From contig OY848920.1 of the NCBI GenBank assembly GCA_963693285.1, positions 5,221,135 to 5,285,134 of the forward strand: 64,000 nucleotides of DNA, written 5' to 3'. Of this stretch, positions 1-64,000 are shown piece after piece. The stretch comes from Xestospongia muta. Lineage: Eukaryota; Porifera; Demospongiae; Haplosclerida; Petrosiidae. Each line of letters opens with the position of its first letter. The stretch's first letter is position 1. The notes under the pieces are model-generated. The model searched no databases and was not told the origin of the DNA. It saw nothing but the letters and a program-made list of their open reading frames with translations. A program made the translations under genes and the position numbers.

Positions 1-2055
1 TTGTGGCATTATAATAACAGAAAAGTATCCATGTTTTACTATTTTCTATAGTATATAGAGACAATGATATAAACAGTAAACAGTATACATAAAAATGCAC
101 TAAAGTGCCTCACTGCGGTGTGCAGTGTAGATCTATACTCCAGAGTGCATGTACATGTATATTTATTATTCCACAAGGTGTGGTCAAATTATTGATGGTC
201 ACATGATGCACATTACAAAGTGTTGTCAACAGACAAGAGATATCTCACATGATGCACGAGATGATTGTTGATGACTCAGCTTTTCTCTTCAGTCGAAGGG
301 AAAAAAGCTTTGCCGTTTACTGGGACGGGGTACTTTATTTGCACTCTAATTGATAACAGGTCCAATACTTTCCAACTTCTTTGTAAAAGTTAGTGATTCT
401 CCAATGACAGCTATGGTGCTAGTATTTTAATTCCCGATTAATAAAACGACAAAGATAAATGCCAAGGTTAGTAAAACTGTCATAACTTTCTAACCATGTA
501 TTTTGCAAAATTCTCATTTTAAAAAGTTGGAAAATGTCATAAGCTGTATGCAGCAGCGTTTTATAGAATTATTGAGTCTTCACTGGTAGCTGTGCTTTTT
601 TCAAAGGTTTTCAGACTTTTATACCTTTTTGTTCATTTGACAGTTTTAGCAGTATTCTTAAAAGTATAGAAGTTTTGCTACTGTCCACTATAGTTTGGAG
701 GCTACCAGTGCCGTGTTTGCCAAGTTAAGCAGTTCAAAGCCATTTGCGCGGTAACAGACACACACACACTAACAGACTACAGTACTTTCGTTATGCACCC
801 ACATGCAGCGAGGTTAATCAGTCACTGTTCATAACATATGAGTGATCAAATCAAGTGTATAAGTGTACATAAGGTAGATAGACATGAAATACACTGTATT
901 GTAATGAAAAACAAACTAGAAAAACTAGAAAAGTTTTTATTTGATTGAATCTACTGTATCGTCAATGAAGATGTGTTTTCAGTCTAACTTTAACTACAAC
1001 AGTAACTGTGAGTTAAACAGATAAGGATTACTATCAAGTCAATATGTTCTATGTGTGTACATGCTACATGTTATGAGATCATTTTGTAAGTTAGAAACAT
1101 CCAAACACAATACAAGTTTATTCTAAATACAAGTACTACATACTATGTGTTTGTTAAAACTCATTTAAATAATACTGTAATTATTCTAAAATTTCCTCAC
1201 TCTAATTTCAACAATAAATATAATTGTTTAAAAGCTTTCTACAATTTTTCTCGGTAAATATTCTTTTGTAAAAATAAAGCTCCAAGTGTTTCTAATTTCA
1301 TCATTTGCCTTCTTATTTGGCAAGGTGTGCAATGGAAAAGATGGTGTTTGACATTACAAAAAGCAAAGAGTACAGTATTTTATTGCAATGATTATCATTG
1401 TTATTAACTTTAATCTTAATTGTAATACCAAAATAGTAGATCAATTTGGAATATTCTCATGACACATGCTTTACTATTCTTCTATTTATTGTGATCACTA
1501 CTGTGTATCTATCATGGTTATTCATTTCTTCTATTTCTCACTGAAATTCGTCTCCTACCTCAGGACTCCATTCAACTTTGTTAATGTTATAACCTCTATA
1601 TGATATTGGACAAATTGGCTCCTAGAACTTTGTCTATTGTCTGTTTATTTTTAATTAGTCTGTCCTTGTTACTGTACATTGTTACTTTGGTACAGTGTAT
1701 AGTGACATTAGGTGTGGTTTATATTTAATTCAGTTCAATAAAGTTTACATCTATAAACTGACTTAATTCCATTACAAAAAGGATTGTTAATGACCTTCAT
1801 TATATGGAAAGGTCAGAACAAGACATGACTACCTACAAACTGATCACAATTATTCATAACATGTACAAAACATTCCTGTGTTCAAATTATAATTGATACA
1901 ATCAACATCAAACCACTTTGAAGTGAATTGAGACTAATTTGATTTTTCATTGTTGATTATAACTGAATTGAATACACTTTACAGTAGTAGTCTGAACACC
2001 ACTAATAATAACCTCATTACTTAATAATAATAACTTATTACTCTTATCTGTATTA
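1..2055. repeat. Segmental-duplication copy flanking a death-domain exon
   Basis: Bases 1-85 match 56657-56740 and about 820-2055 match about 57470-59274, base for base apart from scattered substitutions. Bases 85-820 have no counterpart there. Shared landmarks include the stretch around 'gtataagtgtacataaggta' and the sequence just 3' of the DD exon. In both places the block lies immediately downstream (minus strand) of a DD exon, so this is intronic sequence duplicated with its exon. I see no coding sequence in it. Confidence 0.75.
90..352. repeat. Dispersed repeat, copy 1
   Basis: This stretch is clearly related to 37175-37390. Both begin 'aaaaatgcactaaagtgc', contain 'acaaggtgtggtca' and 'gatgactcagc', and end in 'aaagctttg.cgtttact'. 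It is inserted in the duplicated DD-flanking block and is absent from the corresponding place near 56.7 kb. No ORF or clear terminal repeats were found, so its class is unknown. Confidence 0.6.
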
Positions 2056-2273
2056 AGATATTGACGTATTAGATCAGCAGTCACTTTGTCATCAATGATA
2101 GGACTCTCGATAGCAGTAATCGCTGTTCCACAAGTATCACGGCATGGTTGAGTTTCTTTCCAGATGTTGATCACTTCATTGAGTTTGATTATGTTGTGGA
2201 ACTCACATTGCTTTAAACTGTCCAAAGCATTACAACGTACTTGTAATGATAATCCCAGAATGTCTAATGCCAT
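2056..2273 (-). pseudogene. Truncated death-domain exon with lost splice donor
   Basis: The translation matches the last two thirds of the DD exons at 55470-55763 and 59275-59568 (LGLSLQVR.N.LD.LKQ ... DLIRQYL.T). The N-terminal third, with the DKWYDI core motif, is missing: homology breaks at 2273. The intact copy at 59275 ends ACAG|GTAAGAG. Here the same place reads ACAGATAAGAG, so the GT donor is gone. Together these mark a decayed exon. Any 3' exons would lie beyond the left edge of the window. Confidence 0.7.
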
Positions 2274-2339
2274 AATGTTGCCCTTTTACATTTCCATTAT
2301 ATATTGATTAAGCTTGTATCACTGGTGTTAATGTTTTTT

Positions 2340-3180
2340 GTGCAGAAGGCCAACAACCAAGGAAAAAATCTCGATGAAGTGAGTAAGGTTTCAATAAAAT
2401 GGCACACAATTTATTGCACAATGACAGTAATCTTTCTGGGAATTTAGGTATCTTCTATTGATACAGATCTAGAACAGATAGAATGGGAGTGAACACCTCT
2501 TCCACCTGTAAGTCAATACTGCAGTCATAGATCATTGCTTGCATGTGTTCTACAACATCTGCAAACATCTGCAATTGCATAAACCTGTACATTATTATTG
2601 TGTTTATTCTCCAGCAAACTAGCAATTGTATGATTGAGGGATGCTTAAATGGAGGACAAACAAGGAGGGGGGTGAGGAAAACTTTAAGTTCAGTTAGTAA
2701 TTGCATCATCATTATTTCATTTCTTCTTCAACACAGATACTTCTGTGTTCCGACCATTTTCTTGAACTTTCGGTAAGCACAATTATAGCTATTTGTCACT
2801 GTTGCATCCATATTCCTGTTTGTACAGAGTTCAGAAGGAGGGAAGAGGTGGAGGGCAAGGTTTCGGCAGATTAACTAACCTTTTGTCTCATGCAAAGGCA
2901 TGAAGACCATTGGACAGTTAGTCTGTTAGTACCACGCTACTGCCCTGGGTGTAATTATATATAAGATATAGCGTGCAATAAATGTGATAATATCTGTGTT
3001 CTAGATATTGAAACGGAGTAAACCAAGCAGCAAAATAAAGAAGAAAAAACTTAGAAAATCTAGCAGTTATGGGAAAAAATTTGTAAGCTGAAAACTTATA
3101 TGTAAGTCATGCAGGAATGTCACTTCATTTTCTTTAGGTACCAGTACAGAAAATAGTATACAATATTAAAGTAAATGTAG
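2340..3180 (+). other. Possible decayed short exons, unidentified
   Basis: Several short open stretches are bounded by splice-like signals: 'tgcag|aaggcc...gatgaa|gtgagt' near 2344, 'acacag|atacttctg...ctttcg|gtaagc' near 2735-2774 (one frame reads LLCSDHF, loosely THAP-like), and 'ttctag|atattgaaacgg...aatttgtaag' near 3003-3087, which encodes a lysine-rich peptide. I cannot join them into a gene and the THAP resemblance is weak. Confidence 0.15.
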
Positions 3181-4238
3181 ACTACATCCATCATTAAAAC
3201 TTTTTCTTTTATTTAGTATTAATTTTAATTTTAATTACACATATATATTGTACATATCTAATAATAATAGTAAAAATAATAAACGTAATATTAACGGCAA
3301 TAATAACAACAATATTTATAATGATTTTAAGTGTTAATATTTGTGAGTTCTAAAGAGAACAAATAGTCTAACCTAGCTGGTCAATTTTCGCTGATTAATG
3401 AGAGTATACGTAGCCTGTCGTTTTCTTATATGATGAAGTAACTTTACAATAAGTCAAGAATAATTCAGACTAAAATATTCACTGCATGCTTGTTAAGCTA
3501 ATTAAAATATGGTGTCAATAGATGTGTGGCTGCGCATGTAGTGTTGCAAGGAAGTAATTATTGAAAGGAGGTGCATCCTTTAACTATTACTATAGCAACG
3601 GTTGCTATCTGCAATATTGGGGGTCAAGCTTAGTGCACTTTAATACCAATAATACGTAATCTTTTTTGAGTACATTACTAATATCTCTGCTGATACAAAA
3701 GAATGGTATCAGAGTAAATTGCAGTATGTGGGGCTGTTATCATACCCATGTGGAATGAGGAATGAAGAGTGGGAGTGGAGAACCAGAAAAACTTCCTTAA
3801 ATCAACTGGAGTGATATCATGCTCAAAATAGTCTCTACTCCCAGCCGTCACACAAAGGAAACATTAAAAGTAGTAGCATATTTGAATTTACTGTAAATTT
3901 AGTAATATTGTTAATATACCAGGCCTGGCATTGTCATGCATGCTTAATGATGATGTTTGTTATGAATATTATATCAGGGTTTTTTCAGGTTTTTCACCAA
4001 AGAGGGGGGCAAAATAAGATATAATGGAAGAGTGGGGGGGGGGGGGGGGGGCAAGTGATATCCACGTGCTTTGCAACAACATTAATTGTATGAAGTTGAA
4101 AACAGTTATCAAGTTATTAAAAACAGACTTAAGTTTTGAATAACTATAAAGTAGTTAGTTCTATATATTTACTTTCAATTCAGTTTTGATTTCTGTTGAT
4201 GTCTTCTTTCTTCTTTGACCTCCCAAGAAATATTGACT
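3181..4238. other. Non-coding upstream region of gene 1
   Basis: No ORF or domain is recognisable. It contains an 18-base G run at 4034-4051, which stands out in AT-rich DNA and is a likely replication or sequencing slippage site. The promoter of the gene starting at 4239 should lie here, but I see no convincing core motif. Confidence 0.4.
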
Positions 4239-7200
4239 ATGGCATCAAGTCTGGGTGAGTTAAAAATTAAGTTCCTTTTCTCATTTATAAATGTCATTTT
4301 CATTTTAGATGTTGCTAATTTGAAAGATATCATTGAAGCCTTGAAGAAAGGTCTTTTCCCAAACCATCGCTGGTCTCCTCTTGGTCTACAACTGGGTCTA
4401 TTACAACCTACTCTGTCAACCATTAAAGCAAACCATAAAGATGATGTAGAGAGTTGTCTTCAGGAGTGTTTAACTCTGTGGTTGAGTAAAGCTGACAAGG
4501 TGACTGAGAGTGGAGGTCCTACATGGGACTCATTATCTAGTGCTCTCAATAAGATTGATGAGAATTTCACTGCTGAAAAGATAAAAGAATTTAGTGAGGA
4601 AGTAGAGTTTGCTTTACATAATATATATATCTTTAATTTTTACAATTGAAGAGTCATTTATTCCTGCCTGTCAAATGTTACAACAACACACTGACAGACT
4701 CTCACCTCTCATTCTTCCTGTGGAGATTGTTCAGATGTTATATGAAGAGAGAGTGATCTCTAAGGAAACATTAGATGAAGTCAATAGATTGGGAAGTGTA
4801 CTAGGAGAAGGTCCATTGAGAGCACTGTGTACTACAGTGTCTAAAGACCCTAACATTTTAAAAGTCTTCGCAAGTGTCTTGTTGAAATCTGAAGAAACAG
4901 TACAGATTGCTAAAGATATACTCGAGGAATATGGTAAATAATTTATATAATATTAATCTTCCATTATCACTTTTATAGAGCAAACGTTTCCTTCCCGAGT
5001 CAATCTTCAGTGCACTTATCAGTATGATTTTGATCAGATGAAAGTGACCTTTGGAAATCTCATTGAAACAGTTTCACCTCTCATTGAAGCTAGCATTCCT
5101 ACATTGAAGGAGCTGATAAGATATCTTCGGAGATGTTTTCAAGATCTGAGACCTCAACTTACTACAGCTGAATCATTTGATGATGTGATGGAACTTGTAC
5201 AAGATAAATGTACTATTATCAATGTCTGCTGTTTGGAGGCTATTGTCAATCACTACAAGATCACAGCAGCTAAACCACACATTGAAGAATTCAAGACAGC
5301 TGTTGATGCATTTTGTGAGAAGATCAAAACCGATATATGCCTTAAACAGAACTTCAAGATAGCTTCATTTTCTCATCATCTCACTATTGAGACTATTGAG
5401 TTTGTGCTGGAGTGGGAGGCTGACAAATACACACTTAGAGATATCAAACATTTGCTATCAAAAGCATTTGGAGACATGGCTAATTCTGTACAAGTTAGAG
5501 TAGTTAATGATGGTAACTCCATCATTGTTACCTGCTATGCTCCTCTAAGTTTGATGAACTTCTTACTAACAGCAGCAGAGAGGAATTTTAACATACTGAA
5601 AGAGAATGGAGTGATAAAATTAACATTTGGCTATCACACCATTTATGATAAATGTCAGAGAGATAAGGTAAGAGATGAGTAGTATTAAACAACAGTTACT
5701 AAATGTATTGTATATAGGAGATTAAGGATCTCAAACACAAACTGGAGTCAAGGGACACAATTATTAGAGAGATGACAACAGAAATGGATGATTTGAAATC
5801 ACAGCTTAGAAACAGTAAAGGTCAGTCCAACCTTGAAGTAATAGATATAATGTTAGTCAAGTACATTATGAAAAAAGCACAAGAGCCTATGTCTTGAATG
5901 TTTTCAATACACATTTTATCAGATTTATTCTTGTGTTTCTTGGTACAACATTTGAAATCCTAACACTCTTAGAGACCTGACTTCATCAATTAGTACCACA
6001 ATCAACAAACACTTAATTGATGTAACACATCTATCATGTAAATTAACTCTGTGGTACAATATGACCAACACTATATGGCAGTACCTTTAATACAATCATA
6101 CATTGAACAATAAACTATTAAGAGTTCATACGTCCATCAGTAGATTGAGTCTATAAAGGAACATACATCATTTAGTACACTAGTGTATCAACAATAATAG
6201 GATCTCTTTTGTCCTAGAGGTAGAAAATTATTTCATTAGCTCTATTTGAATACTGTTGTGCTAGGTCTTTGTTGAATAATTGTACATAAATATTATGTGT
6301 AATTATTTTTACTACTGTCAAATATTTTGTATAGATGAAAAACTAATGAAAGAAAGGGAGATTGAAGAAATGTACCAAGGAAAGAAAGGTAGTAATGTCT
6401 TATTCATGTAACACAGCTTGTATCATTGTATTAATCTCATATACTGTAGCTACTGAAGAGGAATTAAATTTAGTGAAACAAATGGTAGAACAGAAAGAAA
6501 GAGAGATTAATGACTTGACATCATTGTTAGCAATGAAGGAAGGTAAGAAATCTGATGTAATGATGAATTTTGTGATACTTTTAACATTTATATCAACAAT
6601 AAATGCTTCTCTCTTTATAGCTCTTGAAGAGGAACTGGACACACTTAAAAACAAAATACTAGAAATGTCTAGTGTCACAGAAACTAAAGGTAAGCTCTTA
6701 ACAACAAGTACTATGTACACACTTGTTCTCTCTTGTTTATAGAGTCTGAGTTGAAACAATTGTTAGAAGCAAGTACTAAAATGAACAGGGCAAAAATTTT
6801 ACAGATAGAACAGTTAACAAATACCATCAAGGAAAAAGAAAGTAAGATGTTAATAATATACACACTACTGTATTAATGAGATATTCCATAGTCTTTGAGA
6901 AGGAGTTATTGTCAGTGTCTGTTGAGAGACAAGGAGAGATAGAGACACTACAAGAAATAATAACAAGATTGAGATTACAGCTAAGAGAGAGAGACAAACA
7001 GATTGAGGAGTTAAAGCAAAGCTTGAAAGGTAGCTGATATTAGTAGATAATTGTTACTTCTCATTATATGACATTGTTACTAAATGTAGCATTTATACAA
7101 AAGCCTCAGAAACCATTAACTGATGAAGGACTTCATAGGTCTAGTCAAGAAGAGTCCACACTATCTATCAATGGTAAGTGTCATAGTACCATATCTATGT

Positions 7201-8958
7201 CTTAGGATGTGTCCATTGTCCATATATGAAAATGTTATTTCAGCATGTACTTGAGCTTAAACCACGTAATCACATGTTGTTGTTTACAAATAAACTATTT
7301 TGGTGACAGATACAGACAAGTCAATGACTTCTAAACAACTTTACAGATTTGGTTCTTAGTTAGTCTCACTCACCTTTTCTTTGTTAGCCTAGTCCTGATC
7401 ATCTCCTTGTAATAGCACATGATAAAATTGTACAACCGCAAAAGTTAGCCACCACTTTGCCCATGAAAGTATATACCTTATATGGTATTATAAGATAAGG
7501 ACTTGTCATAACAGATAGTACATGTTAGTGTATAAAAGTTCAACACTCCTTCTCTTCTTCATCCACTCCTGACTACATATATTATACAAACTATATTGTC
7601 ATTACTTATTGTAGAGTCTTCAGTACATGAGTTGAGAGATGAAGCAAAGGGTTCAACTGATGATAAAGAGTCAGGTTATGGTATGTTATGTTTTGATGTT
7701 TCATAAAGTTACATAATAATGATGTATTAGTGGTCTATACAGAAGCTGTTGTCAAACGTTCTTTCATCAAAGTATATCCTGTGGAATTAACTATAAATGT
7801 TGGAGATGTTATCAAAGATGTCATTAAGGTATGGACACGTCCTTTTTGTCCATCCATTCATTATGTCAACATATTATTTAAAGATCATCTCTAATTATAT
7901 TATATATTTTCATAGATTGATAAAGGATGGTGTGAGGGGACTCTGAATGGAGTCTATGGGATGTTCCCTATACATTTTACAGAACTACAACTAGCTAAAT
8001 CTGAATTATCTCATGATGATCCCAAATTAGGAGGTAATCCCTGTAATTTGTTCATTAGAACTTAATTTATAATGTTTTGTATAGTACAGTTTGTAACACT
8101 ATATATTATATGTGTACACTATATCTACATACTAACTCTGTTTATAACAGGACATACTGGAAGAGTTGAGTGGAGAGATGATATAAAGTATGTTTGGCTT
8201 ATCTCACCAACTATTGAACAATGTGAAGAGGTTGTAGCAGATTAATAAAAGAACAACAAACCAAAGGAAGTAGGTGGAATATCAATCTCAGATCATCATC
8301 TCCTGAAAGTGCTCTTGTAATTATTAGTAATCTCAGTAAGTGTGCAGTGATAACACTTGACATACACAGCACTCCATTGGACAGTATCTGTATGTCAACA
8401 TTATCAGCGGAGCTAGAAACTACTCATAAAACAATGATAAACCTATTTCTTCGTTACTCTTCACTTACTGGTGGTATCAAACAAATCAGTGATGCTCTCT
8501 TTACCAATACTACTCTTGAGTTGTTAGTGTTGATTAATGTTACTATCACAGATGAAGATACCAGTAACTTATCTACCATGTTAAGTATTAATAAGACATT
8601 GGATATACTACAACTCTCCAACTGTAACATCACTGATAATGGTGTCCGATACATTTGTGACGGCCTCACTAAAAACCAAACACTGACTGTGTTGGACATT
8701 AAATATAATCCTCAGATCACTTCAGCCAGTACCAGTACAATAGCTGAACTAATAAATACAACTAAATCATTAACAGAACTACGTCTCTATGGTACTTCAC
8801 TGAACAATGATGATATCGAGACTATTTGTACTTCACTCATTAAAAATACTACAATACAGACATTATACTTATCTGAACAACACAAAGAGTATTGTATGAA
8901 GTTAGACAGTTATCAAGTTATTAAAGATAGACTTAAGTTCCTGCCAGTCTTTAAGTAG
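4239..8958 (+). CDS. DD-CARD-like-coiled coil-SH3-(LRR) gene 1, frameshifted before the LRRs
   Basis: Exons by splice sites and comparison with gene 2: 4239-4254, 4309-4593, 4652-4933, 4979-5667, 5718-5820, 6335-6388, 6450-6542, 6621-6689, 6743-6841, 6892-7029, 7090-7173, 7615-7680, 7743-7828, 7916-8033, 8151-8958. Exon 2 is a death domain, exon 3 a second CARD-like death fold, exon 4 an alpha/beta domain of unknown function, exons 5-12 a coiled coil and acidic linker, and exons 13-14 an SH3 domain (GWCEGTLNGVYGMFPIHF). In exon 15 one base is missing relative to gene 2 (GTTGTAGC versus GTTGTTAGC, near 8236). This gives TAA at 8243-8245 and a predicted protein of 758 aa without LRRs. The LRR frame stays open from there to 8958. 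It is either a truncated decoy-like protein, a young pseudogene or a sequence error. Function is inferred: death-fold scaffold or receptor. Confidence 0.75.
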
Positions 8959-9203
8959 TTTAGTTTGTATTTTGGCCATAAGCTTTGTTTCCATAGTAAT
9001 CTGTTCTAATAATTCAATCATTTCTGTTTATTACATTCACACTTAGTAATAATTAATTTAATTAAAATCAATAATAATAATAATGATTTTGTGATTTGCT
9101 CCGCCCATTTCTTTCCCGCCATACACATGCTTTGATATAAAGTATGTTTGAGAGGTAAGAGCTATCTCTCTTTGTCAGTTTGACTGTATACTTTTGTTGA
9201 CTA
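8959..9203. other. Intergenic; shared 5' flank of the Nup188 fragment
   Basis: No gene is present. From about 9060 the sequence ('cgcccattt.tttcccgcc', a TATA-like 'gatataaagtatg', 'gagaggtaagagct') resembles 21435-21540. The 5' flank of Nup188 was therefore duplicated together with its first exons. Confidence 0.45.
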
Positions 9204-9305
9204 GGTCCAGTCAGAGTCTATGGAAAATAATAACTGGTCATTCTTCTATACGGGATACTGTGAGTAAAGAATGTGTCAAGTTATTGTTGATGTTGTCCCC
9301 TCCTC

Positions 9306-9342
9306 TGTGTGTGTGTGTGTGTGTCTCTCTCTCTCTCTCTCT
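9306..9342. repeat. (GT)n(CT)n microsatellite
   Basis: A run of GT dinucleotides passes directly into CT dinucleotides, then the acceptor 'caacacag' of the second Nup188-relic exon. It doubles as an extended polypyrimidine tract. Confidence 0.85.
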
Positions 9343-9931
9343 CAACACAGGAACTGATATTAGCTGAAGTAAAGTCCAACAAATCTCAATTAACTGAAGG
9401 ATTGTTGTATTTTAAATCACCTAGGTAACATGTATTTTTGACCACACCTACCTTATCATCCAATAGTTTTGTATCAGAGACAAAGTTAAAATCATCCAAT
9501 GATATAAAAGGAAAGAAGTTAGAGTTTGTACTAGAAATTAGTCAGAGATTAGTAAGTACTTTATATATTAATCACATATTATTATTGTCTATTAGTATTT
9601 AGATCAGGTACAATGTCTCCAGTTATTTCAGAACTTTCTATTAGAGTCATATCGTGGTTCATTTGATGATGTTAATACTCGTTTGTCAAACCAGTTAGAA
9701 CGACAGGCATTACTGGTTTGTGTTGAAGAGTATTATCATAAAGAGAGACTATATCTGTTAAGCTATGGAGAGAATGGATTAATGACTAAAGTGATGGCTT
9801 TGATAAATGGATAAATGGACAGACAATGGATGGTCAGTCAGATGGACTATCAGAGTGGTTGCTGGATTTAAGAGTTGATGAGTTCTTTCTTTGACAGATG
9901 TATTAACATTTTTCTAGGTTATTGGCATTGG

Positions 9932-10497
9932 TAGTTCCCTGAGTAAGCGCCCATGGACGCTTACATTTGCAATTTGAAAGGGGTGGGCGCTTACATGCGA
10001 TTTTAAAAAATGGCTTCTAGTAAGTGCCCACTTATGAATAATTAATTAATGACCATGAAGATTCCGTATGTTGATGTAGAAGTTGAAGATCTGAGAACTC
10101 ACCCGGAGCGTAATGTATCTGTTATAGCAAAGAACTATAGTATAGACAGAAAGCATATTAGAGAATGGGATAAGCAGTTTGACAAGCTTCTTGACTCACA
10201 ATAATGATACGCTGTATAGTCAAGGACAAAAGGAGAAGATCCTCCATTGAGCAAGGCGGTTTAGAAGTACCTTGTGAGCTGACCTTTCAATTCCAAACGG
10301 AAGAAAAGACAACGAAACTATAATGTCTAAACTTAGAAAATTGCTAGCCTAACTTATTTCTTTTTGCTCAACATGTGATATTAATAACCACAAATCTAAG
10401 AGGGTGGGCGCTTGCACGGGGAATTGACATTTTCCTTTAAGGACAAATATAAGGAGGTATGCAATTACATAGAGGTGGGTGCTTGCTCGGGGAACTA
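9932..10497. mobile_element. Pogo/Tigger-like DNA transposon remnant
   Basis: The ends form 22-bp inverted repeats: left 9932-9953 TAGTTCCCTGAGTAAGCGCC.. and right 10476-10497, whose reverse complement starts TAGTTCCCCGAGCAAGCACC (3 mismatches in 22). Both ends carry TA, as expected for Tc/mariner-type TA insertion. Related GTGGGCGCTT motifs recur at about 9983 and 10403. Inside, from about 10051, a plus-strand frame encodes a helix-turn-helix peptide (VIAKNYSIDRKHIREWDKQF) like the N-terminal DNA-binding domain of pogo/CENP-B transposases, ending in TAA. No DDE catalytic core is present, so it is non-autonomous. It sits inside the Nup188 relic. Confidence 0.6.
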
Positions 10498-10977
10498 CAG
10501 TATATTTACTGTGACTATTTATAGAGTCCTGAAGAAGAAAGAAGTGGTTACAACAACTATTATTAGAACAGGTACAGGTACTTACCATATATGGTGTCTC
10601 TATTGATACTTATCGTCATGGATACATACTGTAATATATATACTGCAATATCTTCTCTTTATATTTAGTGTGAACTATAAGAGATGTTGTTATTCTATAA
10701 AGACTTTGAACTACCAGTGATTTCTATTATTGAGAAAATTAAACTATTCCAAGTAATAGAATTTATATTATTAGAACCGTTTAGTCTCTGTCTCTACCCT
10801 CATAGAAAATAGGTCTTGGTTATCAACCTAGAGGACGATATACTATTGAAGTGTCTTATAATGTTATATCTCAACACATCAGTCACTTGTGTTCTCTGAT
10901 TATTTTAGAATCATTTGATTTAGACTGGCTACAACAGAATGAAAGAAAAGAAAGGTTTGTAAATAAAGAATAAGTTG

Positions 10978-11602
<625 letters not shown>

Positions 11603-11945
11603 ACAACATCTATGTATGTATGTTTATAATGTTTATTATAACAAATTTATATTTTATTTATAATACCCAGTGCTAAAATTACATCAACCAAATGTTATGT
11701 TATCCTGAATAGAAGTGCTCTTCTGATACATCACAATGATTATAGGCACAACACGTGGTTTAAAATTTAGTAATTCTCTGTACCTATTCTTTTAATGCAT
11801 ACATGGATATAATTAGTATATTTTCAACATAAATTGTTCATAATGTACATAGTTATCTGACCTTTCTGATAATAGTATTCATGATATGTTATGTAACCCC
11901 ACCCTGACTTGACCTACTCCATTTATATTTCTTTAAAAAAACGCT

Positions 11946-14900
11946 ATGGCTTCAAAAGTACTTTCTCAACCTCAGCTAGGTAAGAATATCATCTCAGCTC
12001 ATACAATTTTATAAAGCACATAGCGTACATGATATAATGGACCACTTATAGCGTGGGGGTTTTATTTTAAATTCCTCATTCTCTGAAAAAGTTGGTAACT
12101 TATGTATATATGTTCTGTCAACATAGATAGTATGTCTTTATTATCACTTCTAAATTGGTTTACAATATTTCATTTATTACAGACACTGACAATTTGAAAG
12201 AAATAGTTGATGCTTTGAAGAAAGTTCGTTTTTCAAATTATAAATGGTTTCCTCTTGGTCTACAACTGGGTCTATTATCACCCACTCTGAAAGATATTGA
12301 AGCAAACCATAAAGATGATGTAAGGAGATGTCTTCAGGAATGTTTAACTCTGTGGTTGAGTAAAGCTGACAAGGTGACTGACAATGGAGGGTCTACTTGG
12401 GATTCATTAGCTGACGCTCTTCGCAATATAGAAGAAAATTTTGCAGCTGAAAAAATAATAGAATTTAGTAAGAAATTTAATGATGGATATGTTAGAAAAT
12501 ACCATTTATTATTTTCTTCTTTTGTTATAGAATTCTCCACTCCAGCTTGTCAAATGCTACATAAACACACTGACAGGCTCTCATCACTGACTCTTCCTAT
12601 GGAGATTGTTCAGATGTTACATGCAGAGAGAGTAATCTCTAAGGAGACATTAGATGAAGTCAATAGATCAGGAGGTGTACTAGGAGAAGGTCCATTGAAA
12701 GCACTGTGTACTACAGTGTATGAAGAGCCAAACAAATTAAAGAAGTTCGCTAGTATATTATTGAAATCAGAAGAAATAGTACAGATTGCTCAAGACATAC
12801 TCCAGGAGTATAGTAAATAAATATACATATTATTCTATTGTGACTTCCCATTTTGTTACACAGATCAAACATTTCCTTCTCTAGTAATAGTTCCAGCCAC
12901 ACGTCAATATGATTTTGATCGAATGAGAGTGACCTATGGAAATCTCTTTGATAAGGTTGCACCTCTCATTGAAGCTAGCATTCCTTCGCTTGACAAACTG
13001 AAAAGGTACCTTCGAATGTGTTTCCAAGAGCTAGCACCTCAATTGAACACAGCAAAATCTTTCAATGATGTCATAGATATTGTTCAAGATACATGTACCA
13101 TCATTATTATTTGCTGCTTAGAAGCCATTGTCGATCGCTATGAAATCACTGAAGCCGAAAAACATATCACAGAATTCAAGAAAAAAGTTGACACTTTTTG
13201 TGAGATGGTGAAAGCAGATATATGCCTTAAGCAAAACTTTAAGACAGCTTCTTCTTCTCATCTTACTTGTGAAAGTATTGAGTTTGTTGTGGAATGGAAG
13301 ACAAATGAATGCACACTCCGTCACATTAAAGGTTTGTTGTCAAAGGCGTTTGAAGGTATGGCAAAATCTGTCCAAGTTAGAGCAGTAAATGAAGGCAACT
13401 CCATCATTATCATCTGCTATGCTCCACTAAGGTTGATGGATTTTCTGTTAATGGTTGCCAAAAGCAATCTTGACTTACTTAAGGAAATGGGAGTCATTAA
13501 ACTCACTATCGGCTATCATATTATTTTTGATAAGTGTAAAAGGAATGAGGTTAGAATTGAATTGTTTAAAAACAAAAATTATCTTATTACTTATAGGAGA
13601 TGAGAGCTATTGAAGAAGATTTAGAGGATCTCAAACACAAACTGGAGTCAAGGGACACAATTATTAGAGAAATGACAACAGAAATGGATGATTTGAAAAC
13701 ACAGCTTAGAAACAGTGAAGGTCAGTCCAACCTTGAAGTAATAGATATGGTGTTAGTCAAGTACATTATGAAAAAAGCACAAGAGACTATGTCTTGAATG
13801 TTTTCAATACACATTTTATCAGATTTATTCTTGTGTTTTTTGGTAGAACATTTGATATCCTAACACTCTTAGTGACCTGACTTCATCAATTAGTACCACA
13901 ATCAACAAACACTTAATTGATGTAACACATCTATCATGTAAATTAACTTTGTGGTACAATATGACCAACACTGTATGGCAGTACCTTTAATACAATCATA
14001 CATTGAACAATAAACTATTAAGAGTTCATACGTCCATCAGTAGATTGAGTCTATAAAGGAACATACACCATTTAGTACACTAGTGTATCAATAATAATAG
14101 GATCTCTTTTGTCCTAGAGGTAGAAAATTATTTCATTAGCTCTATTTGAATAGTGTTGTGTTAGCTCTTTGTTGAATAATTGTACATAAATATTATGTGT
14201 AATTATTTTTACTACTGTCAAATATTTTGTATAGATGAAAAACTAATGAAAGAAAGAGAGATTGAAGAAATGTACCAAGGAAAGAAAGGTAGTAATGTCT
14301 TATTCATGTAACACAGCTTGTATCATTGTATTGATCTCATATACTGTAGCTACTGAAGAGGAATTAAATTTAGTGAAACAAATGTTAGAACAGAAACAAA
14401 GAGAGATTAATGACTTGACATCATTGTTATCAATGAAGGAAGGTAAGAAATCTGATGTAATGATGAATTTTGTGATACCTTTAACATTTTATATCAACAA
14501 TAAATGCTTCTCTCTTTATAGCTCTTGAAGAGGAACTGGACACACTTAAAAACAAAATACTAGAAATGTCTAGTGTCACAGAAACTAAAGGTAAGCTCTT
14601 AACAACAAGTACTATGTACACACTTGTTCTCTCTTGTTTATAGAGTCTGAGTTGAAACAATTGTTAGAAGCAAGTACTAAAATGAACAGGGCAAAAATTT
14701 TACAGATAGAACAGTTAACAAATACCATCAAGGAAAAAGAAAGTAAGATGTTAATAATATACACACTACTGTATTAATGAGATATTCCATAGTCTTTGAG
14801 AAGGAGTTATTGTCAGTGTCTGTTGAGAGACAAGGAGAGATAGAGACACTACAAGAAATAATAACAAGATTGAGATTACAGCTAAGAGAGAGAGACAAAC

Positions 14901-16864
14901 AGATTGAGGAGTTAAAGCAAAGCTTGAAAGGTAGCTGATATTAGTAGATAATTGTTACTTCTCATTATATGACATTGTTACTAAATGTAGCATTTATACA
15001 AAAGCCTCAGAAACCATTAACTGATGAAGGACTTCATAGGTCTAGTCAAGAAGAGTCCACACTATCTATCAATGGTAAGTGTCATAGTACCATGTCTATG
15101 TCTTAGGATATGTCCATTGTCCATATATGGAAATGTTATTTTAGCATGTACTTGAGCTTAAACCATGTAATCACATGTTGTTATTTACAAATAAACTATT
15201 TTGGTGACAGATACAGACAAGTCAGTGATTTCTAAACAACTTTACAGATTTGGTTCTTAGTTAGTCTCACTCACCTTTTCTTTGTTAGCCTAGTCCTGAT
15301 TATCTCCTTGTACCACATGATAAAATTGTATAACCACAAAAGTTTTCCACCACTTTGCCTATTAAAGCATATACCTTATATGGTATTATAAGATAAGGAC
15401 TTGTCATAACAGATAGTACATGTTAGTGTATAAATGTTCAACACTCCTTCTCTTCTTCATCCACTCCTGACTACATATATTATACAAACTATATTGTCAT
15501 TACTTATTGTAGAGTCTTCAGTACATGAGTTGAGAGATGAGGCAAAGGGTTCAACTGATGATAAAGAGTCAGGTTATGGTATGTTGTGTTTTGATGTTTC
15601 ATAAAGTTACATTATAATAATGTATTAGTGGTCTATACAGAAGCTGTTGTCAAACATTCTTTCACCAAAGTATATCCTCAGCAATTATCTATAAATGTTG
15701 GAGATGTTATCAAAGATGTCATTAAGGTATGGACACGTCCTTTTTGTCCATCCATTTTTTATGTCAACATAATTATTATTTAAAGATCATCTCTAATTAT
15801 ATTATATATTTTCATAGATTAGTAATGGATGGGGTGAGGGGACTCTAAATGGAGTCTATGGAGAGTTCCCTATAAATTTTACAGAACTACAACTAGTTAA
15901 ATCTGAATTATCTCATAATGATCCCAAATTAGGAGGTAATCCCTGTAATTTGTTCATTAGAACTTAATTTATAATGTTTTGTATAGTACAGTTTGTAACA
16001 CTATATATTATATGTGTACACTATATCTACATACTAACTCTGTTTATAACAGGACATACTGGAAGAGTTGAGTGGAGAGATGATATAGAGAATGTTTGGC
16101 TTATCTCACCAACTATTGAACAATGTGAAGAGGTTGTTAGCAAATTAATAAAAGAACAACAAACCAAAGGAAAACGTAGATGGAGTATTAATCTCAGATC
16201 ATCATCTCCTGAAAGTACTCTTGTAATTATTAGTAATCTCAGTAAGTGTGCAGTGTGGACACTTGACATACACAGCACTCCATTGGACAGTATCTGTATG
16301 TCAACATTATCAGCAGAGCTACAAACTACTAATAAAACAATGATAAACCTAGCTGTTCGCTACTCTTCACTTACTGGTGGTATCAAACAAATCAGTGATG
16401 CTCTCTTTACCAATACTACTCTTAAGTTGTTATCGTTGATTAATATTACTATCACAGATGAAGATACCAGTAACTTATCTACCATGTTAAGTATTAATAA
16501 GACATTGGATAAACTATATCTCTCCAACTGTAACATCACCGATAATGGTGTCCGATATATCTGTGAACGCCTCACTAAAAACCAAACACTGACTGTGTTG
16601 GACATCAGTTATAATCCTCAGATCACTTCAACCAGTACCAGTACAATAGCTGAACTAATAAATACAACTAAATCACTAACAGAACTATATCTGGATTGTA
16701 CTTCACTGAACAATGATGATATCAAGACTATTTGTACTGAACTCATTGAAAATACTACAATACAGAAACTATACTTATCCAAACAACATGAAGAGTATTG
16801 TATGAAGTTAGACAGTTATCAAGTTATTAAAGACAGACTTAACTTCCAGCCAGTCTTAAATTAG
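11946..16864 (+). CDS. DD-CARD-like-alpha/beta-coiled coil-SH3-LRR protein, gene 2 (intact model)
   Basis: Exons: 11946-11979, 12183-12467, 12531-12812, 12864-13549, 13597-13720, 14235-14288, 14350-14442, 14522-14590, 14644-14742, 14793-14930, 14991-15074, 15513-15578, 15641-15726, 15818-15935, 16053-16864. They total 3030 nt, in frame throughout, giving 1009 aa. All sites are GT-AG; the exon 4 donor is a weak GTTAGA. Domains: DD about 12-106 (FPLGLQLGLLSPTL ... CLTLWLSKADKV); CARD-like fold about 107-200 (IVQMLHAERVISKETLDEV); alpha/beta domain about 201-429, unrecognised; coiled coil and linker about 430-671; SH3 about 672-739 (INVGDVI, GWGEGTLNGVYGEFPINF); about seven ribonuclease-inhibitor-type LRRs about 740-1009. 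There is no NACHT/NB-ARC ATPase, signal peptide or membrane segment, so it is likely cytoplasmic. It resembles an NLR with the ATPase replaced by coiled coil plus SH3. A role in sensing or death signalling is inferred. Confidence 0.85.
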
Positions 16865-17008
16865 TTTGTTCTATACATTTACTTTCAATTTAGTTTAAGT
16901 TTCTGTTGATGTCTTTTTAGTATCAATGTCTTTTCATAAAGTGTAAACAAAGCAGTTATTGAAAGTGGTAACAAGTGGTGGGTGGAGTCAGTGGGTGTGG
17001 TCATTATA

Positions 17009-17588
17009 TCAGAAATTAAATCCTCCAGAAGGCACACTTTGAGTAGCAGGAGCAAATTGAAGTTGTCCTGATCTAGTAGAGGGTGCCAGAGTGGATACCT
17101 CATCATTCTGAGAGAGAAAGAGAGAGAGACAACATTAACAACTAATAACACGATGTCCCTATATTGACATTGTCCATTAGAGAGGGTGTACACACAGTGG
17201 GTGTGGCTTACATTTAACATGTTAAAGATAGCATCCAAGATTGTCTTTGTATAATTAACCACTAGAAGATCACAGAGTGGTTTGAGGGCTCCCATTTCTA
17301 GGGCATAGAGTATTTGAGGGACTGTACCCCTGGCTGTCAGATTAGTGATAGCCTATACTGCCTCCTTTTGAGCTCGGAACTCACCCTGTATAATGGATGA
17401 ATAGATGTAAATGGATGAATAGCTACATGGAATGGATATATAAACAATGATGAAAGTATGGTCACATAACCCCACCCACTCACCGTAATTAGTATATTAA
17501 TTAAAGGAGGTAACAAGTTAGCATCAATAACTAACTGTATCTGTCCTTGTTGTCCAGCTGTTATATTAGATATTGTCCATGCTGCCTC
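17009..17588 (-). pseudogene. Importin-alpha (karyopherin alpha) 3' relic
   Basis: Importin alpha is the ARM-repeat adaptor for nuclear import. Exons on the minus strand: 17484-17588 ([33 protein letters not shown]), 17212-17385 ([17 protein letters not shown] ... GALKPLCDLLVV), and 17009-17107 (acidic start, VPSGGFNF end, then TGA). The ARM motif EAAWAI has its Trp codon replaced by TAG at 17353-17355. The exon(s) between the last ARM repeat and the acidic tail are missing. It is therefore a non-functional fragment. It lies on the same strand as, and just downstream of, the truncated MRH gene, so a fused transcript is conceivable. Confidence 0.7.
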
Positions 17589-17719
17589 CTATATAATGGA
17601 CAAATAAAATAGATGAATGGATACATGGAAAGACAATGGATGAATGATATATTAATGATTAGAAAAATTGATGATACTAAAATTAATGGATGTATAAAAG
17701 GAGAAATGTATGGACTTAC

Positions 17720-19160
17720 AAACTTATCAATACTATTCCAATAGGACCTATAACATTACTCTTTATAGCTCCTCCTCCTCCACCTTTTGAGTTTAAACAA
17801 ACAGCTGTTGTTGTAAGATTAAAGACATAGAGATATTGATGATCATGATCTCCTTCTGTAGTGATTGAAGGATCATCTCCTTGATAATCACAAAAGAGGT
17901 AGACTACAGCTGTTCTATATGAGTAATGATATCAGACATTGTGTAGATATTATATGTGAAATGGATCATGTTCTAGTCAACATGAGAATAAAGATGTCAG
18001 ATGTATTAGTTATCATTATTAACAAATGTTATAATTGTACAGTCCTCTTAATTTACCATTTAATGTATGTTATCATAAATAACAATTATTATATCTTTTA
18101 AAGTGGCCCTATACAGGAATTCCATACTTTACTGGTTAATATACCAGATATTAATATCATAATTACACAATCAAAGGATGTAGTACTTCCTGTAACATTA
18201 CACATCATGTGTTCATTGTTTACCTCTTATCATCTCCTCCACTATATTGTAATTGATAATTTCCTTCATCATCAGAGAACATAGCCTCAGTGTCCATTTT
18301 ACCAACTAAGATCTTTCCATCACTTGTTAGTTGATATACCTACATGTATAGAAATATATGGAGAGAGAGACTCAAACCCATGTTAAATAGATAAGATTAT
18401 AATTGTGAAAATACCCTATTGTCTTTGAGAAGGTCATGTAATGGTAAAACATTGGAGTATTAAAAACTGGAGAATTTCAAGTAATTGTGGAATGATTCAA
18501 TCTAGACTCAAACCCATACTGAATAGACTCAAACCCATGCTGAATTAATTATAGCTTAAAGCTAATATTAAGACTGATACTCATACTATTGTACTTTCAG
18601 ATAGTATGTATCAGTTAGTGATACTTACAGCAGTACCATCATCACAGGAGTCTCCTATACTAGAGAATGGATAACAAGGATTGTAGTTATAATTATATCC
18701 ATAGGAACTACTACTAAACCTAGAAAGAGTAAAAACAAAGTTGTACAATGATATTGTATGTTGTGGATGTAAAACACTGAAGAGTCTTGGTCTCAGACCT
18801 ATATTCAAAGATTTGTGTGTAGGTCTGGGACTGAGACTAAATGTAGAATGGATTAATGGATAAATGGAGTGTTTAATGAATGGATATAAACACTGATTAG
18901 ACTACTAGATCAATGGACAGATGATTTATATAATTCTTTGTCCATCAATCCATTCATTACATTATTCATCTATTCATTCATTTATACACAATCCTCACCA
19001 CTTACCTTGATGTACCATCATTGTTAGCAATACTAGTAAGATTGATAGTACCTTTGTTAGTTTCACATACACAGGTAGGTTGTCCTGTAGGTGGAGTACA
19101 TGGTATGAGATCTTGACCTGTCACATGAAGTAAGAGATAGAGAAAGAGGTACATAAACAT
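17720..19160 (-). CDS. MRH (mannose-6-phosphate-receptor-homology) protein, 3' end missing
   Basis: Exons: 19006-19160, 18629-18719, 18224-18339, 17720-17914, with matching phases. The start MFMYLFLYLLLHVTG is a signal peptide. The lumenal part follows the MRH pattern: paired cysteines, NPCYPFSSIGDSCDDGTAVY, YQLTSDGKI (Gln), R at the exon 3/4 junction before TAVVYLFC, TTEGDHDHQYLYVFN (Glu, Tyr), and a final TTTAVC. The Gln, Arg, Glu and Tyr of mannose-binding MRH domains thus seem present. A hydrophobic stretch (IGPIGIVLIS) that may begin a transmembrane helix runs into a good donor, TTT|GTAAGT, at 17719. No following exon is recognisable; importin-alpha relics come next. It would act in ER/Golgi/lysosome glycoprotein sorting if expressed. 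Real gene or 5' fragment is undecided. Confidence 0.65.
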
Positions 19161-19235
19161 TTTAATAGTTTGCAAAGCCTGCCACACCCTTTAGATAGTG
19201 AAACCACACCTTGCTTTTGCCTAAGCTGCTCAGGG

Positions 19236-19782
19236 CAGGGCCACCAATGTTAGGGAAATTTCCCATAAACTAGGGAATAATTGATTAACTTATGGTCCAG
19301 TGGAGGAATTTTAAAAAATAAGGAATTTAGGGATTTTATACTTTCATACACTTTTAATAATATTCATAACTAATAATAAATTCATAGCCTGTTTAAAATC
19401 TATTTTTGATAAACATGCATGATTGCATACATGTAAAAATTACTGATTAGCAGCTAGTACAATAAGCACATGTACATTCCATACGGTTCAGCTATTGAAT
19501 TGGCAACTGGTATAGTCTATTTGGCTGAGTTGAATTTTGACTAAATGAAGCTTGCCTTGCACTTGTGTAGAATTTAAACCTGACAGTTCCATGTGCAAAT
19601 ATGTCAACTTAGAAATGATGAAAGTTTTGACTCTGACAATGACTAAGTATTGGTTTTTCTAGAGAAAATTCAAGGAAATTTTGTAAAATTTAAGGGGGTT
19701 ACTAATTTTGTATTTAGGGAAATAAAGGGAAAACTTTTAGTTCCCCTAGGGGAAAATCAAATTTTTAAGGTTGGAGGCCCTG
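19236..19782. mobile_element. hAT-type MITE with 8-bp target duplication
   Basis: The ends are CAGGGCCACCAAT at 19236 and ...AGGTTGGAGGCCCTG at 19782, inverted and hAT-like. Flanks are GCTCAGGG (19228-19235) and GCTCAGAG (19783-19790), an 8-bp target-site duplication with one mismatch. The interior is rich in AGGGAAAT-type motifs with no transposase. About 547 bp, non-autonomous. Confidence 0.7.
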
Positions 19783-20144
19783 GCTCAGAGTTACCTGACC
19801 TTCAAAATGGCAGTCAGAGTTTCAACAAATGGTATATTATATATACTAGACTTGATATCAATAATATACAGACCAATATTAATATATAATATGTCAGTAG
19901 TTTACCTTCTATTTCGTAGGACATGTGTAAATATTGAAAATCCACCAACTACTACATGGATCTACTTGAGTTGTTTTAAAATATAGTCAATTAAAATAGA
20001 AGAATGACTACACTAGATATATCACTTACTTTAGAGTTTGTTTCATGTGTAATTATTAATTGATACTCCACCCATTGTTTATTTAAAGTTACTATGAATA
20101 TATAATATACTCCATTGTTGTGGAAACATTCCTATGAAATCTTT

Positions 20145-20983
20145 AGGTGTTTCTTTTTCAACATTTGAGGAGATATTAGAAGAGAAACCAACTCAAGACC
20201 AATTCTTGATGAATTATGTGAACATAATGTGATTTGGTACTAAATGGTATCAGTTAGGGTAACAGTACTCATCAACTAGATGTTATTGATAAAGAAAATA
20301 GTGATGTCACTCAAAAGACAGCAAAGATGTTTCAATTGTGGCTTAGTACCAACCCTCTAGCCACAAGAAAACATGGTTTGGAAGCTCTTAGGAAGAGGGT
20401 GATTGGCGAAAATAATGTAGCTAATGAGTATGAGAAGATATTGACATCACCTTATAGCTCTGCTGGTAAGTAACTTAGATTATATAGAATGGTTTTATTT
20501 CCTTATTGTTATTGGAATTGACTCCTAACCATTGAAGCAGCCTCTATCCGTCAGACCTCTATTGATACACTGTCACAGTCTCTGATCAATTCTGTAAAAG
20601 TGTCCCAGCAACTCTTATTTAGTGAGAGATGTATCAGTGAAGCCACCCTTGATGAAGTGGAGATCTTAAAAAGGTCATTAGATGAGAAGAAGACAACTCT
20701 GTTATCCGCTATACATACAGCATTATCTTCACATCACAAGAAGTTGAAAGTGCTAGCTACAGTACTGTCCAAGTTTGAGGAGAGCGAGACAAGGTTTATC
20801 TGAGAGAATTATTAGTGAATATGGTAAGAGTCAACAGTAATAACTGACATTTCTCTATCTTTAGTTCAAATGTTTCCAGATAAAAGGGTAACAGCAGGTA
20901 ATGTTCAAGAGGTAGCTATGGAAGGTCACAGTGATCAGATGAGTTCTGAAGATCATGACTCAATGGAAATTATGACTTATCAG
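20145..20983 (+). pseudogene. Third DD-CARD-like gene, decayed 5' part
   Basis: Exon-like pieces: about 20145-20465, a death domain (WYQLG ... KMFQLWLSTNPLATRKHGLE ... GENNVANEYEKIL), with disruptions near 20220-20265; 20541-20823, the CARD-like fold (SERCISEATLDEV ... LKVLATVLSKFEESE), with a frameshift near 20793; and 20865-20983 after acceptor 'ctttag'. Order and splice positions match exons 2-4 of genes 1 and 2. No coiled-coil, SH3 or LRR exons follow. A basic stretch (PRKRSRN) occurs near 21050. Confidence 0.6.
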
Positions 20984-21209
20984 GTTAGAAAAATATAATT
21001 TGCTCTACAAGACCTTGTTTTTTTTTATTTATAGCAGATGACTGTGTTGAATCCAAGAAAACGATCAAGAAACGAGGAGATAGAACAAGGAAATCAAACA
21101 GAAAAGGGAAACACATGATTTGGAAAAATGTTCAGATTTTAATGGTACATATAAATAGTTAATCAAATTATAATTGTTAATTTTATTATATTACCTCGTT
21201 GTCATTATG

Positions 21210-21322
21210 GTACTCTTGCACAGTCTATTCAATATCCTCTTAAAGTAGCACAGTTACTCTGTAGAGAGAGAGTTATATCTAAGACAACATTAGCTGTAAT
21301 GGAAAATGAGCAATGGCCATAA
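21210..21322 (+). pseudogene. Isolated CARD-like fragment
   Basis: One frame reads LAQSIQYPLKVAQLLCRERV followed by ISKTTLAVMEN, matching helices of the CARD-like exon (IVQMLYEERVISKETLDEV in gene 1). It has no start or splice context and stops soon after. Probably a fourth family relic. Confidence 0.45.
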
Positions 21323-21434
21323 TGTGTTTATATAATTTATGTAGAGCTATCTGTCTTCAGTAATATAGTTCATTTGTACATTTTTGTTTCTATTATAGTT
21401 TTGCTATATTCTTGTTTAATTAATAATAATTATT

Positions 21435-21960
21435 ATTACACACATCATTATGTCTGCCCATTCTTTTCCCACCACTACATACTATATTAGAGAAGTAAGA
21501 AGAGCTCTCTTCCTTGTCAACTTTATTATATGCTTATGATGACCCGGTCTTGGATCAAGTATGACTACCTATATATATAGTTGATACTGTTATACTCTGA
21601 GAGTGTGGGTGTGACTCTCTACCCGCCTGACTAATCCTAATTAACAGAAGGATGATCATGTTAAAATCACCTAAATAGCTAAACAAATAACTCATAGTAG
21701 AAATGATGACCACAGCCACTTTATCTGTGATAGTTTGTACAGAGATTACTGATTAGTAAGCACTTTATATATTACTCACTTATTATCATTGTCTATTAGT
21801 GTTTAGATCAGGTACAATGTCTTCAGTTATTTTAGAACTTTCTATTTGAGTTATATTAGCTACTAGTAGCTACTTTTATTGAGAAAATTAAACTATTCCA
21901 AGTATATTAAGAAAAAGAAAGTATGTAATCAACAGAAATAATTGCTCAACTGTTGACTTA
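21435..21960 (+). pseudogene. Second Nup188 5' fragment, more decayed
   Basis: This parallels 9060-10760. It has the same upstream motif ('gcccattctttcccaccact'), an AGTAAGCACTTTATATATTA intron start, then 'gtttagatcaggtacaatgtcttcagttatttta' read as LDQVQCLQLF and broken at once by TGA. It jumps to the 'attgagaaaattaaactattccaag' exon seen at 10730. A large internal deletion has removed the pieces between. Confidence 0.55.
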
Positions 21961-22489
21961 TTCCAGACTGAGACTGGTGCTATGGGAGAATGTAAGTCTG
22001 GAATTATGAGTTAATAACATTAAAATATTGATTTTTATTGGGTATAGAATCAGATCTAGGACTATTACTTACACTAACGTTTAAAGATATAAATCAGTAA
22101 CACATCCATGTAGTTAATGTAGTACATGTAATAGTACATGTTATCTTTGTTCTTTATATGTTCATTTAGTTAGTTCTGATATGTGTATTTCTCCTTCATA
22201 GATTACCTCTAGATATTATGTTATTGAGATTAAGTTAATGCTGGATGATGGTAAATGATTTAGGCATAATGTCTGTTGAACAATACAATTATATTACAAA
22301 TTAATTTTGACTTTTGTGTGGTTATAAAATTTATTGTTGATTATTAAAAATTCATGATTGTTTAATTGAAAGGTCAAGACAACAAGGGTGTGTCTTTGTT
22401 TACAGTTCATTCACAAGTATACAGAGTGAATACATATTTTATAAATATATTAAATTTCCAATTCAATTCTTTAGTACTAGTAATGAATC
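21961..22489. other. No gene seen
   Basis: AT-rich sequence without a recognisable ORF, RNA or terminal repeat. From about 22445 it shows faint similarity to about 50960, the flank of the next repeat. Confidence 0.4.
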
Positions 22490-23250
22490 CAGTAATGTTG
22501 ATACTAAACTTTTCTCTAGTGATATAGTTAAGAATCCATATCCAGGAATACTTAATATTAAGGGATATATATGCACTGTGCTCCAAAATAAACCCATGAA
22601 AAAACTATCCTAGGATGTAATAAATATCAAGGGATACTTGGTATTAATGGACACATACGTATACACTGGACTACTATAAGGACCATCCCAGGATGCACTA
22701 GGTATCAAGAACATAGTATTAAGCGGTACGTATGCACTGTGTTCCAAAATGAACCCTTGAATGAACTATCTTAGCATGAAGTAATTACTTAAAGGATACA
22801 CAGTATTAAGTGATATATAGGTATGCACTGGGCTCCTGATACTCATCATCCCAGGATGTACTAAGTATACAACGATACCATTGTTTAGGGATTTGTATGT
22901 ACTGGACTCATGAATGGATCATTCCAGGATGTACTACAGTTAGTACGAATACTTAACACTAGCTAAGGAATGTGTATATCTCTTGAGTTGGGATCATATA
23001 AAGATGTACCAGTAAGACATGGTATTGAGGAACATATACGTACTAAACACAGCCAGTATCAAGTTTAAAGGATACTCAGTGTTGACATTGGTCCAGTATT
23101 AGGGACTACTTAGTATGCTGGGATATATAGGATTGCTAATTAATACATAGGACAAAACGTGGTAGTACTGGATATCACTCTTTATTGAAGCTAAAGATCA
23201 GAACAAGTAAAAGAAACTGATTCGTTCAAAAAAATTATATGACTCTCTGG
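22490..23250. repeat. Dispersed repeat with internal degenerate tandem units, copy 1
   Basis: The motifs 'ccatcccaggatgtactaag' and 'tatcaagg..acttggtatt' alternate with 'atatgcactg.gctcc' at roughly 90-100-base spacing. The whole block, including its 3' tail 'atcactctttattgaagcta', matches 51530-52290 in the same orientation. It is a dispersed element carrying a decayed minisatellite. No ORF. Confidence 0.7.
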
Positions 23251-24320
23251 TATGCCAAGTAAATTATTACATAACTTCTTGTATGAATGGATCTTGGTCC
23301 TAACATTATTAGCATGATGTGTCAAGTCCATCCACTCACATTAATGATTACAAGATAAGTAATAGATTAGAAAAGAAGTCAGTAACAGAGAATCTGACTC
23401 TATAAACTAGCATTCAAAATGATACAGGTATAATTAACAGTCATTGTTTAAATGATAAAATTAAACTCAAGCAATGATTAGCTACTGGTTATAACATCAT
23501 TATAACTATACTCTTATTACTAATACATGAATACTATTTCTAAAAACAAAATATATGAAGAAGCTTGCTACATTAGCATTAGTAAGAGGTTTCAAATTGT
23601 AGCAATCACATGTTTTTCCACAAAGTCATATGTTCACCAAAGTCATACTGATGATGTTATTTGAAGTAAATGCACTAGACTGCCATTTCATTCAAAGGGT
23701 GTGGCAATATGGGGATGAGACTAAGCCACCCTCTAATAGTATTTTTCTTCTATTTCTTTGAACGACAATGTCTATAAAAATTTGAGTATTTTCTATTACA
23801 TCCCTCATATAGTAGTAACCACTCTCTAACAGTATTCCCTTCTATTACTTTGAATGACAATGAAATAGATGCTCTCCTCAAATAAAAACACAGCAACAAG
23901 CACTTGAAATAATTATTGTAAATATAGCCTTTTGGGTTTGATAGCATCATAATGTATGGTAGTATCAATCTTATTCTTATATGATACTACTGAAGATAAA
24001 TACATGTACATACATGTATACAACTGTTTCCTTTATATCATGTTATTATTATGTTGCATGCAAAGTCGTAATAAAACATACACTCAAAATAGCTGACCAT
24101 AAAGTTTAAAGAAAGAAAGCAATATTTTATGACCTAACTGAGCAGTGGTAATGTAAATCTAATGTTCAAGTTTAGATACACAACTGATTTAATCATTGTA
24201 AGGATTGGAAAACTAGTCCTTAAGCTGGTAATAAGACAGTGTACAAAAGCACATTATTGTGGCTTTGATAGATTATGACTCTCATTAAACATCTTACTAA
24301 GGTATAAAATATTGACAATC
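23251..24320. other. No gene seen
   Basis: AT-rich sequence. A short imperfect internal duplication occurs around 23735-23870 ('ctctaatagtatttttcttctatt' versus 'ctctaacagtattcccttctatt'). No domain or splice-consistent ORF. Confidence 0.4.
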
Positions 24321-25212
24321 CTAGCCAGAATTATAACACTAAGTTAATGGTCATTCTCAACATGAACAAAGTATAGTGTATGATTATATGGGTTGATTTC
24401 TTTATTTGTTTCAAATGTTATATACAACAATAATTAACACACTCAAAACAGACATACAAGTACTATATATACATATAACACATGATCAACAACAATGTGA
24501 GGATCACTTGACATGCTTTGTGCATCAGGTAGAATAACAAAACATAAGAGTGAAACATGATCATGTCATTCAATGAATTAATAAGTACAATGTGTGAGGT
24601 TGACTACTATTGATGTACCAATTGAATAAATGTCTGGAATTAGGAGAAAAATATGATGATATAAGGATACTGCATCCTTTTCAACTATATGAGGAGATTT
24701 AAGAATTAATAGCAATTAAGGACAAATAGTTACATGTACATGTATGTGCTAATACAAATGTACCATCTTCCATAACAGTTACTTGAACAATGGGATGTTT
24801 GTACACTCATTATACATGTAAATACTATCATTACAACTTTACACATTAATGATGGACAGCATTTAAGTGTTAACTCTTTTATTTGTTTTTAAATAGTAAT
24901 CTTTAACTTCATTATAAATTATAACACTCAGGTGTGCAAACTCCTTTGTTCATTGCTATTGTATAACAACATACACAGATCTTGAAATAAAAACTAAAAC
25001 AACACTATTAATGCAAATATAAGTACTCCTAAATTGTTATAACATATTTTAAATGTAGTAATAGTAATATTTTATGTTTTCAAGTTTATTAGATTACATA
25101 CCTTGATATTTAGAGTATCTGGTTTAGTAAGGTAGTTACGTATTTTGTATGCAATTGAGGCATGTCTACTATTGGTCCTTCCAGTGAACTTATGATGTTT
25201 TCCCACGTTACT
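24321..25212. repeat. Direct segmental duplication, copy 1 (with 26795-27565)
   Basis: From 'cctagccagaattataacactaagttaatgg' to the end of a decayed DD exon, the block is repeated at 26795-27565 with small substitutions and a few indels. Example: 24760-25000 is largely missing or replaced in the second copy. The two copies lie in the same orientation about 2.5 kb apart. Confidence 0.75.
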
Positions 25213-25401
25213 TGACTATATATCATGTTCATCCAATGAGTCAATACTTTAAAAAGTCTCACTATATCATCTTTTTGACTATGAGATAAACGATCAAGAC
25301 TGATCCTTGTATTGGAAGTGACACACTGATATTATACCAATCATCATCAATATCTGCTAGTGGAGTGAGAAGTTCATGTTTGTCAGGGACTTTTTGGAAC
25401 A
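25102..25401 (-). pseudogene. Decayed death-domain exon
   Basis: Minus strand, acceptor TACTACAG at 25402 and donor GTATGT below 25102. It reads KVPDKHELLTPLADIDDDWY, NISVSLPIQ, then after a frameshift LDRLSHSQKDDIVRLFKVL, WENIISSLEGPIV, and after a second shift ASIAYKIRNYLTKPDTL. This is the same DD type as at 55470 and 59275 (ISDKWYDIGLSLQV ... IRRYL). Two frameshifts make it non-functional. The acceptor phase is 1, as in the other DD exons. Confidence 0.65.
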
Positions 25402-25402
25402 C

Positions 25403-26794
25403 TGTAGTAATGAAAACAAATTGTGTTAGAGAAATTTGGAAAACTTAGTGTTTAATTGATTTGATTGTTTTGTTCTTTTGTGACACTTAGAAACCATTTA
25501 TTGTCTAAGCCACTAAATAAGACATTGTAGAGACACAAAACAAAACTACTTACATGTTTTCTTCTATCTCTAACATAACTTTGTCACCTTATATAATTAT
25601 ACAATAAAATGTTACCATTGGACACATGTAAAGTACATCAATACATTCAATGCAAATGTCTTAAATTTAATTAGTGTCACCACAAGTGCTTCAAATTGTG
25701 CATTACTGATCAAGGTTGGAAAGCTTCTTTAATTTATCTTTCCCAACTTTCCACTCTTCCTAAAGTGGTTAAAATTTCATGAGGCAAAGCCAATGAAATT
25801 TACCACTTTAAGAAACAACTCAAGAGTAATATATCAGAATATATACTCAACCTTATTCTATTACAAATTAATCTTTATGCTTTTATGTACTGTCATTTTA
25901 ACAGAAGGCAGCTTGACCACAAATGTGAGGCTATTCTTTCTGCCATACCCAATGTATAACTTCATGACAATATATATGTATTTTTTGCTGGGAAAGAAGA
26001 GCTAGACTTTTTAGATTAAAATTCCTGTTAAAGCTGAAGTATTTACTGAATTACTAAAAGACAACATTAGAAGCTAATAACATGTACAGAACATTGATAT
26101 CAAGACTTTTCTTTATTAGAATCCATTTTTGTGATGAAATACTGGAGTGAGTGGTTTTAAATCACAATGCCTTTGACTCTGATTTGTAAAATGATTCAAT
26201 CCATTAACTCTTCTCTATAAACAAAACAGTTTGTATACTCAGTCAAGAGTTGTATGTAGGTGCATTGCAACAGCCAATCATACTGTAATTACACTTTATT
26301 TCATTGTTACCTGGACCAAAAGCATAATTGCAATCTCATTGGTCAATAACAGTAAAACTTACAGTTTATTTTTGTATATACACTACACTCTGTTCACATT
26401 GAGAATGCTGCAGCTTATCTAATAAATGAGCTACGTCTCAACATAACTTGGGTGTGGCATTGTACTTGCAAAGTTCTTGTGAGTTAGATTGAAGTATTTT
26501 GTGTTTCTTTGTTACTGTTTCTTCTCTTATCTACCTTAGTTTTAAAGATAATTATTTTTGACAGTTTCTAAACTTTTCTGATGAAGCTGGAAATGATTGC
26601 TTGAATATTCGTTAATAATATGCAAATTTTACCTGACAACAGTCATGATGGATGCAAAGAATGCCATTCACTTTATATAAGATTACTAGTTTGCAGCTTT
26701 CTTAAATAACTATTTTTTATAGTCCTCTTGTTTTGATAAATTGGCAGACTTGTAAGGAATTTGAATGGTGCAAACCAGTTCTCTCTAAGTCAAT
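25403..26794. other. No gene seen
   Basis: AT-rich, with short ORFs lacking splice context, compositional support or recognisable domains. I see nothing else. Confidence 0.4.
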
Positions 26795-27565
26795 CCTAGC
26801 CAGAGTAATAACACTAAGTTAATGGTCATTCTCAACATGAACAGAGTATAGTGTATGGTTACATTGGTTGATTTCTTTATTAGTTTCAAATGTTATACAC
26901 AACAATAATTAACACACTCAAAACAGACATACAAGTACTATATACATATAACACATGATCAACAACAATGTGAGGATCACTTGACATGCTTTGTGCATCA
27001 GGTAGAATAACAAAACATAATAGTGAAACATGATCATGTCATTCAATGAATTAATAAGTACAATGTGTGTGGTTGACTACTATTGATGTATCAATTGAAT
27101 AAATGTCTGGAATTGGGTAAGAAATATGATGATATAAGGATACTGCATCCTTTTCAACTATATAAGGAGATTTAAGAATTATTAGGAATGTATAATTTAG
27201 AACAATGTAAACCACAAGAAAATAGTTTATTTTAATATTTTATTTTTTATTTATTTAATATATTTATATTGACACATACATGTACATGTATGTGTCAGTA
27301 TAAATATACATCTACCATAACAGTTACTTGAACAATCTGATTTTTGTATATCTTGGAATAAAAATAAATACTAAAACAACACTATTAATGCAAACATAAT
27401 TACTCCTAAATTGTTATAACATATTTTAAATGTAGTAATAATAATATTTTATGTTCTCAAATTAATTAGATTACATACCTTGATATTTAGAGTACATCTC
27501 TGGTTTAGTAAGGTAGTTACGTATTTTGCGTGCAATTGAGGCGTGTCCCACAATTGGTCCTTCCA
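26795..27565. repeat. Direct segmental duplication, copy 2
   Basis: Partner of 24321-25212. Its DD remnant (minus, 27479-27565) reads ASIARKIRNYLTKPEMYSKY in one frame. The DD core is cut off at about 27565, close to the start of the retrotransposon remnant. Confidence 0.75.
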
Positions 27566-27764
27566 GGTTGTTTATTATGGGGTTCTTGTGTGATAGTATC
27601 GGTTGCTGGACATAATACTGTTCTTCATCAACTTCATGAAACACATCCAGGAATTACATAATTAAAAATGATAGCTAGTTCATACGTATGGTGGCCTGGT
27701 AGGGATTCTGATATCAAAAACAAAAATGTGCAAGTTTGCAATACTTAACAGTCTAATTGTCCAC

Positions 27765-28640
27765 TTTCTACCAGAGTGCTTTTACAATTTTGGACGTTCC
27801 CTCAACAACCTTGAACCAGAGTTGATGTTGATCATGTTGGACTGCTTTTGGGCAAACGTTTCTTCCTTTTAAAAGATGCTCATTCAAAATGTCTCGAAGT
27901 TCATATTGTAGATTCTATCTCTTCTGAACTTATCAAGAAACTTAAGCAACTTTCTCAACACATTGTTCACTAGAACAACTACTTTCTGATAATGGAACTG
28001 CCTTTACCAGTCCTATCTTTCAGTCCTTTATGAAGCAATGTGATACGAAGTACATCCAGACCTCTCCTTATCATCCCAGTTCTAATATCCTTGCTGGATA
28101 TTCAGTACAAGCATTTAAACATGTTTAAGGAAGCTAGAAGGAAATGTCAAGTGTTGTCTTCTTACATTTTATCATGTTATCATGTTATATCACACTCAAC
28201 CATGGATTGTCCCCAGCAGAAGTTCCAATTGGTAGATGATTAGAAACTCAATTAGATCTTATCCAAGAAGACCTTTCTCACAAGGTATCAAATATACATA
28301 ACCTACTTGTGTCAACAAAAAACTATGTACCTTCAATATAAGAGATCAAGTGCTTGCACATAATTATTATGAATCCTTAAGTGGATTCCTGCAGAAATTA
28401 TTTAAATTACCGGTTGCCTATCATATATGATGAAAACTGCATTTGACATCATTTTGTGTAGTCATGTTGGCCAACTTCGTTATCATTTCTCTGGTAGTAA
28501 TGGTCAGGATTCTGTCTCTTTCGAAGTTGATGAGTTGCCTATCCCTAATTCAACAACAAACATTGATACCCCTCCCCCCTTCTTCTCCTACGGTTAGTTC
28601 TAACTCATCAACTCTCATTTGTTCGACTCGTGTTCATAAA
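27765..28640 (+). pseudogene. Ty3/Gypsy-type integrase remnant
   Basis: Plus strand, with stops and frameshifts: VDHVGLLLGKRFFLLKDAHS around 27821-27890, then LLSDNGTAF, PIFQSFM and TSPYHPSSN around 27985-28080 in shifted frames. This is the DDE integrase core order (D, then SDNG, then the YHP motif). Downstream, 'gttggccaacttcgttatc' fits the HVxQLR motif at the end of Gypsy pol. Decayed; no gag, protease or RT remains. Confidence 0.65.
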
Positions 28641-28686
28641 CAAATTACTTAATTCAGCCCTTTTATGTCTAGCTAGATGAGGAAAG

Positions 28687-28909
28687 TGTGATAACCTGAA
28701 ACACAAATTATACTTTGTATTCTGTGTGTATTATTATTATTATTTTAATTAGTTATCTAACTATTGTTTGGTGAATCCATAAAAGTGTTGTGTATTTAAC
28801 TGTTTCATACAAGATCGTCAGTTGAGAGTTGTCTTAGTTGTTGTTGAGTTGTTCGAAAAATATAGTTGGTTACTTTCATTTTTTTTCTCAGTCACTACAA
28901 TTCATTACA
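28687..28909 (+). mobile_element. Putative 3' LTR of the Gypsy remnant
   Basis: It starts TGTGATAACC directly after a purine tract (GATGAGGAAAG) and ends near CATTACA, so it has TG...CA ends. It contains a TATA-like 'ccataaaag' and lies just downstream of the integrase remnant. No 5' LTR partner was found in the window. The 3' boundary is uncertain by several bases. Confidence 0.45.
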
Positions 28910-29209
28910 ACATACCTGCACATAAATAAAGAGATCAAAATGATAAGAAGGTTATAATAAATTTAGTGTACCCTCAAAAAAATATAGCCAGTTAAGCCAC
29001 TAATATGTTTGTACATATTAGTGATAATTTAACAGCCAAAAACAAGACAATGTAAAATGACCACATGTGACCACGTGACTGTACTCTAGATGACATGGTA
29101 TAACAATAATGATTGGGTATGCAATCACTGTAATAATTAACTCAAAGAGTCTAAAACTAACTGATACTAATTAAAAGTAACAAAAACAAAAAACACTGAG
29201 TATTATCTA

Positions 29210-30190
29210 CTACAATTGGGATGTTACAATGGGACATAGTAGTGTAATATTAGGACATTACATTAGGAAACAGTATAGGATAACATAGGGATGTTATACT
29301 TATACATATTAGGTTAAAATTAAGACATTTCATGAGGACACAGTATAGGGTAACCATTGGGACATTATGTTAGGACATTGGTTAAATTAGGACATTTCAT
29401 TACGACACACTATAGGGTAACCATTAGGACATTACATTAGGACACGGCAAAATGTAACATTGGTTAATTAGGACACAGTAGGATAAAAATGGGATGTTAC
29501 ACTAGGACAAAGGATGATAAAATTGAGACATTAGATAATTGGATGCTATATTAACACACAGAATAGCTTTTATTTTGATGTTATATTAGGACACAGTTTG
29601 GAATAACATTAGGATGTTACAAAGGACACAGTGTAGGTTAAATCTGGGAAGTTACTACTAGCATTAGGACATTAGGATACATAAAGACACTGCATAGGGT
29701 AAAGTTAGGATGTTACATTGTGATATAGTAAGTGAAATTGGGAAATTACAATAGGAGACAGTATACAATAACTCTGATGTAAGGTAACATTGGGTTGTTA
29801 GATTAGGACACTGTTTCGGTTAACATTAGGACATTACATTAGTAGGATAAAATTGGTACAAGTAAAATATTGGGAGATTACAATGGAACACAGTAAAGTA
29901 AAATTGATTCATTAAATTTGGACACAGTATAGGGTATAGTAAAACTAGTACATTATAGTAAGATACAGTATATAGTTATTCTTGGGTATTACATTATATA
30001 TAGTAGAGTAAAATGGGATATTACATTTGGACAAAGTTTAAGATGAAATTGGAACATTACTGGCATTAGAACATAGCAATTGAAAATTTGGACTTTAATT
30101 AAGACACAGTAAGGTAAAATTGGGACATTATATTGAACACAGAATAGGGTATCATTCTTTAAATTATACACAATATAGGGCAACATTGTG
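29210..30190. repeat. Degenerate tandem repeat, unit about 40 bases
   Basis: Roughly two dozen imperfect units of the form 'attaggacacagtatagggtaa(a/c)attgggacattac'. Units vary in length and many carry indels, so the array is old. ORFs across it are not credible. Confidence 0.85.
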
Positions 30191-30379
30191 ACATAGGATA
30201 TGATCAGTTAATTTCTATTTAGACATCATACACACAAACCATGTATGCATTGTTTGCCACATAATCAACTTCTTTCAATCAATTTGAAGATGAGTTTTCT
30301 ATGTAATAATTGTCCCACTTATCTGATAACAAAGCAATATCACTGTTGTGTGTATGTGATACAGTAAATCAAAACTCAC

Positions 30380-31310
30380 AATCATGGAAAACCAAGGTTG
30401 CTGACGAGTTTTATCAAGAACATTAGAAGTACAGCTTTTACAACCAGCTTATGAGTGTTTTCTTGTCTTTCTTAACTGACAAAATGTTCTGTACTTTTAT
30501 TGGAACATATGATACAGTAAAAATATTCTTCCAGATTTCCTGTGTTAGACGTATATTTAAAGGTATGAATCACCTCACCAATTCCTGCATGGGCAACTTC
30601 ACGTATAGTACTACATCTTTTGTAAGGATCTAAATAATATACTCCAATCCAATAAATCCCAACAACTAATAGAACATCACCATAATTAGTGTGTAAAGTG
30701 ATCATATTACGATAATGTGGTATGGAACGTAGAGGATGTTTAACTTTAAATCTCGGCTGATCTTTAATCAGAATTAGAGGATCTACATGTTCCTTAAAAG
30801 GAGAAGGTATAGACTTATATTCAGTGATGGTCTAGTAGGAAGGACAGTTGGTAGAAAGTATTATGTAAGAACATTGACAGAGTGATATCATAACAAACCT
30901 GGAGGACTATTCAAAAAGGCAGATTGACCACCAGTATCAACAACACGACATATCCATTGAGGTTGATAAAGCTCTTCAGATTTCTGTACATGAGGTAAGA
31001 GCTCAATAATTTCCTGAGTTACAATAGGTTTAGGAAAAAAGAGCTCTGATAGCCCGTTTCATGACTAGCTGTAATTGATGTTTCAAAGTCCTCACTGTCT
31101 GAAGTTTCTTCTGTTGCGTGATTAACTGATTCTTCTAATGATCTTATTTGTTTGAGAGGTGGAACACTGTTTGACTCCTTGAGCTACTATCTAATCCTTT
31201 AAGAGACTCGTGGTCTACTTTATTCCACATGGAATCATCACCTACAGTGGCAGATATGATCCTTGGTTCTTTTGTTGTACTGCTATGGTGATCTGGAGTC
31301 TAAGAACTGA
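30380..31310 (-). pseudogene. Roc-COR GTPase copy with internal deletion
   Basis: It aligns with the large exon 48829-50844. The 3' part (30380-30840) encodes TLHTNYGDVLLV, DPYKRCSTIREVAH and EYFYC.ICSNKSTEHF. At about 30845 it jumps ('tagaaagtattatgtaagaacattgacagagtg') to sequence corresponding to about 50280. Roughly 900 bases, most of the COR region, are therefore gone. The 5' remainder has lost the Walker A loop. Stops and shifts throughout. The donor at 30379 is retained. Confidence 0.75.
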
Positions 31311-31539
31311 CAGAAGCCTTTTTAAAGAACACAATGTCACAATTGCATCTATTACCGTATTCTGTAATGCCCACTATTTAATTTATTTTTGCTAAATATC
31401 ACAAAACAATTTTAAAGAACAAACACTATTCTACAGATGTATAGTGATATACATAGTAATAGGTAGTTAATTAAAGTAGTGTAATCAGCTTCATTTCTTG
31501 GTTTAAACAATATGTCTAGAACAGTTCAAAGGATCTCTC

Positions 31540-32400
31540 TTCTAGGATATTGAGGTATGTATATCTGTGGAATTAATAGATAATAATTATGTACAGTATT
31601 ATACAATATATCTAACTATCAATATATGGCTATTATGTAAATGATTAAAATGTCATATTTTCCTGCACTAGTCATGTTACTATTATTAGACACAAGCTTG
31701 AGCAACAAGACTGACTGTGAGTGAGGGATAACTAAACTATAATTTGTTGTTTAGGTTCACTCTTGTACTACACAAATCTTAATAACAACAAGTAGGCTAT
31801 GAGTAACAAAAGTCTAAGATGGTATGAAGGCTTTAGTAGAAGACTCTTATGGAAGCAGCAACAGAGACAAATACACATAAGCCTGTAATACAGATATCTC
31901 TGATATAAACATACATGCAAATCCATCAATTAAAATGACCAGTGTGGGAGACACTTTAATTATTTGTGTAGGAGGCTCACATTCTCCTCTCTTGTGACAG
32001 ATCTATAATCATGGACTTAGTCCTATACATGTTGTAGAACTTTTGTCTAAAGGGACAATCTTAGAATGAAAACCATTGGCCACAATTCATTCAATTATTT
32101 TCAATAGTTCAAATGAACTATCATTTACATTTATCCACATATCATGTACATACTTGTATTAAGGTAACTAGTTTACTTACTATATTGTACTTGTTGATAT
32201 ATATAACATCACTTATATAGATTGAACACTCTCATTATTTCTCACCTACAAAATGAGGAAATGAGTTTGTAATAGCAATTTGTGGTCACAAGCTATTTAT
32301 ATAGTCTATACTGTTATAATTTATATGAAAGCCACAACTATATAAATAATATACATATCAGTATATAATGTATAGGCTAATGACAGAGAACTATTTCTTA
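31540..32400. repeat. Duplicated intronic block (with about 46930-47400)
   Basis: Shared sequence includes 'tattttcaatagttcaaatga', 'tgtattaaggtaactagt' and 'atatataacatcacttatatag', in the same order and orientation, upstream of matching DD exons (32461-32735 and 48058-48326). The sequence is non-coding. Confidence 0.65.
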
Positions 32401-32460
32401 GCTAAGGGGTCCACTCTATTAATTATATATACACATTGATGTATACATATTGTAACTTAC

Positions 32461-35400
32461 CAATGTCTTCAGATAATCTTCGTAAATCCTTGCTACATTT
32501 CTGTTTGATAGCTCTTAAAGCATCTAACAAACTCCTTCTTGTTGCTTTATCAGCTTTCTCTTGAATCCATAACTGATACATACTGGTTAAGCGTTGACAT
32601 TCAGCTAGATTGACACTGTCTAGTTGTAATTGTGTACCCAATTCATTCCACTTTTCAGTTCTAGCATGTGTAGTTATTTCTTGAATTGTAGGCTGTTGAT
32701 CCAAGAGTTCATTCAGTGACATCTTACTATATCCTATATGAAGTAGATGAATTACACTGTAAATAATATTATAAAATGAAATTATTGTTATTCACTTTTC
32801 ATTGTTTGTTAAGCAAAAGTCAACACATTATATTAATGACCACATTATGTACAAGAGAAATCACATCTAATTTATTGTTTGATCAAAGAAATCAGAATTG
32901 ATAATACTTATAGTACCATATTTGCTGGTTATTAAGCGCATGCGCTTGTATCTCCACAGGAAGAAAATATGCGCTTAATAAGGATACAAATTAACAAATG
33001 GCTTTTGTGGATGATGTCACTTTTCTGGGTGTGGCTCTCACTCGAGCATGTGGAGGATATGACTGGTGTTTCTACTGAGTTCTCATTTGACAGCGTAATT
33101 CAAGGTCATCACATTTACAAAAATGTATGGATGACTTCAATTGGAGAAGTTCTTCTATTAGTGAAAGAGAAAGCAAATGAACACGACCATTTTGCTGTAT
33201 CTGTGATGAAGGACGGATTCATCGTTGGTCATGCATATTGCTTATTAATAATTCATCAATTGCTTAAAGAGCAAAAAAAGTTCTGACCAAGATAAATGTG
33301 TGCAGTTACAAACAGTATGCGGTTAATAACCATATGTACCTAACAACCAGAAAATACAGTAGGCTTAAAAGTGGTTGGTTCTAAACAACAAAGGTGGAGC
33401 TTGCATGTGTGTTGATATTGTTAGGACAGGATACATACTGTACAAACTCATGTACATAGTATAGTATTATAACAAACTTTGAGTGATATGTGGTCTTAAT
33501 TAATGCTATTTAGATGATAACTAAAACAAAGTCTAGTTATCATTGTTTTTCATTTAAAAGTAATTAGATAAGTATGGCAACAACAAGCTTTCCAACAATA
33601 GCTTTTGTCAGTTTTGAAGTCACTATCATGTCATGTCTGACTCCTCAGAATGTTGATTAATGTCAACAATTAATGTACTGTAATAAAAATGTGCTTTATA
33701 TAGAATAAGTTACACTACAGGTTAACAAAGTAGAAGAAATGTTTATTGACATACCAACTAGTTTAGGGTCTTGACTAGCAGGATGAGGAGGTGACGGTAG
33801 TGTAGCTATAGAATAAATAAGGATAATAATTAGAGATAAAAAGTACAATATTATATATTGAATGTAATATAAACAAGTAACTAGTAATGATATAATACTA
33901 ACATAATAATACAAAACTATTATTAAAACATCTAGCACTTGATTTTTTAATGTACAATAATGTCAATATAGTATTAGTTTGTTATATGAACATATATTCC
34001 CAAATTAAATTGAATGATTTGTTTGTATAATTCCAAGATTGTGCACTATGTAAATATTTTAAAGTAAAATTATTGTTATTTCACTTTTCATTGTTTCTTA
34101 ACTAAAATCTCATCACATTATCATTGACAACCACATCATGTACAAGTGAAAAGATATCAAATTTATTCTTTAATCTAGCTATAACAACAAATTTAAATTA
34201 CTATTAAAAACAGGTTTTGAATTACTGATGTTGCCTTAAAAAGTAATTAACTTGAAACAAACAAAGTAATGACTAAGACACACCTCCTGTTCATTATTAA
34301 TTTAATATGACCAATAATGTAAGGCAATATTTTTAATGTACCTACACATCAAACAATAATACTATATGTTAGACTACTTTAAACGTACCCTCCACAGTGA
34401 ACCAAGGTAGTTGACAGGATTTATTGATACAAGCAGTTGTATGGCTGTCACAACAGGTGACTGTTTTCTGGTCATCATTTAAATAACAGAAATGTTCTGG
34501 AGATTTATTGGAGCATATCTTACAATAAAAATATTCTCTAAGGCTTTTAAAGTTAGCCATACATTGAAAATTGCTGATGACTTCACAGATGCCAGAATGG
34601 ACAGCTTCACGTAAAACACAGCATCTTTTTAATGGATCAGTACTGTATATTGCCATCCAGTAAAGCCCATCGACTAAGAGAATGTCACCATAATCAGTAC
34701 GTAAAGTAATAGCATTACGATAACGTGGAGTGGAATGTGAAGGATGTCTAAGTTGAAATATTGATGAATGATTACAATGTAGAAGGTTGACAACTAATGC
34801 AGGAAAGACACCTCGAGGAAGAGGCTTCATATCCCAAGAGAGTATTAGAGAGTCAGTGCATTGCTTGAATGAAGCAGGTATAGATTTATATTCTATAAAG
34901 GAGGTGGTAGTAGGAAGGACAGTTGGTAGAAAGTATTTTCCTTTCTCAGGTAGAGAGGCCATTATAAATAAACTTGTCATTAACTTGAGAAAATCTTGTG
35001 GTGTAAACTCAGGATAGAATCCTTGTGATAAATGTGAATTGGGTGATGTTAACAGATCTTCTTTAAATGTTGCTTCATCTTTTAGTTCTTCATGAGCAGC
35101 ATAACTATGTATAGGGATACCTTCTTCCTCCAAGTAATCAACAACACCAGGAAAAGAGATACTGATTAAATCAGAGAGTTTATTGAAAAGTGGTTGTGGA
35201 TGAAGGAACACTACATTAGGCAATATTTTAGGAAAGTACAGAAAGATGGTCAGATCATGGTAGTAGTTTAGAGCTGCTTTGATGTCACTAGCACTCATTT
35301 GTAAGGTCATACCAATCTCTAAACAATTAGACAGACTTACAATGTTGGATTTAGAAGACTTTTGGAGCTCAAGTTGAAAAAAAAACCATCTAATAGGAAT

Positions 35401-35535
35401 TTTTTCTGCCTCAATGTAATACTGACAGATTTTCTTCCGAATTCTAGCAGCCATTTTCATCTCATCATCACCTCTGTCAATAGAATTGACTGGAAAAATT
35501 ATTTCATTTCCAGATCTGCGATGCATAATTGTGAT
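32461..35535 (-). pseudogene. 5'-truncated COR-DD gene
   Basis: Exons on the minus strand: 34389-35535 (COR-type region, NEIIFPVNSI ... AARIRKKICQYYIEAE ... LPRGVFPALVV ... PWFTVEG|GTACGT), 33755-33805 (Pro-rich linker TLPSPPHPASQDPKLV) and 32461-32735 (death domain MSLNELLDQQ, TEKWNELGTQLQL). All junctions are phase 1. The GTPase half is absent: homology to the 48829-50844 exon stops near 35535, so there is no start or Walker A. The terminal DD has lost 2 bases relative to the 48-kb copy, so helix 6 (NNVARIYEDYL there) becomes KCSKDLRRL here. A shortened scaffold protein cannot be excluded, but decay is more likely. Confidence 0.65.
32927..33331. mobile_element. TIR element carrying a HIRAN-domain fragment
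   Basis: The left end GGTTATTAAGCGCATGC and the right end (reverse complement GGTTATTAACCGCATAC) form inverted repeats, flanked by 'ccatat'/'atatg'. Inside, the plus frame from 32969 encodes FSFDSVIQGHHIYKNVWM, then IGEVLLLVKEKANEHDHFAV and VMKDGFIVGHA. That is the HIRAN pattern (xGxxxY...W.P.iGE.L...E..N.hD.fAV.V..dg..VGH.p). The frame is truncated after VGH. The element lies in an intron of the decayed COR-DD gene. Confidence 0.6.
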
Positions 35536-35750
35536 TTGCCGATATTTATACAAAAAATAATTGAAATTTCATAAATATCACTAACATAATAACAATATTA
35601 ATATTCATATATTAATATATTTTGTATTTCTTTTAAATTTGAATTACGATACTCGTATATATATTTTGAGTAGACTGAACGTTTTAGACGAACCCGGATG
35701 AACCCGATCAATCACATTTGTATCAGGTTGCCTTGGCGATTAAATATGGC

Positions 35751-35843
35751 AGTGGCTATTCGTACAGCACAGGAAGTACCTACTTCAATTAGAAATTAAT
35801 ATTAGACACTAGTATACACTTCCTGTTTTGTACGAATAGCACT
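35751..35843. repeat. Foldback (palindromic) element
   Basis: 'agtggctattcgtacagcac'+'aggaagt' at the left is repeated inverted as 'acttcct'+'gttttgtacgaatagcact' at the right, with a roughly 40-base loop. It lies between the truncation point of the COR-DD gene and the start of the secreted gene at 35965. Confidence 0.65.
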
Positions 35844-35964
35844 TACTATTAAATATTCATAACGTGGTTAATTAGCGGTTTACTTGAAGCTATATAATAC
35901 TGTAGCAATGTTATAATACCGTATTTCACCACTCGTTGCAAGGGCTGACCAGAAAAAACTTGTA

Positions 35965-36993
35965 ATGATTATAATTGTTTTTTGTTGTCTAATTGCTGGT
36001 CTACAAATTGTGGCTAGTAATGGCTCCTCTGTTTGTATGGTTGACTGTACTAGTCTACTAACTCCACATTCTCCCTCATCCTATGAACAATACTGTTGTA
36101 TTCCTAGTAACAGTGGAAAGAAATTTAATGTGAAAGAAAAAAATCGAGTGAAGATAATACTCTGTCCATCTACGATCCCCACATCTTGTAGCAAATATAT
36201 GTATGATTCTTGTAATGCCTTGCTCCAAGCCTTTCCTGTTGCTACTTCAGGTTATTACAGCCTCACTTTAAGTAATGGTAGTATCATCACTGTCTATTGT
36301 GATATGGAGGGTAGTAACTGTGATGATAAGGGAGGTTGGATGAGAGTGGGCTATCTCAACATGAGTGAACCTAATGCTTTGTGTTCTACTGGACTGTATA
36401 CTTATAACTTTAATAGCACAGATCATCCTTTATGTGACCGATTTAACAGAAGTAGTGGTGGATGTAATAGCACATTCTTTAGCACTCATGGTATTTCTTA
36501 TCAACATATTTGTGGACAAGTCAGAGGATATCAGTATAGAATTGCAGATGGCATTTATCCTAATGATGATAATTCCAATGACAGTATTGATGGATATTAT
36601 GTTGATGGTGTCTCAATAACTCACGGTAGTAATCCTCGGAAACACATCTGGACTTACATTTGTGGTCAATTTGAAGAGGGTACTAATTATTAAAACTGTC
36701 CCTGTAACAATGGCTCTGAAGCTACTTTACCTTCATACGTGGGTAATGAATATTACTGTGAATCAGCTGGACCAACAAATGGCTGGCCGAACGATGTTTT
36801 TACCGATATACTATGGGATGGACAAAATTGTCCTGGTATTGAGGCCACTTGTTGTACTTCACCCAAAATGCCTTGGTTCTTGAAGACACTAACTAATTTG
36901 ATTACTGATAACATTGAAGTGAGATTGTGTACCAGTCAGGGTTATCCTGATGAAGCCACTCCAATAGATATCATTGAGTTATTTGTTCGCTAA
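35965..36993 (+). CDS. Secreted fibrinogen-like cysteine-rich protein, interrupted by one in-frame stop
   Basis: The ATG is followed by a signal peptide (MIIIVFCCLIAGLQIVAS) and a cysteine-rich extracellular part. The segment SGYYSLTL ... TVYCDMEG ... GGWMRVGYLNM resembles the N-terminal half of fibrinogen-related domains (YW...G..v.vyCDme..GGW). It then continues with HGISYQHICGQVRGYQY, GYYVDGVSI and many N-glycosylation sites. TAA at 36691-36693 ends the first 242 codons, but the same frame runs on immediately (NCPCNNGSE ... YYCESAGP ... PKMPWFLKTL ... PIDIIELFVR) for 100 codons to TAA at 36991-36993. The two parts look like one protein of about 343 residues, possibly Tyr to stop (TAT/TAC to TAA). 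No introns. Recent pseudogene, readthrough or sequence error cannot be told apart. A recognition or adhesion role is inferred. Confidence 0.7.
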
Positions 36994-37174
36994 ACAAATT
37001 GTTGTGTAATGCTAATTTAAACCATAATTAATGGCATGTCTATCACAACATTTCTACTACATGTTTTCTTTACTATGCACTAGCTCATTTTGTCTGATAA
37101 ATATGTGATTTATCTTGTGAAAGTCAGATTGTACCACTAAATATGAATTATTAACCCTAATGAAGAATAATATA

Positions 37175-37390
37175 AAAATGCACTAAAGTGCTTAACCTCG
37201 CTGCGGTGCCCAGTGTAAATCTATACTGCAGAGTGCGTGTACATGTACATTTAAGATTGGACAAGGTGTGGTCACATTATTGATGGATCACGTGATACAT
37301 ATTGCAAACTGTTGTTTGATGACTCAGCATTTCTCTTCAATCAAAGGGAAAAAGCTTTGTCGTTTACTAGGTACTTTGCACATTGATTGA
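37175..37390. repeat. Dispersed repeat, copy 2
   Basis: Partner of 90-352, in the same orientation and shortened by small indels. It lies just downstream of the secreted gene. No coding potential. Confidence 0.6.
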
Positions 37391-37858
37391 CATGACTGTG
37401 AAGCTGTAACTGAGTAAGTAATAGTATCATTCAATTGCCAAGCAAGATTAAGTGCTAGATTCGTGATGAATGTTTCTCTGACTATCAAGATATTTACAGT
37501 TGAGTAATGTACATTTATTGTATAATTTACCTTTGTTTAGATATGTTAGTGGCAGACATAGGGTTTTCAAGAGAAGTCCTATTATGATTGTAGGTAAACT
37601 GTTATTTTGACATGTGTTCTCTTTCACTGATAGTGGTGTATCATTTAGTGAACTTGATGGACATGCAAGTGACTTTATTTGTTGGTAGCTATTTATTTCA
37701 CAATCAGTAAAAGGTAATATTTGTGATATTTACCATAGCGGTCCAGGTAACTGGACTGGAGACTTTTCAACATCAACAGATGTACCTTTTGTTATACTAA
37801 GATTGGTAGGTTTTACATACTTTGTAAATTATCTTATAATTTTATTACCAGTAGTCGT

Positions 37859-37970
37859 CCGCCATCTCATCATCTAATGTGTCGAATTCTTCATCACTCC
37901 CTGGATACATTGGTTCGTCATCAATAATACCCAACACTTCATCTCTTGTAAATAATTGTCTATCAGTCAT
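37859..37970 (-). pseudogene. Possible transposase N-terminus (piggyBac-like acidic leader)
   Basis: A minus frame starts ATG at 37970 (MTDRQLFTREEVLGIIDDEP, then MYPGSDEEFDTLDDEMADDY) and ends at a GTAATAA donor-like site. An acidic leader with a GSDEEF motif is typical of piggyBac-type transposases, but no catalytic domain is nearby. Low confidence in the family. Confidence 0.35.
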
Positions 37971-38303
37971 TCTATTTACATAATGCATTTGTTGTTATTT
38001 GTTTACATTTATTTGAGTGATGTACTAATTATAATGTGCAAGTATACTTATCTTTATCGTGGTTCGTATGCATGTGAGTTACTAATTTGGACTGTTAAGT
38101 TGCAAGTGGAGATATGCAGACTGAGTTGTCAACAGTAACCAATACACGAGGTAATAACTTGGAGTGTTAACTTTAAATACAAAGACTATGGAAACTCGGG
38201 TCAAATGCTGACTGCAGATTCAAAGACAAGGCAATAACAAGTACAGGAGCTGCTAGCCTACTACTGTAGAAAATACACGCACTAACCAGCTGTCAATGTT
38301 CCA

Positions 38304-38722
38304 CTATTGCTTAGTAAATTCATGCATGATTACCAGAGTTTGATAGAGAATTCTCTCAATCCTTTCATTATTAATGTAGTCAGCTAGCTTCCCTACTTGA
38401 TCTATATCCTCTTCACTAAATGCACACTTTCTATTGAACTCATTGATGTCCTGAATTTCTACAACATTGCCATATGCTAAAACAGGTGAAGAACAAGAAG
38501 GTAAATCAAGATCACCTTTGACATCTAGTGCTTTTTTAAAAAACCTTTGACATTGTTGAAAACCAAATGTATTTCCAAGATAAGATACATGAAAAAAACA
38601 AGAAGCTCTTAGAAGATAAAAATCAACTTTATGCTCTCCTTCCAGTGGATTGGTTGCAAAGAAGATCAGAAAGGAAGGATCACCTTCTAGTACTGTTCCA
38701 CCTAATGATGCACCAAAATGGC
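38304..38722 (-). CDS. Unidentified terminal exon
   Basis: After acceptor TTTTTATAG (38723-38730, minus) 139 codons are open to TAG at 38304-38306. The peptide contains GASLGGTVLEGDPSFLIFFA, YLLRASCFFHVSYLGNTFGF, FFKKALDVKGDLDLPS and KLADYINNERIERILY. The composition is that of a real globular protein, and the acceptor phase (2 nt then codons) is clean. I do not recognise the family. Upstream exons, if any, would lie to the right, where a CACTA transposon begins at 39317. It may therefore be the stranded last exon of a disrupted gene. Confidence 0.4.
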
Positions 38723-39895
38723 CTATAAAAACTGATACTGGTGAACATAGTAATTATTATATAATCATCACTTGTACTCTTAGGTGATAGTTCTGCTGCC
38801 AGAAGTGTAACTCCCACTCACTAAGGTACATGTTATTTATATTTATAGTAGTCATTGTATCTTACTGTACCTGTTTGTTTGAACTACATTTATCTCTGAA
38901 GTGAATTAAGGTATATTATTTGATTCATACTCTTTTGATAACTGTTACAGGTTGTTGTACAAATGTAACCTCTAATGTGATCATTTATGAAAATTATAAT
39001 ATCTATTGACACTCATTACTTACATATATATATATCATGTATCACTCCATATTACAAGGTAAATGTCATGAACTTCTATACGTACTATTTTTTTGTCTTT
39101 TATAGTTACACAGTCATAGTTATGATACACTTGACAACTCTAATGTAGGTTATTCAATGATCATAGCTGTTAATTTCATCTCTTATATAGTTCTGCTTAA
39201 GGCTGAAATTTGCTGTTGAACTAAATGGAACTCAGCATTGTTTTATAATTATTGATTATTGAATGTGTACATAAACTCATTTTTTTTCAATAAACTTTGT
39301 TTCATTGAAATATATGCACTGTAAAAAAGGAAAGTGTGTTCATCACACCTATTATAATTGGGTGTGCTACAGTTGTCCCAATATACACAGTTCATATAGT
39401 GTGCACAACACACTGTATTTACACTTTGTGAAATGTGTTTAGCCCACTTTAAAAAATTGTGTTCAGCACAGTTCATGAAGTATGTTGATGTTACACCTGC
39501 TATGCTAGCACACTAAATTGAAAATCAAAATGAAAAACTTGATTACAAAGATCAATGAAAGACTTGATTACAAAAGATCAATTACATAAACTAGAGTACA
39601 AATGTTTCACAGAGGAAGATGCTTTACCAATTGGATAATTTAAGACAATAACCTCCAAAAATGAATAATAATTTTTATATTCAGGTGGATAACAAATGTT
39701 ATACACAAAAAAGCAGCCATCAAAGTAATTGGAATGTCAGCAGTCTTAACCTCAAAAAGAACTCTACAGTCGGTCACCAAAAATACTTGAGAGAAGTCCT
39801 CCGGATGTCCAATCAGTATAATGTAAGACTGAGGAAATTTGTTTTCATCAGCAATTCGTTCGATATTAGCGGCTCCCTAAGAGAAACAGAACTCG

Positions 39896-41477
39896 TTAAT
39901 AATACTCCAGGTTAATATAACTTACTTTAGTAAAGTACAAAACTTTGTCTGCATTAGGAGTAGATCTAACATCTGGTAACATATACACTAACAGCATCAA
40001 AGCTATCACAGTGTTATCTGAAAACAAAGCAATAAAATTTTGTGTTATAGCTTTTTTAGTCATAGTGGTAAAGACTTTCTTGAGGCAGCTGTTGCTCTCA
40101 GATTCCAACTTAGCTTGGTCAAATATCTGCCTTTTTAATGATGAAAACTTTTCAGACACAACTTCTTAAAGATTTACAATCCCCACATATCTACTTAGAT
40201 CACAAACTAACTGTTCAAGAAAATAAAACAACATAACATCATGATATATACCTAGAAGGATGTCTGTAAAAATGGATATTTCTCCAAAATTAGATAAATA
40301 GAACAAGGATTTTCATGAATATCATCCCATCTCATAGCAAAGGACACATCCATCAAGTTATTTACCACTGTCATGTTAGAATTCAACTTCTTCAACTCAA
40401 GATGTAGTGCATTGTTGTGACGATCAAAAGAAGGTTTGTCTTCACCTGGTGGAATATGACGTATCGATAAAGGGCAAGTTACTTCTAGAAATGTTTTATT
40501 AACAGCTGTTGGTGACGAAGAGTCAGCTTTGGATAGTCAAGGCTTCTTAGGCCAACGTAACTCCTTAAATCTCTCAAGAAGGCTATGTTCGATTGCTCCC
40601 TGAAAATAATTAAAAATGATTGAAATGACATATCATTGAACTTACATGAGGAGACCCCACAGGTGACCTGAAGAAAGGGTATTTGCTGACAACACATCTT
40701 GACACATTTTGATAATCTTCAGCATTTGGATACCTTTTATAAGTGAACAAGACTGCAGCAACAGCAGGAAAAAATCGTTTCTTAGTCTCCCTGGTCATCT
40801 TTCCAGTCTTCAAAGCAACATTACATCTGTCTTGTAGTTCTTTGGTAATGGAAATGGATCTGGAAGTGGTACAGCATCATCGTCAGTCTTTTGAAACCTC
40901 TTCCCTGGCTTTAAATTCTTATTTTCAGTAACTACTTGTCTATCAGTTTCTATGTCATCAATAGGTACAGGACAGTCGGTATCTGAGTCACAATCAACAA
41001 GTCTTTGCCTCTTCATACACCATGATGTTACAGGAGTGTCCTGAAAAGATGAACTTAGCATCGAGCCTGACATTGATGTTTCCAGTGATTCCTATCATTA
41101 ATAAAATAAGCAGTAGATATTGTGTAAATGGGTGTTATTTTAATTCATGGTGTTAATGCTAACATTGTAAGCATACTTTGTCAGTTTCAGAGTCAACTGT
41201 AGCTACGCTGGAAGCCATAGAGTGCAGTAACGGAGTTACTATAACCTTCAGCTTATCTTTGTCAAATATTTCATCACATTCGTCTAAATCTACGTCCTCT
41301 TCCCATTCTTCATTATACCTTTGAAAAGTAACCTTTATACTTACACATTCATTTCAAAGGAAATGCTTTCAGGAACTCGTTCGATAAATACATTAAGTCC
41401 GGAATTCCACTTTGAGAAGGCAGTTTGATTGCTTTCTTAAGTTCAAGATAACACAGCAATACAGTTCGATTAGCCAT
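39896..41477 (-). pseudogene. CACTA accessory protein (PB1-like leader, SAMD3-like C-terminal region)
   Basis: Minus-strand pieces: start ATG 41477 (MANRTVLLCYLELKKAIKLP); about 41220-41330 (VTFQRYNEEWEEDVDLDECD ... DKDKLKVIV), a PB1-like domain; 40810-41073, a Ser/Asp-rich linker; 40610-40813 (KMTRETKKRFFPAVAAVLFT, YPNAEDYQNVSRCVV), resembling the C-terminal region of SAMD3-like proteins of animal transposons; then 40160-40600 and 39896-40159. The first exon and the PB1 continuation are out of frame by the simplest reading, so the gene may be broken. Its job in transposition is unknown; a DNA- or transposase-binding partner is inferred. Confidence 0.5.
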
Positions 41478-41612
41478 TGAAGACCAGAGAAACAGCTCCT
41501 TACAGCGATCTCAACTTTACCACGTGCTTTTACAAAGCCGCACCCTCGCAGACAAACCTTTTAATAACACTAAAGTGTGACTGTTGATTGAGAGAATAGC
41601 GCTGATGCTACA

Positions 41613-44225
41613 ATGTCACCTTACTCATTGTTAACTACACCTTTGGAAGATAAAAGGAACTCTGCATTGTTTATTTTAAAGTCCAAAGTGATGTACAAAA
41701 TTCCACAGGTGCACTTGGAGCACCTTATTGAGGATATTACTGGATTATTGGAAAGAAAAGTATGTAGACAACTTGAGAACAATGCTGCAACACATGTTAG
41801 AACAACGACAAATTTCTCATGAATTGGTCGATTCACTAATGGGAGTAATTGTCAGTAACTTGTCAAATCCTTTCTCTGAGCTGGAAACAAACTACCTTCA
41901 GCTCAAGTTTTTTGAGGAGAGCACTTTGGCATAATTGTAAGTAAAAGTTATAATTAAGGATTGTGCGGGTGTATAATTGACATTACAGAATCCAGCACCA
42001 GTCAAAGCTGGACAAACACTAAAAACTGTAAGAAGAAAAGGGAAAAGATGTCTAAAAATTGACTGGGATTACAGTTATTATGTATTATGTATGTTATATT
42101 ATGTCACTAAAGGCATTTCTTTCAAGGAAGTCAGTTTTTGAAGAGGTAAGTTTATGATAATGATTCATTATAAGTAAATTTGCATGTTTAAAAGGTTATG
42201 GCTGGACACAAGCGTACTGATGGATTATACAGTGACTACTGTGATTGTCTGAACTGTAAGACACATCCACTCTTCAGCGTGGATCATACAGCACTGCAAA
42301 TATTTCTTTACTTTGATGAAAAGGAGATATGTAATCCCTTGGGCTCCAGATCAAAAACACACAAACTAGGTTAGTTGAACAAGAATACTCTGATTTTCTA
42401 GGTCTATTTTACTACATTCTAGGTAACATCTCCCCAAAAAAACGTGCATCACTTGACAGTATTCAACTTCTTACTAATACATGATCAAAGGTCCTTGGAG
42501 AACATGGAGTTGATCACATATTGGAACCTATAATGAAAGATGTCAGAACTCTGGAAATGGTAATGCTGCTTGTCTTCAATTTAATAGTTTTAGTAGTTTT
42601 GACAGGATGGATTATGCATTTTGATTGAGGGTAGAGAACATGTTTTCAAAGGAACATTGGTTACAGCACCAGGTAATAATCTTGCCAGGCAGTATTTAGG
42701 AGGATACAAAGCACTTAATGCAGCATTTCGTAAACGCCAACATTGCTTAGTGACTACAGAAGACATGTCTATAAAGGTATAAAGGTATTCATAAATAATG
42801 TTACTATGAATTGCTTTCTATAGTTTTATGCTAAGGACTTTGAACCTTGTACTTATAAACTCATTGTCACCATATTTCAATGTTAAATGGACCTTTACAT
42901 GAGTATAACTCCACAACATATGGACTTTGATGTGATTCTCCTCTTAACAAGTCCAAGTATTTTCATGTGACTAATGGTTTGGTACCAGATATCATGCATG
43001 ATGTCTTAGAAAGAAGTCTGGCCTATGAAGTTAGGGAACTTATTAGATATGCACACTCAAAGGGATTCTTTACTCTTAATGACCTCAATGAAGCAATTAG
43101 CATGTTTTCTTATGGATTTTCAGGCTCAAGAAACAAACCCTGCCCTTTTAATATTAGTTTGCTATAACATCAAGTGATCATGGGTTACGACAAAGTGGTC
43201 AGTGATTTATATTAAGGTTCCTTAATAATTATATATTTTATAGCTACACAGGTGTGTTGTCTTGCTAGATTATTACCATTGATGGTAGAAGAAAAAATTG
43301 AAGAGGGAAACAGACACTGGGAAAATTTCCTACTAATTCTGTCTGTTGACTACACATTTGTGCCAGTGATATCAGATGGTATGGTGGCATACATCAGAGA
43401 AATGATTCATGATCATCACTTGGCTTTATCCATCATGCCCAATTAATCCCAAGATGCAATATATGGTACGCTATCCACAATGAATGTCTCAGTAAGTACT
43501 TACTAATACTTTATGGCACATTATACTCTGATTAGGTTTGGTCCCTTAGTTCGTTTTTGGGTAATGCAGTTCAAAGGAAAACATAATTTTTTCAAAGATA
43601 TTGCACACCGTCTGAAGTGTTATCATAATGTAGAAAAAAGTATGGCTGAGAGACATCAGTTGTACTCATCATACATGAGTATGTCAGCGCTGGATAAAAA
43701 AACTTTAACAGGAGTTGGTAAGTGAATGGTAACTAGTAAATGTGTTATATATTGCTTATACAGTCTTGAAAGTACAAGTCAGTGATGTTCCATTTAAAGA
43801 TGAACTTCAATTATAATTTTCTTCATTAAATGATAATAGCACAGTTGACATGTAAGTGATATGTATGTTATGGTTATATCACATGACTGGCTTTTATTAG
43901 GTTATCTTGGGTTACTGTCAATGGTATAACGTACAAGCCAGGTGAAATTGTTGTGTTAAAAGTAGACCTACTTCCACAGTTTGGATTAATCATTGATGTA
44001 ATTGCCATGGATGTTGATAACTATTATTTAGTTTGTGAAGTTCTTATTACACATTTCTTTAATTCTCACTTTCATTCATACCAAGTTTCTAGAGAGGATC
44101 ATCCAGACTTTATAACAAGCAAAGTTACCAATATTGCTGATTATCATTATCTTTCATACTACAAGTTATCCTCATATCCTAATTTTTATTTTGTACCATT
44201 AAAGTATTATCTTGTTGATCAGTAA
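41613..44225 (+). pseudogene. CACTA transposase-like gene, decayed
   Basis: Plus-strand segments: 41613-41934 (NSALFILKSKVMYKIPQVHL ... HLIEDI), about 42194-42365 (HKRTDGLYSDYCDC), 42420-42560 with an in-frame TGA near 42482, 42604-42775 (ILIEGREHVFKGTL), 42967-43167 (GLVPDIMHDVLERSLAYEVR), 43252-43446, 43513-43725 and 43953-44225. The PDIMHDVLE...YE motif and overall order match the TNP2-like CACTA transposase group of animals. Several stops and frame changes remain after allowing introns, so the element is probably inactive. Confidence 0.6.
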
Positions 44226-44485
44226 CAATTGACTCATAAGGTGTGAAAGTCATACAAATTATTACATCAGTGTGTCGTGAACACCAAAACACTAGCACAC
44301 CTTAGCTGTGTAAAGAAGTAGGTGTGCGTAACACACTCCATTTTTTACAGTGTGATGACCTTTATCTAATGTACACAAAGTTTACAAAGAAGTTAATTTC
44401 AAGTGTACATTGCTTTGTACATGCTTTGTCCAAATTAGTTCATCTACTGTAATCTACAGATGTAGAAATGTCAAGTGTCAACCAT

Positions 44486-44527
44486 TGTAAACTATGATGT
44501 AAACTAGAGTTTACATCATAGTTTACA
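44486..44527. repeat. Perfect 42-bp palindrome
   Basis: 'tgtaaactatgatgtaaact' and its exact reverse complement are separated by 2 bases (ag). It would form a strong hairpin or cruciform. It lies about 130 bases right of the CACTA element. Confidence 0.95.
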
Positions 44528-46479
44528 GTACTGTTCACACAGTATTTTGGCCCTGTGTGATGAGCTGAACTCAACATATATGTACATGAGAGTCACCTGA
44601 CACTGTAGTAGTTGTGATAGATGATTTATCACTACTTACGACCTATATAATAGAATCCACTGACGTCGACATAAACTACAGCTATGGTTATACATCTCTT
44701 AATCGACTATAACTGATGTTTATTATCAGTTATAATAATACTGACCTTTTATCATTTTCAAGTTGTTAATATCTGTTCCTTATGTACCCAAAAGTAAATA
44801 CACACTTTGTTATATATAGACTTAGGTAATAGTGATGACATATAGCTACTTGTACATGTGCTACTAACAGTTTGAATTTGTATAGAATTCCATAAATGGT
44901 TATGTCTTAAATATGGCTCTACATTCTTCTTTGATAAACTGTTTATCAGGCTTAATATTATTTCAAGTCATAAACACAGTGCATAATCTATAGTTGGTTA
45001 AAAAAAATTAAAGTTGTAATTGTCCACGAGTTTGTATTGTGAATAAATTGTACATCAGCTAAAGTTATTTGTGCTATATAGGGTAAATATTTTACTTGTT
45101 CTTGTAATTTAACCAAAACAAAAATGTACTTATTGTTATTTTAAAGAAATAACTTGATTTTATAAGTCCAGTAGTCCAGTCGACCAATTCTAGACAACAA
45201 GCTTAAATGCACACAACACAAACTTGCAATTGAACTGTCTCCAGAATTCAATAGATTATTGTGTGTGAGTAGACACTTTTAAAGTAAGAAACCTTGTTAT
45301 ATTTTACTGTAACAGTAAGTCAGTGACATTAGTGAAATATTGAATATTAACATTACATGTTAATTCTAGAAGTAAACAAGATCATATCTTTAACAACAAA
45401 CATTGAAAAATACAAAATAATATGTTACTATGTATAAATAGGTTGTCCTTTAATAACAGAGTTAGTAGAAGAATGGATTACTTTTTTAGCTGTATTGCTG
45501 TATTGTTATAGTGATTGTGATTTAGGCCATTGAAAACATTGTAGCAAACATCAAGAGCTCAACCAAATTGATATCATTTGTCATCAAAATCAAGTAACTA
45601 CATTTGGAGCTTTTTGAAATACTTGATAAGCATCTGTAAAATAAAGGATTACAATAACATCTGTTCAATGTAATACATATATACACATGGTAACTTTATT
45701 AGTTAGCTTCAAGTGTATTGAATAGTTAGGTAAGAGAAAATTATCACAAATCAATGAAATAATACTGTTTACAAAAGTGCTCTTAAATTGTGGCACTATA
45801 GTTGGCAACATTGTCTGATGAGTTAAACTCAGTATATATAGCTATGTAACAGTAAACTGACAATGTACATGTGCAATCTAGCCAGTGACCATTTATTGTG
45901 AGGGATTGGATTTGTTCCAGACCTCTATAGCTAAAACAGTATTAATGTAATACTTCTAAGTAAGTGATAAATATATCGTTGAAGGTAAGTTATGTCCTTG
46001 AATATAATTTGAATAAGGCATGTATCTTTGATAACAGAAGCTATATAGTCATAGTAATTATTTATTGAATGATATATCATGTGTAGCTCTAACGTCAAGT
46101 TTAATAGATTTACTGTATATACATGAACCAAACTTTTAGTGCCTTCTACTGTGGTACAGTGTAAATGATCAATAATACATTCAGGTTTATATGTTAGTTA
46201 CCTTTCAAAGATACAAGTAGCTATGATACATATGATGTATATAATTATATAGAAGTAAATGAGACTACAAGGTTGTGACTTGTATTATGCGAATATCACT
46301 GTTACACTCAGCCTAGTCATTTTTTAGGCACATGGTCACAATTGTATTTGTAAGTACATGTAAAGCTAACTACACTGCACACACACACTTTATAAAAACA
46401 GTTGTTGTGTATTCATTTAGTTTGAAATTGACTTCCTGTATGTAGGAGTGTGTCTATATCTGATTAATTTTTTACAGTA
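44528..46479. other. No gene seen
   Basis: AT-rich; no ORF with splice or domain support. Nothing to report beyond simple sequence bias. Confidence 0.4.
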
Positions 46480-46770
46480 TCCTCACCAGTAACGTTTTCA
46501 AATAATCTCATATTTCTTTACAACATTACTCTGTCTTATATCTCTTAAAGAATTAACCAAATTTCTCCTAGCTGGTTGTACTTTCATCTTTTCCATTAAT
46601 CCAAATTGATATATACGTGTCAATTCAGTATATCCAGCTATATAGATCTACACTCGTCGATTATAACTGTACGGCGCGTGTCCCCAATAGGAACCATTTT
46701 GTAATTCTAGCATAAGTAATAACTACTGGATTTGTAGGAGGTACTGACCAAGAAGCAAAACCATACAGAC
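46480..46770 (-). pseudogene. Decayed death-domain exon downstream of the Roc-COR-DD gene
   Basis: Minus strand reads PPTNPVVITYARITKW, LLGTRAVQL, stop, then ELTRIYQFGLMEKMKVQPAR, NLVNSLRDIRQSNVVKKYE, ending at a GTGAGG donor-like site. It aligns with the DD at 48058-48326 (ITTHARTEKWNELGTQLQL ... NNVARIYEDYL). Stops near 46660 and a lost base in helix 6 mark decay. It may once have been a further tandem DD of the same gene. Confidence 0.5.
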
Positions 46771-46929
46771 CAAATTAGTATACTTCCGTATTTTGTTACA
46801 CCCACCTAATAGTTATTACTCAATACTACAATAGTATACTTGTATGTTAAAAACAAACAATAGCAAAATGTATTGAAAAAAACAACAATCATGAAGTTAA
46901 AGTAGTGTTGTTGTAGTAAGTATCTCATC

Positions 46930-47400
46930 AGCTGGTTTTAACAATATATCCCTCATTATCTGTGGAATTAATAGATAACAATTATATACAGTAACTACAA
47001 AATATATCTAACTACCAATATAACAACTATAGATATTAGTTAGTATAACAAGAACTACTGTACATGTATTTGAATTGATTTTTCCAAAGAGACAATCATT
47101 AAATGAAATAGCATCGTCCACAAATCACCAACAGAACAAACTATACATGAACATATCCACATACCATGTACATACTTGTACAACCATTGGCCACAAATCA
47201 TTCAAATATTTTCAATAGTTCAAATGAATTATCATTTATATGTATACATGAATGTATCTACATACTATGTACATACTTGTATTAAGGTAACTAGTATACT
47301 TACTATATTGTACTTGTTGATATATATAACATCACTTATATAGATTGAGAACTCTCATTATTTCCCACCTAGAAAGTTAGAAAATAAATTTGTGGTCACA
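46930..47400. repeat. Duplicated intronic block (with 31540-32400)
   Basis: The second copy of the block seen left of the 32-kb DD exon, in the same orientation. It carries an internal extra piece that repeats 'catgtacatacttgta' twice. The following 47400-48057 shows no gene. Confidence 0.6.
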
Positions 47401-48057
47401 AGTTGTTTACATAGTTAATAATGTTACTAGATTATGTGGATACACAGGGTTTGTCTCATGCAGTGATAGACTAGACTTAATGACAAATGTGGCTTTGACC
47501 TCCAGTCTGCCGAGGATAAAATTAAACTTTAGCATTTGCAACATAACTTTTGTATACCTAGCTTCTATATATGTTAGTCTTTGATCTTATTCACCTTCAC
47601 ACTGTTCTAGACGTCCTATATATACACATCTTTTAATCGTTTTAAATATGTCTGCTTTTTCTTTCTATCAAAATTATTTCATTGCTAAAGATCAAGTAAG
47701 TATTTTCACTGTGAAAACAACTGATTACGTGTTTTTGTGTACTTGTGGTTTTGGGTTCCACTAAAGCTATTATTACATTCCTAAACATGACCAAATGAGA
47801 CACACACACACATATATATTTAAAAACTAAGGTAATGTTTTGATCCACCATTCAAATTAGTTTCCTCCTGCTAAGGCATTTGGAAATTAAGTTAATTTTA
47901 TATCTACAATATACAAATATTACATCTAACAACAACCAAGTTATGATTAGTGTCCAAGTAATATAGATCAATGTCAGATAATAAATTGGAGCTATTCTTA
48001 ACGAAAGGGTCCACTCTATGCACATGTATATATTGATATATGGACAATGTAACTTAC

Positions 48058-51000
48058 TATTGTCATCAGATAATCTTCGTAAATCCTTGCTACATTGTTC
48101 TGTTTGATAGCTCTTAAAGCATCTAACAAACTCCTTCTTGTTGCTTTATCAGCTTTCTCTTGAATCCATAACTGATACATACTGGTTAAGCTATGACATT
48201 CAGCTAGATTGACACTGTCCAGTTGTAATTGTGTACCCAATTCATTCCACTTTTCAGTTCTAGCATGTGTAGTTATTTCTTGAATAGGAGGTTGTTGATC
48301 CAAGAGTTGATCCAGTGACATCTTACCTATCAAATATAATAAAATATACTAATATTTTTAAAGAGAGTAATGTTAATAAAACCTTTATAGAAAGTATATA
48401 ATACTACAAAGACAGTACAGGTAGTAGGAACACTATGATACTATCAGATTATTGTATTGTCAATTGTTTCTTTAAACAAAGTACACTCAATTCAATAGCT
48501 ATAGACTTGAAAAAGTCCTTTTAACAAAAGGTGCTCTTCAATATAGTGGCATTTGTATGTAAAAGTTAACATAATGAAAAAATCATCATATAATCTTATA
48601 TGTAATGTATTACATATATCACTACTGTATGCTCTAACATGTAGTTACAAATAATATATAATAACACTTTGTGGTAGTCAGATGATCTAATGCTTTGGTT
48701 ATTAAATTGAGAGGATGTCTTTCACACAAGTTAGAGGAAGATGAGAGATACTGTTTAGTTTTGACATTAAATATAATTATAATTATAAATTAGTAATATA
48801 TGTATTGTTACAGTAAATCAAAACTCACCATTCATGGGATACCAAGGTTGCTGACGAGTTTTATCGATAACATTAGAAGTACAACTTTCACAGCATACGA
48901 GTGTTTTCTTATCTTCCTTTAACTGACAAAAATGTTCTGTAGTTTTATTGGAGCATAAGGTACAGTAGAAATATTCTTTAAGGTTTCCTACCGTAGATAT
49001 ATATCGGAAGTTATGTATCACCTCACCAATTCCTGTATGGACAACTTCACGTATAGTACTACATCTTTTGTAAGGATCTGAATAATATACTGCAATCCAA
49101 TAAATTCCATCAACTAATAGAACATCACCATAATTAGTGTGTAAAGTGATCATATTACGATAACGTGGTGTGGAACGTAGAGGACGTTTGAGTTGAAATT
49201 TCAGGTGATCTTTATGATGTAAAATGTTCACGACTAATGCAGGGAATACACCTCGAGGAAGAGGCTTCATATCCCAAGACAAAATTAGAGGATCTACATG
49301 TTCCTTAAAAGGAGATGGTATAGACTTATACTCAGTGGATGGTCTAGTAGGAAGGACAGTTGGTAGAAAGTATTTTCCTTTATCAGGTAGAGAGGCCATT
49401 ATAAATAAACTTGTCATTAACTTGAGAAAATCTTGTGGTGTAAACTCAGGATAGAATCCTTGTGATAAATGTGAATTGGGTGATGTCAACAAGTCTTCGT
49501 TAAATGTTCCTTCATCTTTTAGTTCTTCATGAGCAGCAGGATTGTATAGAGAGATACCTCCTTCTTCCAAATGATCAACAGCATCAGCAAAAGAGATACT
49601 GATTAAATCAGAGAGCCTCTCGAATAATGGTTGAGGATGAAGAAATGCTATATTAGGTAAGATTTTAGGGAAGTAGAGAAAGATGGTCAGGTCATGGTAG
49701 TACAACAATGCTGCATGAACTTCTCTAGGGTTCATTTCTAAGGTCATGCCAATTTCTAAACACTTAGACACAACTACAATGCTAGATTTCGAAGATTTAT
49801 GAAGCTGATCTAATTCAAGTTGAAACAAAAACCATCGAATAGGGATTTCTGCCTCAATATAATACTGACAGATTTTCTTACGAATCCTAGCAGCCAACTT
49901 TATCTCATAATCATTTCTGGAAGTAGTATTGACAGGAAATATTACTTCATTTCCAGCTTTACGATACATAATTGTGGCTTCCTTAAATTTTTCTAAAACT
50001 GTTGAGAGAATAGTATTTTTGGTTTTGAGAGACTCACCAGACTCCAACATTTTATCCAAGAATGTCCCTAGTACTATGTAGTAGGGTTCTTGAACATGTT
50101 TGATATGGATGTTTGGTAACTCTGGAAAATCTACTGACAACACTGAGCGAAATGATGATTCAATAAGTTGTAAATTTGTGATCTGTTTTTCTACTGGTTC
50201 TCCAATTTGCTTTCCCATAATACTGAAGAAGAACTTGGCTTTGTCGTTAAGCTTTTCATCTAACTTGTGTGTTAGAATATTGACAGAGTGATATCGTAAC
50301 AAAATCGGAGCAATGTCTAAAAAGGGAGCCTGACCACCAGTATCAACACCATATATCCAATGAGATTGATAAAGCTCTTCAGATTTCTGTGCATGTGGTA
50401 AAAGCTTAATAATTTCCTGAGTTACTGTAGGTTTGGAAAAAGAAGAGCTCTGATCAACTGTTTGATGACCAGCTATAGTTGATGATTCAAAATCGTCACT
50501 GTCTGATGTTTCTTCTGCTGAGTGATCGACTGATTCCTCTAATGACTCTTTTGGTTTGTGAGGTCGGACGCTATGTTTAACTCCTTGAGCAATTATTGCT
50601 TTAAGAGACTCGTGGTCTATTTTTCTCCACACAGAATCATCACCTACAGTCGCAGATATGATCCTTGGTTCTTTTGCTGCAACTACTGGAGTACTGCTAT
50701 GGCAATGTGGAGGATCCTCATTATAAAGCAGGTTTAAAAAGGACGACTTGCCAGTTCCAGGTGCACCTGAGACAGAAAACTTGGACCATTTAGCAGTGAC
50801 GTAGCCCTCCTTCATAGCTTTGTCCAGTAACTTCTTGTTAGCACCTAATGTATAAAAGAAATAAAATTTCAAACTTTAATTTAAGTAAATAATGTTAACA
50901 AGAATTACATAATATATTATAATAATTAGACTTCTAAATGTGGTAGCTATAAATTATAGATATTTTAAATTTCTAATTCAATCCTTTAGTAGTAGCTAGA

Positions 51001-54000
51001 ATATAGTCAGTTGCTATTGTCCAGTTTAACAAGTACAAGTACATAACTCTTTGTGTACATGTACAATAGATAATAGAGTAAAGGAAAGGGATAAGATTAG
51101 TGGGTGTGGTTACAATAGGACATAAATTTATATAGCTATCATAAAAATGGATACATGTACAGTTGATTGGAGTCATAATTTCAGTAACAATTACAAACAA
51201 CATGTTTACAGTAGTAAGGTATGTAATGTTTGAACTTTCATTGTTATATATAAAGTTTACAAAAGCTTATACAATAGTGTTCATATTAAGGTGACAAGTG
51301 TACTTGGTTTATATTAATCACTTTTTATTAAACCAGTGGGTGTAATGTTGTGATAATTGTTGTGATAATAAGCCACTAGTAAATTGATTAATAATTTATA
51401 TTAGCACAGTAAAGTTATAAGGTCTTGTGGTTAGGAATCACTGAAACAACTTGAAAACCTTCATGTGTTGTCCTAGATATATTGACAAGTGAGTATGAGA
51501 AGCAAAAACAACTATTTGTTGAGTATATTATCAGTAATGGTCCTGGTAGAGATACACACTAAACTTTCTCTAGTGACAATGGTGAGAATCCATACCAGGA
51601 ATACTTAGTATTAAGGGACATATATGCACTGGCCTCCAAAATGACCCCCTGAATAAACCATCCCAGTACGTAATAAGTATCAAGGGATACTTGGTATTAA
51701 TGGTTACATACACATGTACTGGACTACTATAAGTACCATCCCAGGATGTACAAAGTATCAAGAACATAGTGTTAAGGGATACATATATACACTGGGTTCC
51801 AAAATGAACCCCTAAATGAACTATCTTAGGATAAAATAAGTACTAAAGGATACTCAGTATTAAGTGATACATAGGAATGAACTAGGCTCCTGATACTCAT
51901 CACCCCAGGATGTACTAAGTATCTAGTGATACCACGATTTAGGGATATTATGTACTGGCCTCATGAATAGACCATTCCATGATGTATTAGAGTAGTTAGT
52001 AAATATGAACACTTAGCACTAAGGAATGTGTATATGTCTTGAATTGGGATCATATCAAGATGCACCAGTAATACTTGGTATTGAGGAACATACATGTACT
52101 AAATACAGCCAGTATCAATTTAAGGATATTCAGTGTTGACATTGGACCAGTCTTAGTAGGATTGTTAGTTAATAAAAAGGAAAACATGTGGTAGTACTGG
52201 GCATCACTATTTATTGAAACTAAAGATCAGAACAAGTGAGTGAAAACTGTTTGTTTAAAACAATTATAGGACTGTCTGGTATGGCAAGTAAATTAAGTAA
52301 TATACAACCTCTCACATGAACATTTGTTTCTAATCTAAGACTACTAGTCTTATAGGACCTTTGTTATTACTCACATTGTTTACTATGTAATAGTTAGAGG
52401 CCTACGCGAGGTTATTTAGTTGTTTAGTAACCCGAAAATTCCAAATAATACCCGCACCGCAGACGAGGGCATTATTTAGAATTCGAGGGTTACTGAGCAA
52501 CTAAATAACCGACGTGTAGGGGTCTAGGTGACTTAGTTAAGAGATGCAATAACATCGCGTTACCATAGTATTTTATATAGTAACCTCCGTATAGGTTACT
52601 AATAAATATAAAAACCTGAGGCTGGCCAATCAAATTGCAGTATTTGCTTCTGGTATAAACTAACATAATATAGAACTATCAATTAGTCCTGGGAAGAAGC
52701 TATAATTATAATACTACAGTAAATGTCCAGTGTAACAGTTAACATAATGTATTGACATACTATATAGAAATTAAATTACCTGAATCAGATATTTCAGTGT
52801 CAGGATTAAGATAAGATAGACGTCTCTTAATTTGAAGTCTCCTAATTACAACTACATGAACAAACAAATTATAGATAATATCAATAATAATAATGAATTA
52901 ATTAATAATGACCTAATGTTTGGATATACTAACTACAAGTTAATACAGTTATTAGTTATTTTGTTGTCAAAATTGTATAAATTAATAAACTATAATTAAC
53001 TGAACTGTCAGTTCTTTCACTCAAACCTAACATTACATATTTTGGACCACATGTTCTGTATGTATTACATAACTCTGATGAATCAGTAACTTGTACTATG
53101 CTATGCGTTAATTAACCAATCAGGTTTCTCTATTTTTAGGTCAATAAATAACTTCCACACCTCCCATAGAGGTATATAAGTTCTAATACAATCTTTGTTG
53201 CAACACTTACATCAATATGATGCAAGCCCAAATCTAAGTTGCTACAAGGTCTAAACTACTGTAACTCAATATATGCATAAAGCCAACTAGTTGCACTTAC
53301 AACCACATTGTTGTTACATCCATTTTGCTATAGTAATTGAATAAGTGGATATTGTTTCAAGTGAACTAACCCAGTTAATTTAGTTGAAATAGTATCTATC
53401 TATCACTCATAGTTTCAGTTATTGGACATAAACTATAAAGAGTAATTTTTGACTTCTAGTCAGCTTTATACATATTGAATTGTACCAGTTTTGGCTTTGT
53501 TGGGCCTACATCATATTGATAAGATTCTGGTAACCAAGACAACAGTTGAAATGATAAAATGCTATTTTAAGTGATATATATAGTTACAAGGTGTTCCCTC
53601 CCTTTACTGAACTCTAAACTGGACAGATGACAAAAGAAAAGTCACAAGATGTTATTAAGCATTTAGTGTATCTAGTTTTATATATAATATGATAAATTGT
53701 TAAACAAATTAGTGAACAAGACTATAATTTATAACATTATAATTACAAAACTCATCATAAGATTCTTTAATAGTGATGCTAGTGATGTAAACTAGAAAAG
53801 TTATAATTTGATTGAATCTACTGTATGGTCCTTGTAAAAACTTTAAGAAGTGCTTTCAGTCTAACTTTAACTACAACAGTAACTGTGAGTTAAACAGATA
53901 AGGATTACTATTATGTTGATGTCACACCATCAACAATTCTTTTATACTTTTAGTAATGGCAAGAAAGCATTTGAATACTTTTTCATGTTAAGGAATGATT

Positions 54001-57000
54001 ATCTGGGGATGAGACTAGGAACATTGGTGACACTTAGATTGTTCAATATTAAAGATATTTGTTTTCTTTATAAAATAATCTTGTGGTTATGAAGGATTAA
54101 GCTATTGCACTGACAAAACAGACTCTCCAGTTTACAATGGCTTCCTCATAAGATGACAAAAGATTTGATTTGACAAAACAATTCAACTTATTATCTTCTT
54201 ACTACTATTGATATTAGAACTTAGCTAAAGCTAACAAGTAGATTGACACACATGTATCCAAAGCAGCAGATGCTGAGTATCCAACATAGCAATTGAAATG
54301 AAGCAATCTGATTGGTCAACATGGTCCAAGTCTGTTATACAAATATTTAACTCTCTAATTTTTAAATAACTAATTATGTAGATATTTTTTCTGACTTTAT
54401 CTCTAATAATTCATAATTAAAATTAATTTCCTTAAGTATTCTAACTCTGACACATCCCTCTATACTTGACAAGTGTGTTCACATGTGATATCATAGAGAT
54501 GTACAAGCTCTACATCTACCTCTAACTTTGTCAAAAATAATTATTGTTAAAGAAACATCAAATTTTACCTCTAAACAAATCTAATTTGATGAATTTTTAG
54601 AAACGTTATTGTTATTAATGATGGGTGTGTCTAGAATATTATGGGGACTACTATGATCATCATAAGTCTAGATTCAGGGACATTTACACAGTGTACAGCT
54701 TCTGTACATAATAGTATACCTTATAGCATTTTATTTTCTAGGAGCTAAAATTTAGAGGATTGCTGTAACTGAATTATTTTGGGGAATAAATTTCGAGGTT
54801 ACTGCAATTGTTAAACTCCTCCCTAGCCGGCAAGAGTAGTGCACGTGGGCCTATGCAATGGCTACTTTTAGTGTTGAAGCGATGGTTCATGGCTACCATG
54901 TATACCAGTACATTTGGACTCCTATTGTTGGGGAAGAATGCCATGCAGAAAGGAATACGGAAACACTCAAGACCCCTTCGCTGTGGCTGTGCTTCACAGA
55001 ACTATTACTTATCACATGTGTGGGGGTGTGCCTAAAATTGACCACATAGCTGACCTTGATTATACCATATAATTCGAGGGCACAATTTTCGCGTCTAAGA
55101 CCAAATCCGCGAAAACCTCGAAATTTAAGCTCCTCGAAAATAAAGCGCTATACGGTAGTTATCTATAACATCTTTAACTAAACAGATAAGAATTACTATC
55201 AAGTCAATATGTTGGTTCCATGTGTGTATATGTTATGAGACATATTGTAAGATAGACACATCCTAAAAACACAATAAAGTTCATTCTAAATACCAGTACT
55301 ACATACTACATGTATGTTGTGATGTATAGAAGTAGTTAATAAAAAACTATATCAAAGTCTTTGACAACAGAATGATAACATTTTGTAAATCAAAACATTT
55401 GTACTATACAGTTTATTGACAGTGACAGTATTAATAAAACAACCTCATTACTTAATAATAATAACTTACTAAATTGAAGATATCGACGTATCCTATCAGC
55501 TATCTCCTTGTTGTTAATAACAGAACTCTCCGCAGCAGCAATTACTGTTTCCCAAGTAAAAGAGGATGATTTTGTCTCTTCCCAAATGTTAAGAACTTTC
55601 TTGAGTTTGGTTTTATCATCATCCTTACTTTGTTTTAAATCATCCAAAACATTGCGACGTACTTGTAATGATAATCCAATATCATACCATTTGTCACTGA
55701 TAAAATGCAATGCAATTGATAGATCATCTTTATCAGGAGTCTCCTTTAATATACTGGTAATACCTGAGATAACAACAAAATAATTATTATAACAAACTGT
55801 CATATTATAAATTAATTAATGTCTTAAAAATTATCATTATAAATGTATGTGGTATTGATTAAGTGTTGACAAATGAAAACTTCAATTATCAATAAATGGA
55901 CATGGAATTTAATACAGAAACTTGGAATATAAAATTGGAATTATATTTATACAATTAACTAGGACATCTACATGTACTATTATTCTTCTACTGTTAATAA
56001 CATTTACTGTTTATCATTCAATGACTTCACTCACACTGATCTAACAAATTTACTACTTATAATACAATGGTTTGTGGTTGGGCTTTAAATAGAATATGTG
56101 GTAAAAGTTTTAACTAATACTGGAATTAAGCACTTTAGGTGTGGCTTGTTTAGGTTAATTATAAATTAGTTGTACATGTGTACATGTTAACAAGTAAAGT
56201 AGTAATTTGTGTGTGTACTGTTGACATGTACTAATATTAATATTGTGGGACAAGTAAAGATGACACTATTACTAACATTATCTCATAATTAACAGACAGT
56301 GTAGGAGTAGGTCCCCAGTATTTTTATATCAATATAGCTTGTTAATTACATGGAATTATTAATTACTATTTAAGTCATTGTAATGTGAACATTAAGTGAC
56401 TCCAATAAATGACTGATTTGTAGTAGTTTCTACTTTGATAAGAAAAGTGGATAATTTTGTTAAGGTACATGTATATGTAAATTTTAAGCTCACTTTAAAA
56501 ATTATCTTGTAAGTTTGTCATAATAATATAGAAAGGATATATATTCTTATTACTACATGTATATAGTATTTAAAGTCATTTTGATCATTGTAACTTAAAA
56601 AGCAAAGTATAATACTAACACTCTTTTTCATAGTTAACAGAGATAATGTATCATAGTTTGTGTCATTATAATAACAGAAAAGCATCCATGTTTTACTATT
56701 TTGTATAGTATATAGAGACAATGATATAAACAGTAACTACATCACAGAGACAAAGTAGAGTTCTAAAACTTAGCCTCCTACCCAGACATTCATTCAAGGG
56801 AAGGATGGGTTGTAATCTATCAAGCTAGACCCTCCTCTTTGCTAATACACAAGAAAGGTCTAGTAAAGGTCACAATTGATTAATTTCAACTAAACAATTA
56901 GATTCCACTACTTATATTCTGGCTAGTGTGTGTGGTAGGAAGTAGAATATAAATGTTGTTAACTCTCTATTATTGAAGTGAAGAAAGCTATTTTATTCTT

Positions 57001-60000
57001 GTTTTCAAACTAAGACTGTTTTATGACTCTATAAGTCAGTAACTATGATGTTTTAAAGTATGTAAATCTACATAATATAAATGCATTGTAAGGGAAATTA
57101 GTATGGTCCAGGAGAGGGTGTGGCTTCTGTATTTCCACTTATCATTACTAATAAAAATTCTGCTGTGACCTTTGCTTTATATATCTAACACATCAGTTAA
57201 GAGGAGGCTATAGCTGGATAGACTAGATGAACTGGTAACTACTACTTGTACATGTACCAATTAATTGGAATCAATGATAAAGTCATTCATGAGCTAGACC
57301 TTTAACAATGAAGTAGTCATAATTAAAGTAAAATAATAAATCAATGATATATATTCATTTCCTTTATATTATAGCTGACTATGGAAAGAGTTGGACTCTG
57401 TCTTCTAAAGCAGATAACATCAAGTTTGCTATGTAACATACAATAGAATGGTAAGTCTTAAAATATCAGATGAAATCAGTCACTGTTCATATCATATGAG
57501 TCATCAAATCAAGTGTATAAGTGTACATAAGGTAGATAGACATGTAATACACTGTATTGTAATGAAAAACAAACTAGAAAAAAATTTTCATTTGATTGAA
57601 TCTACTGTATGGTCAATGAAGATGTGTTTTCAGTCTAACTTTAACTACAACAGTAACTATGAGTTAAACAGATAAGGATTACTATCAAGTCAATGTGTTG
57701 ATATGGTATGTTCTATGTGTGTACATGTTACATGTTATGAGATCATCTTATGAGTGAAGGCTGGTTCACATAACAACACAAAGCCTTGCGTCACATTGTG
57801 TCATGTTGTGTAGTGTGTACACACGTCAATTTATGAACACAGTGTGTGCACAACCTACAAATGTGATGTGTCACAACGTGAGGATAGAATCAAGTTTCAA
57901 GCAATGCATTCATCCAATCAAATTTCAATAACCACATGTTTTGAGTTTTGACAGACGAGAAACTTATTGAGACTGTTCGTTGTTTCCCTTGCTTGTGTAA
58001 AGTATCTAGCACAAGCTACAAGGATGCAAGAGCAAGAGAAAACACATGGAAGGAAGTGGCAAGCTAGGTAACTGAATAAACAACAAACAGAAATTATACA
58101 TAGCTGTTGAGTAAATATAGGATACACCTACATTGTTCACTTCAGTCTCCATTTTGTACTAGTAATAGAGTTTATAATGATGAGGATGGAGTTTTGTTCA
58201 CATGTATCCTCTTTTTTATATGAACAGCATTGATGCTACACAATGTGACACCAAGAGTGAAAAGTGACCCATATACAAGTGTAGTTTGTTGAACCCTTCT
58301 TTAGACACATCCAAACACATTACAAGTTCATTCTTAATATAAGTACTACATACTATACGTATGTTAAAACTCATTGACACAATACTGTAATTATTCGAAA
58401 ATTTCGTGCCTCTAATTTGAATAATAACTAATTGTTTGTAAAGTTTCTATAATTTTTCTCTCTAATATTCCTTTGTAAAATTAAAGCTCCACGTATTTAT
58501 AATTTTGTCATCTACCTCCTTATTTGGTAAGGTGTGCAATGGAGAAGATGGTGATTTGAACATTGAAGAAAGCAAAGAGGACAGCATTTTACTGTAATGA
58601 TTATCATTCATTTTAATACCATAATAGTAGATCAGTTTGGAATATTCTCATGACACATGTTCTACTATTCTTCTATTTATTGTGATCACTACTGTGTATC
58701 TATCATGACTATTCATTTCTTCTATTTCTCCTGAAACTTGTCTCCTACCTCAGGACTCCATTCAACTTTGTAAATGTGATAACCTCTGTACCATATTGGA
58801 CAAATTGGCTCCTAGAACTTAGTCTGTTGTCTCTTTATTTTTAATTAGTCTGTCCTTGTTACTGTACATTGTTACTTTGGTACAGTGTATTGACAATGAC
58901 ATTAGGTGTGGTTTATATTTAATTTAATTCAATAAAGTTTACATCTATAAACTGACTTAATTCCATTCAAAAAGGATTGTTAATGACCTTCATTATATAG
59001 AAAGGTCAGAACAAGACATGACTACCTACAAATTGATCACAATTATTCATAACATGTACAAAACATTCCTGTGTTCAAATTATAACTGATACAATCAACA
59101 TCAAACCACTTTGAAGTGAATTGAGACTAATTTGGTTTTTCAATCACATTCAACTGATGTACATTGTGTGTGAACAATGTTGATTATAACTGATTCGAAT
59201 ACACTTTACAGTAGTAGTCTGAACACCACTATTAATAACCTCATTACTTAATAATAATAACTTATTACTCTTACCTGTACTAAGATATTGACGTATTAGA
59301 TCAGCTGTCTCCTTGTCATTAACAATAGAACTCTCAATAGCATTTATGACCGTTTTCCAGTCAACAGAGGATGAATGACTAGTTAGAAGGTTGTCATTGA
59401 CTACACGAAGTTTTCCGAAATCATCCATCTGACTGTATTTTAAATCATCCAAAACATTGCGACGTACTTGTAATGATAATCCAATATCATACCATTTGTC
59501 ACTGATATCAAATAACAGATAGGATAGTTCATATTTTGTAGGAGTCTCCTTTAATATACTAGTAATATCTGAGATAACAAAAAAATAATAATTATAACAA
59601 ACTATCATATTATAAATTAATTAATGTCTTAAAAATTATCATTTTAAATATATGTGGTATTGATTAAGTGTTGACAAATTAAAACTTCAATTATCAATAA
59701 ATGGACATGGAATTTAATACAGAAACTTGGAATATAAAATTGGAATTATATTTATACAATTAACTAGGACATCTACATGTACTACTATTCTTCTACTGTT
59801 AATAACATTTACTGTTTATCATTCAATGACTTCACTCACACTGATCTAACAAATTTACTACTTATAATACAATGGTTTGTGGTTGGGCTTTAAATAGAAT
59901 ATGCAGTATGTCAAACAAATACTATACTCTGTCCAAGTTGAGAAGAGCTCCTCATTAAAAAAAGGTGTTTTATGCATGGAATGTAAGGTGAGGTATTTCC

Positions 60001-60830
60001 TCACTTATTATATGCATTTAGCACTGAAGTACATTTTAATGTTACTCATTATTTGGTCACGTGGATGTCATGTGAACACACTATGTTTTCAATCATGTTT
60101 GTTAAGATGGCAAAGCAAAGAGACAGATGTCACAAACAAAGGAGGTTGTTACAAATGTCTATGACTATTTTGAGAAAACTCAACACGTGTAAAAAGACTC
60201 AAGGATCTCATAAACGAACATCTGATGCCACAGGAGTTTCACATAACAGTATCAAGAGGATATGAAAAGAGAAAGTTCTAGGCATTCTCAGTCTTCCTTC
60301 TTTGTAAAAAGGTTTTTTTAGAACCACGATAGCTTTATAGCTGCCTTAAATGGTAAAAGACAATACCTGATTACCGTTTTAATAATAATAATTGTTATAA
60401 TAGAACATCTGTTCATATAATTATAACTGTAATTTTGAATTGCCATGTGACACATGGCTGACTTCTCAAGGTGAAAAGTGTTATTCCTTAAATCCTCGAA
60501 GGTGCATAATTTACAATATGACAAAGGTATCCCATTGAAAATGTATGAAGTTTTATAGTTTGCTACTTTCTCATAGCACTAGAGAGCCACATTTTATATA
60601 TAAAAGCACATTTACAAGCTTAATCCATTGGTGCAAGTCCCATGTAGATAGCATGTAAAACGTCAAAGTTATTTACATGTCTGGGTGGCCCAACTCAACT
60701 CAGACAGAGTATAAATAAAGTAGACATTGAACACATTAGGGTGGGGCTAATTATTAACTAGTAATACATGGACGGTTATCTTTGTTACTGTCTACAATTA
60801 TAATGATCATTTACCTGCTGCCATTTTCAT
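48058..60830 (-). CDS. DD-DD-Roc-COR-DD protein (ROCO-like GTPase with death domains)
   Basis: Exons: 60815-60830 (MKMAA), 59275-59568 (DD1), 55470-55763 (DD2), 52780-52851 (linker), 48829-50844 (Roc-COR), 48058-48326 (DD3); each of the first five ends in phase 1. DD1 and DD2 share ISDKWYDIGLSLQVRRNVLD. The large exon has Walker A GAPGTGKSS (about residue 252), a Ser/Asp-rich insert, YGVDTGGQ (about 393, the Roc switch II motif), then COR-type sequence (EVIFPVN, AARIRKKICQYYIEAEIPIR, ILPNIAFLHPQPLF) and a Cys-rich tail (YFYCTLCSN). DD3 contains TEKWNELGTQLQLDS and NNVARIYEDYL. At least 987 aa; the 3' end was not found. No kinase or LRR. A GTP-regulated death-fold scaffold in the cytoplasm is inferred. 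The long introns hold transposons. The joining of DD1 and DD2 to the GTPase exon rests on phase and strand only. Confidence 0.65.
51530..52290. repeat. Dispersed repeat with internal degenerate tandem units, copy 2
   Basis: Partner of 22490-23250, in the same orientation. It contains 'accatcccaggatgtacaaag', 'atgcactggcctcc' and the tail 'atcactatttattgaaactaaag'. It lies in an intron of the Roc-COR gene. Confidence 0.7.
52395..52526. mobile_element. Foldback MITE, about 132 bp
   Basis: The left arm 'tagaggcctacgcgaggtta'+'tttagtt' pairs with the right arm 'aactaaa'+'taaccgacgtgtaggggtcta' and the pairing continues through 'gtaaccc' almost to the centre. It is noticeably richer in CpG than its surroundings. 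No coding capacity. Confidence 0.7.
53785..53910. repeat. Duplicated DD-flanking intron sequence, split copy
   Basis: It matches about 910-1040 and 57560-57690 ('cagtctaactttaactacaa', 'gagttaaacagataaggatt'). The match resumes at 55180-55340 ('aacagataagaattactatc'), so about 1.27 kb including the HIRAN TIR element was inserted into this copy. Confidence 0.65.
54717..55157. mobile_element. Second TIR element carrying a HIRAN-domain fragment
   Basis: Inverted ends: left TACCTTATAGCATTTTATTT and right (reverse complement) TACCGTATAGCGCTTTATTT, continuing through '(t/c)TCTAGGAGCT'-like sequence for over 35 bases. Inside, the plus frame from 54858 encodes MATFSVEAMVHGYHVYQYIW, then TPIVGEECHAERN and, after a shift, QDPFAVAV. 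This is HIRAN-like (GYHVY..iW.P..GE......N..DpFAV). The TIRs differ from those at 32927-33331, so two element families carry the same domain. Confidence 0.6.
55764..56100. repeat. DD-exon 5' intron flank, duplicated at 59569-59905
   Basis: From the acceptor of the DD exon outward, about 337 bases are nearly identical to 59569-59905, including 'ttgattaagtgttgacaaat' and 'ggttgggctttaaatagaat'. The duplication unit therefore covers exon plus both flanks. Confidence 0.8.
56657..59274. repeat. Segmental-duplication copy, partner of 1-2055
   Basis: The right-hand copy of the DD-flanking block. Relative to the copy at 1-2055 it has an insertion at about 57757-58305 and lacks the 85-820 stretch. 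It forms the intron between DD1 and DD2 of the Roc-COR gene. Short ORFs inside have no support. Confidence 0.75.
57757..58305. mobile_element. Insertion of about 550 bp in the duplicated block
   Basis: Comparison with 1086-1092 shows that this segment is extra. It begins 'cttatgagtgaaggctggtt', is rich in 'cacattgtgtca'/'acacaatgtgaca' inverted motifs near both ends, and ends 'gttgaacccttctt'. Terminal repeats are weak, so the class (MITE of unknown family) is uncertain. Confidence 0.45.
59569..59905. repeat. DD-exon 5' intron flank, partner of 55764-56100
   Basis: Nearly identical over its full length. Identity stops abruptly at 'tttaaatagaatatg'. Confidence 0.8.
60090..60300 (+). pseudogene. 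Decayed transposase N-terminal fragment
   Basis: In one frame 60121-60180 reads TKEVVTNVYDYFEKTQH, and in another 60207-60260 reads HKRTSDATGVSHNSIKRI, a helix-turn-helix of the type found near the start of several eukaryotic DDE transposases. The two are joined by a frameshift and a stop. No catalytic domain is near. Confidence 0.4.
60301..60814. other. Intron 1 remainder of the Roc-COR gene
   Basis: No further coding sequence. It ends at the donor of the 16-base first exon (60815-60830). Confidence 0.35.
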
Positions 60831-62638
60831 GTAAATATACTCTCTCAGTACTACTTCACAGTGTAGTCAGGAGTCACCTGACTTGTTAACAAGTGTCAGG
60901 TCAGACCTGATGTTTCTTAAAGTACCAATTCACAGATCTAAAAGATATGAAATTTATCATTAACTAATTTTAAATGTATACATAATATAATTAAATTAAA
61001 ATATTTGTTAATCACATATTATTATAGGGTACAGTTTCATATTGAGATGACCACTTGTTTAATGATAGAAAGGATGTGAGGTGACTTTAGTTAAATTCCT
61101 TGACATTATAACATGATGATACATCACTTATAGGTAAAAAGACAGAATACAATCAAAAATGTTTGTTCTAAAGTTATTACTATCTTATGATGTGATAGCT
61201 TTAAGGATTATTTTCTAAGAGATATACTTTTACTCTTAATGTCATATCTTTTTATGTTTTACTATTGATAATAATTTGTGGACCTGATGATGTAATAGAC
61301 TTCAAGCATTCTGATTGGTTAGCTAAAATGTGGTTTAAATGTCAAGATATTGGACTTAACTGACCAAACAACATTTCTCACATTTAAGAGAACAATCATC
61401 TGAACACTACACTAAGAAGGGTCAAGTTTGAGTATCTGGGCATACACTAAGGAGGTCTAATTTACTGAACTAGTCTCATATAGTATTAACATTAATAATG
61501 TCTAGTTTAATACAGCTAGTTTGTATATAAGACCAATGAACAATCAACAAGATACTAATCTTTGACCATAAGCCTTCATGATATAATCAGGGGGCGTAAC
61601 CCCACACTCTCTTATTTGTGAACACATAATGAAAATATTAATAGGATCATACCTTATTGTTTCAAGGACAACAGTATGACAGATCAACAGCAATTAATAA
61701 AAAAAGGAGATTCAACTAATGAACTAAATAGTAAGTACGGTCTCGCTCAGCTCAGGCCTTTCTATAAAGGAGTGGAGGAGTGACAGAAATACCGTAAATA
61801 ACTCTAATTCGTAAAATTGGAAAGGACAGATCCTCAGTAGCTGTCTTGGTACTTTTAAAAGTCTCTCCGTATATAGATAGATTATCTGGATTACAGTTAG
61901 TTATGCACTTCTAAATACCACCAGCAAAAGAACCTTTATATACATTAAGTAGCTAGTTGATATTAACTGAGGTGTACATACTGTTATTATGGAACCTGCT
62001 TATAGAGAGCAACATATAGAAATTAATGTAAAGGTGTCCTTACATGTGGTCTGTACTATAATGATAATATTATGACTGCTATATATACATACATCATGTA
62101 GTTTAAAACAAACTGACACACACACTGTATGAATAATTTGATTTTTGATAGAAAATAATTTTTACAAGATTCATCAGCTCTTCTAACTAATAATCGTATT
62201 AAGTTAATTGAGATTTTACATTTGATTCTAACCACAGTGTACTAGACTACAAAAAGTACTACTTGTGGATCATTTGGGTTTGCATGATCAGTTGACTAAA
62301 GTCTCCCTGCATGGAGAGCAAACTAGTTTGCATATAATTACTAATTAACAGTATCTAATTATATATCCTTTATTATGACGATTGCCTCATTAAAATGTAC
62401 ATACTATACCTGAAATCTACATTTAATTTCTGTCCTTTACTTATAAATTCTTGGAGAACAGTTTGTATGATCTTATTGTTTTATTGCTCAGTGGCTTTAT
62501 GAAGTGAAAACTAAAATAATATGTACCTAATAATGAATATTATTATACCTTAGTAGTTGTGATGACACTGTTGACTGCTCCTCTATAACACTCATTATTA
62601 CTTTGATCACTCTAGGAATATTGGTTAATGATCATACT
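60831..62638. other. Upstream region of the minus-strand Roc-COR gene
   Basis: No ORF or RNA gene recognised. The promoter of the gene starting at 60830 should lie at the left of this stretch; no convincing TATA or initiator is apparent. Confidence 0.35.
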
Positions 62639-62790
62639 GATATATGTTATTATATCTTACATGTAGTAAAAACACATTTGATCTATCCTCTATATATAAC
62701 CTATATCAAAGAGTACTCATTGATATAGGTTATATATAAGGGGTAGATCAAATGTATTTTTAGTAGATATAAGGTATAATAATATATACT
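62639..62790. mobile_element. Long inverted repeat (foldback element), arms about 70 bp
   Basis: The left arm, containing 'acatttgatctatcctctat' and 'ataacctatatcaa', is repeated inverted as 'ttgatataggttat' and 'atataaggggtagatcaaat' after a 10-base loop. Pairing continues, less exactly, to 'ttattatatctta'/'taaggtataata'. Likely a small foldback transposon. Confidence 0.75.
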
Positions 62791-62864
62791 AGTATATTTG
62801 TGTATTCACTAAAGGTTTTCAATACAAGTACCTCAAGTGCAATAGTCATATGCTAATTATTCTC

Positions 62865-62990
62865 TCTCTCTACTCTCTGTGTGTCAATCTATCTGTCTCA
62901 TGGTTTTCTCATATAAATACTAATTATTCTCTCTCTCTCTCTCCTCTCTGTGTGTCGATCCATCTGTCTCATGATTTTATCAAAGACAAG
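62865..62990. repeat. Two-unit tandem repeat with CT-rich core
   Basis: The unit 'aattattctctctctct.ctctctgtgtgtc.at(c)' + 'catctgtctcatg.ttt' occurs twice, at about 62857 and 62930, with small differences. Confidence 0.75.
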
Positions 62991-63429
62991 TGAATTGGTT
63001 AACTCTCACTCCCCCTGGGTGTTTAAGGGTTCTAGTACTATGTTTATATGTCTCTTACTGCACTATGCACAATGAACTACTCTAACTCAGCAACTACAGA
63101 GTTTATTAAAGCCCCCAAGTTTGACAGGAAAATGGCATAGATTTAACATTAAAATTCATTTAGCTATAAGGCAGCCAAAGACAGATGATGCTTAAAACGT
63201 TGGAAACACCTAAAAGAAAATATTGCCATAATAGAAAAACTTACCTGACAGTCACAAATATAAGAGCTCCTGTTTCCTTACAAAGTTGCTGAGTATCTCT
63301 ACTGTATGTTTGTTGATGACCTACACTCTGATGTTTCCTTATTTAGGTACTGAAAAGAATGTAAATAACAGCTTTAGTAATTGTAGTTAGGAATGATAGT
63401 TGTGCTGTTTAAATGATTGCAAATTATTT
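62991..63429. other. No gene seen
   Basis: No coding or repeat feature recognised, apart from ordinary AT-rich sequence. Confidence 0.35.
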
Positions 63430-63660
63430 TACATTAAACACTTGTTTGTCACTATCTGATGATACTTCATCTGATTCTTCTAAGGATTCTTTCTTTGTGA
63501 GGTTGGAACACTTTATTTAATTTTTTAAGCAATTATTGGTTTAAGAGACTCATAGTCTCTTTCCTTCAAACAGAATCATCACCTACAGTGGCAGTTATGG
63601 TCCTTGCTTGTGTTGCTACAATTACTGCTGTACTGCTATTGCAATCTAGAATCTAAGAAC
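63430..63660 (-). pseudogene. Roc GTPase N-terminal relic
   Basis: Minus strand matches 50460-50700 of the Roc exon: SSTAV..ATQA, TATVGDDSV followed by a stop where the intact copy has VGDDSVWRK, then shifted remnants of the Ser/Glu linker. Walker A is missing. It matches 31081-31310 as well, so it is another copy of the decayed gene at 30-31 kb. Confidence 0.6.
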
Positions 63661-63703
63661 TGAACAAAGTCAATAGAGCATTGGTAGGAGACGCAATGTT
63701 TAG

Positions 63704-63776
63704 GATGGATGTATGGAACCAATGGATGGATGAATGGATGGCACCATTGGATGGATGTGTAGATGGATGGATGAGT
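63704..63776. repeat. (GGAT)n imperfect microsatellite
   Basis: Repeated 'ggatgaatggatgg'-type tetranucleotides, interrupted. Weaker (GGAT/TGAA)n tracts occur near 17390-17660 and 18840-18990. Confidence 0.85.
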
Positions 63777-63849
63777 GAACATGAAGTACTTGATGTAAAG
63801 GTTGTTTGAAATGTTGACTAAAACATAAACGTTTGAAATACAACACAAT

Positions 63850-64000
63850 TAGAGAACACGATTGCATTTTTCTGTATTCTGTAATGCCCACTATTTAATT
63901 ATCATTTAATACCACAAAAGATTTTAAAGAACAAACACTATTCTACAGATGTATAGTGATGTACATAGTCATAGGTAGTTAATTAAAGTAGTGTAATCAG
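63850..64000. repeat. Partner of 31340-31490 at the window edge
   Basis: 'tctgtaatgcccactattta' through 'ggtagttaattaaagtagtg' is nearly identical to 31355-31490, so the duplicated Roc-COR block continues past the right edge of the window. Confidence 0.8.

What the first reader, a model, noticed from the sequence alone, without database searches (positions are those of the whole stretch)
8347..8958. LRR exon differences between the two paralogs fall on exposed strand positions
Comparing 8347-8958 with 16253-16864 by eye, about 27 codons differ in amino acid and about 12 differ silently. About 14 of the 27 lie in the LxxLxLxx strand motifs, only about a quarter of the exon, and nearly all at x positions in every repeat (FL/AV, V/S, I/K with Q/Y, K/S, R/Y with Y/D and G/C, T/K). 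Structural leucines are almost untouched, while introns of the same genes are nearly identical. This is the signature expected of diversifying selection, or of patch gene conversion, on a recognition surface.
Basis: partly seen in the sequence, partly recalled or inferred. Interest (0 to 1): 0.88.

Follow-up and report, generated by a model that had tools for sequence, protein, structure and literature searches.

The report
Receptor genes with hypervariable binding surfaces
An animal genome (probably a sponge) carries dozens of similar copies of a death-domain receptor gene that differ mainly at the amino acids expected to touch a ligand, the pattern of an immune or self-recognition repertoire shaped by selection and by swapping between gene copies.

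Summary
Confirmed. The two exons differ at 27 amino acids (25 aligned plus 2 at the C-terminus) and 12 codons silently; 12 of 35 exposed LxxLxLxx positions differ against 13 of 168 others. In 40 paralogous exons, 25 of 45 exposed positions but 0 of 27 structural leucine positions show beta > alpha. A second subfamily repeats it (33 of 45 against 1 of 27; dN/dS 3.1); separate segment trees do not remove it in A. Exposed codons diverge six to seven times more than neighbouring introns. AlphaFold2 places the sites on the strands of an NLRP/ribonuclease-inhibitor-like LRR domain. New: the adjacent SH3 domain is also diversified (dN/dS 1.3-1.7), apparently at its ligand groove. Copies with dissimilar 3' flanks share one pool of LRR sequence, pointing to gene conversion. 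The named copy is frameshifted upstream of its LRR. Selection plus conversion is well supported; ligand and function are inferred.

The parts
8151..8958 (+). LRR exon of copy 1 (the finding's 8347-8958 is its 3' part); its LRR frame is open from 8227 to the stop
   Evidence: ORF 8227-8958; exon start by homology with copy 2
8231..8245 (+). one base fewer than in copy 2, and resulting stop (8243-8245), in copy 1
   Evidence: frame open through coiled coil and SH3, then stop after ...EEVVAD
16053..16864 (+). LRR exon of copy 2, intact, nine LxxLxLxx strands, ends in stop
   Evidence: spliced ORF of 1010 aa; AF2 pLDDT 94.6 for residues of 16064-16861
16091..16783 (+). the nine exposed-strand blocks of copy 2 (x2/x3 to x8): 16091-16108, 16184-16201, 16256-16276, 16343-16363, 16424-16444, 16508-16528, 16592-16612, 16679-16699, 16763-16783
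   Evidence: 25 of 45 x codons positive in A; 33 of 45 in B; strands in the model
15641..15726 (+). SH3 exon a, copy 2 (ALYDY-equivalent and RT loop, hypervariable)
   Evidence: Pfam SH3_2 above cut-off; positive sites
15818..15935 (+). SH3 exon b, copy 2 (n-Src loop, Trp, FPxNF)
7743..7828 (+). SH3 exon a, copy 1
7916..8033 (+). SH3 exon b, copy 1
11946..11979 (+). exon 1 of copy 2 with a possible start codon
   Evidence: by eye
12183..12467 (+). Death domain exon, copy 2
   Evidence: PF00531, 28.5 bits against cut-off 22.6
12531..12812 (+). second exon of the signalling end, probably death-fold, copy 2; the copy 1 equivalent (4606-4938) matches CARD weakly, below the cut-off
   Evidence: PF00619 21.1 bits against 23.9 for copy 1; no match for copy 2
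12864..13549 (+). helical region plus beta-alpha-beta-beta-alpha-beta region, TRADD-N-like
   Evidence: AF2 secondary structure, mean pLDDT 71; S179 invariant in 44 sequences
13597..14930 (+). coiled-coil exons (six)
   Evidence: spliced translation; coiled coil judged by eye, no predictor run
14991..15578 (+). linker exons 14991-15074 and 15513-15578
4200..4649 (+). Death domain ORF of copy 1
   Evidence: PF00531 27.1 bits
4957..5682 (+). TRADD-N-like ORF of copy 1
   Evidence: aligned with copy 2 at about 70% DNA identity

Best explanation
The two exons belong to a large family of receptor-like, probably intracellular proteins: an N-terminal Death domain, a second probable death-fold exon, a TRADD-N-like adaptor, a coiled coil, an SH3 domain and a C-terminal ribonuclease-inhibitor/NLRP-type LRR domain. 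Shown by computation: the LRR framework, the coiled coil and the 3' introns are kept similar across paralogs and appear to pass between copies, while residues on the exposed face of the LRR strands, and at what look like the ligand-groove positions of the SH3 domain, differ far more than introns do. Inferred: the LRR concave face and the SH3 groove bind variable ligands (microbial or self/non-self); binding clusters the coiled coils and lets the Death/death-fold/TRADD-N part assemble a signalling platform for cell death or inflammation. Diversity arises from point changes at contact positions, recombined by short-tract gene conversion among copies and retained by diversifying selection.
For: Site tests: 25 of 45 x positions, 0 of 27 L positions, 11 of the 221 positions outside the x set (Fisher 9e-15). 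Segment trees: 22 of 45 x, 0 of 27 L, 33 sites in all; beta_x/alpha_x 1.80, p = 8e-6. M8 against M8a: 2dlnL 409 (A, segment trees), 2238 (B, one tree), 211 (SH3, one tree). Second subfamily: 33 of 45 x, 1 of 27 L, dN/dS 3.08, 23 positive sites shared with A. Neutral yardstick: introns 0.036-0.042, x codon positions 1+2 0.252, L codons 0.037; in B, intron 12-72 nt before the exon 0.016 against x pN 0.289. Structure: strand x sites 18 of 27 (A) and 24 of 27 (B), strand L sites 0 of 17 in both. SH3: 14 of 68 sites positive; 11 of 17 groove positions against 3 of 51 others. Signalling end constrained: Death 0.51, second exon 0.41, TRADD-N-like 0.26. Conversion: four-gamete fraction 0.48-0.65 in intron pairs more than 30 nt apart; no differentiation by 3' flank type. 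Frames kept: a stop inside 1 of 147 LRR matches; stops are listed for 13 of 144, several of them at the natural end of the frame, since one search shows the same places without one.
Against: Neutral simulations (omega 1) with four different trees analysed under one tree gave 3-40 false positive sites in 4 replicates, so single-tree counts and the very large M8 statistics for B and SH3 are inflated; B and SH3 were not run with segment trees. The enrichment at x is not explained that way (0-8 of 45 in those simulations). Synonymous divergence is also raised at x codons (alpha_x 1.5, p = 0.003), third positions of non-x LRR codons (0.065-0.079) exceed introns as well, and the Nei-Gojobori bootstrap interval for A includes 1 (0.91-2.33). 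PHI was not significant (p = 0.33). No expression, ligand or population data exist here. The TRADD-N assignment rests on a moderate model and no PDB match.
Confidence: 0.75

Rival explanations
1. Same genes and same selection, but the ligand is self: the family is a germ-line allorecognition (histocompatibility) repertoire rather than a pathogen sensor.
For: A-type proteins in the protein database fall into two classes when compared with the 87 LRR exons I hold from this genome: 26 of 67 are at least 99% identical to one, 39 of 67 are below 94%, 2 lie between, as if whole sets of copies differ between haplotypes or individuals. Sessile animals and allo-incompatibility are named as a context in PMC8195603 (passages seen).
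Against: Nothing ties the proteins to the cell surface: the 1010-aa product starts almost directly with a Death domain. Missing copies could be an assembly gap, the database is clustered at 90% identity, and its sources are unnamed.
Confidence: 0.2
2. Relaxed constraint: exposed positions simply tolerate change and no diversifying selection is needed.
For: Exposed x positions are the least constrained part of any LRR (general knowledge); Nei-Gojobori dN/dS at x in A has a bootstrap interval reaching 0.91.
Against: Relaxation cannot exceed the neutral rate: x codon positions 1+2 differ at 0.252 against 0.036-0.042 in introns of the same copies, and B gives dN/dS 3.08. LRT beta_x against alpha_x p = 8e-6.
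Confidence: 0.05
3. A local or programmed mutation mechanism raises change at these codons.
For: Synonymous rate at x codons is 1.5 times the rest; synonymous heterozygosity at conserved codons next to hypervariable ones is 0.118 against about 0.04 five to fourteen codons away, rho -0.16, p = 0.02.
Against: The six codons 15 or more away are again at 0.115, and two-fold codons alone show no trend (n = 70, rho 0.01). Transition fraction at x codons (0.48) is close to introns (0.53). Leucine-position codons are spared in amino acid (dN/dS 0.13). The same kind of pattern in a different fold (SH3) argues for protein-level selection.
Confidence: 0.07
4. The signal is an artefact of recombination confusing a single tree.
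For: Copies are heavily recombined and neutral simulations show inflated counts.
Against: In A it persists with separate segment trees and in tree-free contrasts with introns; recombination does not know the LRR register (shift control).
Confidence: 0.03

Closest known systems
Amphimedon NCOA6-clade TRADD-N expansion (Kaur et al. 2021, PMC8195603; start of abstract, passages and section 10 seen)
   Same: 357 proteins; 1-3 Death-like domains then TRADD-N, then a variable C-terminus, most commonly ankyrin repeats or SH3 followed by LRRs; counter-invader role proposed
   Different: The text seen reports architecture, copy number and raised column entropy of TRADD-N clades; the terms 'positive selection' and 'hypervariab' do not occur in its main text. 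No site-level test on LRR or SH3 was seen there.
Zebrafish NLR-B30.2 family (PMC4852459; start of abstract and passages seen)
   Same: Nearly 400 copies, most on one chromosome arm; gene conversion acts differently on different domains; positive selection in one recognition domain
   Different: There B30.2 is selected and the LRRs are called not particularly variable, with a NACHT domain; here there is no NACHT match, and LRR and SH3 are the selected modules
Plant highly variable NLRs (PMC8226289; abstract and outline seen)
   Different: Plant NLR scaffold; variation measured among alleles, here among paralogs
Fungal NLRs (PMC4986451; passages seen)
   Same: Positive selection on WD, ANK and TPR repeats, with the ANK and TPR sites nearly all on concave or binding faces; concerted evolution
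   Different: No LRR found there; repeats within a gene are nearly identical and shuffle within and between genes; here the repeats of an exon differ and exchange is inferred between genes
NLRP3/NLRP14/NOD2 and ribonuclease inhibitor LRR domains
   Same: Fold: Foldseek best hits 7zgu, 8ej4, 9ln6, TM-score to the query 0.76-0.77, 20-24% identity; sequence hits 4per, 3tsr
   Different: Those belong to other architectures; ligand modes may differ
CD2AP and CIN85 (SH3KBP1) SH3 domains
   Same: Closest solved SH3 relatives by sequence (2j6f, E 2.8e-8)
   Different: Here positions aligned with ALYDY tyrosines, RT loop and n-Src loop are hypervariable; Trp34 kept in 37 of 37 copies, Pro47 in 36 of 37
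Lamprey VLRs (recalled, no call)
   Same: Diversity on the LRR concave face over a constant framework
   Different: Somatic assembly in VLRs; here separate germ-line genes

Membership tests
Amphimedon-type TRADD-N receptor family (Kaur 2021) | one to three Death-like domains at the N-terminus | tested here: met
   PF00531 above cut-off in both copies; second exon only weakly CARD-like in copy 1, no match in copy 2
Amphimedon-type TRADD-N receptor family (Kaur 2021) | TRADD-N domain after the Death-like unit, RRM-like fold with Ser in the beta2-beta3 turn | tested here: inconclusive
   beta-alpha-beta-beta-alpha-beta prediction, mean pLDDT 71; S179 invariant in 44, preceded by Asn rather than a tiny residue; Foldseek none at E 0.001 or below, ferredoxin/ACT-like folds among weak hits; the profile search found only ribosomal protein L7, E 0.011
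Amphimedon-type TRADD-N receptor family (Kaur 2021) | C-terminal SH3 followed by LRRs | tested here: met
   SH3_2 24.4 bits against 21.8; LRR_6 31.8 against 23.4
Amphimedon-type TRADD-N receptor family (Kaur 2021) | organism is Amphimedon | not tested
NLR (NACHT/NB-ARC plus LRR) | NACHT or NB-ARC NTPase domain | tested here: not met
   no such Pfam match in the scanned pieces of the 1010-aa product, all but the 11-aa exon 1
Ribonuclease-inhibitor-like LRR | alternating strand-helix repeats of about 28 residues | tested here: met
   AF2 model with nine motif strands alternating with helices, Foldseek, phmmer
SH3 domain | curated profile match | tested here: met
   PF07653 above its cut-off
Lamprey-type VLR | somatic assembly from cassettes; secreted or anchored product | not testable with these tools
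   no somatic data; the product begins almost directly with a Death domain; no signal-peptide predictor was run

The most novel reading that the evidence does not exclude
A NACHT-less animal receptor repertoire with two diversified recognition surfaces in one protein, an SH3 ligand groove and an LRR concave face. Their residues are close to linkage equilibrium across the genes (short-tract conversion reassorts the strands nearly independently), and the set of copies differs between individuals or haplotypes: a germ-line combinatorial recognition system near the base of animals, possibly for allorecognition.
Probability: 0.4. Interest if true: 0.85.

Novelty: new variant of a known kind. Interest (0 to 1): 0.64.

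Why it matters
Large animal innate-receptor families are usually discussed as NACHT proteins (general knowledge). Here a death-fold/TRADD-N-like family without a NACHT match carries a site-resolved selection signal on two binding surfaces, which says where ligands should bind and turns 'what do these expanded death-domain genes of early animals recognise?' into a testable question. A diversified SH3 groove would be an unusual use of a domain normally kept for fixed proline-rich partners (general knowledge). Dissimilar 3' flanks with a shared exon pool give a natural experiment on gene conversion in an immune-type repertoire.

Tried and rejected
PHI test on the LRR exon: p = 0.33, no signal; read as reshuffling too fine for neighbouring sites to agree more than distant ones, in line with near-zero LD at all distances among 30 synonymous sites, but the null result stands. 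Mutual information between surface residues: slightly raised within a repeat in A (mean z 0.92, 4 of 31 pairs above 3; p = 0.019), not significant in B (2 of 52; p = 0.15), about zero between repeats (A: 0 of 320 pairs above 3; B: 5 of 543). Whole-intron yardstick for B: a MAFFT alignment gave p = 0.257, which contradicted the yardstick from A; on inspection only the stretch next to the exon is similar throughout: 0.016 at 12-72 nt, rising to 0.225 at 192-272 nt, in 15 of 20 loci (5 left out because their acceptor string differs). SH3 replicate in B: not possible, no match to the SH3 motif I used in the about 700 nt upstream in 20 of 20 B loci. The first exon model had a wrong acceptor for one linker exon, corrected; the linker, SH3 and LRR figures are void. 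Mutation-spectrum test for a mutator: nothing unusual. Pfam of ten other window ORFs: no match above cut-off.

Rows dropped and sampling: A exons 45 found, 40 used; left out L037_81, L019_6501, L027_7549 (stops), L039_551 (identical to L038_551), L048_551 (truncated). The frameshifted window copy 1 is among the 40 and among the 37 SH3 rows. A further disrupted A copy at C4:4829398-4830175 and a fragment at C4:706697 were never in the 45. B: 40 exons fetched out of 99 scored below the A block, taken mostly from the top of that ranking and passing over those listed with stops, so not a random sample; two more B-like exons in L013 and L020 were left out. SH3: 37 of 40 (three tandem LRR exons have no SH3 upstream). 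The 22-row gene matrix still holds L019_6501 and the partial L027_7549. Intron four-gamete test: 18 of 21 rows (coverage above 0.85; L027_7549 left out before). Flank test: 28 of 40 (5 with other flanks and 7 near-identical left out). Codon models, FUBAR-like grid, M8/M8a and PHI are my own code with fixed tree shapes; only the grid was checked by simulation.

Search for print: the full-text searches listed no title or abstract start about selection on sponge SH3-LRR genes; the library holds only open-licence PMC papers and lists were capped, so this is weak evidence of absence.

Full report
What was claimed and what is there. The two 612-nt stretches are open reading frames ending in a stop, with 47 base differences. 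Counted exactly, 25 aligned residues differ, plus the final two, and 12 codons differ silently; 12 of 35 strict x positions and 13 of 168 others differ (Fisher 1.2e-4). The complete LRR exon begins earlier, at 8151 and 16053, and has nine repeats.

The gene. Copy 2 splices, on a gene model made by eye from splice sites and open frames, into an uninterrupted 1010-aa product over 15 exons, 11946-16864: a Death domain (PF00531 above cut-off), a second probable death-fold exon (CARD-like below cut-off in copy 1), a 229-aa exon with a helical part and a beta-alpha-beta-beta-alpha-beta part (AF2, mean pLDDT 71), a coiled coil (judged by eye), an SH3 domain (SH3_2 above cut-off) and the LRR exon. Copy 1 is open through the coiled coil and SH3 but has one base fewer at the start of its LRR exon and meets a stop at 8243-8245. 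A window-encoded 188-aa entry (P0081) is listed with the same longest-contig length, 1,157,507, as the protein of copy 2 (P0001). Most A-type entries are near 295 aa, so the deletion may also be present in that other assembly and not be a local error; but other A-type entries of 188-203 aa exist too, so this is only a hint.

The family. The assembly (G000, 158 Mb, 28 contigs, window at C4:5221135-5285134) holds many relatives. A protein search scored 144 LRR matches out of 523 candidates: 45 at 80% identity or more (subfamily A) and 99 at 62-71%, mostly on C4 between 8.5 and 10.4 Mb (subfamily B). A search from B scored 147 of 542 candidates. Both are lower bounds. Stops inside the match are listed for 13 of 144 and 1 of 147; several of the 13 are at the natural end of the frame. 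I fetched 40 of the 99 B exons, mostly the best scoring.

Selection in subfamily A. Forty of 45 A exons were aligned. A FUBAR-like grid of my own gave a whole-exon omega of 0.92 and 36 of 266 sites with posterior above 0.9 for beta > alpha. These lie on 25 of 45 x positions, 0 of 27 L positions and 11 of the 221 positions outside the x set (Fisher 9e-15); all nine x3 positions are among them; sliding the motif by up to 14 residues never gives more than 15 of 45. Because copies recombine, I split the exon into four segments with their own trees: the likelihood rises by 724 units (with many more parameters), and 33 sites remain, 22 of them on x and none on L. With those trees, beta_x/alpha_x = 1.80 (LRT 19.9, p = 8e-6), and alpha_x is itself 1.5 (p = 0.003). 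M8 against M8a gives 2dlnL 409. Nei-Gojobori dN/dS is 1.44 at x (bootstrap 0.91-2.33), 0.13 at L and 0.58 elsewhere: this measure alone does not exclude 1, because synonymous differences at x codons are raised too.

Controls. Eight simulations on the four segment trees, analysed with one tree, gave 3-40 false positive sites (four with omega 1) and 1-5 (four with omega 0.6), of which 0-8 of 45 fell on x. Absolute single-tree counts are therefore not trustworthy; the concentration on x is. The strongest yardstick needs no tree: in the same 37 copies the three introns around the SH3 and LRR exons differ at 0.036-0.042 per site, LRR L codons (positions 1+2) at 0.037, other LRR codons at 0.050, and x codons at 0.252. 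Relaxed constraint cannot produce six to seven times the intron rate. A caveat: third positions of L and other LRR codons (0.079 and 0.065) also exceed the introns, so introns may be somewhat more homogenised than the exon.

Independent replicate. Forty B exons give omega 2.28 under one tree, 49 sites, 33 of 45 x positions, 1 of 27 L positions (residue 8), Nei-Gojobori dN/dS 3.08 at x, 0.39 at L and 1.08 elsewhere; 23 of the positive sites coincide with A's. B was not run with segment trees. The intron next to the B exon differs at only 0.016 (12-72 nt upstream) but at 0.225 by 192-272 nt (15 of 20 loci). So the B exon sits at the edge of an island of homogeneity while its exposed codons are its most divergent part (pN 0.289).

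Structure. AF2 with 54 sequences gives pLDDT 94.6, pTM 0.91 and a strand at each of the nine assigned motifs. Within strands, x sites are positive in 18 of 27 (A) and 24 of 27 (B), L sites in 0 of 17 in both. The closest solved folds are NLRP3, NLRP14, NOD2 and ribonuclease inhibitor.

The SH3 domain. Not in the finding, but adjacent: the two SH3 exons differ at 0.107 and 0.092 per site against about 0.04 in their introns, with dN/dS 1.31 in 37 copies, 1.68 in the 22-row matrix and one-tree omega 1.54; 14 of 68 sites are positive. Aligned to CD2AP SH3, 11 of the 14 fall on the ALYDY tyrosines, RT loop, n-Src loop and the FPxNF end: 11 of 17 groove positions against 3 of 51 (p = 2e-6). The groove list is recalled textbook knowledge and was drawn up after seeing the sites. 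Trp34 is kept in 37 of 37 and Pro47 in 36 of 37. Death, second exon, TRADD-N-like, coiled-coil and linker parts have dN/dS 0.26-0.53. B genes show no match to my SH3 motif within about 700 nt upstream, 20 of 20.

How diversity is shared. LD between synonymous sites is near background at every distance. In introns of 18 copies, 48-65% of site pairs more than 30 nt apart show all four gametes, against 0 of 6 pairs within 10 nt, with weak decay of r2 (rho -0.16, permutation 0.006). Surface residues in different repeats show almost no association. Most direct: A copies carry dissimilar 3' flanks directly after the stop (the two window copies differ here), yet 23 copies of one type and 5 of the other are not differentiated in the exon, not even in the last 46 codons (within 0.111, between 0.104, p = 0.69). 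Five copies is a small group. The simplest reading is short-tract gene conversion across the family. PHI alone did not detect it.

Mechanism. Shown: similar framework, diversified exposed faces, signs of exchange among copies. Inferred: the faces are ligand-binding; the coiled coil oligomerises; the Death-fold/TRADD-N end signals. I put 0.75 on selection plus conversion in a recognition receptor. Whether the ligand is microbial or self is open: 26 of 67 A-type database proteins are at least 99% identical to an exon I hold from this genome, 39 of 67 below 94%, 2 between, which hints at repertoires that differ between haplotypes or individuals but could reflect an assembly gap.

Relation to the known. 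Kaur et al. 2021 (PMC8195603; start of abstract, passages and section 10 seen) report 357 such proteins in Amphimedon with SH3-LRR among the commonest C-termini, and propose a counter-invader role. This family very probably is that one, though the genome here is unnamed and TRADD-N could not be confirmed by fold or profile. The zebrafish NLR-B30.2 family (PMC4852459, passages) is the nearest evolutionary parallel: one chromosome arm, domain-specific conversion, selection on one recognition module. Plant hvNLRs (PMC8226289, abstract and outline) and fungal NLR repeats (PMC4986451, passages) show the same kind of surface selection. New here, as far as the searches named in Tried and rejected reach, are the site-level demonstration for LRR, the same for SH3, and the shared-pool evidence; hence a new variant of a known kind.

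Noticed in passing
8231-8245: One base fewer than in copy 2 and a stop at the start of copy 1's LRR exon: the finding's own exon is probably no longer joined in frame to its gene.
   Followed up: yes
L016:5573-9652 and L018:5901-8344: Genes with three (L016) and two (L018) LRR exons in tandem (unit about 1.65 kb); the extra exons are open but have no SH3 in the 520 nt upstream. Possible alternative last exons or gene fragments; no convincing acceptor seen by eye.
   Followed up: partly
11126-11600: A further, broken and divergent LRR exon between the two genes, behind a long CT repeat (about 10980-11120).
   Followed up: no
5000-5700 against 12985-13680: Sharp change from about 70% to over 95% identity between the two paralogs near the start of the coiled coil: 5' and 3' halves have different histories.
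   Followed up: partly
8959 and 16865 onward: The two copies have dissimilar sequence directly after the stop codon; among 40 A copies 30 have one flank type, 5 another and 5 neither.
   Followed up: yes
   Followed up: partly
34369-35568 and 48818-50875 (minus strand): Large ORFs that look alike by eye; the first matches COR-A of Roc-COR proteins below cut-off; Death-like ORFs below cut-off lie nearby (32423, 55390): perhaps another expanded Death-Roc-COR family.
   Followed up: no
P0001-P0120: Many relatives carry precomputed Pfam accessions PF27087 and PF27089, which my Pfam scan of the window protein did not list; their names were not looked up.
   Followed up: no
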